Source of the DNA: Bacilli bacterium
GTDB taxonomy: Bacteria > Bacillota_I > Bacilli_A > RF39 > UBA660
Reading direction: 5' to 3'
Length of the DNA stretch: 53,797 bases
Assembly: GCA_017409025.1 (NCBI GenBank)
Contig: JAFQTN010000013.1
Location: 1-53,797 of the forward strand
In this document: positions 1 through 53,797 of the stretch, piece by piece
Layout of the letters: every line of letters begins with the position of its first letter
Numbering within the stretch: the first letter of the stretch is position 1
Notes under the pieces: model-generated
Told to the model about the DNA's origin: nothing
The model's input: the letters and a program-made list of their open reading frames with translations, nothing else
Database searches by the model: none
Position numbers and translations under genes: made by a program

Positions 1-98
1 ATTCTGATATTATATTTAGTGGATAAATAACTAAATGTTTTTCCGTTTTTTCTTTCATTATAAATTTCTATTTTATCTTCATAACTTAATTTTGACAT
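1..98 (-). CDS. Transposase N-terminus (IS3-type OrfA, helix-turn-helix), partial
   Basis: Reading starts at the ATG complementary to 96-98 and runs off the window after 32 codons. The peptide MSKLSYEDKIEIYNERKNGK continues with a short helix-turn-helix segment ending near YLSTKYNIR. This is the typical N-terminus of the small DNA-binding subunit of IS3/IS150 transposases: a basic stretch, then a helix-turn-helix that reads the terminal repeats. A weak ribosome site (CGAGG) lies in the inverted repeat just upstream. Only the first third of OrfA is present, so activity cannot be judged. Confidence 0.65.
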   Translation of the reverse strand, partial: MSKLSYEDKIEIYNERKNGKTFSYLSTKYNIR

Positions 99-103
99 AT
101 AAA

Positions 104-134
104 AACCTCGTTTCTATGTCCAAGAAACGGGGTT
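104..134 (-). terminator. Hairpin at the IS end, likely terminator after metK
   Basis: The 12-bp arms 104-115 and 123-134 are complementary apart from one G-U pair, with a 7-nt loop. On the - strand the stem is followed by TTTTTAT. It lies 11 bp past the metK stop and covers the ribosome site of the transposase, so it could end metK mRNA and keep read-through from translating the transposase. Confidence 0.6.
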
Positions 135-144
135 CATATCATTA

Positions 145-1242
145 TTATTGGATTCTTTTTATGTGTTCCCAAGGTAGATCTATATCTGTTCTTCCAAAAT
201 GTCCATATGCTGCTGTTTGATAGTATATAGGCCTTTTTAAATCTAATTCTTTTATAATGTTTGATACGCTAAAATTAAAATTATTGTTTATAAATTTATA
301 TATTTCTTCAAGTGATATTTTATTAGTATTATAGGTTTCTAAATTTACTTCAATCGGATTAGGAGAACCTATAGTGTATGAAAGTCCTATTTCACATATA
401 TCTGCTAATCCGTGGTGAACTATGTTTTTTGCTACATATCTAGCGTAATAGGCAGCACTTCTATCTACTTTTGTTGGATCTTTACTGCTGAAACAACCGC
501 CGCCAACTTTTGCACTTCCACCGTATGAATCCACTACTATTTTTCTTCCTGTTGTTCCACTATCTCCGAATGGTCCGCCTATAACAAACGAGCCACTTGT
601 ATTAATTAATATTTTAGTATCTTTATCAACAAGTTCTGTTGGAATTACTTTATCAATTACATTTTCTTTAATATACTTTCTTAATTTTTCTTGTGTTATT
701 TTTTTTATATGTTGACTGGCAACTACAATGGTGTCTATTCTTTTAGGAATATTATCTTCATATTCGACAGTTACTTGTGATTTTCCGTCTGGTTTTAATG
801 GACTGTTTTTCTCTTCTTTTCTAACTTTAGTTAATTTTTGTGTAAGTTTATTTGCTAACAATGATGGTAATGGCATATATTCTTCTGTTTCATTTGTAGC
901 ATATCCAAACATTATCCCTTGATCTCCTGCACCAATATTATCTTTTTCTACCGCGTTATTAATTTCTGGTGATTGATTACTAACTTCTATGATGACTTTA
1001 AATTCTTCCTCATATCCGATATCTTTTAGTACCCATTTTGTAATATTTTCATAATCTAATTTTGCTTTGGTAGTAGCTTCTCCATAAATAAATACAATAT
1101 TATTTTTTATTGTACATTCTACAGCCATTTTACTTTCTTTATCAAATTCTAGGGCTATATCTAGAATTTTGTCACTAATTTTGTCACAGATCTTATCTGG
1201 GTGACCTTCTGTTACTGATTCACTTGTTACAAATCTTTTCAT
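145..1242 (-). CDS. metK: S-adenosylmethionine synthetase
   Basis: Makes S-adenosylmethionine from methionine and ATP in the cytoplasm, supplying methyl groups for enzymes such as RlmB and RsmG encoded here. The 365-residue product has the family length (about 380-400, slightly short). It opens with MKRFVTSESVTEGHPDKICD, whose HPDK motif binds ATP, and contains GAGDQGIMFGYA and the Gly-rich loop GGGCFSSKDPTKVDRSAAY. The ATG at 1242 is chosen because GGAGG precedes it at ideal spacing. The longer open frame to 1389 runs through the riboswitch leader and is not coding. No gene partner is seen; the IS follows directly downstream. Confidence 0.96.
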   Translation of the reverse strand: MKRFVTSESVTEGHPDKICDKISDKILDIALEFDKESKMAVECTIKNNIVFIYGEATTKAKLDYENITKWVLKDIGYEEEFKVIIEVSNQSPEINNAVEKDNIGAGDQGIMFGYATNETEEYMPLPSLLANKLTQKLTKVRKEEKNSPLKPDGKSQVTVEYEDNIPKRIDTIVVASQHIKKITQEKLRKYIKENVIDKVIPTELVDKDTKILINTSGSFVIGGPFGDSGTTGRKIVVDSYGGSAKVGGGCFSSKDPTKVDRSAAYYARYVAKNIVHHGLADICEIGLSYTIGSPNPIEVNLETYNTNKISLEEIYKFINNNFNFSVSNIIKELDLKRPIYYQTAAYGHFGRTDIDLPWEHIKRIQ

Positions 1243-1254
1243 TTTTTCCTCCTT

Positions 1255-1405
1255 CATAGCTTTTATCAAAAATAAAAAACTCTTGAAAGAGTTTGTGTGC
1301 TTTTTTACATACTCCTTCATCGATATTAGCAGAACCACCTTACATATTGCAGGTTGGTATGAGATCATAGAGCTAATCCTCTCCCTCATTCTTGATAAAA
1401 GTTAA
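1255..1405 (-). promoter_or_regulatory. S-box (SAM-I) type riboswitch leader of metK
   Basis: On the - strand the leader contains TTATCAAGA, a K-turn-like GAGAGGATTAG...ATGATCTCAT arm (P2) and the junction ACCAACC. P3 is ACCT...AGGT. The P2 loop (1372-1377, AUUAGC) can pair with J3/4 (1325-1330, GCUAAU) as the SAM-I pseudoknot. P1 can close between CTTTTATCAA (about 1393-1402) and TTGATAAAAG (about 1260-1270), just before the metK ribosome site. An AAACTCTT/AAGAGTTT hairpin plus T-rich tract sits inside (about 1270-1297). The 3' half departs from the textbook S-box, so the switch mechanism, terminator or ribosome-site masking, is open. Confidence 0.72.
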
Positions 1406-1470
1406 TTTTAATATAGTTCTTTTTTTAGGATATGTCAATATCATTTAATATTTTCTGTGCTTTTTACATA

Positions 1471-1498
1471 GTCAATAATTTAGATATTTCATATTATA
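1471..1498 (+). promoter_or_regulatory. Possible mother-cell (sigma-E/K type) promoter of the coat-like gene
   Basis: CATATTATA at 1490-1498 fits the CATANNNTA -10 form of late sporulation sigma factors, with GTCAATA at 1471-1477 as a possible -35. A normal TATAAT/TTGACA pair is absent. The distance to the start codon (1521) is short but workable. This is a pattern match only. Confidence 0.35.
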
Positions 1499-1520
1499 TA
1501 TGTAGATAGGAGGATTAAAT

Positions 1521-1865
1521 ATGTTTTATAACGATGATTTAAGACAAAATGGTGGTTTTGGATATGGTGATAATATTGATATTAACATAAATAATACTAA
1601 TACTAATCAAAATGTTAATATGAATATGAATGAAAATTTTGATGGTGGATTTGATATGGGAATGACTACTGGACCAGTTATGGAACCGGGAAGAGAAAGA
1701 GTTGTTCAAAGAAATATCGTTCATGAAGTAAAACACGTATGTCCAATAAACACTAGAATAATTAATAATCATATATTTAGACATACTTATCAACCAAGAT
1801 ATACTTGTTGTGAAGAAAATGTAGTTACTAATCAACAATGTGGATCTTGTTGCCAATTTAGATAA
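1521..1865 (+). CDS. Small Asn-rich, Cys-containing protein, CotD-like spore coat candidate
   Basis: A 114-residue protein with no signal peptide or membrane segment. Residues 1-50 are rich in Asn, Gly and Met (NINNTNTNQNVNMNMNENF). Residues 60-114 carry His and Cys clusters: HEVKHVCPINTR, IINNHIFRHTYQPRY, TCCEEN, CGSCC. This resembles the inner spore coat CotD family, which also has His-rich, tyrosine-containing repeats. Cysteines and tyrosines would allow cross-linking in a coat. It has a strong AGGAGG ribosome site, its own terminator and a possible late-sporulation promoter. It stands alone between metK and the ASCH gene. The coat assignment is an inference from composition and weak family resemblance. 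Confidence 0.55.
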   Translation: MFYNDDLRQNGGFGYGDNIDININNTNTNQNVNMNMNENFDGGFDMGMTTGPVMEPGRERVVQRNIVHEVKHVCPINTRIINNHIFRHTYQPRYTCCEENVVTNQQCGSCCQFR

Positions 1866-1873
1866 TTTATTTT

Positions 1874-1900
1874 AAATAGTACCCTAGGGTGCTATTTTTT
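1874..1900 (+). terminator. Rho-independent terminator after the coat-like gene
   Basis: The 11-bp arms 1874-1884 and 1887-1897 (one G-U pair) are followed by TTTTTT. Confidence 0.85.
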
Positions 1901-1901
1901 G

Positions 1902-1910
1902 TGTTATAAT
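1902..1910 (+). promoter_or_regulatory. Extended -10 promoter for the ASCH gene
   Basis: TGTTATAAT (TG-N-TATAAT) directly follows the preceding terminator and lies 20 bp before the ATG at 1930. No clear -35 is seen, as expected for an extended -10. Confidence 0.5.
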
Positions 1911-1929
1911 TTGTTTAGAGGATGATATT

Positions 1930-2316
1930 ATGAAGGTATTAACCATTAGAGAGCCATGGGCTAGTTTGATAGTAAATGGTTATAAGAAATATGAATTTAG
2001 AAGTTGGAAAACTAATTATAGAGGAAAAATATTAATTCATGCAGGATTAAATTTAGATAAAAATATGTTTAATAGATTTAAAGATTATAATATTGAATGT
2101 ATTAAAGGAGCAATCATTGGTGAAGCTGAGATAGTAGATTGTATCCTCGTTTCTAAAGAATTTAATGATACGTTAAGAAAAATTGATCCAATTGTATATG
2201 GAAGAAGTAATTATACGGAGACTTATGCATGGAAATTAGAGAATGTTATTAAATATAATAAACCTATCTTTTGCAAAGGAAAATTAGGTCTTTGGAATTA
2301 TGATTTTGACAATTAG
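1930..2316 (+). CDS. ASCH-domain (PUA-like fold) protein
   Basis: A 128-residue single-domain protein. It begins MKVLTIREPWASLIVNGYKK and continues with the K-x-E-x-R-S-W segment (YEFRSWKTNYRGKILIHA), both hallmarks of the ASCH family. These are small PUA-like folds thought to bind RNA or modified nucleotides; some members cleave N4-acetylcytidine or act as ribonucleases. The conserved Lys (IVNGYKK) and Glu (YEF) positions are present. The C-terminus ends in a Trp motif (KLGLWNYDF). The start has AGAGGA upstream. The gene appears monocistronic, and the substrate is unknown. Confidence 0.8.
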   Translation: MKVLTIREPWASLIVNGYKKYEFRSWKTNYRGKILIHAGLNLDKNMFNRFKDYNIECIKGAIIGEAEIVDCILVSKEFNDTLRKIDPIVYGRSNYTETYAWKLENVIKYNKPIFCKGKLGLWNYDFDN

Positions 2317-2417
2317 ATGAATACATATAAGTAATTAATGTAAATAATTTACGATATTTATATTATTTATATGTTTTTTTTTAGCATATATGTTAAAATA
2401 TAAGGTGAGGTGATGGG

Positions 2418-3338
2418 ATGAAAAAATGCGTAGTTATATATAATCCTATTAGTGGTAAAAAGGCAAATTTTAAAATGATGCCGCAATTTATTAAAATTCT
2501 TAATAATCATGGCTATGAAGCAGAGATTATTTATACAAAGTATAAAGGTCATGCTACAGAGATTGTTAGAGATTTAGATTATGTAGATTTGGTAATTTCA
2601 ATGGGTGGTGACGGAACATTTAATGAATCTGTTACGGGAAACTTTATGAGGCAAGAAAAGCTTGTTTGTGCACATATTCCTTGTGGTACTACTAACGATA
2701 TTGGAACAATGATGGGATATGGAAAGAACATCCTTAATAACCTGAAATTAACATTAGATGGTGTTGTTAAAAATATAGACATTTGTCTTATGAATGATAA
2801 ACCTTTTGTTTATGTTGCAGCGATTGGAAAATTTGCTGATATTCCGTATGAAACTCCTAGAAAATTAAAGAAGAATATCGGTTATTTAGCTTACGTTTCA
2901 GAAGGGATAAAATCATTTTTTAATAAGACTAGACTTAGTGAAATTATTTATGAAGTTGACGGTGTTGAATATAGAGGTTTATTTTCGTTTATAATTATTT
3001 CTAGTGCTAATAGAATATCAGGAATTAATAATTTTTATAAAGATGTTAAATTAGATGATAATAAATTTGAAGTTCTTTTATGTAATATTTCTAAGAAAAA
3101 AGATATTATTAAAAGTTTATATCTTCTTACTATGTATGATGTTTCTAAAGTACCTGGTATTTATTCATATAAAACTGATAATTTTAAAATTAAATTCATT
3201 GATATTCCGAGGAAGCCTTGGTGTGTTGATGGCGAAAAACTAGATGATATTGAGAAAAGATATGAAATTTCTATTGATGGTAGTCTAAAAATGATGATGC
3301 CAAAAAAGAATGTTGATAAATTATTTGTAAAGAAGTAA
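2418..3338 (+). CDS. Diacylglycerol/lipid kinase (YegS/DgkB family)
   Basis: A 306-residue protein, the usual length for DgkB/YegS enzymes, which phosphorylate diacylglycerol or related lipids at the membrane so that they re-enter phospholipid and lipoteichoic acid synthesis. The N-terminal kinase domain holds YNPISGKK (residues 6-13), the catalytic GGDGTFNE motif (about 61-68) and the PCGTTNDIG loop. The C-terminal beta domain ends with IDGSLKMMMPKK. The ribosome site GGTGAGGTG precedes the ATG. It is the first gene of a run with yidD, the Nudix gene and the dCMP deaminase, each separated by under 25 bp. Whether it is true DgkB or a paralogue (several usually exist) is not decided. Confidence 0.88.
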   Translation: MKKCVVIYNPISGKKANFKMMPQFIKILNNHGYEAEIIYTKYKGHATEIVRDLDYVDLVISMGGDGTFNESVTGNFMRQEKLVCAHIPCGTTNDIGTMMGYGKNILNNLKLTLDGVVKNIDICLMNDKPFVYVAAIGKFADIPYETPRKLKKNIGYLAYVSEGIKSFFNKTRLSEIIYEVDGVEYRGLFSFIIISSANRISGINNFYKDVKLDDNKFEVLLCNISKKKDIIKSLYLLTMYDVSKVPGIYSYKTDNFKIKFIDIPRKPWCVDGEKLDDIEKRYEISIDGSLKMMMPKKNVDKLFVKK

Positions 3339-3342
3339 AATT

Positions 3343-3585
3343 ATGAAATATGTTTTAATTTGGTTAATAAAAATCTATCAAAAGATTCCCGGTCCATGGC
3401 ACGAAATATGTAAGCATCAACCAACTTGCTCTAATTATGCAATTGGTGTAATAAAAGAGTTTGGTTTTTTTAAAGGAAGTTTTTTTGCTATAAAGAGAAT
3501 TTTAAAATGCAATCCGTGGGATAAGGGTGGATATGATCCAATACCTTGTTCTAAGAAGAAAAAAGATGGAGGTATAAATATATGA
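3343..3585 (+). CDS. yidD: Membrane protein insertion efficiency factor YidD
   Basis: An 80-residue protein that helps YidC/Sec insert membrane proteins at the inner face of the membrane. It has the short amphipathic N-terminus (MKYVLIWLIKIYQKIPGP), the three family Cys positions (HEICKHQPTCSNYAIG and LKCNPWDKGGYDPIP) and the terminal NPWxxGGxDPIP signature. In most bacteria yidD sits between rnpA and yidC. Here those two genes are adjacent at 47 kb and yidD has moved into a lipid-kinase/Nudix operon. It starts 4 bp after the kinase and overlaps the Nudix gene by 4 bp (ATGA). Confidence 0.93.
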   Translation: MKYVLIWLIKIYQKIPGPWHEICKHQPTCSNYAIGVIKEFGFFKGSFFAIKRILKCNPWDKGGYDPIPCSKKKKDGGINI

Positions 3586-3989
3586 TAAGAGTTGTAGGAA
3601 CAATGTTTTTTGAAAATGAAAAGTTACTTATAGATAAACCTAAAAAGAGACCTACCTATCAGATGATTGGTGGCGGTGTAGAAAAAGATGAGACACCTCT
3701 TGAAGCAGCAATTAGAGAATGCCATGAAGAATTAGGAAATAAGGCTATGTTTGATGAAAGCCTATTCGAACTTGTTATGGAATTTGATGAGATTGCTACA
3801 TCTGACGGAGTAACTCCAATTCATTTTTATGTATTTAAATATAATGGTAGTTTATCTGGTGACCTAACTATTTCAGAAGAAATAGAAAGTTTTTTATGGT
3901 ATGACTCGTCTTGTGGAACAGATATTTTGTCTAATACATTAAAAAATGAAGTTGTACCATATTGCTTAAAGAAAAAATTAATAAAGTAA
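3582..3989 (+). CDS. Nudix hydrolase
   Basis: A 135-residue single Nudix domain. The Nudix box GGGVEKDETPLEAAIRECHE followed by ELG fits GX5EX7REUXEEXGU at residues about 28-50, with the catalytic Glu pair (ECHEELG). Such enzymes hydrolyse nucleoside diphosphates linked to another moiety, using Mg2+. Neighbourhood with a dCMP deaminase might suggest nucleotide-pool cleaning, but the specificity region (FDEIATSDGVTPIHFYVF) does not settle the substrate. A GGAGG ribosome site lies at the end of yidD. Confidence 0.9.
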   Translation: MIRVVGTMFFENEKLLIDKPKKRPTYQMIGGGVEKDETPLEAAIRECHEELGNKAMFDESLFELVMEFDEIATSDGVTPIHFYVFKYNGSLSGDLTISEEIESFLWYDSSCGTDILSNTLKNEVVPYCLKKKLIK

Positions 3990-4012
3990 TAAATATTTAT
4001 GAGGTGAGAAGT

Positions 4013-4513
4013 ATGGAAAAGATTAATAAGCAAAGAAAAGAATATTTAAATTGGGATCAATATTTTATGGGAGTAGCAAAGTTATCTGCGATGAGAAGTA
4101 AAGATCCTTCTACTCAAGTTGGAGCTTGTATAGTAGGTAATGATAATAGAATTTTATCTATTGGATATAATGGGACTCCAAATGGGTATAATGATGAAAA
4201 TTTCCCTTGGGATAGAGAAGGTGAACCTTTAAATACTAAATATTTATATGTTTGTCATGCTGAGATGAATGCTATTGTAAATTATAGAGGAAGTAGAAAA
4301 GATTTAGAGAATGCTAAAGTATATGTAGATTTATTTCCTTGTAATGAATGTGCTAAGATAATAATTCAGTCTGGAATTAAAGAAGTGATATATTTATCTG
4401 ATAAGTATGCTAAGCAAGATTCTTTTATAGCATCTAAGAAATTATTTGATGCATGTGGTGTAAAATATAGACAAATTGAGCTTAATGGAACTGATATTAA
4501 TATTCAATTATAA
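4013..4513 (+). CDS. comEB: Deoxycytidylate (dCMP) deaminase
   Basis: Converts dCMP to dUMP, the precursor for thymidylate synthase. The 166-residue product has the zinc-dependent deaminase core: HAEMNAI (zinc His and proton-shuttle Glu) and PCNECAK (two zinc Cys). The upstream segment RSKDPSTQVGACIV is typical of ComEB/Dcd deaminases, and GYNGTPNGYNDENF is the substrate loop. The ATG at 4013 is chosen over a frame opening 51 bp earlier because GAGGTGAG lies directly in front and homologues begin near WDQYFM. It is the last gene of the dgk-yidD-nudix run. Confidence 0.93.
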   Translation: MEKINKQRKEYLNWDQYFMGVAKLSAMRSKDPSTQVGACIVGNDNRILSIGYNGTPNGYNDENFPWDREGEPLNTKYLYVCHAEMNAIVNYRGSRKDLENAKVYVDLFPCNECAKIIIQSGIKEVIYLSDKYAKQDSFIASKKLFDACGVKYRQIELNGTDINIQL

Positions 4514-4532
4514 TCGGTTTGAAGGAATTTTT

Positions 4533-4561
4533 TTGACTTTTTAAAAAATGTATGATATATT
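4533..4561 (+). promoter_or_regulatory. Promoter of tRNA-Arg
   Basis: TTGACT (4533-4538), 17-bp spacer, TATATT (4556-4561), ending 20 bp before the tRNA. The spacer shares a 15-16-nt block (AAAAATGTATGATATA) with the rimP promoter 180 bp downstream. Confidence 0.7.
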
Positions 4562-4581
4562 ATTAATGCATTTTTTGATGT

Positions 4582-4658
4582 GCGCCCATAGCTCAATTGG
4601 ATAGAGCGTTTGGCTACGGACCAAAAGGTTTGGGGTTCGAATCCCTATGGGCGCGCCA
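4582..4658 (+). tRNA. tRNA-Arg (anticodon ACG)
   Basis: A 77-nt cloverleaf. Acceptor GCGCCCA pairs with TGGGCGC; the D arm is AGCTCAATTGGATAGAGC. The anticodon arm TTTGG-CTACGGA-CCAAA puts ACG at positions 34-36. The T arm contains GGTTCGAATCC. CCA is encoded at 4656-4658. A34 would need TadA deamination to inosine to read CGU, CGC and CGA. Confidence 0.97.
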
Positions 4659-4668
4659 CTAAGTATTT

Positions 4669-4696
4669 AAATATACTCAAAGGAGTATATTTTTTT
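4669..4696 (+). terminator. Terminator of tRNA-Arg
   Basis: Arms AATATACTC and GAGTATATT with loop AAAG, followed by a run of seven T. Confidence 0.85.
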
Positions 4697-4712
4697 GTCA
4701 CATACTTTGGGG

Positions 4713-4741
4713 TTGTTTACATTAAAAATGTATGATATAAT
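4713..4741 (+). promoter_or_regulatory. Promoter of the rimP-nusA-infB operon
   Basis: TTGTTT (4713-4718), 17-bp spacer, TATAAT (4736-4741). Transcription would begin about 4748, giving a leader with one hairpin before rimP. Confidence 0.72.
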
Positions 4742-4756
4742 ATGGGTATCTTGACG

Positions 4757-4780
4757 AAGAGTGGCATAAAAACCACTCTT
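4757..4780 (+). promoter_or_regulatory. Leader hairpin before rimP
   Basis: The perfect 8-bp stem AAGAGTGG/CCACTCTT (4757-4764, 4773-4780) has an 8-nt loop and no T-run, so it is not a simple terminator. It lies between the promoter and the rimP ribosome site. A similar AAGAGTGG hairpin is common ahead of rimP in Firmicutes. Whether it regulates or protects the mRNA is unknown. Confidence 0.5.
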
Positions 4781-4800
4781 TAATATTGATAGGAGGCGTT

Positions 4801-5055
4801 ATGGAAGAGAAAATTAGAAATTTAATTGAAGAGGAGGTTTTGAAACATGGTGTTTCTATCGATTCAGTAGAATATGTCAAAGAAGGACAAAATTATTTTT
4901 TAAGAATCGTTATCGATAGAGATGAACCAATAGATATTGATAAGTGTGTGGAAGTAACTAATGTTATTAATCCATTACTTGATGATATCGATTTTATTGA
5001 TGATAGTTATATATTAGATATAACTACTAAAGAAAAAGGTGGATATGATGAATAG
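4801..5055 (+). CDS. rimP: Ribosome maturation factor RimP, N-terminal domain only
   Basis: RimP assists 30S subunit assembly. This product has only 84 residues against about 150 in the family. It covers the N-terminal alpha/beta domain (LIEEEVLKHGVSIDSVEYV, LRIVIDRDEPIDIDKCVEV, DDIDFIDDSYILDITT) and stops where the C-terminal SH3-like domain should begin; the usual SSPG linker is replaced by TKEKGGYDE. The frame is clean and overlaps nusA by 8 bp, so the shortening looks fixed rather than a sequencing break. The ATG at 4801 follows AGGAGG; a TTG 15 bp earlier is unlikely. First gene of the nusA-infB operon. Confidence 0.88.
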   Translation: MEEKIRNLIEEEVLKHGVSIDSVEYVKEGQNYFLRIVIDRDEPIDIDKCVEVTNVINPLLDDIDFIDDSYILDITTKEKGGYDE

Positions 5056-6121
5056 TAAACAAACTAAAGAATTTATGAAAGCATTAGATGCATTAGTAGC
5101 TGAAAAAGGAATTGATAAAGAAATAGTTATTGAAGCTATGGAAGCAGCTATGGCTAATGCATATAAGAAAAATGAAGGTATATCTAATGTTAAGGCTAAA
5201 GTTAATGGTGAAACTGGAGACATTAGACTTTATACTTTTAAGACTGTTGTTGAATTAGACGAGGAAAATGATACATTTGATGATGAAACTCAAATTTCAT
5301 TAGAAGATGCTAGAAAAATAGTAGATGACATCGAAGTTGGTGAAACAATCGATACTGAAGTTAAAATTATTCCTGAATCATTTGGAAGAGTTGCAGCTTT
5401 ATCTGCTAAACAAATTATTGTTCAAAAAGTAAAAGAAGCTGAAAAGAATTTAGTTAATGAAGAATTCCAAGATAAACAAGATGAATTATTAATTGGGGTT
5501 TTATCTAGAGAAGATTCTAAAAATTATTATGTTGATTTAGGTAGAGCACATGGAGTATTACCTAAAGATGAAATCATTCCTGGTGAAAAATTAGTTATGG
5601 GTTCATCTATTAAGGTTTATGTTTCTAAATTAGAAATTGGTCCTAAAGGATTATTTATACTTCTTTCTAGAAGTCATTATGGTTTTGTTAAGAGATTACT
5701 TGAAAATGAAATCCCTGAACTTAGTGATGGTACTGTAGTACTTTATTCAGTAGCAAGAGATGCTGGTAATAGAAGTAAGATTGCTGTATATTCTGAATAT
5801 GATAAGGTAGATCCTGTTGGAGCTATCATTGGTGAGAGAGGTTCTAGAATAAATAGAGTTTTAGAGCAACTTAATGGAGAAAAAATAGATGTTATTCTAT
5901 ATGATAAAGATCCAGTTAAATTTATTCAAAATGCTCTTAGCCCAGCTAAAGATGTTATAGTTACTATTAAAGATGAAAAAGAAAGAGAAGCTGTTGCTAT
6001 TGTTAATGATGAAAATTCTTCTTTAGCAATTGGTAAGAAGGGACAAAATGTTAAATTAGCTTCTAGATTAACTAAATACAAAATAGCTATTAAAAAAGCA
6101 GGGGAATTAGATGAAGAATAG
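5048..6121 (+). CDS. nusA: Transcription termination/antitermination factor NusA
   Basis: Binds RNA polymerase and nascent RNA to modulate pausing, termination and antitermination. The 357-residue protein matches the Firmicute form without the acidic repeats of Proteobacteria. Its N-terminal polymerase-binding domain spans 1-125, the S1 domain about 130-200 (YYVDLGRAHGVLPKDE), KH1 contains VGAIIGERGSRINRVL, and KH2 contains LAIGKKGQNVKLASRL. The ATG at 5048 (or 5045) follows AAGGTGG; the GTG at 5039 lies inside that site. It overlaps rimP by 8 bp and ylxR by 11 bp, typical of translational coupling. Confidence 0.96.
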   Translation: MNSKQTKEFMKALDALVAEKGIDKEIVIEAMEAAMANAYKKNEGISNVKAKVNGETGDIRLYTFKTVVELDEENDTFDDETQISLEDARKIVDDIEVGETIDTEVKIIPESFGRVAALSAKQIIVQKVKEAEKNLVNEEFQDKQDELLIGVLSREDSKNYYVDLGRAHGVLPKDEIIPGEKLVMGSSIKVYVSKLEIGPKGLFILLSRSHYGFVKRLLENEIPELSDGTVVLYSVARDAGNRSKIAVYSEYDKVDPVGAIIGERGSRINRVLEQLNGEKIDVILYDKDPVKFIQNALSPAKDVIVTIKDEKEREAVAIVNDENSSLAIGKKGQNVKLASRLTKYKIAIKKAGELDEE

Positions 6122-6374
6122 AAAAATTCCTATGAGAAGTTGTATTGTTACTAGGGAAAAATTACCAAAACAAGAACTTCTTAGAATAGTTAGGACTACT
6201 GATGGTGATGTTGTTGCTGATATCAGTGGAAAAATTAATGGTAGAGGAGCATATATTAAAAAAGATATAGTTGTTTTAGATAAGGCTATAAAAAACAAGA
6301 TTTTAGAAAAACAATTAGAAGTTACTATATCTCAAGATATATATAATGAAATAAGAAAAATAATAGAAAATTAG
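6111..6374 (+). CDS. ylxR: YlxR family RNA-binding protein (RnpM)
   Basis: An 87-residue protein of the YlxR/RnpM family, a nucleic-acid binder reported to modulate RNase P in Bacillus. It has the family N-terminus (KIPMRSCIVTREKLPKQELLRIV) and the GRGAYIKKD loop. It starts inside the end of nusA. In Bacillus, ylxR is followed by ylxQ, an L7Ae-like protein. Here ylxQ is absent and infB begins 12 bp after the stop. Confidence 0.92.
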   Translation: MKNRKIPMRSCIVTREKLPKQELLRIVRTTDGDVVADISGKINGRGAYIKKDIVVLDKAIKNKILEKQLEVTISQDIYNEIRKIIEN

Positions 6375-6386
6375 GAGGTGTTTAAT

Positions 6387-8510
6387 ATGATGAGTGTATT
6401 TGAATATGCAAGTGATATGAACAAAAGTGTTGAGGAAATTTTAACTCTATGTAAAAGACTTGAAATTAAAGTTAATAATGAAGTTGATATGTTATCTGAT
6501 GACGATATAATATTACTTGATAATGAAATTGAAAATACTGATTCTGTTAACGAAGAAGAGACTGCTGTAGAAGAGGTTACGGATGAATATGATGATTCTT
6601 ATGAAGAGGAATTAGAAGAAATTCAAGTTGTTGCTACAGTTAAGAAGAAAAAGAAAAATCCTAAAAAAGAAGTTAAAGTAGATGATGATAAAGTTTTTGC
6701 TAAACAGAAGAAAGAAATGTATAAACACAAAGATAAACTTATATCTAATATAAATACAGATGATGATTCAATTGTTTTATATACTGAAGGAATGAGTGTA
6801 TCTGAATTTGCTAATGTTTTAGATAAAAATGTGGCTGAAATTATTAAGAAATTAATGGGATTAGGAAAAATTATGAATCTTAATGCAATGATTGATTTTG
6901 AAACAGCTGAAATTTTGGCATTAGAATATGGTAAGACTTTAAAGAAAGATACTACTAGAGATGAAACTAATTTTGAAGAATTGGAAATTATTGATGATGT
7001 AAAAGATTTAGAGGAAAGACCTCCAGTTATTACGATTATGGGACATGTTGACCATGGTAAGACTTCTTTATTAGATGCTATTAGAAAAACTAATGTTGTT
7101 TCTGGAGAAGCCGGAGGTATTACTCAACATATAGGTGCTTATCAAATAAAATATAATGATAAATATATAACTTTTATTGATACTCCTGGACATGCTGCAT
7201 TTACTGAAATGAGAGCCAGAGGAGCAAGTATAACTGATATAGTTATTATTATAGTTGCTGCTGATGACGGTGTAATGCCACAGACTAGAGAAGCAATTGA
7301 TCATGCCAAAGCTGCTGGTGTTCCAATAGTTGTAGCTGTTAACAAAATTGATAAACCTGAAGCTAATCCAGATAGAGTATTAACTGAAATGAGTCAAGCT
7401 GGAATCACACCAGATACTTGGGGTGGAGATACTTTATTTGTTAATATTTCTGCTAAAACTGGGGAAGGTATTCCTGAACTACTTGAAAATTTATTGTTAA
7501 TTAGTGAAATGCAAGAATTGAAAGCTAATCCTAATAGATATGCATCTGGAACAGTTATTGAGTCTAAGTTAGATAAATCTTTAGGTGTTGTTAGTACAGT
7601 ATTAATTCAAAATGGTACATTAAGATTAGGTGATGCTGTCGTTGTAGGAAATTATGCTGGTAAGATTAGAACATTAAAAAATGATCGTGGAGAAAACTTA
7701 GTAGAAGCTAAACCTTCTATGCCAGTATCTATTACTGGTATTAGTGAGGTTCCTTCTGCTGGTGATAAGTTTATGGCTTTTGAAAATGAAAAGAAAGCTA
7801 AATCTATTTCTGAACAAAGAGTTTTAGCTGCTAAGAAGAAGAGTATGGCTTCTAGTGGTTCAGTTTCTTTAGATGATTTATTTAATAGAATTGAAGCAGG
7901 AGAAAAAGAAGTAAACGTTATTTTAAAGGCTGATGTTAAAGGTAGTGAAGAAGCTGTTAAAAATTCTTTAGTTAAATTAGATGTAGAAGGCATTAAAGTT
8001 AATGTTATAAGAAGTAGTGTTGGTGCTATATCAGAGAGTGATGTTGTATTGGCTGCTGCTTCTAAAGCTATTATTATTGGATTTAATATTAGGCCAAATA
8101 ATAAAATTATTGAATATGCTAAAGAAAAAGGTGTAGATATTAGATTCTATAATATTATTTATAAAGTTGTTGAAGAAATGGAAGCCGCTTTAAAAGGTAA
8201 ACTTGAACCAACATATGAAGAAAAAGTTCTTGGTCAAGCTGAAGTTAGAAGATTATTTAAATTTTCTAAAGTTGGAACTATTGCAGGTAGTTATGTAATA
8301 GATGGTATTATCAGAAGAGATGCTAAGGCTAGAGTTATTCGTGATGGAGTTGTTATATATGATGGTAATATTAATTCAGTAGCACGTGAAAAAGATCAAG
8401 TTAAAGAAGTAAAACAAGGTCTTGAATGTGGTATTACAATTGAAAACTTTAATGACATCAAAGAAAATGACATAATTGAAGCATATGATGTTGTTGAAGT
8501 TAAGAGGTAA
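6387..8510 (+). CDS. infB: Translation initiation factor IF-2
   Basis: The GTPase that brings initiator fMet-tRNA to the 30S subunit and promotes 50S joining. It is 707 residues long. Two IF2_N-type helical modules are visible (residues about 1-50 and 135-185), separated by an acidic/Lys-rich linker. The G domain follows with GHVDHGKT (219-226), DTPGHAAF and NKID, then domains II-IV ending in the fMet-tRNA-binding C2 barrel ([18 protein letters not shown]). The ATG at 6387 follows AGGAGGTG at good spacing. It is co-transcribed with ylxR and the small gene at 8514, which starts 3 bp after its stop. Confidence 0.97.
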
Positions 8511-8513
8511 GTT

Positions 8514-8900
8514 ATGAGTGATACTAGAAAAAATAGATATAACATAGAAAATATTCATGCAAGACATGCTTCTTATGTTAAGATGAAATCTGAAATTGGA
8601 AATAAAGATCGTAACGATACTCAAATAATGACATTAGGCCAAGTTTGGTATAATATGGGGCATACACTAGAGGAAGCAGAAGAAGAATTAAGAAATGATA
8701 CTAATTTTGTTAAAGGATATGAACGAGCTGCTAGGCTTGATAAAATTAATGATGAGTTGTATCAACTAGGAAAAGAATTTTTTCTAAAGGGGATTCCTTT
8801 AGGAGAAATTCCTTCTAAATACAGAGATAACGAGTGGTTTGTTAATGGTTATAACGCTGCTATTAAAGCAAGTTTACAAAAGAAAAATTCTAGACTGTAG
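8514..8900 (+). CDS. Unknown 128-aa protein in the infB-rbfA operon (ylxP position)
   Basis: I do not recognise this protein. It sits between infB and rbfA where Bacillus has ylxP, but does not resemble YlxP. It is soluble, mostly helical and charged, and has no Cys. Two similar short segments occur: NFVKGYERAARL (about 62-73) and WFVNGYNAAIKA (about 108-119), both of form F-V-x-G-Y-x-x-A. The middle carries IMTLGQVWYNMGHTLEEAEEEL. Tight spacing to infB (3 bp) and rbfA (12 bp) suggests a role near ribosome assembly or initiation, but this is only by position. Confidence 0.75.
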   Translation: MSDTRKNRYNIENIHARHASYVKMKSEIGNKDRNDTQIMTLGQVWYNMGHTLEEAEEELRNDTNFVKGYERAARLDKINDELYQLGKEFFLKGIPLGEIPSKYRDNEWFVNGYNAAIKASLQKKNSRL

Positions 8901-8912
8901 CGAGGGATATTT

Positions 8913-9251
8913 ATGAGTTTAAAAATAGATAGATTGAATAATATGTTTGTAGAAGAGATTAGTAAGATCATTCATACTGAAATAAAAGATAATGGTGTTA
9001 GTTTTGTTACTATTACTGATGTTAGAATTACTAATGATTTGTCTTTTGCTAAAATATATTTTACTACTTTAGATAATGATCGTGAGAAAGTATTAAAATC
9101 TTTGAATAAAGCTAGAGGATTTATTAGAACTAGTTTATGCGATAGAGTAAAAATTAGAAAAATGCCAGAAATTCAATTTGTATATGATGAATCAATTGAA
9201 TATGGTAAAAAGATTGAAGATATAATTGAAAGGATTAATAATGAGAAGTAA
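8913..9251 (+). CDS. rbfA: Ribosome-binding factor A
   Basis: Assists late 30S maturation by binding near helix 1 of 16S rRNA. The 112-residue KH-like protein starts with the family pattern (RLNNMFVEEISKIIHTEI) and contains VTITDVRITNDLSFAKIYF and the C-terminal PEIQFVYDESIEYGKKIEDII. The ribosome site CGAGGG precedes the ATG. It overlaps nrnA by 11 bp. Confidence 0.95.
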   Translation: MSLKIDRLNNMFVEEISKIIHTEIKDNGVSFVTITDVRITNDLSFAKIYFTTLDNDREKVLKSLNKARGFIRTSLCDRVKIRKMPEIQFVYDESIEYGKKIEDIIERINNEK

Positions 9252-10188
9252 AATTAGGAATTTGATAGATAATAGTAATTCTATTTTACTTCTTACCCAT
9301 CAAAATCCCGATGGGGATGCTATCGGTTCCGTTTTAGGAATGTACCATTATTTGTTATCTATCAACAAATCTGTTGATATGGTAATTTTAGATATTCCTA
9401 AAGTTTTTAATTTTTTACCATCTATCGACAGAATTGTTGATACTACTGATAAAGAATATGATTTAGGCATAGTAGTGGATTGTGCTAATAGGGAAAGAAT
9501 TAGTCAGAAAGAAGATTTGCTATCTAGATGCAAAAACACTATATGTATCGACCATCATATCAGTAATACTAAATATTGTGATGTTAATTATATTGAAGGT
9601 AGTATTTCTTCTTGCTCACAAGTAATTTACTATTTACTTAAAGATTTTGGTGTTTCTTTTAATAAGGAGATGGGAGAATCTTTAATTAGTGGTGTTCTTA
9701 CTGATACGAACGGTTTTGCTATTAATACTGTTGATAGTCAAACATTTAATATGGCTGCTGAAATTAATGATTTAGGAATTGATATTCATGCTTTATATGA
9801 TAAATTATTATGTAAAAAGACTATGTCTCAATATAAATTAATGCAAATCGGAATGGATAGATTAGAATTTTTATGTGATGGAAAGATTGCTTTTACATAT
9901 ATATTAAAAGAAGATTTCGATAAGGTTTGCGCTGTATTAGGCGAACATGAAGGTATTGTCGATATCAGTAGAAATATTGAGGGAGTCGAGGTTTCCATCT
10001 TTATCAGAGAAGATGATGGTTGGACTGTTTCTCTTAGATCAACAGGTGTTGTTGATGTAAGTAAAGTTGCCAATGCTATTGGTGGCGGTGGACATGTAAT
10101 GGCTGCTGGCGGTAAATTAAGTGGAACTTTAGAAGAGACAAAAGAAAGAATAATTAATGAAACTAAAAAGGTTATGTTGTTAAAATGA
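9241..10188 (+). CDS. nrnA: DHH/DHHA1 phosphoesterase (NrnA-like oligoribonuclease/pAp phosphatase)
   Basis: A 315-residue protein of the NrnA family, which removes short RNA oligomers and converts pAp to AMP using Mn2+. Motifs in order are HQNPDGDAIGS (about 20-30), VVDCANRERIS, the DHH signature in CIDHHISNT (about 104-112) and the DHHA1 substrate loop GGGGHVMAAGG near the C-terminus. The ATG at 9241 is chosen for the GAAAGGA site inside rbfA. The stop overlaps the truB start (ATGA). This gene also lies between rbfA and truB in many Firmicutes. Confidence 0.92.
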   Translation: MRSKIRNLIDNSNSILLLTHQNPDGDAIGSVLGMYHYLLSINKSVDMVILDIPKVFNFLPSIDRIVDTTDKEYDLGIVVDCANRERISQKEDLLSRCKNTICIDHHISNTKYCDVNYIEGSISSCSQVIYYLLKDFGVSFNKEMGESLISGVLTDTNGFAINTVDSQTFNMAAEINDLGIDIHALYDKLLCKKTMSQYKLMQIGMDRLEFLCDGKIAFTYILKEDFDKVCAVLGEHEGIVDISRNIEGVEVSIFIREDDGWTVSLRSTGVVDVSKVANAIGGGGHVMAAGGKLSGTLEETKERIINETKKVMLLK

Positions 10189-11045
10189 ATGGAATTTTAG
10201 TTGTTAACAAATATTTAGGATACACTAGTCGTGATGTTGTCAATATTGTTTCTAAATCACTTAATACTAAAAAAATTGGACATACTGGTACACTTGATCC
10301 AATGGCAAGTGGCGTATTAGTGTTATGTGTTGGTAGTGCTTTAAAGCTATGTGAAATGTTAACTAATCATGATAAAGAGTATATTGCAGGAATTACTTTA
10401 GGAATTGAAACTGATACTTTAGATATGGAAGGAACTGTTCTATCAACAGAAATTGTTGATATATCAAAAGAGAGAATTATTGAAGTTGTAAATTCTTTTA
10501 AAGGAAGTTACATGCAAGAAGTTCCTAAATATTCTGCAGTTAAAGTTAATGGCAAGAAACTATATGAATATGCTAGAAATAACATAGATGTTAAATTACC
10601 TTCTAAGATGGTGGAGATATATAGTATTAATATTATTGATGATATAGAGTATAAAGAAGGAAAAGTATTTTTCAAGATTAAAACTAAAGTTAGCAAAGGA
10701 ACTTATATTAGAAGTTTAGTTAGGGATATAGGAAATAAATTAGGCGTTCCTGCTGTAATGAATAGTTTGGTTAGAAATACTTTAGGTCAATTTAATATAA
10801 AGGATAGTTATACTATTGATGATATTAAGAATGGTAATTACAAATTAATTTCTATATTAGAGTCATTACCTAATATGAAACGGGTAATTGTAGATGATGA
10901 TATGGCTTTTAAAATTAGAAATGGTGTTATGCTGGAACCTTTTTTTGAAGGTGATAGAGCATTTATAATAGACAAAAATAATAATTTAATTGCTATATAT
11001 GAAAATAAAGACGAAAAAGCAAGAGTTTACAAAATGTTTGTATAG
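10185..11045 (+). CDS. truB: tRNA pseudouridine-55 synthase
   Basis: Makes pseudouridine 55 in the T loop of tRNAs. The 286-residue protein has the active-site segment HTGTLDPMASGVLVLCVG with catalytic Asp in GTLDP (about residue 37), the YEYARNN segment and a C-terminal PUA-like end. It starts within the nrnA stop (4-bp overlap) and is the last gene of the rimP-nusA-infB operon. The ribF gene that often follows is absent. Confidence 0.96.
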   Translation: MNGILVVNKYLGYTSRDVVNIVSKSLNTKKIGHTGTLDPMASGVLVLCVGSALKLCEMLTNHDKEYIAGITLGIETDTLDMEGTVLSTEIVDISKERIIEVVNSFKGSYMQEVPKYSAVKVNGKKLYEYARNNIDVKLPSKMVEIYSINIIDDIEYKEGKVFFKIKTKVSKGTYIRSLVRDIGNKLGVPAVMNSLVRNTLGQFNIKDSYTIDDIKNGNYKLISILESLPNMKRVIVDDDMAFKIRNGVMLEPFFEGDRAFIIDKNNNLIAIYENKDEKARVYKMFV

Positions 11046-11107
11046 CTCTTCTTTTTTGTAAAAATTTATTTTTGCCCTTATATTATATATACTTAAGATT
11101 AAAAATT

Positions 11108-11116
11108 TGTTATAAT
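11108..11116 (+). promoter_or_regulatory. Extended -10 promoter before sufB
   Basis: TGTTATAAT, 29 bp before the ATG at 11146. The -35 is poor. Confidence 0.5.
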
Positions 11117-11145
11117 TAGGTTGGAAATAACACGAGGTGTTAACT

Positions 11146-12456
11146 ATGAAACTTACTAAAGAAATTATTAAAGAAATATCTTCAATTAAAAATGAACCTG
11201 ATTGGATGTATGATTTTAGAATTAAATCTTTTGAATATTTCGAAAAAACAAGTAATCCTAATTGGGGACCTAACATTGAAGTAGATTTCGATAGTATTAA
11301 TTATTATAAAAAAAGAACTGAAGAACTTACTAATGATTGGGAAAAGATCTCTTGTGCTATTAGGAATGAGTTTAGAGATTTAGGAGTAATTGATGCTGAA
11401 AATAAATATTTAGATGGAATTGGTGCACAATATGATAGTGAAGTAATATATCATAATATGATTAAAGAACTAGAAGATAAGAATATTATATTTATGGATA
11501 CTGATAGTGCATTAAAAAAACATCCAGAATTATTTAAGAAATATTTTAATAATTTAGTTAAATATGATGAAAATAAATATACTGCTTTAAACGGGGCTGT
11601 TTGGAGTGGTGGAACGTTTATTTATATACCTAAAAATACTAAGTTAGATAGACCTTTGCAAAGTTATTTTAGAATAAATAGTAAGAATATGGGGCAATTT
11701 GAAAGAACGTTAATAATTGTTGATGATAATAGTGAGCTTCATTATATTGAGGGGTGTACTGCTCCTACTTACACCGAAGATGCACTTCATGCTGCTGTTG
11801 TAGAAATATATGTTGGAAAGAATTCTAAATGTAGATATACTACTATACAGAATTGGTCAAATGATGTTTATAATTTAGTTACTAAAAGAGCTATAGTAGA
11901 TGAAAATGGTCTTATGGAATGGATCGATGGAAATATTGGTTCTAAGACTAATATGAAGTATCCTTGTTGTATTTTGAATGGGCCTTATGCTAGAGGTAGT
12001 TGTATTACTGTTGCTTCGGCGTCTGAAGGACAAATTCAAGATACTGGAGCTAAGATGATTCATTTAGCACCATATACTAAGAGTAATATAATTTCTAAAT
12101 CAATTGCATCAAATGGTGGAAATGCAACTTATAGGGGGACTGTTAGAATTTCCAAGAAGGCTACAAATTCTGTTAGTAACGTTAAATGCGATACGATAAT
12201 TTTAGATAGTATGTCTAAAAGTGATACAATTCCTACAAATATAGTTGATAATAACAGTTCATATTTAGAACATGAGGCTACTGTTTCTAAGATAGAAGAA
12301 GATAAATTATTCTACTTAATGAGCAGGGGAATTGACGAAGATAAAGCTAAAGAATTAATTATTCTTGGATTTGTTAATGCGTTTAGAGAAGAATTACCTA
12401 TGGAATATGCTGTAGAATTAAATAGACTTTTAAGTACTAATATTGGAGGGATGTAA
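11146..12456 (+). CDS. sufB: Fe-S cluster assembly scaffold SufB, without other suf genes nearby
   Basis: A 436-residue SufB/SufD family protein closest to SufB: it has [23 protein letters not shown]-like ([14 protein letters not shown]), [13 protein letters not shown] and the [16 protein letters not shown] segment containing the SufB Cys thought to accept persulfide. In the SufBC2D complex it assembles Fe-S clusters and passes them to targets such as NifJ. sufC, sufD, sufS and sufU are not next to it, unlike the usual operon. The ATG at 11146 follows CGAGG; the GTG at 11137 lies within that site. The amidase gene starts on its stop codon (TAATG), so the two are co-translated. Confidence 0.9.
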
Positions 12457-13703
12457 TGAAAAAGTTTTTAGCAGTTTTAGGAATATTATTTTTAGCATTT
12501 TGTGGGTTTATTGTATATGACACTTATTTTAAAGACAAAATACCTGTTTTAACAATGGAAGAAGAATTGGTTAATGTTGACAATTTATATATTTATGGAA
12601 CTCATTTAAATATAGAAGGAAGTTATAGTTTTACAGATACTCCTGAATTAGTTCTTTATAATGGGGAATTTATTTCTTATAAACTCAATAATTTAGAGGG
12701 AAAATTTAATGTTTCAGAACTTGTTAATGATGGAATTTATTTGGATGAAATTCCAACTGGTGATTACTATTTATTTTTAAGAACTACATATACAAAAGAT
12801 GAGGAAGAAAAATATAAATATTATTCTTTAAAAAATAATTCTGAATATCAAACTACTACTTATTATACTATGAGTAGTTATGATAAAAAAATAGTTATTG
12901 ATAATGAAGAAAGTTATCCTACGATGATGATGCATGTGTCTGATAATAATGATGATAATGTATATGATATAGTTATAGATCCTGGACATGGGGGAATGGA
13001 CGGTGGAGCTAGTAAAAACGGTTATAAAGAAACTGATTTTACCTTAGATATAGCCAATAAATTAAAAGCTAAATTAACAGATTATGGCTTTACTGTTAAA
13101 TTAACACACGAAGAAGGACAATTGTCTTCTAATGATAGGTTAGAAGAATATGGTGTTCATGGAAGAGCTGTTATTCCTAGAGAAGTTAATGCTAAATATA
13201 TGTTTTCAATTCATTTAAATAGTAATAATTCAGCGTATGTTTCTGGATTAGAAGTATATACTGCTAAAAATATCAATTATGATTTTGCTAAATTATTAGT
13301 TAATAATATTACTACTAAATCAGGATTAGGATATTCTAATAATAAAGTCAATAAGGTTTTTAATAGTATTTATACAAGGAATTTTACTGAGAATGATATT
13401 AAATCTTCTTTAGAAGGGTATGAGAAAAACAATTTAGAAGCTTATGATATAACTACTAATTCTAATTATTACTATATAATAAGAGAGACTGGCGGTATAG
13501 TTACTGGAGCTTATGTTGACGATAGAAATGCTAGTATTATAGCTAATCCTTATGTCAATAGTAACGTAGGAACTGAAACATATTTATTAGAGTTAGGTTA
13601 TTTATCTAATCAAAGTAATTTAAATAATATGATTAATAATATGAATAAATATGTAGATGGTATTGCTGATAGTATTAAAACTTTATATAAAACAAGTAAG
13701 TAA
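12456..13703 (+). CDS. N-acetylmuramoyl-L-alanine amidase (Amidase_3), membrane-anchored
   Basis: Cleaves the bond between MurNAc and the stem peptide of peptidoglycan outside the membrane. The 415-residue protein has an N-terminal hydrophobic segment (residues about 4-20, FLAVLGILFLAFCGFIVY) acting as signal anchor. A non-catalytic domain of about 150 residues follows, then an Amidase_3 domain from about 170. The zinc ligands are visible: His in DPGHGG (H178), Glu in YKETD and His in SIHLN; the catalytic Glu lies near ETYLLELGYLSN. It overlaps sufB by 1 bp. No cortex-specific feature links it clearly to sporulation, although CwlD-type enzymes have this fold. Confidence 0.88.
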   Translation: MKKFLAVLGILFLAFCGFIVYDTYFKDKIPVLTMEEELVNVDNLYIYGTHLNIEGSYSFTDTPELVLYNGEFISYKLNNLEGKFNVSELVNDGIYLDEIPTGDYYLFLRTTYTKDEEEKYKYYSLKNNSEYQTTTYYTMSSYDKKIVIDNEESYPTMMMHVSDNNDDNVYDIVIDPGHGGMDGGASKNGYKETDFTLDIANKLKAKLTDYGFTVKLTHEEGQLSSNDRLEEYGVHGRAVIPREVNAKYMFSIHLNSNNSAYVSGLEVYTAKNINYDFAKLLVNNITTKSGLGYSNNKVNKVFNSIYTRNFTENDIKSSLEGYEKNNLEAYDITTNSNYYYIIRETGGIVTGAYVDDRNASIIANPYVNSNVGTETYLLELGYLSNQSNLNNMINNMNKYVDGIADSIKTLYKTSK

Positions 13704-13730
13704 TTAAAGTGTAAAATTTATGTTAAATTT

Positions 13731-13762
13731 AAAAAAAATCAAATTCTTATTTGATTTTTTTT
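13731..13762 (+). terminator. Terminator after the sufB-amidase pair
   Basis: AAAATCAAAT and ATTTGATTTT arms with a 4-nt loop and long T-run. The following 13763-13930 stretch is nearly pure A/T with no recognisable feature except a ribosome site before ssb. Confidence 0.85.
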
Positions 13763-13941
13763 ATTTTTTACTGTTTTTTATTTTTCTTATTATTTTTTTG
13801 TCATTTTTTTATTAATTTATAAATTAATTTTTTAATTTAATTCACTTTTTAAAAAATTTTTATTAGGTGTTTTAATTATCTAAATTTTATGATTTGATAG
13901 TTATTTTTTACTATGTTATAGTGCATTCGAAAGGAGGAAAA

Positions 13942-14352
13942 ATGTTGAATCAAGTTATTTTAGTTGGTAGGTTAGTAAGAACTCCTGAACTAATACTCAC
14001 TGAAAGTGGTAAGAAAAAAAGTTTAATTACTTTAGCAGTTTCTAGATCGTATAAAAATCAAAATGGTGAATATGATACTGATTTTTTAGATTGCACATTG
14101 TGGACCGGTGTGGCTGAGAGTACGTCTGAATATTGCAAAACTGGTGATGTTATCGGAGTTAAAGGCAGGCTTCAAACAAGATTGTTAGAAAGTGAAGAAG
14201 GAATAAAATATAAGAAAGTTGAAGTTATTGCTGACAGAGTTACCTTTTTATCTTCTTCAAAAAGTGAAACAATTCAAGAAGAATTCATTGAAGAGGATAA
14301 CGGAGAAGAAACTACTGACGAAGATAAGAAAAAGGACAAAAAGAAAAAATAA
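13942..14352 (+). CDS. ssb: Single-stranded DNA-binding protein without the acidic tip
   Basis: Coats single-stranded DNA in replication, recombination or transformation. The 136-residue product has the OB-fold start MLNQVILVGRLVRTPEL, DFLDCTLWTGVAE and the GDVIGVKGRLQTR strand. The tail is acidic, then ends DKKKDKKKK instead of the DDDIPF-type tip that recruits partner proteins. It is not in the usual rpsF-ssb-rpsR operon. It may be a second SSB like Bacillus SsbB, which also lacks the tip. The ATG at 13942 follows AAAGGAGG; an upstream in-frame start is ignored. Confidence 0.88.
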   Translation: MLNQVILVGRLVRTPELILTESGKKKSLITLAVSRSYKNQNGEYDTDFLDCTLWTGVAESTSEYCKTGDVIGVKGRLQTRLLESEEGIKYKKVEVIADRVTFLSSSKSETIQEEFIEEDNGEETTDEDKKKDKKKK

Positions 14353-14382
14353 TTTAATTAATATAGGAAAGAGGATAGGAAT

Positions 14383-14736
14383 ATGATTTTAGGATATAGA
14401 TTACGTGAACTTAGAAGAGAAAATGGAATGAGTCAAGAAGATTTAGGTAAATTGCTCGGTGTTACTAAAGTGTCAGTTTCTGGATATGAGAACGGAAATA
14501 GGGTTCCTAGTTTAGATGTATTAAACCAAATTTTAGACGTTTTTGGAGTTTCTGCCGATTATTTAATGGGAAGAGAACTTAATGTTGTATGTGAAGATGA
14601 TACATCTATTTCTATGACATTATCTACTTCTGATATAGAAATTATCAGGGAAATTAGATCTAATAATGAACTTTTTAATGCTATTGCTAATAATCCAAAG
14701 AGATTTTTTAGTTCGTTTAACAAAAAAAATATATAA
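14383..14736 (+). CDS. XRE-family transcriptional regulator
   Basis: A 117-residue protein with a classical Cro/CI helix-turn-helix at residues 1-60 (LRELRRENGMSQEDLGKLLG, VTKVSVSGYENGNRVPSL, LNQILDVFGVSADYLMGR) and a short C-terminal helical tail of unknown role. It lies 30 bp after ssb and could share its transcript. No target can be named. Confidence 0.88.
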   Translation: MILGYRLRELRRENGMSQEDLGKLLGVTKVSVSGYENGNRVPSLDVLNQILDVFGVSADYLMGRELNVVCEDDTSISMTLSTSDIEIIREIRSNNELFNAIANNPKRFFSSFNKKNI

Positions 14737-14781
14737 TATTTTAGTTTTATGGTATAATATTTCTAAGAAAGAAGGAATATC

Positions 14782-16152
14782 ATGATAGATGTTAAAGACT
14801 TATTTAAAAATGATTATATTAATAAAGAAGTAACTGTACAAGGTTGGATTAGAAATCATAGAAAACAAAAGGATTTTGGATTCATTGATTTTAATGATGG
14901 AACTTATTTTCAAAATTTACAAATTGTTTATGATAATAGTTTAGATAATTTTGATGAAATTCAAAAGTTGCATATTGGTAGTGCAATTAGTGCTAGTGGT
15001 GTAATTATTAAGTCTGAAGGAAGCGGTCAATCTATTGAGATGAAATTAACTAGTCTTAAATTAGAGGGTGATTGTCCTGAAGATTATCCTATTCAACCAA
15101 AAAGACATACTAGAGAATTTTTAAGAGAACAAGCTTATCTTAGAACCAGAACTAATTTGTTCGGAGCTGTTTTTAGAGTTAGAAGTGTTGCAGCGCATGC
15201 AATTCATACTTTTTTTCAAGAAAATGGTTATGTTTACGTTCATACTCCATTAATTACTGCCAATGATGGTGAAGGCGCTGGGCAAATGTTTCAAGTTACT
15301 ACTTTGGATTTAGATAGAATTGCTAAAGAAGGTAAGGTTGACTACAGTAAAGACTTTTTTAACAAAAAAGTCGGACTGGCTGTTACTGGGCAACTTGAAG
15401 GTGAAACTTATGCTTTAGCTTATAAAAAAATTTATACGTTTGGACCAACTTTTAGAGCTGAAAATTCAAATACTAAAACTCATGCTTCTGAATTTTGGAT
15501 GATTGAACCAGAAATTGCATTTTGTGATTTAGAAGGTAATATGGATGTTATGGAAAAAATGCTTAAATTTATTGTTAAGTATGTTTTAGAAAAATGTCCT
15601 TTAGAAATGGAATTTTTTGATAAATTCGTTGAAAAAGGTTTATTAGAAAAACTTAATAAACTTGTTAATAGTGAATTTGTAAGAATTGATCACGAAGAAG
15701 TAATTAGTATTTTAAAGAAAGCTCCCGTTAAATGGGAATTCGAACCTGAATATGGTGAAGATATTGCGAGGGAACACGAAAAATATATTACCGAATACTT
15801 CAATGGTCCTGTATTTATCAAAAACTGGCCAAAAGACATTAAGGCATTTTATATGAAACAAAACGACGATGGAAAAACTGTTGCTGCAGTTGACTTAGAA
15901 GTTCCTGGTGCTGGAGAACTTATTGGTGGTAGTCAAAGGGAAGAAAACTTCGATAAACTTCTTGATAGAATGAAAGAACTAGGTATGAAGGAAGAAGATT
16001 TTGATTGGTATCTAAACTTGCGAAAATTCGGTGGTTGTCTTCATTCAGGATTTGGTATGGGATTTGAAAGATTATTAATATATCTTACTGGCGTTGACAA
16101 TATCCGCGATGTTATTCCTTATCCTAGAACACCAGGTAATTGTGAATATTAA
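14782..16152 (+). CDS. asnS: Asparaginyl-tRNA synthetase
   Basis: Charges tRNA-Asn with asparagine. The 456-residue class IIb enzyme has an N-terminal OB anticodon-binding domain (VTVQGWIRNHRKQKDFGFIDF), motif 2 (FGPTFRAENSNTKTHASEFW) and motif 3 (GFGMGFERLLIYLTG). The pocket sequence and absence of a GAD-like insertion favour AsnRS over AspRS. The TATAAT at about 14753 supplies a promoter; no T-box leader is present. A strong terminator follows. Confidence 0.95.
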   Translation: MIDVKDLFKNDYINKEVTVQGWIRNHRKQKDFGFIDFNDGTYFQNLQIVYDNSLDNFDEIQKLHIGSAISASGVIIKSEGSGQSIEMKLTSLKLEGDCPEDYPIQPKRHTREFLREQAYLRTRTNLFGAVFRVRSVAAHAIHTFFQENGYVYVHTPLITANDGEGAGQMFQVTTLDLDRIAKEGKVDYSKDFFNKKVGLAVTGQLEGETYALAYKKIYTFGPTFRAENSNTKTHASEFWMIEPEIAFCDLEGNMDVMEKMLKFIVKYVLEKCPLEMEFFDKFVEKGLLEKLNKLVNSEFVRIDHEEVISILKKAPVKWEFEPEYGEDIAREHEKYITEYFNGPVFIKNWPKDIKAFYMKQNDDGKTVAAVDLEVPGAGELIGGSQREENFDKLLDRMKELGMKEEDFDWYLNLRKFGGCLHSGFGMGFERLLIYLTGVDNIRDVIPYPRTPGNCEY

Positions 16153-16167
16153 TTTTATTGTTTTAGC

Positions 16168-16197
16168 AAAAAAATAGGTTCAAAACCTATTTTTTTT
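16168..16197 (+). terminator. Terminator of asnS
   Basis: AAAATAGGTT/AACCTATTTT stem, 3-nt loop, T-run of eight. Confidence 0.9.
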
Positions 16198-16262
16198 GGA
16201 AAAAATTACAAATTATTTTCTATAGTTTTCTGGTCATATTATTATTAAAAGGAGGTATTTAA

Positions 16263-16928
16263 ATGAAAAAATTATTTATTTTGTCATTTGCTAGTATTTT
16301 AATGCTTACTGGTTGTGGTGCTACAGAGACATTAAGTTGTACTTACAAGACTGATGCTAATAACGGTAGTACTAAGGTAAGTTATGATATAGACCATGAA
16401 CAAGATGAAATAAAGAAAGTAAGGATTACATATGATTATAATTTTGATAATAATAATGGAAATAATGGTAATACTGGTAGAAACGTAGACACTAATAATA
16501 ATACTAACAATAATGACAATGACGCTGAACTTAATGACATTACTGATAACAACAATGTTAATACTAACAATGATATTGATGGTGTTGGTACTGGTACAGA
16601 TGGTACTACTAACGATTCTCAAATAGATGATGACGGTATTGTAGATGGTGTTGTTGGAAGTGCTATTGATACAATTGTTGGTGGCGTTACAGGTCTTATA
16701 TTAGATTCCGCTGGTCTTCGTGACAGACATGCAACTGTTCAAAATACTTATGGAAACGTAACTGGTTTCTCAGTTCAAAACACAAATGATGTAGATAATA
16801 ATTACACTGTTACTTATGTAATAGATTATGATACTATTAGTGATAACGATTTAGCTAGATTTAATCTTTCTAGAGATTTAGATGAAATGAGAGAAAATTA
16901 CGTTAATCAAGGCTTTACTTGTAGATAG
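16263..16928 (+). CDS. Asn/Asp/Thr-rich lipoprotein of unknown function
   Basis: A 221-residue exported lipoprotein. The signal peptide MKKLFILSFASILMLTGCG has an LTGC lipobox with lipidated Cys18. A short domain follows (LSCTYKTDANNGSTKVSYDI). Residues about 60-125 form a low-complexity spacer of Asn, Asp, Thr and Gly. A glycine/valine-rich stretch (VDGVVGSAIDTIVGGVTG) and a compact C-terminal domain with Cys (VNQGFTCR) complete it. The Cys in LSCTY and TCR could form a disulfide outside the cell. It has a good ribosome site (AAAAGGAGG) and its own terminator. I do not recognise the family. Confidence 0.8.
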   Translation: MKKLFILSFASILMLTGCGATETLSCTYKTDANNGSTKVSYDIDHEQDEIKKVRITYDYNFDNNNGNNGNTGRNVDTNNNTNNNDNDAELNDITDNNNVNTNNDIDGVGTGTDGTTNDSQIDDDGIVDGVVGSAIDTIVGGVTGLILDSAGLRDRHATVQNTYGNVTGFSVQNTNDVDNNYTVTYVIDYDTISDNDLARFNLSRDLDEMRENYVNQGFTCR

Positions 16929-16940
16929 TAAAGTCTTTTT
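16912..16940 (+). terminator. Terminator overlapping the lipoprotein stop
   Basis: GGCTTTACT and AGTAAAGTC arms (one G-U pair) around the stop codon, then TTTTTT. Confidence 0.75.
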
Positions 16941-17032
16941 TCTCCACTGTTATTTGTTTTTATTAATTCAACTAATAGTTTGTTTACTTTCTTGTAATTT
17001 ATTTATTATAATTTTACTAGAAGGAGAGAGTT

Positions 17033-17770
17033 ATGAATCAAGAAAAAATAGGAAAGTTTATTTCAAGTGTTAGAAAAGAGAAGAAAATAACACAAAAACA
17101 ATTAGCAGAAAAGTTAGGAATTACTGATAGAGCAATTTCTAAATGGGAAAACGGAAAAAGTATGCCTGATTTAGCTTTACTTAAACCGTTAAGTGAATGT
17201 TTAGATATTACAATAAATGAACTTTTAAGTGGGGAATATATATCTAAAAAAGAAAAAGTTGAAAATTTAGAGGAAAATATTGTTAACGCTATTAATTATT
17301 CAAAGAAAAAACAATATATAAATGAACTTATATTTTATCTATTTATTTTGCTATTTGGTAGTTTAATGATTATTATATCGATGTCTGTTTTTAATACTCC
17401 GATTGGTTTTACTTCTTGTTATTCAATAATTGGGACTTATATTTTGATGATTATTTTTAGTTATCTACTTAAAAAATTTATAACTAGTGACAAAGAAAAA
17501 AAGTATATTATTCTCTTAATTATAAGTTTCTTTATCTTATATTTTGTATATTTATGGTTAGTTGATTTTGTTAATGTAAAAAAGAATAATGCTTATCCGG
17601 ATATTTTTGTTACTACTTTTGGCAATATAGATAATGATTTGCATTTTGATACAGCATTTTATGATTTGTATATATGCAATGCAAATAGTGAAAAGCAATA
17701 TAGAAAAATTGTTTTTGATATGAATCACGATATAAATATTAAAAAAATTAATGATATTTGTAATCATTAG
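17033..17770 (+). CDS. XRE-family regulator with membrane-anchored C-terminus
   Basis: A 245-residue protein. Residues 5-65 form a Cro/CI helix-turn-helix (SVRKEKKITQKQLAEKLGIT, DRAISKWENGKSMPDLALL). Three hydrophobic helices follow at about 98-119, 126-148 and 158-178, then a polar C-terminal domain of about 65 residues that would lie outside the membrane. This layout suggests a one-component sensor in which an extracellular signal alters DNA binding. It has its own AAGGAGAG ribosome site. Neighbours do not reveal the target. Confidence 0.85.
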   Translation: MNQEKIGKFISSVRKEKKITQKQLAEKLGITDRAISKWENGKSMPDLALLKPLSECLDITINELLSGEYISKKEKVENLEENIVNAINYSKKKQYINELIFYLFILLFGSLMIIISMSVFNTPIGFTSCYSIIGTYILMIIFSYLLKKFITSDKEKKYIILLIISFFILYFVYLWLVDFVNVKKNNAYPDIFVTTFGNIDNDLHFDTAFYDLYICNANSEKQYRKIVFDMNHDINIKKINDICNH

Positions 17771-17830
17771 GATTTTTATGAAATACATTTTATTTGTATT
17801 TCTTTTTCTTTTAGTTTGATATTAATAACG

Positions 17831-17859
17831 TTGAATAAAACGATCTTTTATTATATAAT
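17831..17859 (+). promoter_or_regulatory. Promoter of nifJ
   Basis: TTGAAT (17831-17836), 17-bp spacer, TATAAT (17854-17859), 24 bp before the ATG. Confidence 0.75.
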
Positions 17860-17883
17860 TATAGTGTTAGGAGATGCTTAATT

Positions 17884-20800
17884 ATGAATAATTATAAAAC
17901 AATGGATGCTAATGAAGCAGTAAGTAATGTTGCTTATAAATTTAGTGAATTATGCGGAATTTATCCAATAACACCTGCTTCACCAATGGCGGAAAAAATT
18001 GATGTTTTAGCTAATCAAAACAATTTAAATTTTTTGGGTAATAAAGTTAAGGTTGTGGAAATGCAATCAGAATCTGGTGCTGTAGCTTTAGTTCACGGTG
18101 CTCTTCAATCTGGTGTTTTATCTACGACATTTACTGCTAGTCAAGGTTTACTTTTAATGATTCCTACATTATATAAAATGGCTGGAGAGATGTTGCCCGG
18201 TGTTATTCATGTGGCTGCTAGAAGTTTAGCAACTCATGCTCTTAGTATTTTTGGAGATCATCAAGATATATATGCTGTTAGATCTACGGGTGCTTGTATG
18301 TTGGCTTCGGCAAATCCGCAAGATGCATATCATATGGCAATGATAGCTCATCTATCAGCAATTAAAGCAAGTTTACCATTTATTAATTTTTTTGACGGTT
18401 TTAGAACTAGTCATGAAATTAGCAAAGTTAGATTAGTAGATTATGATAAAGTTAAAGAATTAATTGATGAAAAAGCTTTAACTAATTTTAGAAATAGAGC
18501 TATGAGCAATGAAGATTTTAATACTAGAGGAACTGCTCAAAATGATGATATATATTTTCAAAATACCGAAGTTAGAAATAAATATTATAAAGAAAGTATT
18601 TCTATTATTGAAAAATATATGGAAGAAGTTAATAAAATTACTGGATATGATTATAAGCCGTTTAATTACTATGGAGTAGAAGATGCAACATCAATTATAG
18701 TTGCTATGGGAAGTGTTTGTGATACAGTTAGAGAAACTGTTGATTATTTGAATAGTCAAGGATGCAAATATGGTTTAGTTGAAGTACATTTATATAGACC
18801 ATTTAGCAATAACCATTTAATCAATGTTATTCCTGATAATGTTAAAAATATTGCAGTACTAGATAGAACTAAAGATCCTGCTGCTGATGGAGAACCTTTA
18901 TATTTAGATGTTGTTAATGCTTTAAAAGATAGAGACATTAATATTATTGGTGGAAGATATGGACTATCTTCAAAAAATACTACTCCTGCTCAAATAAAAG
19001 CGGTATTTGACTTTATGAATAGTAATGATGCTCATCATAACTTTACTATAGGAATTAACGATGATGTTAGTAATTTAAGTTTAGATGTTGATAATAATTT
19101 TTATATTCCTAATGAGATGACTGAATTTTTGATTTATGGATATGGTTCTGATGGAATGGTATCTACTTCAAAAGATATTATTAAGATTATTGGAGATTAT
19201 ACTGATAACTTTGTTCAGGGATATTTCCAATATGATTCAAAAAAATCTGGCGGAGTTACTAGAAGTCATATAAGAATATCTAGTGAGCAAATAAGAAGAC
19301 CATATTATGTTGATAATCCTTCTTTAATTGTCGTATCAAAAGAAGAATATATATATAAATATGATATTTTAGATAACATTAAAGATGATGGTACTTTATT
19401 TTTAAATACGAAGTTAGATAAAGAAAAATTAGTTATTTCTTTACCAAATAAAGTTAAACACTTATTAGCAAAGAAAAATATTAAATTTTACGCAATTGAC
19501 GCATATAAGTTAGTTAATGAACTAGGTCTTAAAAATAAAATTAGTACTTGTATGGAAATTTGTATTTTTGATCTTATTAAGATTATGGACACTAATAAAG
19601 TGTTAGAAATCATGAAAGAATCTAACAAAAAGAGATTTGCTCATAAAGACGATAGTGTAATTGATGTTAATAATAAAATTATTGAGAGTGCATTAGACAA
19701 AGTTTATGAAGTTCCAGTTAATCCTGGATGGATAGTTTTACCTTATGAAGAAAGAAAGAATCTTACTTTTGAAGAAACTATTGGTCTACTTAAAGGAGAT
19801 ACACTTCCTGTTAGTGCTTTTGAAGAGAGGAAAAGTGGAATTTTTCCTGGAGGAACTACGAAAAATGAGAAAAGAGATATTGCAGAAAATGTTCCTTGTT
19901 GGTTAAAAGAAAATTGTATTCAATGTAATCAATGTGCCTTCGTATGTCCACACGGAGTTATCAGGCCTTATTTATTAGATGATGATAATAATTATGAAAA
20001 TACTTTAGATTCAATGTTTCCAAAAGACAAGAAATATGCGATTGGAATTTCTTATGAAGATTGTACTGGTTGTGGTCTTTGTGCTAATATTTGTCCTGGA
20101 AAGAATGGACAAAAAGCGTTAGAGATGCAAAAGTATAATAAGAATAAATTTAAGAATGAGGAGTTCGAATATTTAAATGAAAATAAAGTAGAGTATGAAC
20201 CTAAAATTAAGAATGTTAAAAACCTTGGTTTTGTAGAGCCTAAATTTGAATATTCTGGGGCTTGTGCTGGTTGTGGAGAAACCGCATACATTAAGAATTT
20301 AACACAATTATTTAATAATAATTTAGTAATAGCTAATGCTACGGGATGTTCTTCAATATATGGTGCTAGTGCTCCGTCTACTCCTTATAGTATTCCTTGG
20401 GCAAATAGTTTGTTTGAAGATAATGCTGAATTTGGTCTTGGAATCAAAACCGGAATTAATCTTAAGAGAGATAAAATTAGAAAATATATGGAAGAAAATA
20501 AATCTCCTTTGTTTGAAAAGTGGATTAATGATATGGATAATTATGATGTATGTTTAGAAGTTTGTAATGAAATAGACTTTAATAAACATCCTAAATTAAA
20601 GGAATTAAGAGACTATATTGTTCCTAAATCAATGTGGATTGTTGGTGGAGATGGATTCGCTTATGATATTGGATATGGTGGTCTTGATCACATTTTATCT
20701 ACGGATGAAAATATAAATATATTGATTCTTGATACTGAAGTATATTCAAATACTGGCGGGCAGTCTTCAAAATCTAGTAATGTTGGTTCGATTGCTTCAT

Positions 20801-21252
20801 TTACTTCAACTGGTAAAAATAATTATAAAAAGGATTTAGCAAGAATTGCTATGTGTTATCCTCATGTATATGTAGCTTGTGTTAATATTGGTTATAATAA
20901 AGAACAATATTTAAAAGCATTACAAGAAGCTAATAATCATAATGGACCATCAATAATTATTGCATATGCTCCATGTATTGAACATGGTATTAAAACTGGT
21001 ATGGAACATAGTTTAGATGATGCATATTTAGCTTCAAAATGTGGATATTTCTTAACTTTTAGATATAATCCAGATAATCAAACATTTAGTTTAGATTCTA
21101 AAGATGTTGATTTTAATGAATATGATAAATTCTTATCTAATGAAAATAGATATGCTAATTTAAAAAAGGTTAATGCTAATGAAGCAGAAGAATTATTAAA
21201 TAAGCAAAAAGAATGGGCTAAAAATAGATTTGATTATTATAGTAAACTATAA
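17884..21252 (+). CDS. nifJ: Pyruvate:ferredoxin (flavodoxin) oxidoreductase
   Basis: Oxidises pyruvate to acetyl-CoA and CO2 while reducing ferredoxin or flavodoxin, the main anaerobic route from glycolysis. The 1122-residue single-chain enzyme carries all domains. The pyruvate/TPP pyrimidine domain begins YKTMDANEAVSNVAYKFSEL. The 2[4Fe-4S] ferredoxin insert has CIQCNQCAFVCP (about 678) and CTGCGLCANICP (about 727). The C-terminal TPP domain has CAGCGETAY, CSSIYG and GDGFAYDIGYGG, followed by NTGGQSSKSS. It is a monocistronic gene with a clear promoter and terminator. It is slightly shorter than the usual 1170 residues. Confidence 0.97.
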   Translation: MNNYKTMDANEAVSNVAYKFSELCGIYPITPASPMAEKIDVLANQNNLNFLGNKVKVVEMQSESGAVALVHGALQSGVLSTTFTASQGLLLMIPTLYKMAGEMLPGVIHVAARSLATHALSIFGDHQDIYAVRSTGACMLASANPQDAYHMAMIAHLSAIKASLPFINFFDGFRTSHEISKVRLVDYDKVKELIDEKALTNFRNRAMSNEDFNTRGTAQNDDIYFQNTEVRNKYYKESISIIEKYMEEVNKITGYDYKPFNYYGVEDATSIIVAMGSVCDTVRETVDYLNSQGCKYGLVEVHLYRPFSNNHLINVIPDNVKNIAVLDRTKDPAADGEPLYLDVVNALKDRDINIIGGRYGLSSKNTTPAQIKAVFDFMNSNDAHHNFTIGINDDVSNLSLDVDNNFYIPNEMTEFLIYGYGSDGMVSTSKDIIKIIGDYTDNFVQGYFQYDSKKSGGVTRSHIRISSEQIRRPYYVDNPSLIVVSKEEYIYKYDILDNIKDDGTLFLNTKLDKEKLVISLPNKVKHLLAKKNIKFYAIDAYKLVNELGLKNKISTCMEICIFDLIKIMDTNKVLEIMKESNKKRFAHKDDSVIDVNNKIIESALDKVYEVPVNPGWIVLPYEERKNLTFEETIGLLKGDTLPVSAFEERKSGIFPGGTTKNEKRDIAENVPCWLKENCIQCNQCAFVCPHGVIRPYLLDDDNNYENTLDSMFPKDKKYAIGISYEDCTGCGLCANICPGKNGQKALEMQKYNKNKFKNEEFEYLNENKVEYEPKIKNVKNLGFVEPKFEYSGACAGCGETAYIKNLTQLFNNNLVIANATGCSSIYGASAPSTPYSIPWANSLFEDNAEFGLGIKTGINLKRDKIRKYMEENKSPLFEKWINDMDNYDVCLEVCNEIDFNKHPKLKELRDYIVPKSMWIVGGDGFAYDIGYGGLDHILSTDENINILILDTEVYSNTGGQSSKSSNVGSIASFTSTGKNNYKKDLARIAMCYPHVYVACVNIGYNKEQYLKALQEANNHNGPSIIIAYAPCIEHGIKTGMEHSLDDAYLASKCGYFLTFRYNPDNQTFSLDSKDVDFNEYDKFLSNENRYANLKKVNANEAEELLNKQKEWAKNRFDYYSKL

Positions 21253-21272
21253 GTAAAGGTTAACTATATGTG

Positions 21273-21303
21273 AAAACCAACCTGAAAAAATCAGGTTGGT
21301 TTT
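21273..21303. terminator. Strong terminator after nifJ
   Basis: A perfect 13-bp stem AAAACCAACCTGA/TCAGGTTGGTTTT with 5-nt A loop; T and A runs on both sides make it work in both directions. Confidence 0.92.
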
Positions 21304-21357
21304 ACTTTGTTAAAATTTTTTTATTATACAAAAGAGTATATTTACTTAAATATTGTT

Positions 21358-21421
21358 TATAATAATAATGTCATACGAAATGTATGATGTTTGGAGCCGG
21401 TGATCATATCGGCTCTTTTTT
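21358..21421 (+). ncRNA. Candidate short structured RNA or leader before mrnC
   Basis: After a TATAAT (21358-21363), two hairpins follow: TCATAC-GAAAT-GTATGA (21371-21387) and GAGCCG...CGGCTC (21394-21415), the latter with a six-T run. This looks like a short terminated transcript or an attenuated leader ahead of mrnC, whose own -10 may be TATGAT further on. The -35 is poor. No known riboswitch fits. It is unusually GC-rich for this genome. Confidence 0.4.
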
Positions 21422-21482
21422 ACGTCTAGTTAATTTATTTGTATTTTTATGGGGATTATGATAAAATGATAGTGGTGATTAA

Positions 21483-21875
21483 ATGGATGTTAATTTAATT
21501 AATGTAATTACTTTGGCATATATTGGAGATGCTGTTTTTGAGGTTTATATTAGAGAGCATTTAATAAAAAATGGTATTGCTAAAGTAGAAGAATTACAAA
21601 AAGAAGCAGTTAAATATGTATCTGCTAAAAGTCAAGCAAAGATTTTAACATATTTAATGGATAATAATTTACTAAATGAAGCAGAATTAGATGTTGTAAT
21701 CAGAGGAAGAAATTATAAAAGATCAAGTCATCCGAAGAATACTGATATTATTACTTATAAATTATCTTCTGGGTTTGAAGCAATGATTGGTTATCTATAT
21801 TTAAATAATGAAAGAGAAAGACTTAATGTAATAATAAATTATATATTGGGAGGTAATTATGAAGAAAATAATTAG
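21483..21875 (+). CDS. mrnC: Mini-ribonuclease III
   Basis: A dsRNA-cleaving RNase III catalytic domain without dsRNA-binding domain that matures the ends of 23S rRNA in Bacillus. The 130-residue product has the acidic signature LAYIGDAVFEVYIREHL near the N-terminus and the second acidic site SSGFEAMIGYLYL. RGRNYKRSSHPKN is a family-typical middle segment. In Bacillus the gene lies between cysS and rlmB. Here it overlaps a rhodanese lipoprotein gene by 17 bp and rlmB follows. Confidence 0.93.
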   Translation: MDVNLINVITLAYIGDAVFEVYIREHLIKNGIAKVEELQKEAVKYVSAKSQAKILTYLMDNNLLNEAELDVVIRGRNYKRSSHPKNTDIITYKLSSGFEAMIGYLYLNNERERLNVIINYILGGNYEENN

Positions 21876-22209
21876 TTTATTAGTATGTATTTTAATGCTT
21901 ACAGCATGTGGAAATGATTATAAAACAATAGATTCAAACGAAGCAATGGATCTAATAAATAACGAAGCAATAGTTATTGATGTTAGAAGTAATGATGAAT
22001 ATGATACTGGTCATATAGAGGGATCTATCAACATTCCTGTTGATAATATAAATAGTGTTAATTATAATAAAGATACTACGATTATAGTATATTGTGCTAC
22101 TGGTATGAGAAGTTCTAATGCAGCAGAGACTTTAATTAGTTTGGGATATACTAATGTTTATAATTTAGATGGTGGTTTAATTAACTGGGGATTTGAGTTG
22201 GAGGACTAA
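21859..22209 (+). CDS. Rhodanese-domain lipoprotein
   Basis: A 116-residue protein with signal peptide MKKIISLLVCILMLTACGN and lipobox LTAC (lipidated Cys17), so it should act on the outer face of the membrane. The rest is a single rhodanese domain: IDVRSNDEYDTGHIEGSINIP and an active-site loop YCATGMRS with catalytic Cys, followed by LDGGLINWG. Such proteins transfer or bind sulfane sulfur. It begins inside mrnC and ends 1 bp before rlmB, so it is embedded in the RNA-maturation operon without clear functional link. Confidence 0.9.
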   Translation: MKKIISLLVCILMLTACGNDYKTIDSNEAMDLINNEAIVIDVRSNDEYDTGHIEGSINIPVDNINSVNYNKDTTIIVYCATGMRSSNAAETLISLGYTNVYNLDGGLINWGFELED

Positions 22210-22210
22210 T

Positions 22211-22912
22211 ATGTATATATATGGAAAAAATGTTGCTAAAGAGAAAATTATTAGTGGGGAGAAAATTAATAAAATTTATTTAGCAGAAAAGTTTAATGAT
22301 AGAGAATTAATGGATTTAATTAAGAAAAATAAGATTAAATTTAATTTTGTTCCCAATAAGTTATTAGATTCTAAAGTAGATGGATTGCATCAGGGTATTA
22401 TTTTAGATGTTGATGATGTTAAGACATATGAATTTGATTTTATTAAAAATATAAAGAAAGATAATCCTATATTAGTTATGTTAGATCATTTAGAGGATCC
22501 TCATAATTTTGGGGCTATAATTAGAACTTGTGAAGCGCTTGGAATAGATGGAATAATCATACCAAACGATAGAAGTGTTAATATTAATGGTACTGTAGTT
22601 AAAACTAGTGTTGGTGCTATTTATAATATGCCAATTATTAGAGTTGTCAATCTTTCTAATACAATAGAAAAATTAAAAGATATTGGTTATTGGATAGTTG
22701 GCACTGATATGAGGGGTACTAATTATACAGAAATAGATTATAATATGCCTATATGTTTAGTTATTGGAAACGAAGGAAAAGGAATTAGTAAAATAATTAA
22801 AGATAATTGTGATTTTATGGCAACAATTCCAATGAGTGGAAATATCAATAGTTTAAATGCTTCAGTATCTTGTGGAATAGTTCTTTCTAGAATAGTTTCT
22901 AGCAGGAGGTAA
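22211..22912 (+). CDS. rlmB: 23S rRNA 2'-O-methyltransferase (SPOUT, TrmH family)
   Basis: A 233-residue SPOUT methyltransferase. The N-terminal substrate-binding domain (MYIYGKNVAKEKIISG, LHQGIIL) is followed by the knotted SAM-binding domain with LDHLEDPHNFGAIIRTCEALG, VIGNEGKGIS and IPMSGNINSLNASVSCGI. It is predicted to methylate G2251 of 23S rRNA. The ATG at 22211 follows GGAGGA at the end of the rhodanese gene. Placement between mrnC and sigH matches Bacillus, with yacP missing. Confidence 0.92.
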   Translation: MYIYGKNVAKEKIISGEKINKIYLAEKFNDRELMDLIKKNKIKFNFVPNKLLDSKVDGLHQGIILDVDDVKTYEFDFIKNIKKDNPILVMLDHLEDPHNFGAIIRTCEALGIDGIIIPNDRSVNINGTVVKTSVGAIYNMPIIRVVNLSNTIEKLKDIGYWIVGTDMRGTNYTEIDYNMPICLVIGNEGKGISKIIKDNCDFMATIPMSGNINSLNASVSCGIVLSRIVSSRR

Positions 22913-22913
22913 T

Positions 22914-23501
22914 ATGCAGTATAATGATTATGAATTAGTGTGTTTAGCTAGAGAAGGTAATGAAGATGCTGTTAATTTGATATATCAAAAATATAAACCA
23001 ATTATAGTTAAAAAAAGTGAAGAAGCTATTATTAGAGCAAGTCATCATGGTATTGAAATTAGTGATATAATGCAAGAAGCTTACTTAGGTTTAGATGAAG
23101 CTATTAATGCTTTTCGTGAAGATGATAATGCTTCTTTTTATACATTTGCTATGTTATGTGTTAATAGGCAAATCATTAATTATCTTAGAAAGATTACCGG
23201 TGGTAGAGATAAAGTTTTGAATGATGCAGTAACAATAGATGATTATTTAGAAAAGAGTATTAAAGATGATTTTGATACAGAGGTCTCTTTTATCTCTCAG
23301 GAAAGCGAAAGGGATATTATGGAAGAACTCATTAATAATCTTACTAATTTTGAAAAGGAAGTATTAAAAGCTAAGATTGATGGTTATAGTTTTGAAGAAA
23401 TTGCTAATACTTTAAATAAAGATGTAAAGTCTATATATAATACTTTTCATAGAATTAAATTAAAATTTAAAAAGATAATAGATAATGATAACTATTTGTA
23501 G
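22914..23501 (+). CDS. sigH: Sigma-70 family factor, SigH-like (sporulation/stationary phase)
   Basis: A 195-residue sigma factor with region 2 (ELVCLAREGNEDAVNLIYQK, DIMQEAYLGLDEAINAF, FYTFAMLCVNRQIINYL) and region 4 (LTNFEKEVLKAKIDGYSFEE followed by IANTLNKDVKSIYNTFHRIK). The position directly after rlmB equals that of Bacillus sigH (Spo0H), which switches on early sporulation genes. It is slightly shorter than the 218-residue Bacillus protein. It has an AGGAGG ribosome site and follows rlmB by 1 bp. Assignment as SigH rests on synteny and length; other small sigma factors remain possible. Confidence 0.8.
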   Translation: MQYNDYELVCLAREGNEDAVNLIYQKYKPIIVKKSEEAIIRASHHGIEISDIMQEAYLGLDEAINAFREDDNASFYTFAMLCVNRQIINYLRKITGGRDKVLNDAVTIDDYLEKSIKDDFDTEVSFISQESERDIMEELINNLTNFEKEVLKAKIDGYSFEEIANTLNKDVKSIYNTFHRIKLKFKKIIDNDNYL

Positions 23502-23545
23502 TGTTTAGATGTATATGTATATTTACATTTTAAGCTTTATGATAG

Positions 23546-23574
23546 TTGTCTTTTTTTTAATTTAAAGATATAAT
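23546..23574 (+). promoter_or_regulatory. Promoter of uvrA
   Basis: TTGTCT (23546-23551), 17-bp spacer, TATAAT (23569-23574); the ATG is 24 bp downstream. No SOS box is evident. Confidence 0.72.
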
Positions 23575-23597
23575 ATTTACTTGAAAGAGGCGATAAT

Positions 23598-26408
23598 ATG
23601 GATAAAATTGTTATCAAGGGAGCTAGAGTTAATAACTTAAAAAATATAGATATCGAAATACCTAAAAATAAATTAGTTGTTATGACAGGAGTATCCGGTT
23701 CTGGAAAAAGTAGTTTGGCTTTTGATACGATATATGCTGAAGGACAGAGAAGATATATTGAGAGTCTTAGTGCTTATGCGAGACAATTTTTGGGTGGAAG
23801 TGATAAACCTGATGTTGATTCTATAGATGGGTTATCTCCGGCGATTAGTATTGATCAAAAAAGTACTAATAAGAATCCTAGATCTACGGTTGGTACGATT
23901 ACAGAAATATATGATTATTTAAGATTATTATTTGCTAGGGTTGGTACTCCATATTGTCCACATCATAATATACCAATAAGTTCTCAAAGTATTGAAGAGA
24001 TGGTTAATAAAGTTTTGGAGTTAGATGAGGGAACTAAGATTATGATTATGGCTCCAATTGTAAAGGGCGAAAAAGGAACACATAAAGATACTTTAGAAGA
24101 TTTAAGAAGAGACGGTTTTATTAGATGTAAAATAGATGGAGAAATTAAAGAACTTAGCGAAAACATAGAATTAGATAAAAATAAGAAACATATTATTTTA
24201 GCTGTTGTAGATAGATTAATAGTAAAAGAAGATATAAGAACACGACTATATGACTCTCTTGAAACAGCTTGTAAACTATCTCACGGTAAAGTTATTATTG
24301 AAATGCCTACTTTGAATGATGAGATGATTCTTAGTGAAGATTTTGCTTGTCCTTATTGTGATTTTTCTTTATTTGAGCTTGAGCCTAGAATGTTTTCATT
24401 TAATGCTCCGTATGGGGCTTGTCCTGATTGTAAGGGATTAGGTGTTAAGTTTAATCTTGATTTAGATTTAGTTATTCCTGATAGAAATCTTAGTATTAAT
24501 GAAGGTGCTATTAAACCTATTAATGTAGATGATGACAATACAATGAGAACACAGATAGATACGGTGGCTAGATACTATGATATTGATTTAGATGCTAAAA
24601 TCAAAGATTTAGATAAAAAGAAATTAGATATTATTTTATATGGTTCTCCGGACATATTAGAATTTAAGTATGTGTCTAAGAATGGTAATACGAGAAATGC
24701 AAAAGATTATTATGAAGGTGTTATTACTAATTTAGAAAGAAGATATATTGAGACTAAGAGCACTTGGATAAGAGACTGGATAGAAACTTATATGACTGAG
24801 AGTGTATGTACTACTTGTCATGGTTCTAGACTTAATAGTAGTGTTTTATCAGTACTTATCAACAAAAAAAATATTTACGAAGTTAGTTGTTTATCAATTA
24901 GAGATTTAAGAAAATTTATGGATAAACTTGATCTTACTAAGGAAAAGGAAGAGATTGCAGACTTATTAGTTAAAGAAATTAATAATAGGCTAGATTTCTT
25001 AATTAATGTAGGTCTTGAATATTTAACTCTTAGTAGAACTGCTGGCACTTTATCTGGCGGAGAAAGTCAAAGAATCAGACTTGCTACGCAAATTGGTTCT
25101 AAATTAACTGGTGTTTTATATGTTTTAGATGAACCTAGTATCGGATTACACCAAAAAGATAATGAAAAGTTAATCAATTCATTACTAGAAATGAGAGATT
25201 TGGGTAATACTTTGATTGTCGTAGAGCATGATACAGATACGATGATGGCAAGTGACTTTTTAGTAGATATTGGTCCATTAGCTGGGGAACATGGTGGAGA
25301 AGTTGTTGCTTGTGGTACTCCAAGTGAAGTAATGGCTTGCGAAGATAGCATTACTGGGCAATACTTATCTGGTAAAAGAAAAATAGAGGTTCCTAAGAAA
25401 AGAAGAAAAGGTAATGGTAAATTTATAACTGTTAAAGGGGCAAAAGAGAATAATTTAAAGAATATTAATGTTAAATTTCCTTTAGGAACATTTACTTGTG
25501 TCACTGGAGTATCCGGATCTGGAAAGAGTAGTTTAGTTAATGAAATATTATATAAGAGTGTGGCTAATAATTTATATAAGACAAAAGAAAAACCTGGTAA
25601 ATGTAAGTGTGTTGAAGGGATCGATGAGATAGATAAAGTGGTTTTAATTACACAGAATCCTATTGGTAGAACTCCAAGAAGTAATCCTGCTACTTATGTT
25701 GGTGTTTTTGATGATATTAGAGATATATTTGCTGAAACTAAAGATGCTAAGATAAAAGGATATGATAAGAGTAGATTTAGTTTTAATGTTAAAGGTGGAA
25801 GATGCGAAGCTTGTTGGGGAGATGGTGTAAAAAAGATAGAAATGCATTTTTTACCTGACGTGTACGTTCCATGTGATGTATGTCATGGCACTAGATACAA
25901 TAAAGAAACTTTAAGCATTAAATATAAAGGAAAGAATATCTATGATATACTTGAAATGAGAGTAGATGAACTTATTACTTTCTTTGAAAATCATCCTAAA
26001 GTTTTACATAAACTTAAGACTTTACAAGATGTTGGTCTTGGATATGTAAAAATAGGACAGAGTGCTCCGACATTATCTGGTGGTGAGGCAGCGAGAGTTA
26101 AACTTGCTAAAGAATTACAAAAGAAACCTACAGGTAAGAGTTTATTTATATTAGACGAACCTACGACTGGTCTTCATATATATGACATAGAAAAATTACT
26201 TAATATTTTGAACAGAATTGTTGATAATGGTGATACTGTAGTAGTTATCGAACATAACTTAGACGTCATTAAAGTAGCAGATCATATTATCGATTTAGGC
26301 CCTAATGGTGGAGATCTTGGTGGTGAAATCGTAGCTACGGGTACTCCAGAAGATATCGCTAAATGTAACGATAGTTTTACGGGAGAATATTTAAGAAAGT
26401 ATTTATAA
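23598..26408 (+). CDS. uvrA: Excinuclease ABC subunit A
   Basis: The damage-recognition ATPase of nucleotide excision repair, which loads UvrB onto lesions. The 936-residue protein has two ABC units, each with a Walker A (GVSGSGKSSL near residues 32 and 637) and signature (LSGGESQRIRLA, LSGGEAARVKLA). It has a zinc module CPYC...CPDCKG and the C-terminal zinc finger CEACWGDG...CDVCHGTRYN. It is separate from uvrB, which in many Firmicutes precedes it. Clear promoter and terminator make it monocistronic. Confidence 0.97.
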   Translation: MDKIVIKGARVNNLKNIDIEIPKNKLVVMTGVSGSGKSSLAFDTIYAEGQRRYIESLSAYARQFLGGSDKPDVDSIDGLSPAISIDQKSTNKNPRSTVGTITEIYDYLRLLFARVGTPYCPHHNIPISSQSIEEMVNKVLELDEGTKIMIMAPIVKGEKGTHKDTLEDLRRDGFIRCKIDGEIKELSENIELDKNKKHIILAVVDRLIVKEDIRTRLYDSLETACKLSHGKVIIEMPTLNDEMILSEDFACPYCDFSLFELEPRMFSFNAPYGACPDCKGLGVKFNLDLDLVIPDRNLSINEGAIKPINVDDDNTMRTQIDTVARYYDIDLDAKIKDLDKKKLDIILYGSPDILEFKYVSKNGNTRNAKDYYEGVITNLERRYIETKSTWIRDWIETYMTESVCTTCHGSRLNSSVLSVLINKKNIYEVSCLSIRDLRKFMDKLDLTKEKEEIADLLVKEINNRLDFLINVGLEYLTLSRTAGTLSGGESQRIRLATQIGSKLTGVLYVLDEPSIGLHQKDNEKLINSLLEMRDLGNTLIVVEHDTDTMMASDFLVDIGPLAGEHGGEVVACGTPSEVMACEDSITGQYLSGKRKIEVPKKRRKGNGKFITVKGAKENNLKNINVKFPLGTFTCVTGVSGSGKSSLVNEILYKSVANNLYKTKEKPGKCKCVEGIDEIDKVVLITQNPIGRTPRSNPATYVGVFDDIRDIFAETKDAKIKGYDKSRFSFNVKGGRCEACWGDGVKKIEMHFLPDVYVPCDVCHGTRYNKETLSIKYKGKNIYDILEMRVDELITFFENHPKVLHKLKTLQDVGLGYVKIGQSAPTLSGGEAARVKLAKELQKKPTGKSLFILDEPTTGLHIYDIEKLLNILNRIVDNGDTVVVIEHNLDVIKVADHIIDLGPNGGDLGGEIVATGTPEDIAKCNDSFTGEYLRKYL

Positions 26409-26411
26409 TAT

Positions 26412-26440
26412 AAGAAAACATTGTTTGTTTTCTTTTTTTT
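26412..26440 (+). terminator. Terminator of uvrA
   Basis: AAGAAAAC/GTTTTCTT stem with 7-nt loop and T-run. Confidence 0.85.
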
Positions 26441-26468
26441 GAATAAAATTGGTAAATAGGCATAGTAT
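26441..26468 (+). promoter_or_regulatory. Possible sigma-E promoter of spoIVA
   Basis: GAATAAA (26441-26447), 13-bp spacer, CATAGTAT (26461-26468). This resembles the mother-cell sigma-E pattern (KMATATT, CATACAMT), which drives spoIVA in Bacillus. No vegetative -10 is present. The match is imperfect. Confidence 0.5.
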
Positions 26469-26487
26469 TTATTGAAAAGAGGTCGTT

Positions 26488-27957
26488 ATGGAAAAAATTG
26501 ATGTTATTAAAAATATTGCTAAGAGAACTGGTGGAGATATTTATTTGGGTGTAGTAGGGGCTGTTAGAACGGGTAAATCAACATTCATAAGAAGATTTAT
26601 GGAAAATATGGTTATACCTAATATTCCCGATGAATTCGATAAAAAAAGGGCTTTAGATGAATTGCCTCAGGCTGCTAATGGTAAAATGATTATGACTACA
26701 GAACCAAAGTTTGTTCCTGCTAGTGCAGCAAAAATTGCTATTGATGAATTTACTGCTAATATTAAGATGATTGATTGTGTTGGTTATGTTATTAAAGATG
26801 CAAAAGGGGTAGAAGATGAAAATGGTCCTAGATATGTAATGACTCCTTGGTATAGTGAACCAATTCCTTTTGTGGAGGCTGCTGAAATTGGCACAGAGAA
26901 GGTTATTAAAGACCATTCTACGATCGGAATTGTGGTTACTACTGATGGTTCTTTTGGAGAATTTTCTAGAGGAGATTATTTAGAAGCTGAAGAGACTGTT
27001 ATAAATGAATTACAAGAAATAGGTAAACCATATATCGTTCTTTTAAATACTGTTAATCCTAGTAGTGATAGTACTATTATTTTGGCTAATGAAATGAAAG
27101 AAAAATATAATGTACCAGTTTTACCTATTAACGTTGAACAAATGCAAGAAAGGGATATGTATAACATCTTAAAAGAAGCTTTGTATGAATTTCCAATTGT
27201 TGAAGTTAAAGTAAATATTCCTGATTGGATTTCAATATTAAATCCGAGTCATTATTTAAAAAAGTCTTATATTGATAAAATTAAAGAGAGCGTATTATCT
27301 ATAGATAAGATTAGAGATATCGATACTATAACTAATTATTTCAATGACTCAGAATATATTGAAAAATCATATTTATCTGAAGTAGATCCTTCAACTGGAG
27401 AAGCTACGATTAATCTTTCTGCTCCAGGAGAATTATATAACCAAGTATTGAAAGAGATAATAGACGTAGATATTTCTTCAAAGGCAGGAATGCTTAAATT
27501 GTTCCAGGATTTCCAAGAAGCAAAATATGAGTATGATCAAATTAAAACAGCACTTAAGACTGTTAAACAAACTGGGTATGGTATTGCATCACCGACTTTG
27601 TCTGATATGAAATTAGAGACACCAGAGATAATTAAGCAAGGCGGTAGATATGGAGTTAAGCTTAAAGCTAAAGCACCTTCTATTCATATGATAAAAGTTG
27701 ATGTAGAATCTACTTTCGAACCAATTATTGGTAGTGAACTTCAAAGTAAAGAATTAATAAAAGGTTTAACTGAAAATGAAAACAATACCGATATATGGAA
27801 AAGTGAAATTTTTGGAAGAAGTTTGGATGTGATTGTTCAAGAAGGAATTCAGGCAAAACTTGCTATGATGCCAGAATCTGTTAGATATAAATTATGTCAG
27901 ACTCTAACTAAGATTATTAACAAGGGAAGTTCTACGATGATTGCTATTGTTTTATAA
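26488..27957 (+). CDS. spoIVA: Stage IV sporulation protein A (coat-base ATPase)
   Basis: An ATPase that polymerises on the forespore surface and forms the base of the spore coat. At 489 residues it matches the 492-residue Bacillus protein. The P-loop GAVRTGKST (residues 24-32) is intact, with the conserved stretches TTEPKFVPASAA, DCVGYVIKDAKGVEDENGPRYV-like (split here) and TPWYSEPIPF. The C-terminus (INKGSSTMIAIVL) is the family's forespore-targeting end. It lies just upstream of hup, as in Bacillus. It is among the best markers that this lineage forms or formed spores. Confidence 0.97.
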   Translation: MEKIDVIKNIAKRTGGDIYLGVVGAVRTGKSTFIRRFMENMVIPNIPDEFDKKRALDELPQAANGKMIMTTEPKFVPASAAKIAIDEFTANIKMIDCVGYVIKDAKGVEDENGPRYVMTPWYSEPIPFVEAAEIGTEKVIKDHSTIGIVVTTDGSFGEFSRGDYLEAEETVINELQEIGKPYIVLLNTVNPSSDSTIILANEMKEKYNVPVLPINVEQMQERDMYNILKEALYEFPIVEVKVNIPDWISILNPSHYLKKSYIDKIKESVLSIDKIRDIDTITNYFNDSEYIEKSYLSEVDPSTGEATINLSAPGELYNQVLKEIIDVDISSKAGMLKLFQDFQEAKYEYDQIKTALKTVKQTGYGIASPTLSDMKLETPEIIKQGGRYGVKLKAKAPSIHMIKVDVESTFEPIIGSELQSKELIKGLTENENNTDIWKSEIFGRSLDVIVQEGIQAKLAMMPESVRYKLCQTLTKIINKGSSTMIAIVL

Positions 27958-27982
27958 TTGTATGTTAATTATTGGTAATAAA

Positions 27983-28016
27983 TTAAAAAAGGCTATATTA
28001 CTAGTCTTTTTTTTGT
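27983..28016 (+). terminator. Probable terminator of spoIVA
   Basis: AAAAGGCT/AGTCTTTT arms (one mismatch or wobble) with 8-nt loop and long T-run. Confidence 0.65.
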
Positions 28017-28059
28017 TAAAGTCTTGATTTATAAGCAATTTTATGATATTGTTATGTTG

Positions 28060-28081
28060 TAAGCATAAGATAAGTGCTTAA
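28060..28081 (+). repeat. Inverted repeat upstream of hup
   Basis: TAAGCA and TGCTTA, 9 nt apart, between a plausible hup promoter (TTGATT near 28024) and the ribosome site. It could be an operator or a 5'-UTR hairpin. Confidence 0.35.
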
Positions 28082-28105
28082 ATTAGAAAATGGAGGTAAT
28101 TAAGA

Positions 28106-28378
28106 ATGACAAAAGCATGTTTAGTTGAATACATTGCTGAAAATGCTGACTTAACAAAAGCTGATGCTACTCGTGCATTAGAAGCTATGTTAGAAGGTGT
28201 AACAAAAGGATTAAAAGAGGAAGGAAAAGTTACATTAGTTGGTTTTGGAACATTCTCTGCTAAGAAAAGAGAAGCACGTACTGGACGTAATCCACAAACT
28301 GGTGAAGAAGTTAAAATTGCTGCTAGAGTAGTACCTGGTTTCAAAGCTGGAAACAAATTAAAAGATGCTTTAAACTAG
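28106..28378 (+). CDS. hup: DNA-binding protein HU
   Basis: The nucleoid-compacting histone-like protein; 90 residues, the exact family length. It has the dimer core ([20 protein letters not shown]), the beta arm ([20 protein letters not shown]) with the conserved RNPQTGE tip, and the end [16 protein letters not shown]. An AATGGAGG ribosome site and strong terminator fit high expression. Placement after spoIVA matches Bacillus hbs. Confidence 0.97.
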
Positions 28379-28395
28379 TCTTTTATAAAATAGTT

Positions 28396-28418
28396 AAAAC
28401 AACCTTTTGGTTGTTTTT
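28396..28418 (+). terminator. Terminator of hup
   Basis: AAAACAACC/GGTTGTTTT stem, TTTT loop, T-run. Confidence 0.9.
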
Positions 28419-28434
28419 CTATTACTATATATGA

Positions 28435-28467
28435 AAATAACATTTCTATAAAAAGAAATGTTATTTT
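28435..28467. terminator. Bidirectional terminator at the convergent hup/S24 junction
   Basis: AAATAACATTTC/GAAATGTTATTT stem, 8-nt loop. It includes the stop codon of the - strand gene and has T-rich flanks on both strands. Confidence 0.8.
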
Positions 28468-29126
28468 ATTTCTCTATGAATTGCAATTACTTTTCCTAAT
28501 ATCATATCTGGTGACATAATATTAACATTTAAACTTGGATATTTAGGATTCATTGCTTGAAGAATTATACCTTTTGGATATTTATATAATTTTCTAACTG
28601 ATAATATATTACTTTTTGTAGCAATTACTATATCATCACCATTTTTATAGTCTTCTTGTTTTTCAAAGAATATTCTATCATTTTTTAAATAGTATGGGGA
28701 CATTGAATCATCTAGAACTTTAATAGTTAATTCAGATTTTCCTACTAAAGGTTCATAGTTGGCATTTTTATAAGTATTAATTATCTTTTCGTTTTTAGTA
28801 TTTAAATTTTTATCTACCCTTGTACTACTTATATATTCTTTAACGAATTTACTTTCTAATTTTTTTCTTTCTTCTTCAGTAATATCTACTTCAGATAATA
28901 CACTGGTATCAATATTAAAGATACGGCATATTTCAAAGAATAAATCATAAGGAATATTTAACATACCTGTTTCGTATTTATGTAATGTTTGTCTATTCTT
29001 TTGATGATTTATAGCCTTAGATAGATCTTCTAATGAATAGTTATATTTTAATCTGTTTTCTTTGATTAAGTTTCCTACGAAAGGTTTTAAATTATCACTT
29101 ACTAATTCTTTTTTTCTTGTTCTCAT
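28461..29126 (-). CDS. XRE helix-turn-helix regulator with S24/LexA-type domain, catalytic Lys replaced
   Basis: A 221-residue regulator. Residues about 15-75 form a helix-turn-helix (GNLIKENRLKYNYSLEDLSK, NRQTLHKYETG). Residues 125-221 match the LexA/CI/UmuD fold, with the nucleophile Ser141 in LDDSMSPYY and the segment NILSVRKLYK. In LexA and UmuD the catalytic Lys lies 37 residues after the Ser; here that position is Arg178, with Lys179 next to it. No Ala-Gly or Cys-Gly cleavage site is seen about 35 residues upstream. Self-cleavage is therefore doubtful. It lies downstream of two VUT-type membrane genes on the same strand, 14 bp from the nearer one, and may control them. Confidence 0.85.
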   Translation of the reverse strand: MRTRKKELVSDNLKPFVGNLIKENRLKYNYSLEDLSKAINHQKNRQTLHKYETGMLNIPYDLFFEICRIFNIDTSVLSEVDITEEERKKLESKFVKEYISSTRVDKNLNTKNEKIINTYKNANYEPLVGKSELTIKVLDDSMSPYYLKNDRIFFEKQEDYKNGDDIVIATKSNILSVRKLYKYPKGIILQAMNPKYPSLNVNIMSPDMILGKVIAIHREIK

Positions 29127-29140
29127 ATTACCACTCCCTA

Positions 29141-29803
29141 CTAATTAAATTTATTTGTAATATATATAGGTATTGTACCTATTATGCCAATTAGTGTTTT
29201 TATCATGTACCTAAGTATTATGCACAATATTATATTTATTAATTCATATTCAAACAAGTATGCTATTAAGATAAATAGTATATTATCTAACAATTCTACG
29301 ATTATGATAGAAAATATATTGCTAAACATCACATTATTTCTTACTTTTTTTAGCTCATAGTATAATTTGCTATTTAAAAATACGCTTACTATTGTTGCTA
29401 TTATTAAAGCTATATATACTCTTAGGTTGTATTCAAATATACTATCATATGATTTATTAGCATATAGATTATAGTCACTGGCTTTCATTAGTCCAGATAA
29501 GTTTAGAAAACAACAACTAACTAGGGCGGTTATAAATATTAATCCTATGTATGTTTTTATTTCTTCAGGGCCTCTTTTTTGAGTAATAATGTTACCTGCT
29601 ATTATTAAAGATGTTGTAACTCCAAATCCTATTGGAACATTTACGCCCATTAAGTCGATTTGTTTTAAACTCATTATACACGATAGAAATGTGGCAATTA
29701 CACCATACACATACAATCCATCTGTTTTATATTTTTTATTTAGAATAATTATGGCTAGATAACACACTAATACTTCCGCTACTATTAATAAGATATTTCT
29801 CAT
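29141..29803 (-). CDS. Integral membrane protein, VUT/YhhQ (queuosine-precursor transporter) type
   Basis: A 220-residue protein with about six hydrophobic helices. The segment VNVPIGFGVTTSLIIAGNII followed by TQKRGPEEIK resembles the VUT/YhhQ family loop (a small residue run, then KxxGxxEA). RVYIALIIATIVSVFLNSKL with YYELKKVRNN matches its second conserved region. YhhQ takes up queuosine precursors; other members are of unknown function. The conserved Asp/Glu of typical YhhQ loops appear replaced by Asn/Gln, so the substrate may differ. It starts on the stop of the paralogous upstream gene (ATGA overlap). Confidence 0.6.
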   Translation of the reverse strand: MRNILLIVAEVLVCYLAIIILNKKYKTDGLYVYGVIATFLSCIMSLKQIDLMGVNVPIGFGVTTSLIIAGNIITQKRGPEEIKTYIGLIFITALVSCCFLNLSGLMKASDYNLYANKSYDSIFEYNLRVYIALIIATIVSVFLNSKLYYELKKVRNNVMFSNIFSIIIVELLDNILFILIAYLFEYELINIILCIILRYMIKTLIGIIGTIPIYITNKFN

Positions 29804-30465
29804 TTTATCACCTTCTTATTGTTTAATAAATTTACAAAAAGAATATTTATCCCGGTGATAACTAGACCTAATATGTATGTAGATATTCCCAAGAACAAAC
29901 TAAATTTTAGTTCCATAATATCGATATAAGCAATTGCATACATAACTAATGTATATAATAATCCTGTTATTATATAAGTTAAAGCTATTGAAATCGTATT
30001 ATTATCTTGAATTTCTTTTAGTAAAACATATAGTTTGGCTGTTGCTAATTGACTTAATAATACTATAATTGGATATACTATTAATATTTTATAGTTATAT
30101 TCAAATGTTCCTTGCATATTAATTGATATTGTTTCAGTAATAGCAGGTATAAAGAAATTCATAACTACTAATAATAATGCTGCAGTTATATTAGCATATA
30201 ACGTGATTAATAATAGACTTTTAATTTCTTTAGCACTATATTTTGTTAGAAAAATATATAGTATACTAAATGATGCTATTAATGGAATAATTCCTAAGTT
30301 AATATTCATTTTAAATATATATGATATTTTAAAAGATAATACAAAAGATATTAAATCCATCATAACTAGAGCAAAATATAAGCCTCTTTTATTTAGTATC
30401 TTATATAAACAAAATATTGTTAATAGTGTTAACATAATTAAAATTATAGTAATTATCTCTTCCAA
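29800..30465 (-). CDS. Integral membrane protein, paralogue of the next gene (VUT-like)
   Basis: A 221-residue, six-helix-type membrane protein similar in size and layout to the product of 29141-29803: LGIIPLIASFSILYIFLTKY followed by SAKEIKSLL, and later YPIIVLLSQLATAKLYVLLK. The start is a TTG at 30465 behind AGAAGGTGG; no ATG fits. It is the first gene of a three-gene unit with the paralogue and the S24-type regulator. The two membrane proteins could form a heterodimer. Family assignment is tentative. No preQ1 riboswitch precedes it; the leader is too short. Confidence 0.6.
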   Translation of the reverse strand: MEEIITIILIMLTLLTIFCLYKILNKRGLYFALVMMDLISFVLSFKISYIFKMNINLGIIPLIASFSILYIFLTKYSAKEIKSLLLITLYANITAALLLVVMNFFIPAITETISINMQGTFEYNYKILIVYPIIVLLSQLATAKLYVLLKEIQDNNTISIALTYIITGLLYTLVMYAIAYIDIMELKFSLFLGISTYILGLVITGINILFVNLLNNKKVIK

Positions 30466-30507
30466 ATTACCACCTTCTTATTCAATATACATTATATCAT
30501 AAAAAAT

Positions 30508-30540
30508 AAAGATACAAAATATTTTTGTATCTTTTTCTTA
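30508..30540. terminator. Bidirectional terminator, copy 1 of a repeated hairpin
   Basis: AAAGATACAAAA/TTTTGTATCTTT with a 3-nt loop. It ends the phosphatase-cupin gene on the - strand. A near-identical 26-nt block (one base different) occurs at 32381-32409. Confidence 0.85.
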
Positions 30541-30560
30541 AAAATTATTATTTAATTATA

Positions 30561-31733
30561 TTATTTCTTCGTTTTAATTTTGGAATATTCAATGTCTTTC
30601 ACTACATTGACATTTTCTGCAACAAAGTTTGGTTCCATTTTTTCCATTAATTTCATGTTTCCGGAATAATAAAATATAGTGTTTTTAGGAACAACAATTA
30701 TGTCTCCTTTTTTAACAGGTTGTTGCTTTGAATTAACGATTGTTATTTCTCCATTTTTTTCAACTGGATATCCTCCAATTTCAAAGACACCTTCTCCTTC
30801 TAATACATAGTATGTGGATGTACTACCTGTATCATATGTATATGCATCTTGTCCTTCTGTACAATCTATAAAGAAATATCCTCTTTTTTCGTCGTTTCCT
30901 GGTGGAATAATTAGTGTTTCGCCTTTTTTAGGTATAAATATAGAAGCCATTTCTAAAGGGATTTTCATATTATTACAAAATTTTTGAAATTTTACTTCTT
31001 GTTTTAATTCTTCAATTAATTGGTAGAATTTCATTAACATGCTATAGTTATTATACAAATCAAGATCTACTAAATATCCTTTGGGAACAGACGTTTCTGG
31101 TTCAAAGATACATTTTGGATTTTCTTCCATTGTAATAACACTTGCTGTTTTTTGTTTTATAGGAAGCTCTTGATTCATCATTAAATAATATAAGTTTTTC
31201 AACACAGTTTCATGAGAGACTATGACAATTGCATCATACGTTCCTTTAGAACGATATTCTTCTAACTTTCTTGAAAAATTTCTAATTCTTCTTCTTAATT
31301 CAATTTCGCTTTCTCCTTGTGGATAAGAAATGGCCACTTTATTTTTATCTTTGCGTTCTTCTTTATTTATTTCCATCTCTAAATCATCACTCATATACGT
31401 AGAGGGTTGTCCATAAAGAATTCCTTGATTTATTTCTCTTATTGTTTTTTCTTCTGACACATCATAATTAGACGGGTCTAAATGTTCTATAGCATAGGTT
31501 AAAGTTTCTCTTGTTCTATAATATGGGCTAACTATAAATAGAACTTTTTTCCCTTCTAGAAACTTTTTCAAGAAAAGACCTAATTCTTTAGCTTGCTGCA
31601 CACCATAAGTCTTATCTAATGGTACAAATTCATCCCTATAAAAATATTCTCTTATTCCGAATTGTTTATTCCATCCTGCATTATTAGCTGGTGTGAATCC
31701 ATGTCTTACTAAATATACTTTAGTCTTGTTCAT
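30561..31733 (-). CDS. Histidine phosphatase-cupin fusion protein
   Basis: A 390-residue two-domain protein. Residues 1-200 are a histidine (phosphoglycerate mutase-like) phosphatase: LVRHGFTPANN with the RHG nucleophile (10-12), SPYYRTRETL and the second His in VIVSHETVLKNL, so the active site is complete. Residues about 280-370 form a cupin barrel (STSTYYVLEGEGVFEIGGYP, VKKGDIIVVPKNTIFYYSG), but metal His ligands are sparse. The fusion suggests a phosphorylated sugar or nucleotide as substrate with the cupin binding it. It overlaps the P-loop kinase gene by 14 bp. Confidence 0.82.
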   Translation of the reverse strand: MNKTKVYLVRHGFTPANNAGWNKQFGIREYFYRDEFVPLDKTYGVQQAKELGLFLKKFLEGKKVLFIVSPYYRTRETLTYAIEHLDPSNYDVSEEKTIREINQGILYGQPSTYMSDDLEMEINKEERKDKNKVAISYPQGESEIELRRRIRNFSRKLEEYRSKGTYDAIVIVSHETVLKNLYYLMMNQELPIKQKTASVITMEENPKCIFEPETSVPKGYLVDLDLYNNYSMLMKFYQLIEELKQEVKFQKFCNNMKIPLEMASIFIPKKGETLIIPPGNDEKRGYFFIDCTEGQDAYTYDTGSTSTYYVLEGEGVFEIGGYPVEKNGEITIVNSKQQPVKKGDIIVVPKNTIFYYSGNMKLMEKMEPNFVAENVNVVKDIEYSKIKTKK

Positions 31734-32334
31734 TATTTTTTTCTCCTGTTAATTTTTCTACTAACTTATCTATTTCCATTTCTATTTTTTCTTGTGATTG
31801 ATTCATATCAATAGTATAGAATACAAGTTCTTCTGGAAAAGTACTATTTTTTAATTTTTCTTTATATTTATAGTACAATTCTACTGGTGCTCTAGAATAA
31901 TTTTCTGGATCTTTTCCAAAGTTTTTTTCTCTCTCTTTTATTCTTCTTATTATTTCTGCTTCTTCACATACTAATTTTATAAAATATAGGCTAGCATTAT
32001 GATTTTTAAAATTATTTTGAGCTGACTCCCAGAAAAATTGCATGTTGGCATCGATAATCATATTGGTTTTATTTTCTAACATATATACCGTTCTATCATT
32101 AGCCAATTGTTCTACTAATTTATGATTTTTTTCTGGATCAATGCCATATTCCTCAACAATTCTTCTAATTTTATCATTTGCAGTTATATATATACCTGTT
32201 TTTTTAGATAATATTTTTGATACTGTTGTTTTGCCTATTCCTGGTGGAGCTATAAAAGTTATTCCAAATGGTTTTTCTTGTGGATTTATTGGAATATCAC
32301 TTATAACTATTTTTAATAATTCTTCATAACTCAT
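31720..32334 (-). CDS. P-loop kinase (AAA_33-like)
   Basis: A 204-residue protein of small-molecule kinase type. Walker A is APPGIGKTT (29-37) and the likely acceptor/Mg2+ site is MIIDANMQFF. A lid region is basic (RRIKEREKNFGKDPENYSRA). It resembles adenylate-kinase-like or zeta-toxin-like P-loop proteins that phosphorylate a small molecule. Its overlap with a histidine phosphatase gene recalls the kinase/phosphatase pairing of PFK-2/FBPase-2, but there is no sign that fructose 2,6-bisphosphate is involved. Confidence 0.78.
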   Translation of the reverse strand: MSYEELLKIVISDIPINPQEKPFGITFIAPPGIGKTTVSKILSKKTGIYITANDKIRRIVEEYGIDPEKNHKLVEQLANDRTVYMLENKTNMIIDANMQFFWESAQNNFKNHNASLYFIKLVCEEAEIIRRIKEREKNFGKDPENYSRAPVELYYKYKEKLKNSTFPEELVFYTIDMNQSQEKIEMEIDKLVEKLTGEKNNEQD

Positions 32335-32380
32335 ACAACCACTTCCTTAATTTAATTTTAGCATATTTTTATAAATAAAT

Positions 32381-32409
32381 ATACAAAATGTTTTTGTATC
32401 TTTTTCTTG
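32381..32409 (-). terminator. Terminator of the WG-repeat gene, copy 2 of the repeated hairpin
   Basis: ATACAAAA/TTTTGTAT stem with T-rich - strand flank. Together with copy 1 it flanks the kinase-phosphatase pair as a direct repeat of about 26 nt. Confidence 0.75.
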
Positions 32410-32413
32410 ATTT

Positions 32414-33634
32414 TTATTCTATATTAGGTTTTCTTACTCTAGTATAATGACTTTCTGGTATCGAACTTGTCTCATCATATGCTAATTGGTCTATAACATC
32501 AGTAACTTTTTGAATTATTTCTGATTTTATACTACTTAGAACTTGTAGTTTTTTTACAGCTAATTCTTCTTTTGATTCTGCTGATAGTATTATTATTTTA
32601 TCATCTAATTCTAAAGTGGAGAAATACATTTGAGGAAGAGTTATTATTTTTTTACCATATTTATCAATATAATGGAAGACTCCATCAGTATCTACTACAC
32701 CTGCTAACCCTTCATTAAATTCCATTGCATCTTCATATTCGCATTTAATTGTTTCTTCTCCTTTTTTATTAATATACCCATACAAATATGTTGCTGCTGA
32801 TTTAACACGAGCCAAACCTTGGTGAAAGTTATTTAGTTCTTCATATTGATAGTTATTAGAGAAGGCCATAATTTTTCCTTTTCTTGTTACATATCCTTCC
32901 CAATTTGATGATAACTTTACTTTGGCCATGCCATCACTGAATTTTTCTGCTTTTTCAAAATCAATTGGGATTATTTCTTCAAATTGCTCTGTTAGAAATC
33001 CATAACAATTAAAATTTTTGGTTAAAAATAATAATTCTGTATTTCCTTCAATTTTGCTAAATTCTGATTTATTTTTGGTAGAAATGGGATAAAAATTTTG
33101 GTTTATTATATAATAGTTTTTATCATCTTCTACAACAGCTAATCCATTTGAAAAATGCGTTGCATTTTTATAACTTCCTTTGATAATTCCTCTTTTATCA
33201 ATAAAAGTTTTTTCTGATTTTCCGTTCAGCCTTACAAGAGCATATCCTTCGCTAAATTCACTATGTACTTCTGCATATTCCCCAGAAAAATCTCTTAATC
33301 CATCTTTATTAATAAATATCCAATTACCATTTGTTAGTTGTACTGAAGCATATCCTTCAGAAAAGCATCCGGCATCTCTATATTGATAAGGAATTACTAA
33401 TTCTCCTTTTTTATTAATAAATCCCCATAAAAAACTATCTGGATCTTGAACAGCTGATAATCCTTCACTAAATTCTCTAGTATCTAGATAAGCCGGAGTT
33501 ATTACTTCTTTTCCTTCCTTATTAATAAAGCCATATAAATTTTGTCTATTTTTTACTTTAGCTAATCCTTGAAAAAATGTTCCTATTTCTTTGTATTTAG
33601 ATTGACTATAGTCAACAAATTTTATTTCATTCAT
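32414..33634 (-). CDS. WG-repeat protein
   Basis: A 406-residue protein built mostly of WG (KWG) repeats of about 40 residues: LYGFINKEGKEVITPAYLDT, FLWGFINKKGELVIPYQYRD, NWIFINKDG, KTFIDKRG, EGYVTRKG, LYGYINKKGEETIKCEYEDA and FHYIDKYGKKII, about nine units, several with FSEGLA/FSEGYA connectors. A helical tail of 60 residues ends it. No signal peptide or membrane segment is present, so it is probably cytoplasmic. WG repeats form beta-propeller-like surfaces for protein binding; the partner is unknown. Ribosome site GGGAGG. It is read in the direction of the downstream kinase gene, with a terminator between. Confidence 0.87.
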   Translation of the reverse strand: MNEIKFVDYSQSKYKEIGTFFQGLAKVKNRQNLYGFINKEGKEVITPAYLDTREFSEGLSAVQDPDSFLWGFINKKGELVIPYQYRDAGCFSEGYASVQLTNGNWIFINKDGLRDFSGEYAEVHSEFSEGYALVRLNGKSEKTFIDKRGIIKGSYKNATHFSNGLAVVEDDKNYYIINQNFYPISTKNKSEFSKIEGNTELLFLTKNFNCYGFLTEQFEEIIPIDFEKAEKFSDGMAKVKLSSNWEGYVTRKGKIMAFSNNYQYEELNNFHQGLARVKSAATYLYGYINKKGEETIKCEYEDAMEFNEGLAGVVDTDGVFHYIDKYGKKIITLPQMYFSTLELDDKIIILSAESKEELAVKKLQVLSSIKSEIIQKVTDVIDQLAYDETSSIPESHYTRVRKPNIE

Positions 33635-33674
33635 AATTTACCTCCCTGATATGTTTATTATATTATTTATCATA

Positions 33675-33700
33675 TAAAAAAACAAGATTTTTCTTGTTTT
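33675..33700 (-). terminator. Terminator of the DUF2229-type pair
   Basis: AAAACAAGA/TCTTGTTTT with T-run on the - strand; overlaps the stop codon. Confidence 0.8.
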
Positions 33701-34766
33701 AATTAGACTTTTTCTTAGATTTTATCATATCTTTAAAAGCTTCAATTTTAGTATCTATATTAGAAATATTATTCTCTCCATCAAAACTTAGATATAAAAT
33801 TGGCACTTCATAATCTTCACTTATTTTTGCTAGAGTGGGCATGGCATTTATTTCTGGTACACAGCTAAAACTTTTGATATGAATTATACCATCTATTCCT
33901 TTTTTTGCGTGTTCTATAGAGTGAACTACTGATTCTGTTCCGTCTGCACCGAGAGGGTATTTTAAATATTTTCTTCCTTTAAATAAGAGAATACTTCTCA
34001 TAAATCTTTTTATTATTAATAAGTAAGTTAGGTTAGTATATCTATATACTTTAATGCCTTCTTTTATGAGATTTTTTTCTAAGTTATTACTTGCTTCCAT
34101 ATCCATTAATGAATATAATTCTCCGATTAGTAATATTTCTAGTGTTTTTTCTTCTTTTAAATTAATTTGTTTAAATGCTTTTTTATATTTAATATATCTT
34201 TTTATTATTTTAATAATTGATAAATTTCCTTTAGTAAGATTATTTTTATATTGTTTTTCTAACTGTTCAAATGATCCTGGAATTTTCTCGGAAGCCATAT
34301 TTTCTCTAATATACTTGTCTATTTTATCCATTGTTATAATTAAGATTATACCTTGTAATAGGTAATATAGATACTTAAAGATGTTTAATTTAGGATTTAG
34401 TTTTTTTGCTTCTTTATATAGTTTTTTTATAGATACATGGTTATCCTGGATTAAGTTTATAAAAGTGAATTTGTATCCTAGATCTTTTAGAATTTGTTCT
34501 TGTAATTCTGCATAATAGCCATATCTACATCCACCACCTGCTTGAATTAATATATCTGCACCTGATTCTAAAGCATTTATATAATTACCTAAATTATATT
34601 TAAATGGCATACATATATCATCTGGACTATATTTTGAACCCAATTCAATTGTTTGTTTATTGTTTTTAGGAGGTATTATAATATTACAATTAGTTATTTT
34701 CTCGACTATATATTTAATTGGGATATAATAGTCTCCAAGATGAGGAAATGAAATTTTTTTATTCAT
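33699..34766 (-). CDS. Acyl-CoA dehydratase activase-related protein, C-terminal-half type
   Basis: A 355-residue protein resembling the latter part of large CoA-protein activase (DUF2229/HgdC-related) proteins in Clostridia. It has SPDDICMPFKYNLGNYI (Cys52), ILIQAGGGCRYGYYAELQEQ (Cys80), GADGTESVVHSIEHAKKGID and a late Cys (FSCVPEINAMPTL). These Cys could hold an Fe-S cluster as in 2-hydroxyacyl-CoA dehydratase relatives. It overlaps its partner gene by 8 bp. The ATPase domain (BcrAD/BadFG) that normally accompanies these sequences is absent, so the substrate and role are open. Confidence 0.72.
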   Translation of the reverse strand: MNKKISFPHLGDYYIPIKYIVEKITNCNIIIPPKNNKQTIELGSKYSPDDICMPFKYNLGNYINALESGADILIQAGGGCRYGYYAELQEQILKDLGYKFTFINLIQDNHVSIKKLYKEAKKLNPKLNIFKYLYYLLQGIILIITMDKIDKYIRENMASEKIPGSFEQLEKQYKNNLTKGNLSIIKIIKRYIKYKKAFKQINLKEEKTLEILLIGELYSLMDMEASNNLEKNLIKEGIKVYRYTNLTYLLIIKRFMRSILLFKGRKYLKYPLGADGTESVVHSIEHAKKGIDGIIHIKSFSCVPEINAMPTLAKISEDYEVPILYLSFDGENNISNIDTKIEAFKDMIKSKKKSN

Positions 34767-35676
34767 TAGTACCTCCTTGATTTAAAATGTCGACAAAACT
34801 TTCTAATTTTGTTTCTAGACTTAATTCGGTTATGTTTTCATCTATTAATAAATTAAGGGTAGGGATATCTTTGTTCTTTAGAATAGCTAAGTTATTAACT
34901 AGACTATCAATTCCGCAAGGGTAGGTAGATATAAAGATTATTCCATCTATCATGTTTTTTGTATAGTATAGACCCCCTATCATTTCTTTAGAATATTTCC
35001 AATATAAGGTGTTTGAAAAATATTGAGAAAATTCATTAGTAATTTTTTTATCTAATTTATTTGAATAAATGGGAATGATGTTATTTTTTTCTAGATAGTT
35101 AGTAATATATTTCGAAATAAATTTATCTTGAATATTATAGAAGTGAGATAGAATTAGAATCTTTTTATTTGTTTTTGATAGTTTATTTTTTTCGCTATTA
35201 GCTTGATTAATATCATATTTTTTTTGTTTAATTTTAGCTTTATGATAACTATATAAAATTTTAATAATATTCTTTGTAAATTTTAATCCCATTTTAATAA
35301 ATCCTAGGATAGGAAATTTTAATTTGGTATATTCAATATTATAATCTAGTATTTGTTCTGATGGAATTTTATGTTTAATATCATCATATGTTCCATTTAG
35401 TCTTGTACATACTTTATCTTTCTTACCATAGTCACATGCTCTTGATATTAGAATATAATCACATTTTTCAGACAAGTATAAGACATGTCCTACATATATT
35501 TTATAAGATAAACAGCATTCATCTATAGTATTATTTACTCCGAGTTCTATTATTTCTCTATTGGTTTCTGGACTTAGTACTACGTTACAACCTAATGATT
35601 CAAAGAAATTTTTCCATAATACGTTATATCTATAATATAGTAATGCTCTAGGTATTCCTACTTTTATCTTTTTCAT
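34759..35676 (-). CDS. Acyl-CoA dehydratase activase-related protein, N-terminal-half type (DUF2229)
   Basis: A 305-residue protein that opens KIKVGIPRALLYYRYNVLWK, a DUF2229 hallmark. Conserved Cys lie in NTIDECCLSYKIYVGHV (54, 55) and ISRACDYGKKDKVCTRL (81, 90), with TYPCGIDSL near the C-terminus. With the following gene it looks like the two halves of one large clostridial protein encoded separately. An oxygen-sensitive Fe-S protein is likely by family. Starts with ATG behind AGGTGA. Confidence 0.72.
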   Translation of the reverse strand: MKKIKVGIPRALLYYRYNVLWKNFFESLGCNVVLSPETNREIIELGVNNTIDECCLSYKIYVGHVLYLSEKCDYILISRACDYGKKDKVCTRLNGTYDDIKHKIPSEQILDYNIEYTKLKFPILGFIKMGLKFTKNIIKILYSYHKAKIKQKKYDINQANSEKNKLSKTNKKILILSHFYNIQDKFISKYITNYLEKNNIIPIYSNKLDKKITNEFSQYFSNTLYWKYSKEMIGGLYYTKNMIDGIIFISTYPCGIDSLVNNLAILKNKDIPTLNLLIDENITELSLETKLESFVDILNQGGTNE

Positions 35677-35718
35677 ATGTCACCTAGTTAAGTGTATGAA
35701 TGTATTTATTTATTAGAA

Positions 35719-35751
35719 CAAAAAAAGATAGTTACTATTCTTCACTATCTA
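35719..35751 (-). terminator. Terminator of the argS-rpoE operon
   Basis: AGATAGT/ACTATCT stem with 11-nt loop and - strand T-run; overlaps the rpoE stop. Confidence 0.8.
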
Positions 35752-36166
35752 ATTCGTCTTCATTTAGAATTGTTAAATCACTTAAATCATCTTCAGCATA
35801 ATCTTCTTCATCATCAATTGAATTAAATTCATCTTCTTCAGTCATTTCTTCTGGTTCTAAATCATATTCTTCTTCTTCATCTTTTTCTTCATACAATTCA
35901 TCCATTGCTACTTTTACTGAATGTTTTGATTTTAAATCCCATTTACCATCTGATAGTAGAATAAATTCTTTAGATGTAGTTAATGATTGGAAAAAATCAG
36001 CTATTTTATCTTGATATTCTCCTTCAGATAATTCTAATAAATTACAAACTTCTTTAAATAATTCTGCTGTATTTAAAGTAGTTTTCTTCTCTTCTAAATA
36101 TAATTTTGCGATATCAGTATATGATAATAATTCAATTTCTTCTTTAGTCATTTTACTTAAGCTCAT
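35735..36166 (-). CDS. rpoE: RNA polymerase delta subunit
   Basis: A Firmicute-specific RNA polymerase subunit that aids core recycling and promoter selectivity. The 143-residue protein has the HARE-HTH globular domain at 1-95 (SYTDIAKLYLEEKKTTLNTA, FILLSDGKWDLKSKHSV) and an acidic unstructured tail rich in Glu and Asp (EEYDLEPEEMTEEDEFNSID). It follows argS by 10 bp with an AGGAGGG ribosome site. Confidence 0.93.
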   Translation of the reverse strand: MSLSKMTKEEIELLSYTDIAKLYLEEKKTTLNTAELFKEVCNLLELSEGEYQDKIADFFQSLTTSKEFILLSDGKWDLKSKHSVKVAMDELYEEKDEEEEYDLEPEEMTEEDEFNSIDDEEDYAEDDLSDLTILNEDELDSEE

Positions 36167-36176
36167 AAAGTCCCTC

Positions 36177-37799
36177 CTACATTTCTTCTCTTGGTATTAC
36201 ACCAATTAAATTCAATGAATTATTAATAACTATTTTAATTGCTTTTAATAGAAGCATTCTTTCTTCTGTATATTCAGAATCTTCAGTAATAAATTTATAT
36301 GCTCCATAATATGAGTGGAATAACGATGCCAACTCATATACGTAGTTACATATAATATGAGGTGCTCTTTTTACACTTGCTGATATTACTGTATCTTCAA
36401 ATCTTATTAATTTATTCATAATATTATATGCTATATCTTCATCAATGGTATTAAATTTATCTTTTGTTTGAAGATTACCTTGGTAATTATTTAATACTTT
36501 TGATATTCTTGCATTAGCATATTCTATGTAATATACTGGATTTTCATTACTATTTTTAACCGCTAAACCTAGGTCAAAATCCATTTGAGTATCTAGACTT
36601 TTTGATGCAAAGAAATACCTTGTCGCATTTATTCCTACTTCATCAATTAAATCATTTAAAGTAATTGTTTTACCAGTTCTTTTGCTTATTTTAATTTCTT
36701 CGCCATCTTTTAGTAGTCTTACCATTTGTAAGATTTCTATATCTAGGATACTACTATCATGCCCTAATATTTCTAGTGCTCCTTTTAATCTATTAATATA
36801 TCCATGGTGATCTGCTCCTAGAACGTCAATTAGGTGAGTATATCCTCTTTTTATTTTATTAACATGATATGCAATATCTGGTAGTAAGTAAGTATAATTC
36901 CCATCATTTTTAACAATAACTCTGTCTTTTTCGTCTCCATATTCTGATGTTTTTAACCATAAGGCATCATCTAAAACATAGCAATTATCATTTATCTTGA
37001 AACTATTTAGTACTTTTTCTACTTCACCTTTATCATATAGAGATTCTTCACTAGTAAATACATCAAAGTTAACTCTAAAATTATCTAAATCTTTTTTTAT
37101 TGCTTCTAATAATATGTTTAGTCCTTCTTGTTTAAAATATGGAATATCTTCTTCTAACTTACTGTCTTGATAAGTATCATATATTTTTTTAGCAATTGCT
37201 ATTATTTCTTTACCATGATAACCATCTTCAGGTAGATTACAATCTAGACCACATAATTCTTTATATCTTTCTTTTATAGATATACCTAGATTGTTCATTT
37301 GATTACCAGCATCATTAATATAGTATTCTCTTGTTACATCATATCCACAGAAAGACATTATTCTAGATAAGTTATCACCATATGTAGCACCACGACCATG
37401 ACCTACATGAAGGGTTCCAGTTGGATTAGCACTTACATATTCTAAATTTATTTTTTCATTGTTACCAACATTATTTCTTCCATAATTTTTATCTTCAGTT
37501 ATTATTTTATTGATTTCATCTAATAATACTTTTTTTGTTAGATAAATATTAATAAATCCTGGGGGAGCTATTTCTACTTTTTCAATAATATCACTATTTG
37601 TTGATTCCTTAATTCTAGATGCAATATTCATAGGATTGTCTTTTAATACTTTTGTTAACAATAGAGCAACATTAGTAGAATAATCTCCAAATTTATTTTC
37701 TTTTGGTGTTTCTATAACAATTTTATCTAGATCAAAATCAATATTTTGTTCTTCTAGACTTGTTTTTATTATAGCTTGTAATTTTCTTTTAATACTCAT
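36177..37799 (-). CDS. argS: Arginyl-tRNA synthetase
   Basis: Charges tRNA-Arg, for example the tRNA-Arg(ACG) at 4.6 kb. The 540-residue class I enzyme has the N-terminal additional domain, the HIGH-type motif HVGHGRGA and a KMSKS-like ISKRTGKTI. The DALR anticodon-binding domain is C-terminal (YANARISKVLNNY ... YYGAYKFI). It follows the DUF1934 gene with a 4-bp overlap, matching Bacillus ywiB-argS. There is no T-box leader. Confidence 0.96.
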   Translation of the reverse strand: MSIKRKLQAIIKTSLEEQNIDFDLDKIVIETPKENKFGDYSTNVALLLTKVLKDNPMNIASRIKESTNSDIIEKVEIAPPGFINIYLTKKVLLDEINKIITEDKNYGRNNVGNNEKINLEYVSANPTGTLHVGHGRGATYGDNLSRIMSFCGYDVTREYYINDAGNQMNNLGISIKERYKELCGLDCNLPEDGYHGKEIIAIAKKIYDTYQDSKLEEDIPYFKQEGLNILLEAIKKDLDNFRVNFDVFTSEESLYDKGEVEKVLNSFKINDNCYVLDDALWLKTSEYGDEKDRVIVKNDGNYTYLLPDIAYHVNKIKRGYTHLIDVLGADHHGYINRLKGALEILGHDSSILDIEILQMVRLLKDGEEIKISKRTGKTITLNDLIDEVGINATRYFFASKSLDTQMDFDLGLAVKNSNENPVYYIEYANARISKVLNNYQGNLQTKDKFNTIDEDIAYNIMNKLIRFEDTVISASVKRAPHIICNYVYELASLFHSYYGAYKFITEDSEYTEERMLLLKAIKIVINNSLNLIGVIPREEM

Positions 37800-38164
37800 A
37801 AATTATCACTACTTTCTAATACGTAATTATAAATATTATTACTTTCTATTATTTTATAAGTTATATCTATTTTATTTTTATCTATAATTAATTTTTCTGT
37901 TAAAATATTAAACTCTAATGAATAATTAGATTCTTTTAAATAATATTCACTTTTATTAGTTTTATTTTCTTCAAATAACATTCCATGAGTAAATTCATTA
38001 TTTTCTCTTAGGAGTGTTATTTTATTTTTATCTATTATAATTTTATATTTTGTATCATCTATTATATAACTTATTATGTTAGAATTTTTAATAGCTTTAG
38101 TGTCAATTAAATCTTCAGTATTTTCAGTTAAATTTTTTAAATATCCTTTAACTTTTAGTTTGAT
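37796..38164 (-). CDS. ywiB: DUF1934 (YwiB-like) beta-barrel protein, possible AUC start
   Basis: A protein of about 122 residues with alternating beta strands (YKIIIDKNKITLLRENNEFT, YYLKESNYSLEFNILTEKLI, KIDITYKII) typical of the calycin-like DUF1934 family next to argS. The only in-frame standard start is GTG at 38173, but it lies inside the Shine-Dalgarno GGAGGTG. An ATC at 38164-38162 sits 6 nt after that site and gives a normal N-terminus, so a rare AUC start is possible; a sequencing error is another explanation. Function unknown; in Bacillus the gene is also co-transcribed with argS. Confidence 0.7.
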   Translation of the reverse strand: MKLKVKGYLKNLTENTEDLIDTKAIKNSNIISYIIDDTKYKIIIDKNKITLLRENNEFTHGMLFEENKTNKSEYYLKESNYSLEFNILTEKLIIDKNKIDITYKIIESNNIYNYVLESSDNL

Positions 38165-38283
38165 AAAAAACACCTCCGTAAAAACTCAAACAACATTATA
38201 TCATAAGTTATTTAAAAATAAAACTCATATTTTTACTTTTTTGATAAATAATAATTGTAGGTATAATGAATGAGAGTGATTAG

Positions 38284-40281
38284 ATGAAAATACTTAAGAA
38301 AATTGGGAAGTTTTTTGTTATTTTATTTGGACTTTTTATGCTTTTTAATTTTGGTTTATATATATATTGTTTAGTTACTCCAAAATTAGAAATTACTAGG
38401 AATCAATCTTATTATTTATATGATAATGAAAATAATTTAGTATTTAATAATTATAGTTGGGTGGAGTTGGAGGATATTAGTGATAATTTAATTAAAGCTA
38501 CTTTAGCTACTGAAGATAAGTATTTTTATAAACATATTGGTTTTGATTATCTTAGAATAGTAAAGGCGATGTTCAATAATCTTACTTCTGGAAGTTTATC
38601 TGAAGGTGCATCTACGATAACACAGCAATATGCTAGAAATTTATATTTAAATTATGATAAAACTTGGACAAGAAAGATAGAAGAAGCACTACTTGCTTTT
38701 GAACTAGAAACTCATTATACGAAAGATGAGATTTTAGAAGGGTATTTAAATACAATTAATTATGGAGGAGTTTTTGGAATAGAGAATGCTAGTAGGTATT
38801 ATTTTAATAAAAGTGCTAATGATTTAACTTTAGCTGAAGCATCAATGCTTGCTGGTATTCCGCAGTCTCCATCTAATTATTCTCCTTTATATAATTTAGA
38901 TTTAGCTAAAAAAAGGCAGAAAACTGTTCTTACTTTAATGTATAATAATGAAAGTATTACCGAAGAGGAATTTAATGATGCAATAGATACTGATCTTAAT
39001 TATGTTGGAATAAAAAATGATAATATTACTTCTGGAAAACTTTATTTTAAGGATGCTGTTTTAAATGAATTATCTACGATTGCTTCAATACCGGAATCTA
39101 TTTTAGAAACTGGAGGAATTAAAATTTACACGACTTTAGACAATATGGCTCAAAGCAGTTTAGAAAAGTCTATTGAAGATAAAGACTTTGGTGAATTACA
39201 AGTTGCTAGTGTTTTGATGAATCCGGATAACGGTGAAGTATTAGCACTAATTGGTGGAACTAATTATAATGAGAGTCAGTTTAATAGAGCAATTAGTGCT
39301 AAAAGACAGGTTGGTTCTACGATGAAACCGTTTTTATATTATGCAGCACTTGAAAGTGGATTTACTTCGGCAAGTTCTTTCATTAGTGAGAAGACTACAT
39401 TTTCTTTTTCAACGAATAAGACATATACTCCAAAAAACTATAATGATAAATATGCTGATGGTCCTTTATCAATGGGAGCAGCAATTGCTTATTCTGATAA
39501 TATTTTTGCAGTGAAGACACATTTGTTTTTAGGAGAAGAAAATTTAGTTTCGATTGCAAATAGAGTAGGAATTTCTAATGAACTCGAAGCAGTTCCGTCT
39601 CTTGCCCTTGGAACTGAAGAAATTAGTCTTATGGAGATGGTTTCCGGATATGCTTCTTTTGCTAACTTGGGAAATAAGGTAAATAGTCATCTCATTAGAA
39701 GAATAGAAGATAGTAGCGGAAATATTTTATATGAATATAAGGAGGAAGAGGTTAATATATTAAATGAAAATTTAGTATATATATTGAATGAGATGTTAAC
39801 TTATACTTATGATACAGATTTTATTGATTATAATTACCCGACTATGATTAGTTTATTACCAAAAATGACTAATAAGTATGCAATTAAGTCTGGGACAACT
39901 AATACTGATATGTGGATTATTGGATATAACCAGGATGCTGTTTTGGGTGTATGGACTGGATATGATGATAATAGATTAGTAGAAAGTACTGATTCTAGTT
40001 ACCATAAAGAGGTTTGGATAGATGGTATGGAAGGATATTTTAGCAATAAGGATACTTCGTGGTATGATATTCCTAATAATATAGTTGGTGTTTTAGTTAA
40101 TCCAATTACTGGAGAACTAGCTGCGGAAGATGATAAAAAAAAGAAATTGTTTTATTTCTTAAAAGGTACTGAACCACATGTAGATAATGAATATGATTTG
40201 GATGCTGTATTTAAAAAAGAAAATAGTATATCTGTAGATGAAGATGAAGAAAAATTAGAGGAAAAGGTAGAGGAAGAATAA
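38284..40281 (+). CDS. Class A penicillin-binding protein (glycosyltransferase/transpeptidase)
   Basis: A bifunctional peptidoglycan synthase of 665 residues. N-terminal membrane anchor (residues about 8-30). The GT51 domain has EDKYFYKHIGFDYLRIVKA, GASTITQQYARNLYL and ETHYTKDEILEGYLN. The transpeptidase domain has the three penicillin-binding motifs: STMK (SxxK, near residue 342), SDN and KSGTT. The tail is acidic and probably outside the cell. It has its own promoter area and a terminator shared with noc. The head-on orientation relative to the origin differs from its neighbours. Confidence 0.95.
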   Translation: MKILKKIGKFFVILFGLFMLFNFGLYIYCLVTPKLEITRNQSYYLYDNENNLVFNNYSWVELEDISDNLIKATLATEDKYFYKHIGFDYLRIVKAMFNNLTSGSLSEGASTITQQYARNLYLNYDKTWTRKIEEALLAFELETHYTKDEILEGYLNTINYGGVFGIENASRYYFNKSANDLTLAEASMLAGIPQSPSNYSPLYNLDLAKKRQKTVLTLMYNNESITEEEFNDAIDTDLNYVGIKNDNITSGKLYFKDAVLNELSTIASIPESILETGGIKIYTTLDNMAQSSLEKSIEDKDFGELQVASVLMNPDNGEVLALIGGTNYNESQFNRAISAKRQVGSTMKPFLYYAALESGFTSASSFISEKTTFSFSTNKTYTPKNYNDKYADGPLSMGAAIAYSDNIFAVKTHLFLGEENLVSIANRVGISNELEAVPSLALGTEEISLMEMVSGYASFANLGNKVNSHLIRRIEDSSGNILYEYKEEEVNILNENLVYILNEMLTYTYDTDFIDYNYPTMISLLPKMTNKYAIKSGTTNTDMWIIGYNQDAVLGVWTGYDDNRLVESTDSSYHKEVWIDGMEGYFSNKDTSWYDIPNNIVGVLVNPITGELAAEDDKKKKLFYFLKGTEPHVDNEYDLDAVFKKENSISVDEDEEKLEEKVEEE

Positions 40282-40327
40282 AAAAGTATCTCTTTTTAGA
40301 ACTGTTGTTCTTTAGAGATACTTTTAT
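40279..40327. terminator. Bidirectional terminator between the PBP gene and noc
   Basis: Perfect 12-bp arms AAAAGTATCTCT/AGAGATACTTTT (40282-40293, 40314-40325) with T-runs on both strands; serves the two convergent genes. Confidence 0.88.
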
Positions 40328-40333
40328 TTTTTA

Positions 40334-41668
40334 TTAATTTTTTGGAAATTCAATAATTACACAATTATCTGTTTCACTACTATAAACTTTATAATTATAA
40401 CCATTAACATTTAATAAATCTTGTAACTTAGTTAGTTTATCTTCTACTATTGGTGTTGGTAATACTGGTTCAGTTACTGGTATTTCAAATGATGGTACTG
40501 CGCTAGGTTGTGGCACTTCTAATGTAGGTTCAACTAAGGGCATTACTACTTCTGGTTCTTGAGCCATTAGATCTACTGGATTTGGCATTGTTACATTTGG
40601 ATTAAACAAAGGTGCATCTAATGATGGAGTAGGCATTTGAGGCTCTACAGGAGCTTGTGGCACTACTAATTCTGGTCCAAATACTGGAGCATCATTTATT
40701 ATAGGCGCTGGCATTTCAGGAACAATTGGTGTTGCATCCATTGTTGGTGCCATTACTGGTACTTCAGAAACTGAAGGGAGTGGTTGTGGTCCAAATACTG
40801 GAGCTTGTGGTGCTACCAATTGAGGTTCAGCTACTGGTGCAGTAGGTATCGAAGGCATTACTACTTCTGGTTCTGGGACAATTGGTGCTTGATTCATACT
40901 TTGCATATTCATCATATTTAATGATGTATTATTATTTGCTGCATTATTATTATCATAGTTTGGAAAGAAATTTCCATTATTCATATTTTCATCATCCTTT
41001 TCTTCTTCTTTAATATTTAGTGATTTCATAATATCACTTATTGCTTGTTTTATTTCTTCTTCTTGGGTTTCTTTTTTATTTATAATTTGATCTGTTTCTT
41101 TAACCGTTAACTTTTCAGTTATTATTCTATTTAATAATTCTAGTTGTTTATCTTTATCTTCGATATTAATTAAGCTTCTTGCGTGTCTTTCACTTATTTT
41201 TTTATGGGCTAGAGCATCTTGAACTTCCTCAGGTAATGAAAGTAGTCTTATTTTATTAGCAATAGATGATTGAGATTTTCCTAATTTTTCTGCTAAACTT
41301 GCTTGGGTTTGATTTCCTATTCTCATAATCTCTTCATATGATTTTGCTTCTTCGATCGGAGATAGTCCTTGACGCTCTAAATTTTCTATTAACGCTAATT
41401 CAGCCATTTGCTGTTCATCCGCTGTTTTAATTATTACAGGCACTTCAGTTAAACCAATTTGCGTTGCTGCTCTGAATCGTCTTTCTCCAGCAATTATTTC
41501 ATATTTATCATCTTTAATTCTCACCAAAATTGGATTTATAATTCCATATTTTTTAATAGAATCTGCTAAACTTTTAAGTGATTGTTCATCAAAAACTTTT
41601 CTAGGTTGATATTTATTTGGAATTATTAAACTAGTATTTAATTTTACCACACTAGTCTCTTGTTGCAA
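40334..41668 (-). CDS. noc: Nucleoid occlusion protein Noc (ParB family) with Pro-rich linker and no N-terminal membrane segment
   Basis: A CTP-dependent DNA clamp of the ParB/Noc family. The nucleotide-binding core has QPRKVFDE, GERRFRAA (61-68) and IENLERQGLSPIEEA. The helix-turn-helix has QTQASLAEKLGKSQSSIANK (120-139), then ISERHARSLI and KDKQLELLNRIITEKLTVKE, closer to Noc than to Spo0J. A matching Noc-binding palindrome exists at 50057. The protein has 444 residues, against about 280 in Bacillus. Residues about 260-408 are a Pro/Val/Glu-rich linker with repeats (QAPVFGPQ, DAPVFGPE, EPEVVMP twice), before the C-terminal dimerisation segment (410-444). The TTG start at 41668 follows GGAGGTGG and an in-frame stop lies shortly upstream, leaving no room for the membrane-targeting helix. 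Confidence 0.88.
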   Translation of the reverse strand: MQQETSVVKLNTSLIIPNKYQPRKVFDEQSLKSLADSIKKYGIINPILVRIKDDKYEIIAGERRFRAATQIGLTEVPVIIKTADEQQMAELALIENLERQGLSPIEEAKSYEEIMRIGNQTQASLAEKLGKSQSSIANKIRLLSLPEEVQDALAHKKISERHARSLINIEDKDKQLELLNRIITEKLTVKETDQIINKKETQEEEIKQAISDIMKSLNIKEEEKDDENMNNGNFFPNYDNNNAANNNTSLNMMNMQSMNQAPIVPEPEVVMPSIPTAPVAEPQLVAPQAPVFGPQPLPSVSEVPVMAPTMDATPIVPEMPAPIINDAPVFGPELVVPQAPVEPQMPTPSLDAPLFNPNVTMPNPVDLMAQEPEVVMPLVEPTLEVPQPSAVPSFEIPVTEPVLPTPIVEDKLTKLQDLLNVNGYNYKVYSSETDNCVIIEFPKN

Positions 41669-41757
41669 CTTACCACCTCCAATTCATTCTCTCTTACCCT
41701 ATATTAATATAATACACTATTATTTTTTTTTTTTCAATCATTTTATTTATTTAGTGA

Positions 41758-41763
41758 TATAAT
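41758..41763 (+). promoter_or_regulatory. -10 element before the 95-aa gene
   Basis: TATAAT. Transcription would begin about 41770, so the ATG at 41772 would be almost leaderless. Confidence 0.4.
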
Positions 41764-41771
41764 TATCTTGG

Positions 41772-42059
41772 ATGAGTGATTTTATGATTATTAATAATAA
41801 AGAATTATCTTTAAACGATGCGATTAACTTTTCTAATCAAGAAGAGTTATTACTTAAAAGAAGAGATAATAATTTGCTTTTAAGTGATTATCAAATATCT
41901 GTATTATCAAAGAATAATATTGATTATAAGAAATTTAGTAATGTAAGAGAATTAGTTTTTGAAATTGAAAACTCTTTAGATGATTATTATGATCCAGAAC
42001 TAGATTTAGTTAGTTCACAGTTAGCCGAATATATATATTATAATGAGACAAAAAAATAA
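41772..42059 (+). CDS. Unknown 95-aa protein between noc and rsmG
   Basis: A small acidic protein that I do not recognise (INNKELSLNDAINFSNQEEL, YQISVLSKNNIDYKKFSNVR, then a negatively charged tail). It has no membrane segment and no Cys. It is read against its neighbours noc and rsmG and has its own TATAAT and a strong terminator, which supports it as a real gene. The start is uncertain: ATG 41772 is near the predicted transcription start (leaderless), while ATG 41784 has GGATGAG ahead. From its Ser/Leu/Asp-rich helical pattern nothing further can be said. Confidence 0.65.
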   Translation: MSDFMIINNKELSLNDAINFSNQEELLLKRRDNNLLLSDYQISVLSKNNIDYKKFSNVRELVFEIENSLDDYYDPELDLVSSQLAEYIYYNETKK

Positions 42060-42093
42060 GACTAGTGATAATAATATAGTTATCATTAGTCTT
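42058..42093. terminator. Bidirectional terminator between the 95-aa gene and rsmG
   Basis: A 14-bp stem AAGACTAGTGATAA/TTATCATTAGTCTT (one wobble), T-runs on both strands. Confidence 0.9.
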
Positions 42094-42094
42094 T

Positions 42095-42796
42095 TTATAT
42101 ATCTTTTTTCTTTATTTGTGAATACATTCTAGGATATATTAATGGTGTTTTATTTTGTTTAGTTACTTTATATAGTGTTCTTAAACTTAATTCTTTTGGT
42201 AATTCATATTTGATTATTTGTTCATTTGATAGATATAATTTATTGTAATAATTATTAATATTTTTTAATTCTTCATCAATGTTTGATTTTAATGATATAA
42301 AATTACCATTAACTTTTAGTAGAGGGATAGAGTATTCTAAAAGATGTTTTAATGGAGCTACTGCTCTTGATGTTACGATATCATAGATTTCACGATTGTC
42401 TTTAGCATATTCTTCAGCTCTAGCATTTATTACATTGATATTTTTTAATTCTAATTTATCTATTACTTTTTGTAAGAATAAACATTTTTTATTAGTAGAA
42501 TCTAATAAATCTATTTTTAAATTAGGAAATACTATTTTTAATACTAAACCAGGAAAGCCTGCTCCTGTACCAATATCTAGTAAGTACTGATCTTCTAGAT
42601 TAATTATTCTTACTATTGATAATGAATCGTAAAAATGTTTTAGATATACAAGATTTTTTTCCGTTATGGCAGTTAAGTTATACTTTTCGTTTTCTTCAAC
42701 TAGAATTTCATAATATTCATCTAATTTAGATAGAGTTTTATCATTGATATTGATATTTATTTTTTTTAATTCTTTTAAAAATTCTTCTTTATTCAT
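42095..42796 (-). CDS. rsmG: 16S rRNA 7-methylguanosine-527 methyltransferase
   Basis: Methylates G527 of 16S rRNA using SAM. The 233-residue Rossmann-fold protein has LLDIGTGAGFPGLVLKIVFP (SAM loop) and DIVTSRAVAPLKHLLEYSIP. N-terminal NINDKTLSKLDEYYEILVEE and YNLTAITE match RsmG. It overlaps mnmG by 8 bp in the conserved mnmE-mnmG-rsmG order. Confidence 0.95.
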   Translation of the reverse strand: MNKEEFLKELKKINININDKTLSKLDEYYEILVEENEKYNLTAITEKNLVYLKHFYDSLSIVRIINLEDQYLLDIGTGAGFPGLVLKIVFPNLKIDLLDSTNKKCLFLQKVIDKLELKNINVINARAEEYAKDNREIYDIVTSRAVAPLKHLLEYSIPLLKVNGNFISLKSNIDEELKNINNYYNKLYLSNEQIIKYELPKELSLRTLYKVTKQNKTPLIYPRMYSQIKKKDI

Positions 42797-44660
42797 TATA
42801 TTTCTTCCTTAAATAAATCATTAATATAGATATATCAGATGGATTAACACCACTTATTCTTAAAGCTTGACCGATAGTAGTAGGGTTTACTTTTAGTAAT
42901 TTTTGTCTAGCTTCAGAAGCTAAGTTTGGTATTTTATTATAATCAATATCTTGTGGTATTTGTTTTTCTTCATATTTTAACATTTTTTCGGCTTCTTTAT
43001 TTATTTTATTTATATATCCAGCATATTTAATAGTTATTTCTGCTTGTTCATAAACTTCATCATCATAAGAATCTTCTAATAAAGTATTTTCTAACAATGT
43101 ATTTATAGTTATTTCTGTTCTTTTTAATAAATCATATAATGATATCGAATCTTTAATATTTGCGCTATTTAATTTAGTTAATAATTCATTATTTGATATA
43201 GTTGGCGTTAATTTTATTTCTTTTAGTAAATTTAATAATTCTTTAATATTTTCTTTCTTAGTTTTAAATTTATTATATCTATCTTCTTTTATTAAACCTA
43301 CTTTATATCCGTAATCTGTTAATCTTATATCAGCATTATCATGTCTTAAAATTAGTCTATATTCTGCACGTGATGTTAACATACGATATGGTTCAATAGT
43401 TCCTTTAGTTACTAAATCATCAATTAATACTCCAATATATGCTTCATTTCTTTTTAAAATTAATGGTTCTTTATTCTCTAAAGATAGTGAAGCATTAATA
43501 CCAGCAATTATTCCTTGTCCGGCGGCTTCTTCATATCCACTTGTACCATTAATCTGACCGGCAGTATATAAATTTTTGATTACTTTACTTTCTAATGATC
43601 TAGTGATTTGAGTAGGGTAGATTGCATCGTATTCGATAGCATAAGCATATTTATTAATTTTAGCATTTTCTAAGCCTGGTAGGCTATGAACCATTTTTTC
43701 TTGAACATCACGAGGCATACTTGTGGAAAAACCTTGTAAGTACATATCGTCATAGTAGATACTTTCGGGTTCTATGAATAGTTGATGTCTTTCTTTATCT
43801 TTAAATCTAACTATTTTATCTTCGATAGATGGGCAATATCTTGGTCCTACGCCTGTAATATCGTCTCTTCCTCCATACATTGCTGATTTATTTAAATTAT
43901 CAAGTATTATTTTATGAGTTTCAGGCGTTGTATATATAAGATGACATGGTACTTGTGCTGTAGTATCATATTCTGTATGTTCTTCAGTATTGAAGTTATA
44001 ACAAACTTTATCTCCTGGTTCTACTTGGGTTTTTGAAAAATCTATTGAATTTTTATCTATTCTTTGTGGAGTACCTGTTTTTAATCTTAGTATCTCAAAA
44101 CCATAACTTGCTAATTTATCACTTAAATGCATTGAGGGTTTTTCTCCACTTGGACCACTTCTAGTTCTTTCACTGCCTACTAGAATATCGGCTTTTAAAT
44201 AAGTACCAGTTGTTAAGATTACTTTTTTACTAGTAATTTTAGTATTGTCTTCAAGAATGATACCTAATACAGTATTATTTTCTACAATTAGATCTTCAAC
44301 CATACCTTCAAGTAGAGTTAAATTTTCTTGATTTTTTAGAGTTTTTAGCATTTCTTTTGGATAAGTAACTTTATCTACTTGGGCTCTTAATGATCTAACA
44401 GCTGGTCCTTTTGATGAATTTAACATCTTCATTTGAAGGGCTGTTTTGTCGGCAATACGTCCCATTGTTCCACCTAGGGCATCTATTTCACGAACGATTA
44501 TTCCTTTAGCAGATCCTCCGATTGATGGGTTACATGGCAATGTTGCAACATTATTTATATTAGATGTTACTAAAAGAGTATTTTTTCCCATTTTAGCAGA
44601 AGCTAATGCTGCTTCACATCCGGCATGCCCTGCTCCAACAACGATTATATCGTAATTCAT
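42789..44660 (-). CDS. mnmG: tRNA uridine-34 carboxymethylaminomethyl enzyme MnmG
   Basis: With MnmE it installs carboxymethylaminomethyl on U34 of tRNAs, using FAD and tetrahydrofolate. The 623-residue protein starts with the FAD Rossmann motif VVGAGHAGCEAALASAKMG. Further family blocks are CNPSIGGSAKG, MLNSSKGPAVRSLRAQ-type, CPSIEDKI and GTSGYEEAAGQG. The C-terminal helical domain binds MnmE. The ATG at 44660 follows AAGAAGTG; the GTG at 44669 lies in that site. Confidence 0.96.
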   Translation of the reverse strand: MNYDIIVVGAGHAGCEAALASAKMGKNTLLVTSNINNVATLPCNPSIGGSAKGIIVREIDALGGTMGRIADKTALQMKMLNSSKGPAVRSLRAQVDKVTYPKEMLKTLKNQENLTLLEGMVEDLIVENNTVLGIILEDNTKITSKKVILTTGTYLKADILVGSERTRSGPSGEKPSMHLSDKLASYGFEILRLKTGTPQRIDKNSIDFSKTQVEPGDKVCYNFNTEEHTEYDTTAQVPCHLIYTTPETHKIILDNLNKSAMYGGRDDITGVGPRYCPSIEDKIVRFKDKERHQLFIEPESIYYDDMYLQGFSTSMPRDVQEKMVHSLPGLENAKINKYAYAIEYDAIYPTQITRSLESKVIKNLYTAGQINGTSGYEEAAGQGIIAGINASLSLENKEPLILKRNEAYIGVLIDDLVTKGTIEPYRMLTSRAEYRLILRHDNADIRLTDYGYKVGLIKEDRYNKFKTKKENIKELLNLLKEIKLTPTISNNELLTKLNSANIKDSISLYDLLKRTEITINTLLENTLLEDSYDDEVYEQAEITIKYAGYINKINKEAEKMLKYEEKQIPQDIDYNKIPNLASEARQKLLKVNPTTIGQALRISGVNPSDISILMIYLRKKYNE

Positions 44661-44683
44661 ATTTATCACTTCTTTTTCTATTT

Positions 44684-46027
44684 TTATTTACCCAGACAAA
44701 ATCTAGAGAATATTTCATCTATTAATTCATCTGTATAAGTTTCTCCGATAATTTCTCCTAGAATATTCCAACATTCTTTTAAGTCTAATTCTATAATATC
44801 TACCCAAGTATTATTTTCTATATTAGCTAAACTTTCTTTTATTTTATATAATGCTTGTTTTAATAGGGAAATACTTCTTGCATTACTTAGATATGACATA
44901 TCATCAGTAGTTATTTTATCTAGATTAAATATTTCTGATATTCTAGTTTTTATATCTTCAATACCAGTATTATCCTTAATACTTATTTTTATAGCGTCTT
45001 CAACATAAAGATTTAATTTATTTTCTAAGTCTATTTTATTTATTACTATAATGTGATTTTTCTTTTTAATCATTGATAGTAATTCTAATTCTTCTTCAGT
45101 TATTCTTTCATTATTATTTAATATCATTATTATTAGATCAGATGAAGTTATAATATCATAACTTTTATTGACACCTATTTTTTCTACGATATTATCTGTT
45201 TCTCTGATACCAGCAGTATCTATTATGTTACATACAAAACCATTTATAATAATTTTACCTTCCACAATATCTCTAGTTGTTCCTTCAATATCAGTTACTA
45301 TTGCTTTTTCTTCTTCAAGAAGAGTATTTAGAAGACTACTTTTACCAACATTTGGTCTCCCTATAATTCCTATTTTGATTCCTTCATTTATTATTTTACC
45401 ATCTTCTGATTTTTTAATTATTTTTTCTAGTTCTTCTTTTATATTTAAAACTAATGGATAGATTTTTTCTGAAGTTACTACTTCAATATCTTCATATTCT
45501 GGATAGTCAATATTTACTTCAATATTACTGACAATATCTACCAGTTTTTTTCTTATTTTTTTGATATTATTAGAAGCTTCACCATTTAATTGATTAATGG
45601 ACATTTTACGAGAGATATCTGTTTTTGCTTCGATTAGATTCATAATACCATCAGCTTGGGTTAAGTCAATTCTTCCATTTAAGAAGGCTCTTTTAGTAAA
45701 TTCTCCAGGTTCCGCTAATCTTGCACCATTAGATAATACTAATTCTAAAACTTTATTAGTTGTATTAATTCCTCCGTGACAATTAATTTCAATTATATTT
45801 TCTTTAGTAAAAGTTTTAGGAGATAGCATAACACTTACTAATACTTCGTCTATTATTTCAGAATTATCTATAATATGACCATAATGAATAGTATGGCTTT
45901 TAGCATTAGATAAATCTTTATCAAAGATTTTATTTATTATTTCTAATGATTTATCTCCACTTATTCTTATAACTGAAATAGCTCCGACACCTAAGGCGGT
46001 AGAAATTGCTGCGATTGTATCTTCCAT
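44684..46027 (-). CDS. mnmE: tRNA modification GTPase MnmE
   Basis: Partner of MnmG for U34 modification. The 447-residue protein has an N-terminal folate-binding domain (IAAISTALGVGAISVIRISG), central helices, and an inserted G domain with GRPNVGKSSLLN, GTTRD, DTAGI and NKID. It ends with the catalytic Cys motif FCLGK (normally FCIGK). Start behind GGAGAG. It follows a terminator that separates it from jag. Confidence 0.96.
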   Translation of the reverse strand: MEDTIAAISTALGVGAISVIRISGDKSLEIINKIFDKDLSNAKSHTIHYGHIIDNSEIIDEVLVSVMLSPKTFTKENIIEINCHGGINTTNKVLELVLSNGARLAEPGEFTKRAFLNGRIDLTQADGIMNLIEAKTDISRKMSINQLNGEASNNIKKIRKKLVDIVSNIEVNIDYPEYEDIEVVTSEKIYPLVLNIKEELEKIIKKSEDGKIINEGIKIGIIGRPNVGKSSLLNTLLEEEKAIVTDIEGTTRDIVEGKIIINGFVCNIIDTAGIRETDNIVEKIGVNKSYDIITSSDLIIMILNNNERITEEELELLSMIKKKNHIIVINKIDLENKLNLYVEDAIKISIKDNTGIEDIKTRISEIFNLDKITTDDMSYLSNARSISLLKQALYKIKESLANIENNTWVDIIELDLKECWNILGEIIGETYTDELIDEIFSRFCLGK

Positions 46028-46063
46028 AATATCTCTCCTTTTCGTGTATATTTTATCACAGAT

Positions 46064-46095
46064 AAAGAAAAAAAGATATTTTTTTTAATATCTTT
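46064..46095 (-). terminator. Terminator of the rnpA-yidC-jag run
   Basis: AAAGATATT/AATATCTTT stem and - strand T-run; overlaps the jag stop, splitting the classical operon before mnmE. Confidence 0.82.
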
Positions 46096-46702
46096 ACATT
46101 TCTTTTGGTTTAATAACTACACATCTATTTGGTTCTTCACCAATTGACTCAGTATAAACATATTTATCTTCTGATAGAATACTATGAACAATTCTTCTTT
46201 CATATGAGTTCATACTATCAAGTGTAGCTTCTACTTTAGTTTTTGCTACTTCTCTAGCAGTTTTCTTAGCTAGATATTCAATATTTTTAATTTTCTTTTC
46301 TTTATAATTTTCAACATCTAGTATTATACTTATATTTTGATTAATTTCATTATATATTATTTGTCTTACTAGAGTTTGCAGAGCACTTATTGTATAACCA
46401 TTTTTTCCAATTAATACAGCATTATGATCTGAGAATATTTTAATAGTTATATTTTCATCTCTTCTTCTTACTTCTAAATTAGCAGTTAATCCCATTAATT
46501 TAGTTATTTCTATTATAACTTCTTTGGCATAATCAATTATATCATTATAATTAATAACTTCTATTTTAATACTCTTTTTTAGAAGAGTGTTTTTTTCTTC
46601 TAGAATATTTATTATTAAATTTTCTTCTGCTACTTTTAATTCTGTTAAAGCTTTTTCTTTTACTTCTTCGTAAGTTTTTCCTTCATAGATATATTTTTGC
46701 AT
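46094..46702 (-). CDS. jag: RNA-binding protein Jag/KhpB
   Basis: A 202-residue protein with an N-terminal Jag domain (YIYEGKTYEEVKEKALTELK), a KH domain with the GxxG-like loop (LIGKNGYTISALQTLVRQII) and an R3H domain (MNSYERRIVHSILSEDKYVY). KhpB binds many RNAs and influences cell elongation and division. It lies next to yidC (SpoIIIJ), as in Bacillus (SpoIIIJ-associated). Its start touches the stop of yidC. Confidence 0.95.
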   Translation of the reverse strand: MQKYIYEGKTYEEVKEKALTELKVAEENLIINILEEKNTLLKKSIKIEVINYNDIIDYAKEVIIEITKLMGLTANLEVRRRDENITIKIFSDHNAVLIGKNGYTISALQTLVRQIIYNEINQNISIILDVENYKEKKIKNIEYLAKKTAREVAKTKVEATLDSMNSYERRIVHSILSEDKYVYTESIGEEPNRCVVIKPKEM

Positions 46703-47610
46703 TATTTAACCTTCTTTCTTTCTACTAGTAGATTTTGAATTATTGTAAATAAGTTAGATGTAATCCAGTAGATACCAACACCACTTGCTATAGTAAATGA
46801 ACTATATGTAATTAATGCTAACATTATATATAGTGTTGTTTTCATATTCATTCCTTGAGCAGTTTGATCTTTTAGTGATTTTCTAAATGATACTAATGTT
46901 GCTAAGAAGATTAAAACTATTAATAATATGTATATATATTCTCCTTGTTGAATAGCTACCCATGGTGTTTTTCCTAATTCAAATAATAAGAATTTATCTT
47001 CAAAGATTGCTGGTGTTCTATTAATAGCTTCATAGAATGCAAATAATAATGGTAATTGAACAAATGCTAGTAAGCATCCTGATAGGGGATTAATTTTATA
47101 TTTTTGATATACCATCATCATTTCTTGTGCTTTTTTATTTTGATCTTCAGTAGTTGTTTTATTTTCATATTTTTTTTCAATCTTACTTAATTCAGGTTGA
47201 GCCTTTTTAATCATTTCTGATTGCATTGCTGTTTTTCTAGTTAATGGATATAATACTAATCTTATAAGTAGACAAGCTAATATAAGGGATAGACCATAAT
47301 TATTAACAAGAGCACCTATTTTAATTATTAACCAAGCCAATGGTTTTACGAAAATACTTGTCCATAATCCTTCATAGTTACTTAATGGAGTAAATTCTTC
47401 ACAAGAAGGAAGACTTTCAATATCTACTTCATATTCTTCATATATTTTTAGCGTACTTTCATCAGTTGGTCTACATATTACATTTTCTGTTATAGTTTGA
47501 CCAGTTTCAGTGTTTTTTACTATTTTATTATCTTTATCTTTTAATGTTTTAGTACATCCTGTTAAAAGAAATAGACAAAGTAATAATACTAATATTTTTC
47601 TTTTTTTCAT
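46702..47610 (-). CDS. yidC: Membrane protein insertase YidC (SpoIIIJ-type)
   Basis: Inserts and folds membrane proteins with or without SecYEG. The 302-residue lipoprotein has a lipobox LLTGC (Cys19). The core has five hydrophobic segments, including GLSLILACLLIRLVLYPLTR with the conserved hydrophilic-groove Arg, and the family motif NPLSGCLLAFVQLPLLFAFYE. Signal-linked first part (KDKDNKIVK) lies outside. It overlaps rnpA by 4 bp. In Bacillus the homologue SpoIIIJ is also needed for forespore gene expression. Confidence 0.95.
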   Translation of the reverse strand: MKKRKILVLLLCLFLLTGCTKTLKDKDNKIVKNTETGQTITENVICRPTDESTLKIYEEYEVDIESLPSCEEFTPLSNYEGLWTSIFVKPLAWLIIKIGALVNNYGLSLILACLLIRLVLYPLTRKTAMQSEMIKKAQPELSKIEKKYENKTTTEDQNKKAQEMMMVYQKYKINPLSGCLLAFVQLPLLFAFYEAINRTPAIFEDKFLLFELGKTPWVAIQQGEYIYILLIVLIFLATLVSFRKSLKDQTAQGMNMKTTLYIMLALITYSSFTIASGVGIYWITSNLFTIIQNLLVERKKVK

Positions 47611-47933
47611 TTTGTTCCTACTTTCTTCATTAAATCTAATAAGTTATTTGTTAGACCCTCATAATCCAATTTCAAAGCGGGTTCTTTAATAATTATAACA
47701 TAATTATAGTTAGATTGTATATATTTTTCATTATTAGAAATAATATTTTTTAGTTGTCTTTTTAATTTATTTCTAATAACTGCTTTTCCTATTTTTTTTG
47801 GAACTGTGATTCCATATAGGGTATTATTACTTTCCTTATAATATAGGGAAAAGTATTTATTTTTAAAACTTACTTGATTGCTGATTATGTTAGAAAAATC
47901 TTCACTTTTTCTTAATATTTTATCTTTATTCAT
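47607..47933 (-). CDS. rnpA: Ribonuclease P protein component
   Basis: Protein subunit of RNase P, which matures the 5' ends of tRNAs. The 108-residue protein has the family core KIGKAVIRNKLKRQLKNII (the RNR-type RNA-binding motif) and NYVIIIKEPALKLDYEGL. It lies between rpmH and yidC in the classical arrangement, minus yidD. The RNA subunit gene is not in this window. Confidence 0.94.
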   Translation of the reverse strand: MNKDKILRKSEDFSNIISNQVSFKNKYFSLYYKESNNTLYGITVPKKIGKAVIRNKLKRQLKNIISNNEKYIQSNYNYVIIIKEPALKLDYEGLTNNLLDLMKKVGTK

Positions 47934-47966
47934 GTAAATTCTCCTTTATGTAAATTGTTCTTTAGT

Positions 47967-47993
47967 ATAAACAAAAAACCACGTAATTGTGGC
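47967..47993 (-). terminator. Weak terminator-like hairpin after rpmH
   Basis: CCAC/GTGG stem (4 bp) followed by TTTTTTG on the - strand. It might only reduce transcription into rnpA, giving more L34 than RNase P protein. Confidence 0.4.
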
Positions 47994-48115
47994 TATGCGC
48001 ATAAATTTTTTCTTTTTTTAGCTCTTCTTTTGTTTAAAATCTTACCTTTAATTCTTGCAAAAAATCCGTGTTTTTTAGCTTTTTTTCTATTATTTGGTTG
48101 ATAAGTTCTTTTCAT
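47993..48115 (-). CDS. rpmH: 50S ribosomal protein L34
   Basis: A 40-residue basic protein starting MKRTYQPNNRKKAKKHGFFA, the L34 signature. It is 4 residues shorter than the common 44, lost in the middle (the MATKGGRKVL-like part reads RIKGKILNK). The ATG at 48115 follows GGAGGTG; a longer open frame upstream spans the promoter and is not coding. Confidence 0.95.
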   Translation of the reverse strand: MKRTYQPNNRKKAKKHGFFARIKGKILNKRRAKKRKNLCA

Positions 48116-48148
48116 ATAAATTAACACCTCCAAGTTAAAATCTTCTTT

Positions 48149-48177
48149 ATTATATAGTTTTAGTTTAATTCTGTCAA
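48149..48177 (-). promoter_or_regulatory. Promoter of rpmH
   Basis: On the - strand TTGACA (48177-48172), 17-bp spacer, TATAAT (48154-48149). This is the best consensus promoter in the window, fitting a ribosomal protein gene. Confidence 0.88.
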
Positions 48178-48227
48178 TAAAAAAATTTCTTTTTTGACCC
48201 ATTTATCTTTTTTTTTACATTTTTTTT

Positions 48228-48236
48228 TGCTATAAT
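48228..48236 (+). promoter_or_regulatory. Extended -10 promoter of the HerA-like gene
   Basis: TGCTATAAT, 26 bp before the ATG at 48263; the -35 is unclear. It is divergent from the rpmH promoter. Confidence 0.6.
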
Positions 48237-48262
48237 GTTTATAAAAGAATAGAGGGATTTTT

Positions 48263-50023
48263 ATGTTTGAAAAAATTTTATCAATAACTAAAAACTACGC
48301 TATAGTAAAAATTTCAAACAATATTAGTGATGATATTCTTAATTATAATGTTATCTTAGAAGATAATAATAAAAAGATATTAGGTGAAATAGAGGAAGTA
48401 GTTAATAATGAAGCTAAGATATCTTTTTTAGGAGAATTTTCGGATAACAAGTTTTTTAGTGGAATAATTAGAAGACCCACTTTTAATGCAACGGTTAGAA
48501 TCATTAATCAACACGAGTTGGGAGAACTCGTTGGTACTAATGATAGTAAAACGATGACACTTGGTGTGAGTCCATTATATAATAATTATCCAATTAAGGT
48601 TAATATAGATGAGATGTTTAGTAATCATATGGCTATTTTTGGAAATACTGGTTCAGGTAAAACTTGTGGGGTAGCTAGGATTATTCAAAACTTTTTTTCA
48701 ATGAAAGATAAAATTCCATTTAATAGTAATATATTTATTTTCAATAATACTAGTGAATATGATTCTGCATTTAGAGATATAAATAAGATTAATAATAATT
48801 TTAATTATAAGTTGTATACTACTGATAAGGATGATGATGGTGGTAATAGAATTAGATTACCTTTATGGATACTTGATGTAGATGACTATGCTAATTTACT
48901 TGATGTTACTGATTATTTTCAAATAAATGTTATAGAAAAGATGCTTTGTTATGTTTCTATTTTTGCTAGAAATAATAATGAATCTAAGAAATATAAAAAT
49001 CATTTAATTGCAAAGGCAATTATTTCTGTTTTATATTCTAATCAAGTACCTGCTAAAATTAGAGATCAAATTTTTAATATTTTAACTGATTGTTATACAG
49101 ATGAGCTTAGTTTAGATACAATGGTACCAGGAATTGGATATACTAGAGAATTTAGAAAATGTTTTGATATTGATAAAGAAGGGGAATTTGTAGAAAGAGT
49201 ATTGGTTACTAAATATATTCAAAGTTTTATTGATAATAATACTAAATGGAATGAAGAATATATTCCTACTTATTTTACTTTAGATCAATTAGAAATAGCT
49301 TTAAATTTTACTTTAATTAGTGAAGGACTTTTATTTAATGAGAAATCTTATAGTGAAGCAATTGCTCTTAAAGTTAAGTTACATACGATTAATAATAGTT
49401 CTAATAGAGAATTTTTTGATGTTCCTAATTTCATGACTGCAGATCAATTTATAAATTCGCTACTGGTTACTAATAATAATACTAGAGCTCAATTAATTAA
49501 TTTTGTATTAGAAGAAGTAGATGATAGATTTGCTAAGAGTTTAGTTAAAATTTTTAGTAGAATATTATTTAAATTTTCTAAAAGAATGAATCCTCGTGGT
49601 TCGATGCCAATACATATAATGTTAGAAGAAGCTCATAGATATGTTCAGAAGGATGGAGATGTGGAAATTCTTGGATATAATATATTTGAAAGAATTGCTA
49701 AAGAGGGGAGAAAATTTGGGATGGTTATGGATTTAATCACTCAAAGACCTACTGAATTATCTGAAACGGTATTATCACAATGTTCTAACTTTATTATATT
49801 TAAATTAAATCATCCGACTGATTTAGAATATATTAGAAAAATGGTTCCTAATATTAGTTCAGATGTTATTGAAAAACAAAAATCATTGCAATCAGGTACT
49901 TGTGTAGCTTTTGGAAGAATGATGAAAATACCAATGATTGTTAAAATGGAAATGCCAAATCCAGAACCACAGAGTGCTAATGCTTCTATATATGAAAAAT
50001 GGATTGTAGATTGGAATAAATAA
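48263..50023 (+). CDS. HerA-like hexameric ATPase/translocase (DUF87, HAS-barrel)
   Basis: A 586-residue FtsK/HerA-superfamily ATPase. The N-terminal part is a HAS-type beta barrel (residues 1-90). Walker A is GNTGSGKT (127-134), and Walker B is HIMLEEAHRYVQ with the Glu typical of HerA. IAKEGRKFGMVMDLITQRPT contains the late Arg/Gln motif. HerA proteins pump DNA and usually pair with a NurA nuclease or an effector; none is found here. It stands directly next to oriC and dnaA, between rpmH and the Noc site, where no such gene occurs in Bacillus. Role in replication or segregation is only suggested by position. Confidence 0.82.
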   Translation: MFEKILSITKNYAIVKISNNISDDILNYNVILEDNNKKILGEIEEVVNNEAKISFLGEFSDNKFFSGIIRRPTFNATVRIINQHELGELVGTNDSKTMTLGVSPLYNNYPIKVNIDEMFSNHMAIFGNTGSGKTCGVARIIQNFFSMKDKIPFNSNIFIFNNTSEYDSAFRDINKINNNFNYKLYTTDKDDDGGNRIRLPLWILDVDDYANLLDVTDYFQINVIEKMLCYVSIFARNNNESKKYKNHLIAKAIISVLYSNQVPAKIRDQIFNILTDCYTDELSLDTMVPGIGYTREFRKCFDIDKEGEFVERVLVTKYIQSFIDNNTKWNEEYIPTYFTLDQLEIALNFTLISEGLLFNEKSYSEAIALKVKLHTINNSSNREFFDVPNFMTADQFINSLLVTNNNTRAQLINFVLEEVDDRFAKSLVKIFSRILFKFSKRMNPRGSMPIHIMLEEAHRYVQKDGDVEILGYNIFERIAKEGRKFGMVMDLITQRPTELSETVLSQCSNFIIFKLNHPTDLEYIRKMVPNISSDVIEKQKSLQSGTCVAFGRMMKIPMIVKMEMPNPEPQSANASIYEKWIVDWNK

Positions 50024-50025
50024 TA

Positions 50026-50058
50026 ATAGATACTTATTTATAATAGGTATCTTTTTTA
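50026..50058 (+). terminator. Terminator of the HerA-like gene
   Basis: AGATAC/GTATCT stem with 13-nt loop and TTTTTT; it ends right at the Noc site. Confidence 0.7.
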
Positions 50059-50072
50059 TTTCCCGGGAAATA
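50057..50072. promoter_or_regulatory. Noc-binding site (NBS)
   Basis: TATTTCCCGGGAAATA, a perfect 16-bp palindrome that equals the Bacillus Noc-binding consensus (A/T)TTTCCCGGGAAA(A/T). It is distinct from the ParB site parS (TGTTTCACGTGAAACA). It is a rare all-GC core in a 27 % GC region. It lies 340 bp before the dnaA start. Confidence 0.9.
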
Positions 50073-50301
50073 TTTTTTTTACTTTTCAACAGGAAAAAAT
50101 ATAAAAAAGAGGTTTTCAACAACTAATTGTTTATAATTTTGTTCTATCAACAGATATTGTTTATAGCTTTTTGACACTTTTCGACAAATTTCTTATTTTT
50201 CAACATGTTAGCGAGATGTTTATAAAATTTTCGACAAAATTAGAAAAAGAAGAAAAATTGTTGAAAACTCTTTTAAATCTTTATTTTATATGGTATTATG
50301 T

Positions 50302-50332
50302 TGTTGATAAGTTGTTGATAAACTGTTGATAA
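50302..50332 (-). repeat. Three DnaA boxes in 11-bp phase
   Basis: TGTTGATAA at 50302-50310, 50313-50321 and 50324-50332. The starts are exactly 11 bp apart, so bound DnaA molecules would sit on one helix face and could form a filament toward dnaA. Confidence 0.85.
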
Positions 50333-50355
50333 CTTGTTCATATATAAAAAAATGA

Positions 50356-50383
50356 TAGACAAAATAAACTAATATGTTAAAAT
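50356..50383 (+). promoter_or_regulatory. Promoter of dnaA
   Basis: TAGACA (50356-50361), 16-bp spacer, TAAAAT (50378-50383), 30 bp before the ATG. The phased boxes end 24 bp before the -35, so DnaA may repress its own gene. Confidence 0.55.
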
Positions 50384-50412
50384 AAAACTAAGACTGAATG
50401 AGAGGTATCACT

Positions 50413-51783
50413 ATGAATAATAATGAACTTTGGCAAAAATTTTTGAATAATATTAAAGATGAAATTACCGATATATCTTTTAATATTTGGTTTAACGAAG
50501 ATGATACTAAACTTTATTCATTTAAAGACGATGTAGCAACAATTACTGTTAATCAAGATTTTATTAAAAAGCATTTAGAAGATAACTATATGGATATTAT
50601 GGCAGAGGCTATGTATAAGGTTACAAATTCTAATATTACTATTAATATTATTTTAGAAAAAGATGCTATTTTATTGGAAGAAGAAAAAAAGAAAGAATTA
50701 AAGAATAGTATTAAAGAGGATTATGTTAGCCAATCATCTGATCATGCTAATTTAAATCCTAATTATACTTTTGAATCATTTATTGTAGGTAATAGTAATA
50801 AGTTTGCTTATAAGGCTGCGAGAGTCGTAGCAGAATCTCCTGGTACTTATAATCCTTTGTTTTTATATGGAGAAAGTGGTGTTGGTAAAACTCATTTGAT
50901 GCATGCAATTGGTAATTATTTAATTCAAAATACTGATAAGAAGGTATTATATATTGCATCTGATAAGTTTGTAGATGAATATACAAGAATATTTAGGTAT
51001 AGTGAAAAAAATAATTATGATAAAATTGATACTTTTAAAGATAAATATAGGAATGTTGATGTTTTAATTATCGACGATATTCAGTTTTTAAGTACTGCTC
51101 CTAAGGGACAGGAAGAATTCTTTCATACTTTTAATGAACTACATAATGCTAATAAACAAATAATAATTGCTTCCGACAGAGCTGTTGATGATTTGAATTC
51201 TATAGAAAATAGATTATTAACGAGACTTAATTGGGGTCTTACTGCTAATATTACTACTCCTGATTATGATTTAAGAGTTAGTATTATTAAGAATAAGTTA
51301 GCTTTTAAAGAAGCTGCTGAAGATATTCCATCTGATGTTATTGAATATATAGCTAATAATTTTGATTCTGATATTAGAAAGTTAGAGGGAGCTATTACTA
51401 GAGTTTTAGCATATTCTTCTATGTTTAATAAAGGAAATATTACTTTAGATATTGCAGTTGATGCCTTAAAAGATCAGTTAAAAGATAGAAGTTTTTATAA
51501 GAATGATGTTCAAAGAATACAGAGAGTAGTATGTGATTACTATAAAATTAGTATAGAACAGATGAAAGGAAAGAATAGAAATAATGAAGTTAACTTTCCT
51601 AGACAGATTGCAATATATTTATGTAGAGAACTTACAACTGAATCCTTCCCTAAAATAGGATCTTATTTTGGAGGAAGAAATCATTCTACTATTATAAGTG
51701 CTTATCAAAGAATAGAAAAAGAATTAAATACTAATGAAAAATTAAAAGGAGTAATAAGGGATTTAAAAAAGAACTTGACATAA
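50413..51783 (+). CDS. dnaA: Chromosomal replication initiator DnaA
   Basis: Binds DnaA boxes and opens the origin. The 456-residue protein has domain I (LWQKFLNNIKDEITDISFNI), a short linker and AAA+ domain III with GESGVGKTHLMHAIG (Walker A), VLIIDDIQFL (Walker B) and arginine finger region ENRLLTRL. Domain IV ends with the DNA-reading motif GGRNHSTIISAYQRI. The ATG at 50413 follows GAGAGGT; the ATG at 50398 would overlap that site. dnaN follows across a box-bearing spacer. Confidence 0.98.
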   Translation: MNNNELWQKFLNNIKDEITDISFNIWFNEDDTKLYSFKDDVATITVNQDFIKKHLEDNYMDIMAEAMYKVTNSNITINIILEKDAILLEEEKKKELKNSIKEDYVSQSSDHANLNPNYTFESFIVGNSNKFAYKAARVVAESPGTYNPLFLYGESGVGKTHLMHAIGNYLIQNTDKKVLYIASDKFVDEYTRIFRYSEKNNYDKIDTFKDKYRNVDVLIIDDIQFLSTAPKGQEEFFHTFNELHNANKQIIIASDRAVDDLNSIENRLLTRLNWGLTANITTPDYDLRVSIIKNKLAFKEAAEDIPSDVIEYIANNFDSDIRKLEGAITRVLAYSSMFNKGNITLDIAVDALKDQLKDRSFYKNDVQRIQRVVCDYYKISIEQMKGKNRNNEVNFPRQIAIYLCRELTTESFPKIGSYFGGRNHSTIISAYQRIEKELNTNEKLKGVIRDLKKNLT

Positions 51784-51929
51784 TTTGTTGATATATGTCT
51801 ATAACAATTTAAGTTATAAACATACCTGTTGATAAATTTTATCAATAAAATCAAGTATTTAGATGAGTTTTCAACAGTTTCAACATCATTATAATAGTAA
51901 TAATATTATTAAAAGAAAGAAGGAAAAAA
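51784..51929. other. Second DnaA-box cluster and putative unwinding element between dnaA and dnaN
   Basis: TGTTGATAT at 51786, TGTTGATAA at 51827, TTTTCAACA at 51868 and GTTTCAACA at 51877. A triplet run TAA-TAG-TAA-TAA follows at 51892-51903, like the DnaA-trio of the Bacillus unwinding region. It is very AT-rich to the dnaN ribosome site (GAAGGA). The placement equals Bacillus incC and DUE, making the origin bipartite around dnaA. Confidence 0.72.
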
Positions 51930-53045
51930 ATGAAATTAATTATTAAGAAAACAATATTATTAGAAAATCTAGTAAATACTTCTAAAGCTATTTCTAGTAA
52001 GAATTTAATTCCAATACTTACAGGTATTAAATTTGATTTAAAAGATGAAGGATTATATTTATCAGCAAGTGATTCTGATATATCTATTAGAACTTTTATT
52101 CCTAAAGAAGAAATAACTGAAATAGTTTCAACAGGTTCTGTTGTTATTAGTGGTAAGTATATAGTAGAAATTATTAAAAAATTACCTGATAAGGATATAG
52201 TTATTGAAGTAGTTGATGGATATAATACTATTATTCAAACTGATGGCTCTGAATTTAATTTAAATGGAATAGATCCTAATGAATTTCCTAATCTTGATTT
52301 AGAAGAAACTAAAAATCCTATAGTTTTAAATCCTGTAACTTTTAAAACACTTATTAATCAAACTTTCTTTGCTACTTCATTATCTGAAACAAGACCATTA
52401 CTTACAGGTATTAACTTTAAGTTAAATGGCAGTATTTTAGAAGTAATAGCTACTGATAGTTATAGATTAGCTAGAAAAGAAATTGATTTAAAAGATAGTT
52501 ATGAAAATGAATTTAATTTAGTTATTCCTGGTAAGAACTTAATAGAATTATCAAGAATACTTGAAGATGATAAAGAAAATGTATATTTACATATATTTAA
52601 TAATAAAGTATTGTTTAAATATAAGAATTTAGTATTTTTATCTAGATTAATTAGTGGAACTTATCCAGTATCATCTAATATTATTCCTTCAGAATTTAAG
52701 ATAGATATCGTATGTAATTATAGTGATTTACATGATATGATAGATAGAGCTTCATTATTAACATCTGATAAAGATAAAAATACTATTAAATTAGAACTTA
52801 AGAATAGAGAATTAATTATTTCATCTAATTCACCTGAAATTGGTAAAGTAGAAGAAAAAGTATCAATTGATAATGATGATACTATATCTATATCATTTAG
52901 TTCTAAATATATGTTAGAAGCTATTAAGAGTTTTAATTCAGAAAAGATTCATTTACTTATGAATAATGATAATTCTCCAATTATTGTTAAGAGTGATGAA
53001 GAAGTAACATTAGTTCAATTAGTATTACCAATAAAAACTTATTAA
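51930..53045 (+). CDS. dnaN: DNA polymerase III beta sliding clamp
   Basis: Ring-shaped processivity clamp. The 371-residue protein has three clamp domains: LIIKKTILLENLVNTSKAIS (1), NPVTFKTLINQTFFATSLSE with TRPLLTGINF (2) and KIDIVCNYSDLHDMIDRASL (3). It ends with the family's ILVLPIKTY-like terminus (LVQLVLPIKTY). Follows dnaA as in Bacilli; a terminator comes after it. Confidence 0.97.
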   Translation: MKLIIKKTILLENLVNTSKAISSKNLIPILTGIKFDLKDEGLYLSASDSDISIRTFIPKEEITEIVSTGSVVISGKYIVEIIKKLPDKDIVIEVVDGYNTIIQTDGSEFNLNGIDPNEFPNLDLEETKNPIVLNPVTFKTLINQTFFATSLSETRPLLTGINFKLNGSILEVIATDSYRLARKEIDLKDSYENEFNLVIPGKNLIELSRILEDDKENVYLHIFNNKVLFKYKNLVFLSRLISGTYPVSSNIIPSEFKIDIVCNYSDLHDMIDRASLLTSDKDKNTIKLELKNRELIISSNSPEIGKVEEKVSIDNDDTISISFSSKYMLEAIKSFNSEKIHLLMNNDNSPIIVKSDEEVTLVQLVLPIKTY

Positions 53046-53063
53046 TATCAACATAGATTGTGG

Positions 53064-53093
53064 AAAAAAGTAAATACGTTTATTTACTTTTTT
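53064..53093. terminator. Terminator of dnaN
   Basis: Perfect 13-bp stem AAAAAAGTAAATA/TATTTACTTTTTT with a 4-nt loop (53077-53080) and T-run. Confidence 0.9.
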
Positions 53094-53171
53094 GTAAAAT
53101 TAATATAGTTATGTTGAATTGATATTATTATTTTGATATTATTATAGTAGTGAAAGGTATGGTGTTATTTA

Positions 53172-53621
53172 ATGTTTTTTACTGAAGAACAACTAAAGCG
53201 TCTTAATATTTGTAATTCTATTGTTTGTAAAATTAATAGGGGTAATATTTTAGAAGAAGAATTAGGCGAATTTATATTTAATATAAGAAATAGAATTAAT
53301 AGTAAGTTACCTAATGATGAGGTTAAACTGTCAAATGAAAGATATATTCAGGCATTTGAAGTTGAATCTCTTTGGCGTATAAGAAATAAAATATTTGGTA
53401 TTAGTGGTATTGATGATATATTTACAAATTTTAGTATTAGATTATGTATTGGTGATTCTCTTGTAAATGATGTAACTAGAATAAAGGAATTGTCTGTTTT
53501 GTCTGATATTTGTGATATTATGGCTCTTATTCCTACAGATTTGCAGTCTGTAGCAGAGAATTTGTTAGATAGTAATAATAAAAAACCATTATATGATACT
53601 GGAACAACAATAAAAAGATAA
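53172..53621 (+). CDS. Unknown 149-aa protein downstream of dnaN
   Basis: I do not recognise this mainly helical soluble protein (FTEEQLKRLNICNSIVCKIN, ELGEFIFNIRNRINSKLP, YIQAFEVESLWRIRNKIFGI, FTNFSIRLCIGDSLVNDVTR). No signal peptide, membrane segment or known motif. It takes the place where Bacillus has yaaA and recF. It has a weak ribosome site (AAAGG, 14 bp before the ATG) and two terminators behind it. The preceding spacer has no strong promoter, so its transcription is uncertain. Confidence 0.7.
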   Translation: MFFTEEQLKRLNICNSIVCKINRGNILEEELGEFIFNIRNRINSKLPNDEVKLSNERYIQAFEVESLWRIRNKIFGISGIDDIFTNFSIRLCIGDSLVNDVTRIKELSVLSDICDIMALIPTDLQSVAENLLDSNNKKPLYDTGTTIKR

Positions 53622-53630
53622 TTTAAATTT

Positions 53631-53708
53631 AAATAGAAAAATATTTATTTTTTCTATTTCAGACTGTTGACAAAGTAAATTTTGTTAATAGTCTTTTATT
53701 TTTTTCAA
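53631..53708 (+). terminator. Tandem terminator hairpins after the last gene
   Basis: First: AAATAGAAAAA/TTTTTCTATTT (53631-53659). Second: AGACTGTTGACAAA/TTTGTTAATAGTCT (two G-U pairs, 53661-53694) with a long T-run. Confidence 0.8.
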
Positions 53709-53716
53709 AAATAGAG

Positions 53717-53782
53717 TATAATTAATTTGTAAGGTTGCTTATTGTTTTACCGAATTTTAAGCTTACTAAACCTTACTTTTTT
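53717..53782 (+). ncRNA. Candidate small RNA or attenuated leader at the window end
   Basis: TATAAT at 53717-53722 is followed 7 bp later by GTAAGGTT (53729-53736), which pairs perfectly with AACCTTAC (53769-53776). An inner GCTTA/TAAGC pair is also possible, then six T. It would give a self-terminating RNA of about 54 nt. It lacks the conserved SRP RNA core. The -35 is weak and any gene downstream is outside the window. Confidence 0.4.
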
Positions 53783-53797
53783 GTTGGAAAAATGTTA

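Follow-up and report, generated by a model that had tools for sequence, protein, structure and literature searches.

The noc-like gene and its neighbourhood

The DNA analysed here, referred to below as the window (the whole stretch, 53,797 nucleotides), carries close to dnaA and the origin a gene encoding a Noc-like protein of 444 amino acids, adjoining mnmE-mnmG-rsmG. The main features of this region are as follows.

40334..41668, minus strand: noc-like gene, 444 amino acids, TTG start (open reading frame and domain searches)
41021..41668, minus strand: ParB/Noc NTPase clamp domain and HTH DNA-binding domain, residues 1-216 (Pfam, fold, AlphaFold2, alignment)
40337..40438, minus strand: C-terminal dimerisation-type domain, helix-strand-strand, residues 411-444 (alignment and AlphaFold2)
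42095..46027, minus strand: rsmG-mnmG-mnmE, conserved upstream neighbours of noc, in the same order as in Bacillus (gene annotation)
50398..51783, plus strand: dnaA, marking the origin region (gene annotation)

A strong Shine-Dalgarno sequence, GGAGGTGG (41673-41680), lies directly 5′ of the TTG start, and an in-frame TGA (41684-41686) stands six codons 5′ of the same codon. An earlier sequence-only reading of this DNA had stated that the frame does not extend upstream of the TTG, and both elements bear this out; together with the comparable start in relatives, they exclude a wrong start or a sequence error. Pfam recognised ParB_N (residues 7-97) and HTH_ParB (residues 101-200) in the protein, and the top NCBIfam match was TIGR04285 (Noc), with 268.9 bits, under the 315-bit cut-off. 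The nearest solved structures in the fold search were Geobacillus and Bacillus Noc. AlphaFold2 predicted a confident core (residues 1-216), an unstructured stretch (residues 223-408, pLDDT around 50) and a confident helix-strand-strand C-terminal domain (residues 411-440). Structure prediction had been suggested as a check in the sequence-only reading, and its C-terminal dimer segment was recovered as a fold. The GERR and ENxxR motifs of the clamp core are invariant in the alignment (A1), and the fold resembles the Noc and ParB clamps.

Several other features of the region were recorded. A gene for a HerA-like ATPase (PF01935; 48263-50023) is inserted between rnpA and dnaA; two relatives (G006, L095; G043, L228) also have it just 5′ of dnaA, and the remaining genera that were examined lack it in this position. 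An ORF of 95 amino acids (41772-42059, plus strand) between noc and rsmG has no Pfam match. Of two adjoining ORFs at 33699-35676, the one at 33699-34766 weakly resembles 2-hydroxyglutaryl-CoA dehydratase/activase components and the other is similar by eye. The presence of SpoIVA (26488-27954) and of Spo0A (G000:C36:25896-26207) indicates that sporulation genes have been retained in this genome of 1.28 Mb; for uncultured orders of the class, a mixed ability to sporulate has been described (PMC10868615).

Specificity residues set the protein apart from the Spo0J of the host

The residues Q173, K179/K184 and R201 change the specificity of ParB from parS to the Noc binding site NBS, and one lysine is enough (Jalal et al., PMC7383237). 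In the noc-like protein, the positions 173, 179, 184 and 201 (Caulobacter numbering) are occupied by Q, K, S and R, as deduced from GKSQSSIANK...SERHAR, and most noc-like proteins of family f1, the taxonomic family of the host, have Q-K-x-R at these positions. The host's own Spo0J (locus L001), which adjoins ParA and carries the ParA motif LGRGL, has R, T, R and G. Since the specificity residues differ (Q/K/S/R versus R/T/R/G), each paralogue is expected to recognise its own kind of site, and both kinds, NBS and parS, were found in the host genome. The noc-like protein lacks all three of the LGxGL ParA-binding motif, a neighbouring parA and the parS-type residues. The existence of a separate Soj/Spo0J pair rules out that it is the sole ParB of the genome. 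By descent, DNA specificity and fold, the protein is a Noc-type CTP clamp, for which CTP binding and closure are predicted. Noc is considered to descend from a ParB duplicate that later turned into an inhibitor of division acting over the whole chromosome.

Loss of the N-terminal helix is a trait of the family

An N-terminal amphipathic helix targets Noc to the membrane (PMC4331003, PMC8429893). The noc-like gene was found in nearly every genome of the family, and we compared 125 intact proteins encoded at loci from this family (about 140 genera, uncultured gut-type bacteria). All 125 begin 18 to 26 residues ahead of a conserved QPR (TPR at the same distance in one case), and they are thus devoid of the N-terminal extension of about 27 residues present in Bacillus Noc. 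The absence of the amphipathic helix noted from the window therefore holds throughout, no intact relative (0/125) starting upstream with such a helix. The long linker between core and dimer domain is likewise common to 125/125 relatives, which answers the concern that it might be limited to a single assembly and excludes an assembly artefact. The total length of the family proteins ranges from 326 to 743 amino acids (n = 125), and Noc-like proteins from other families of the class have 260 to 282. These data show that the loss of the helix and the long linker are a family trait and not an assembly quirk. The MinC_C domain was found in none of 59 family genomes that were at least 90% complete, the control search being positive in 6 of 14 named genomes.

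Outside the family, one genome (G029) encodes a short Noc with a helix-like N-terminus, MGLFDFLG, and its NBS-like sites, 24 compared with 4 for the control, are scattered. A surplus of NBS-like sites was also observed in G036, though its Noc has no helix of the G029 kind, and in G031 and G034 the sites were not clearly above the control. In view of this mixed pattern, we claim no simple rule linking the helix to scattering.

Short conserved motifs in a disordered linker

The region between the core and the C-terminal domain comprises two features.

40439..41002, minus strand: disordered linker, Asn-rich then Pro/Val/Glu-rich, residues 223-410, with two APVFGP, two EPEVVMP and APLFNP (AlphaFold2, repeat and motif analysis)
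40958..40972, minus strand: NFFPN, residues 233-237, the form taken in this genus by the family-wide motif [NG][KR]FFN[FML][LF][ED][ED]E (linker motif analysis)

The Pro-rich repeat linker reported from the sequence stands, with a length of about 190 residues instead of 150 and disorder beginning at about 217-223. The repeats named in that reading are present, APVFGP at residues 289 and 327 and EPEVVMP at 266 and 371, and they exceed chance: three 6-mers and one 7-mer are repeated, versus means of 0.02 and 0.0005 in 2000 shuffles. APVFGP is one instance of the motif P[LV]F[NGSDT], and the comparison of repeats with close relatives that had been proposed gave 2 to 3 copies of this motif per linker in 5/5 genus members. 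Linker length across the family varies from 82 to 500 amino acids (median 201, n = 125), and the linkers are overall unalignable. Using composition-matched shuffles as the null, [x]FF[NPTSDE] occurred in 57 of the 125 linkers (shuffle mean 10.3, maximum 18), NPGF in 22 (0.3 in shuffles) and KFFN in 24 (0.2), counts that are inflated by kinship between species, though about 140 genera are included. The motifs NPGFxDxxKIxxxAxDI, ADxDxLL, YINYGEI, DYFxxPD, IPxxPI and [NG][KR]FFN[FML][LF][ED][ED]E were all far over shuffles, and the linkers of the window's genus keep MNNGNFFPN followed by LNxMNMQ as their version of the FF motif. The conserved short motifs make it plausible that the linker binds a partner, as the sequence-only reading had suggested. 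Several linkers carry FNIP/FDIP near the internal start described below, and mimicry of the FtsZ tail was rejected since the match to the end of the host's FtsZ, LDIPPFIRDRQDF, is too short; a beta-clamp-binding motif in APVF/PLF was likewise set aside, the match being poor.

The resemblance of the FF motif to the membrane helix of Bacillus makes relocation of the membrane segment a rival explanation to be taken seriously: [NG][KR]FFN[FML][LF][ED] in the linker would target the membrane, tether the DNA and block division around the origin only. The logo of the motif is sharp over 73 instances, and K/R precedes FF in 59 of them, resembling the B. subtilis N-terminus. In the B. subtilis helix F5, F8, F9 and R7 are important (PMC4331003). 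The absence of MinC would also call for a division inhibitor. However, FF is found in only about half of the linkers, the flank of the motif is acidic, and the version in the window, GNFFPNYD, has no basic residue, contains a proline and has a helical moment of 0.21 versus 0.5-0.6 for the best family versions. We consider this relocation unlikely. It nevertheless qualifies the proposal that membrane contact has been lost: the N-terminal helix is indeed gone, but a K/R-FF-N-hydrophobic motif resembling that helix is found in many linkers.

Predicted NBS are confined to the origin region, among parS

All the NBS and parS described here are sequence matches, that is, predicted binding sites; the exact NBS pattern was ATTTCCYRGGAAAT and the control was the reversed pattern. 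The window contains one site.

50057..50072, no strand assigned: perfect NBS, TATTTCCCGGGAAATA, between the HerA-like gene and dnaA, at the same place in G006 (L095:6893)

In addition to this perfect NBS near dnaA, the host genome has three NBS that carry 1-2 mismatches and lie where contig C1 ends, and the control pattern gave one match at ≤3 mismatches. The three C1 sites flank seven tandem copies of a parS variant, TGTTCCACGTGGAACA, between gyrA and tadA-dnaX. Contig C1 terminates in recF-gyrB-gyrA and the window in dnaA-dnaN; judged by the usual gene order, which is intact in relatives, these ends very probably adjoin each other, which would place all four host NBS within one origin region.

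In 14 well-assembled relatives, we found 28 exact NBS versus 0 for the control, all in the dnaA-gyrA-dnaX region and often alternating with parS. Twenty-seven of them are on the same contig as noc at ≤25 kb from it, and the last one (G133) is in dnaX next to gyrA. On a contig of 1.04 Mb (G109), 4/4 exact NBS are within 25 kb of noc. Across the family, 129 of 145 genomes have exact NBS, usually 1-4 each, and the control gave 0 in 144 genomes; the remaining 16 have no exact NBS. Two genomes (G055, L099; G137, L231) have noc and long parS arrays with no recognisable NBS there. The parS of G055 is altered (TGTTACACGTGTAACA, nine copies), and a search for an NBS variant matching it found none. In two genomes (G021, G154), exact NBS lie on contigs that have no assigned position relative to the origin. 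Scattered sites of the Bacillus type were not found in the host or the 14 relatives, nor at ≤3 mismatches in G019 and G109, where the counts were not over the control; weak sites of this type may nevertheless occur. NBS and parS are interleaved in G019, G043, G076 and G129. With 22 exact NBS, G043 is a numerical outlier: its NBS and parS alternate strictly in a tandem array that repeats about every 79 bp (L228:15760-16767), located just after gyrA and reaching the contig end, and the stretch that was read contains 13 of the 22 sites. In the open-access literature searched, interleaved arrays of NBS and parS were not found reported. This restriction of NBS to the origin/centromere supports the suggestion of the sequence-only reading that the clamp has a different job. 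Exact NBS were also observed 0.3-0.7 kb 5′ of noc in four genomes (G007:C37:11957, G162:C73:11281, G164:C36:29181, G009:C22:15942), a possible sign of autoregulation.

The perfect NBS that the window and G006 share in the gap just 5′ of dnaA would fit a regulator of replication initiation, Noc bound on the dnaA side limiting DnaA firing as in S. aureus, where Noc represses initiation and gives small ChIP peaks around dnaA (PMC5540599). However, a dnaA-adjacent NBS was seen only in the window's genus, and elsewhere, among the genera examined, most sites fall within the gyrA-dnaX-recR region at a distance of several kb from dnaA, which makes this explanation improbable.

A candidate internal start predicts a short product

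A candidate second start lies within the gene.

40982..40999, minus strand: candidate internal Shine-Dalgarno AAGGA (40995-40999) and ATG (40982-40984), M229, at the HTH-linker junction (start scan, codon conservation)
40334..40984, minus strand: predicted short product, linker and C-terminal domain, 216 amino acids (internal ATG)

An in-frame ATG preceded by a strong Shine-Dalgarno (duplex energy of −7 kcal/mol or better) is present at the HTH-linker junction in 29 of 125 family genes, of which 7 share one homologous position near the core end and may be less independent. Shuffling of codons gave an expectation of 2.6 (maximum 7), and permutation of synonymous codons with the protein fixed gave 11.2 (maximum 17 of 100). 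The regions beside the junction showed no surplus of internal starts. Among five species of the window's genus, the six codons ahead of the internal ATG have a synonymous identity of 48/48 (permutation p = 0.002) versus 58% in the core, and they include the rare AAG codon that forms AAGGA; when 139 six-codon windows were ranked by conservation, the top eight were all located ahead of this ATG. This indicates that the internal ribosome-binding site and the ATG are under selection at the nucleotide level. The window gene thus probably yields a second product of 216 amino acids comprising the linker and the dimer domain. The internal Shine-Dalgarno of the window is weak to modest (about −5.6 kcal/mol), and the yield of the short product may consequently be low. 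No internal start in noc or ParB was found reported in the open-access literature searched.

A proposed second clamp at the centromere

Taken together, the lost helix, the long motif-bearing arm and the presence of NBS only at the origin among parS suggest that the noc-like protein is probably part of the centromere. The explanation that we favour, with some reserve, is that it is a second ParB clamp loaded at the origin/centromere and acting as a multivalent adaptor, and not a chromosome-wide division inhibitor. We infer the loading and sliding of the clamp, the recruitment of a partner, the short form and its effect. The Noc-type clamp would load on the few NBS of the dnaA-gyrA-dnaX region, among the parS on which its paralogue Spo0J (ParB) is loaded; like other clamps of its kind, it would next bind CTP, close and slide along the neighbouring DNA. 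The long disordered arm joining the CTP/DNA core to the dimer domain would display many partner-binding peptides around the origin, and a partner recruited by these linker motifs could gather, tether or condense the origin. The short form, made of linker and dimer domain, would pair with full-length subunits, thereby tuning the number or valency of the clamps, and could limit clamp closure. As a more tentative extension, the whole family may possess a composite centromere with interleaved parS and NBS serving two CTP clamps, the Noc-derived one having a motif arm in place of the helix and two forms per gene. The noc-like protein may have a role in division, and with MinC missing from the family, origin-based positional cues may matter more. 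An ordinary Noc whose linker is low-complexity sequence produced by neutral drift, the genome being small and AT-rich, would fit the highly variable linker length (82-500 amino acids) and a composition typical of disordered tails, but is very doubtful given a long linker in 125/125 proteins, motifs far over shuffles in about 140 genera, NBS limited to the origin and a membrane helix missing in all.

Throughout this large lineage the helix is missing, and the predicted sites of the ParB duplicate belong to the centromere; the lineage therefore allows the clamp function to be told apart from that of the membrane helix. The alternating NBS-parS arrays are natural material on two sliding clamps sharing one loading array, and the family bears on the placement of the division site in small cells devoid of MinC.

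Comparison with known systems

In the open-access literature searched, the sole descriptions of Noc are those of a factor that binds the membrane and acts across the chromosome or, in S. aureus, of a regulator of replication; a survey of ParB-fold proteins from 2025 has Noc in its standard form only (PMC12704722). The noc-like protein shares with Bacillus/Geobacillus Noc (TIGR04285; PDB 7NFU, 7NG0, 7OL9) the clamp core (about 44-50% identity in the fold search), the NBS-specificity residues, the order mnmE-mnmG-rsmG-noc, the absence of the ParA-binding motif and the C-terminal helix-strand-strand. It differs from Bacillus Noc by the absence of the first 27 or so residues (N-terminal helices), by a linker of about 190 amino acids (82-500 in the family) and by the internal start; moreover, predicted NBS of the family are only at the origin/centromere, whereas B. 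subtilis has about 70 sites over most of the chromosome (PMC4331003). An in-frame internal start giving a second product with the C-terminus of the long one is known for Cas11b and the endolysin CTP1L (PMC11899642, PMC4777826), whereas the short product of noc is predicted only. Spo0J/ParB with parS (ParABS) has tandem origin-proximal loading sites at the same place and the same kind of CTP-clamp core, but the noc-like protein has other DNA specificity residues and a long linker, lacks LGxGL and does not adjoin parA in the host. The Noc of Staphylococcus aureus, which has a short linker, recognises an identical NBS core. Its effect on replication initiation and its peaks near dnaA (PMC5540599) are a further likeness, but its 41 sites are spread over the origin-proximal half, with a single one outside the interval from −700 to +700 kb (PMC5540599), whereas most of the genomes examined here have 1-4, within about 25 kb of noc.
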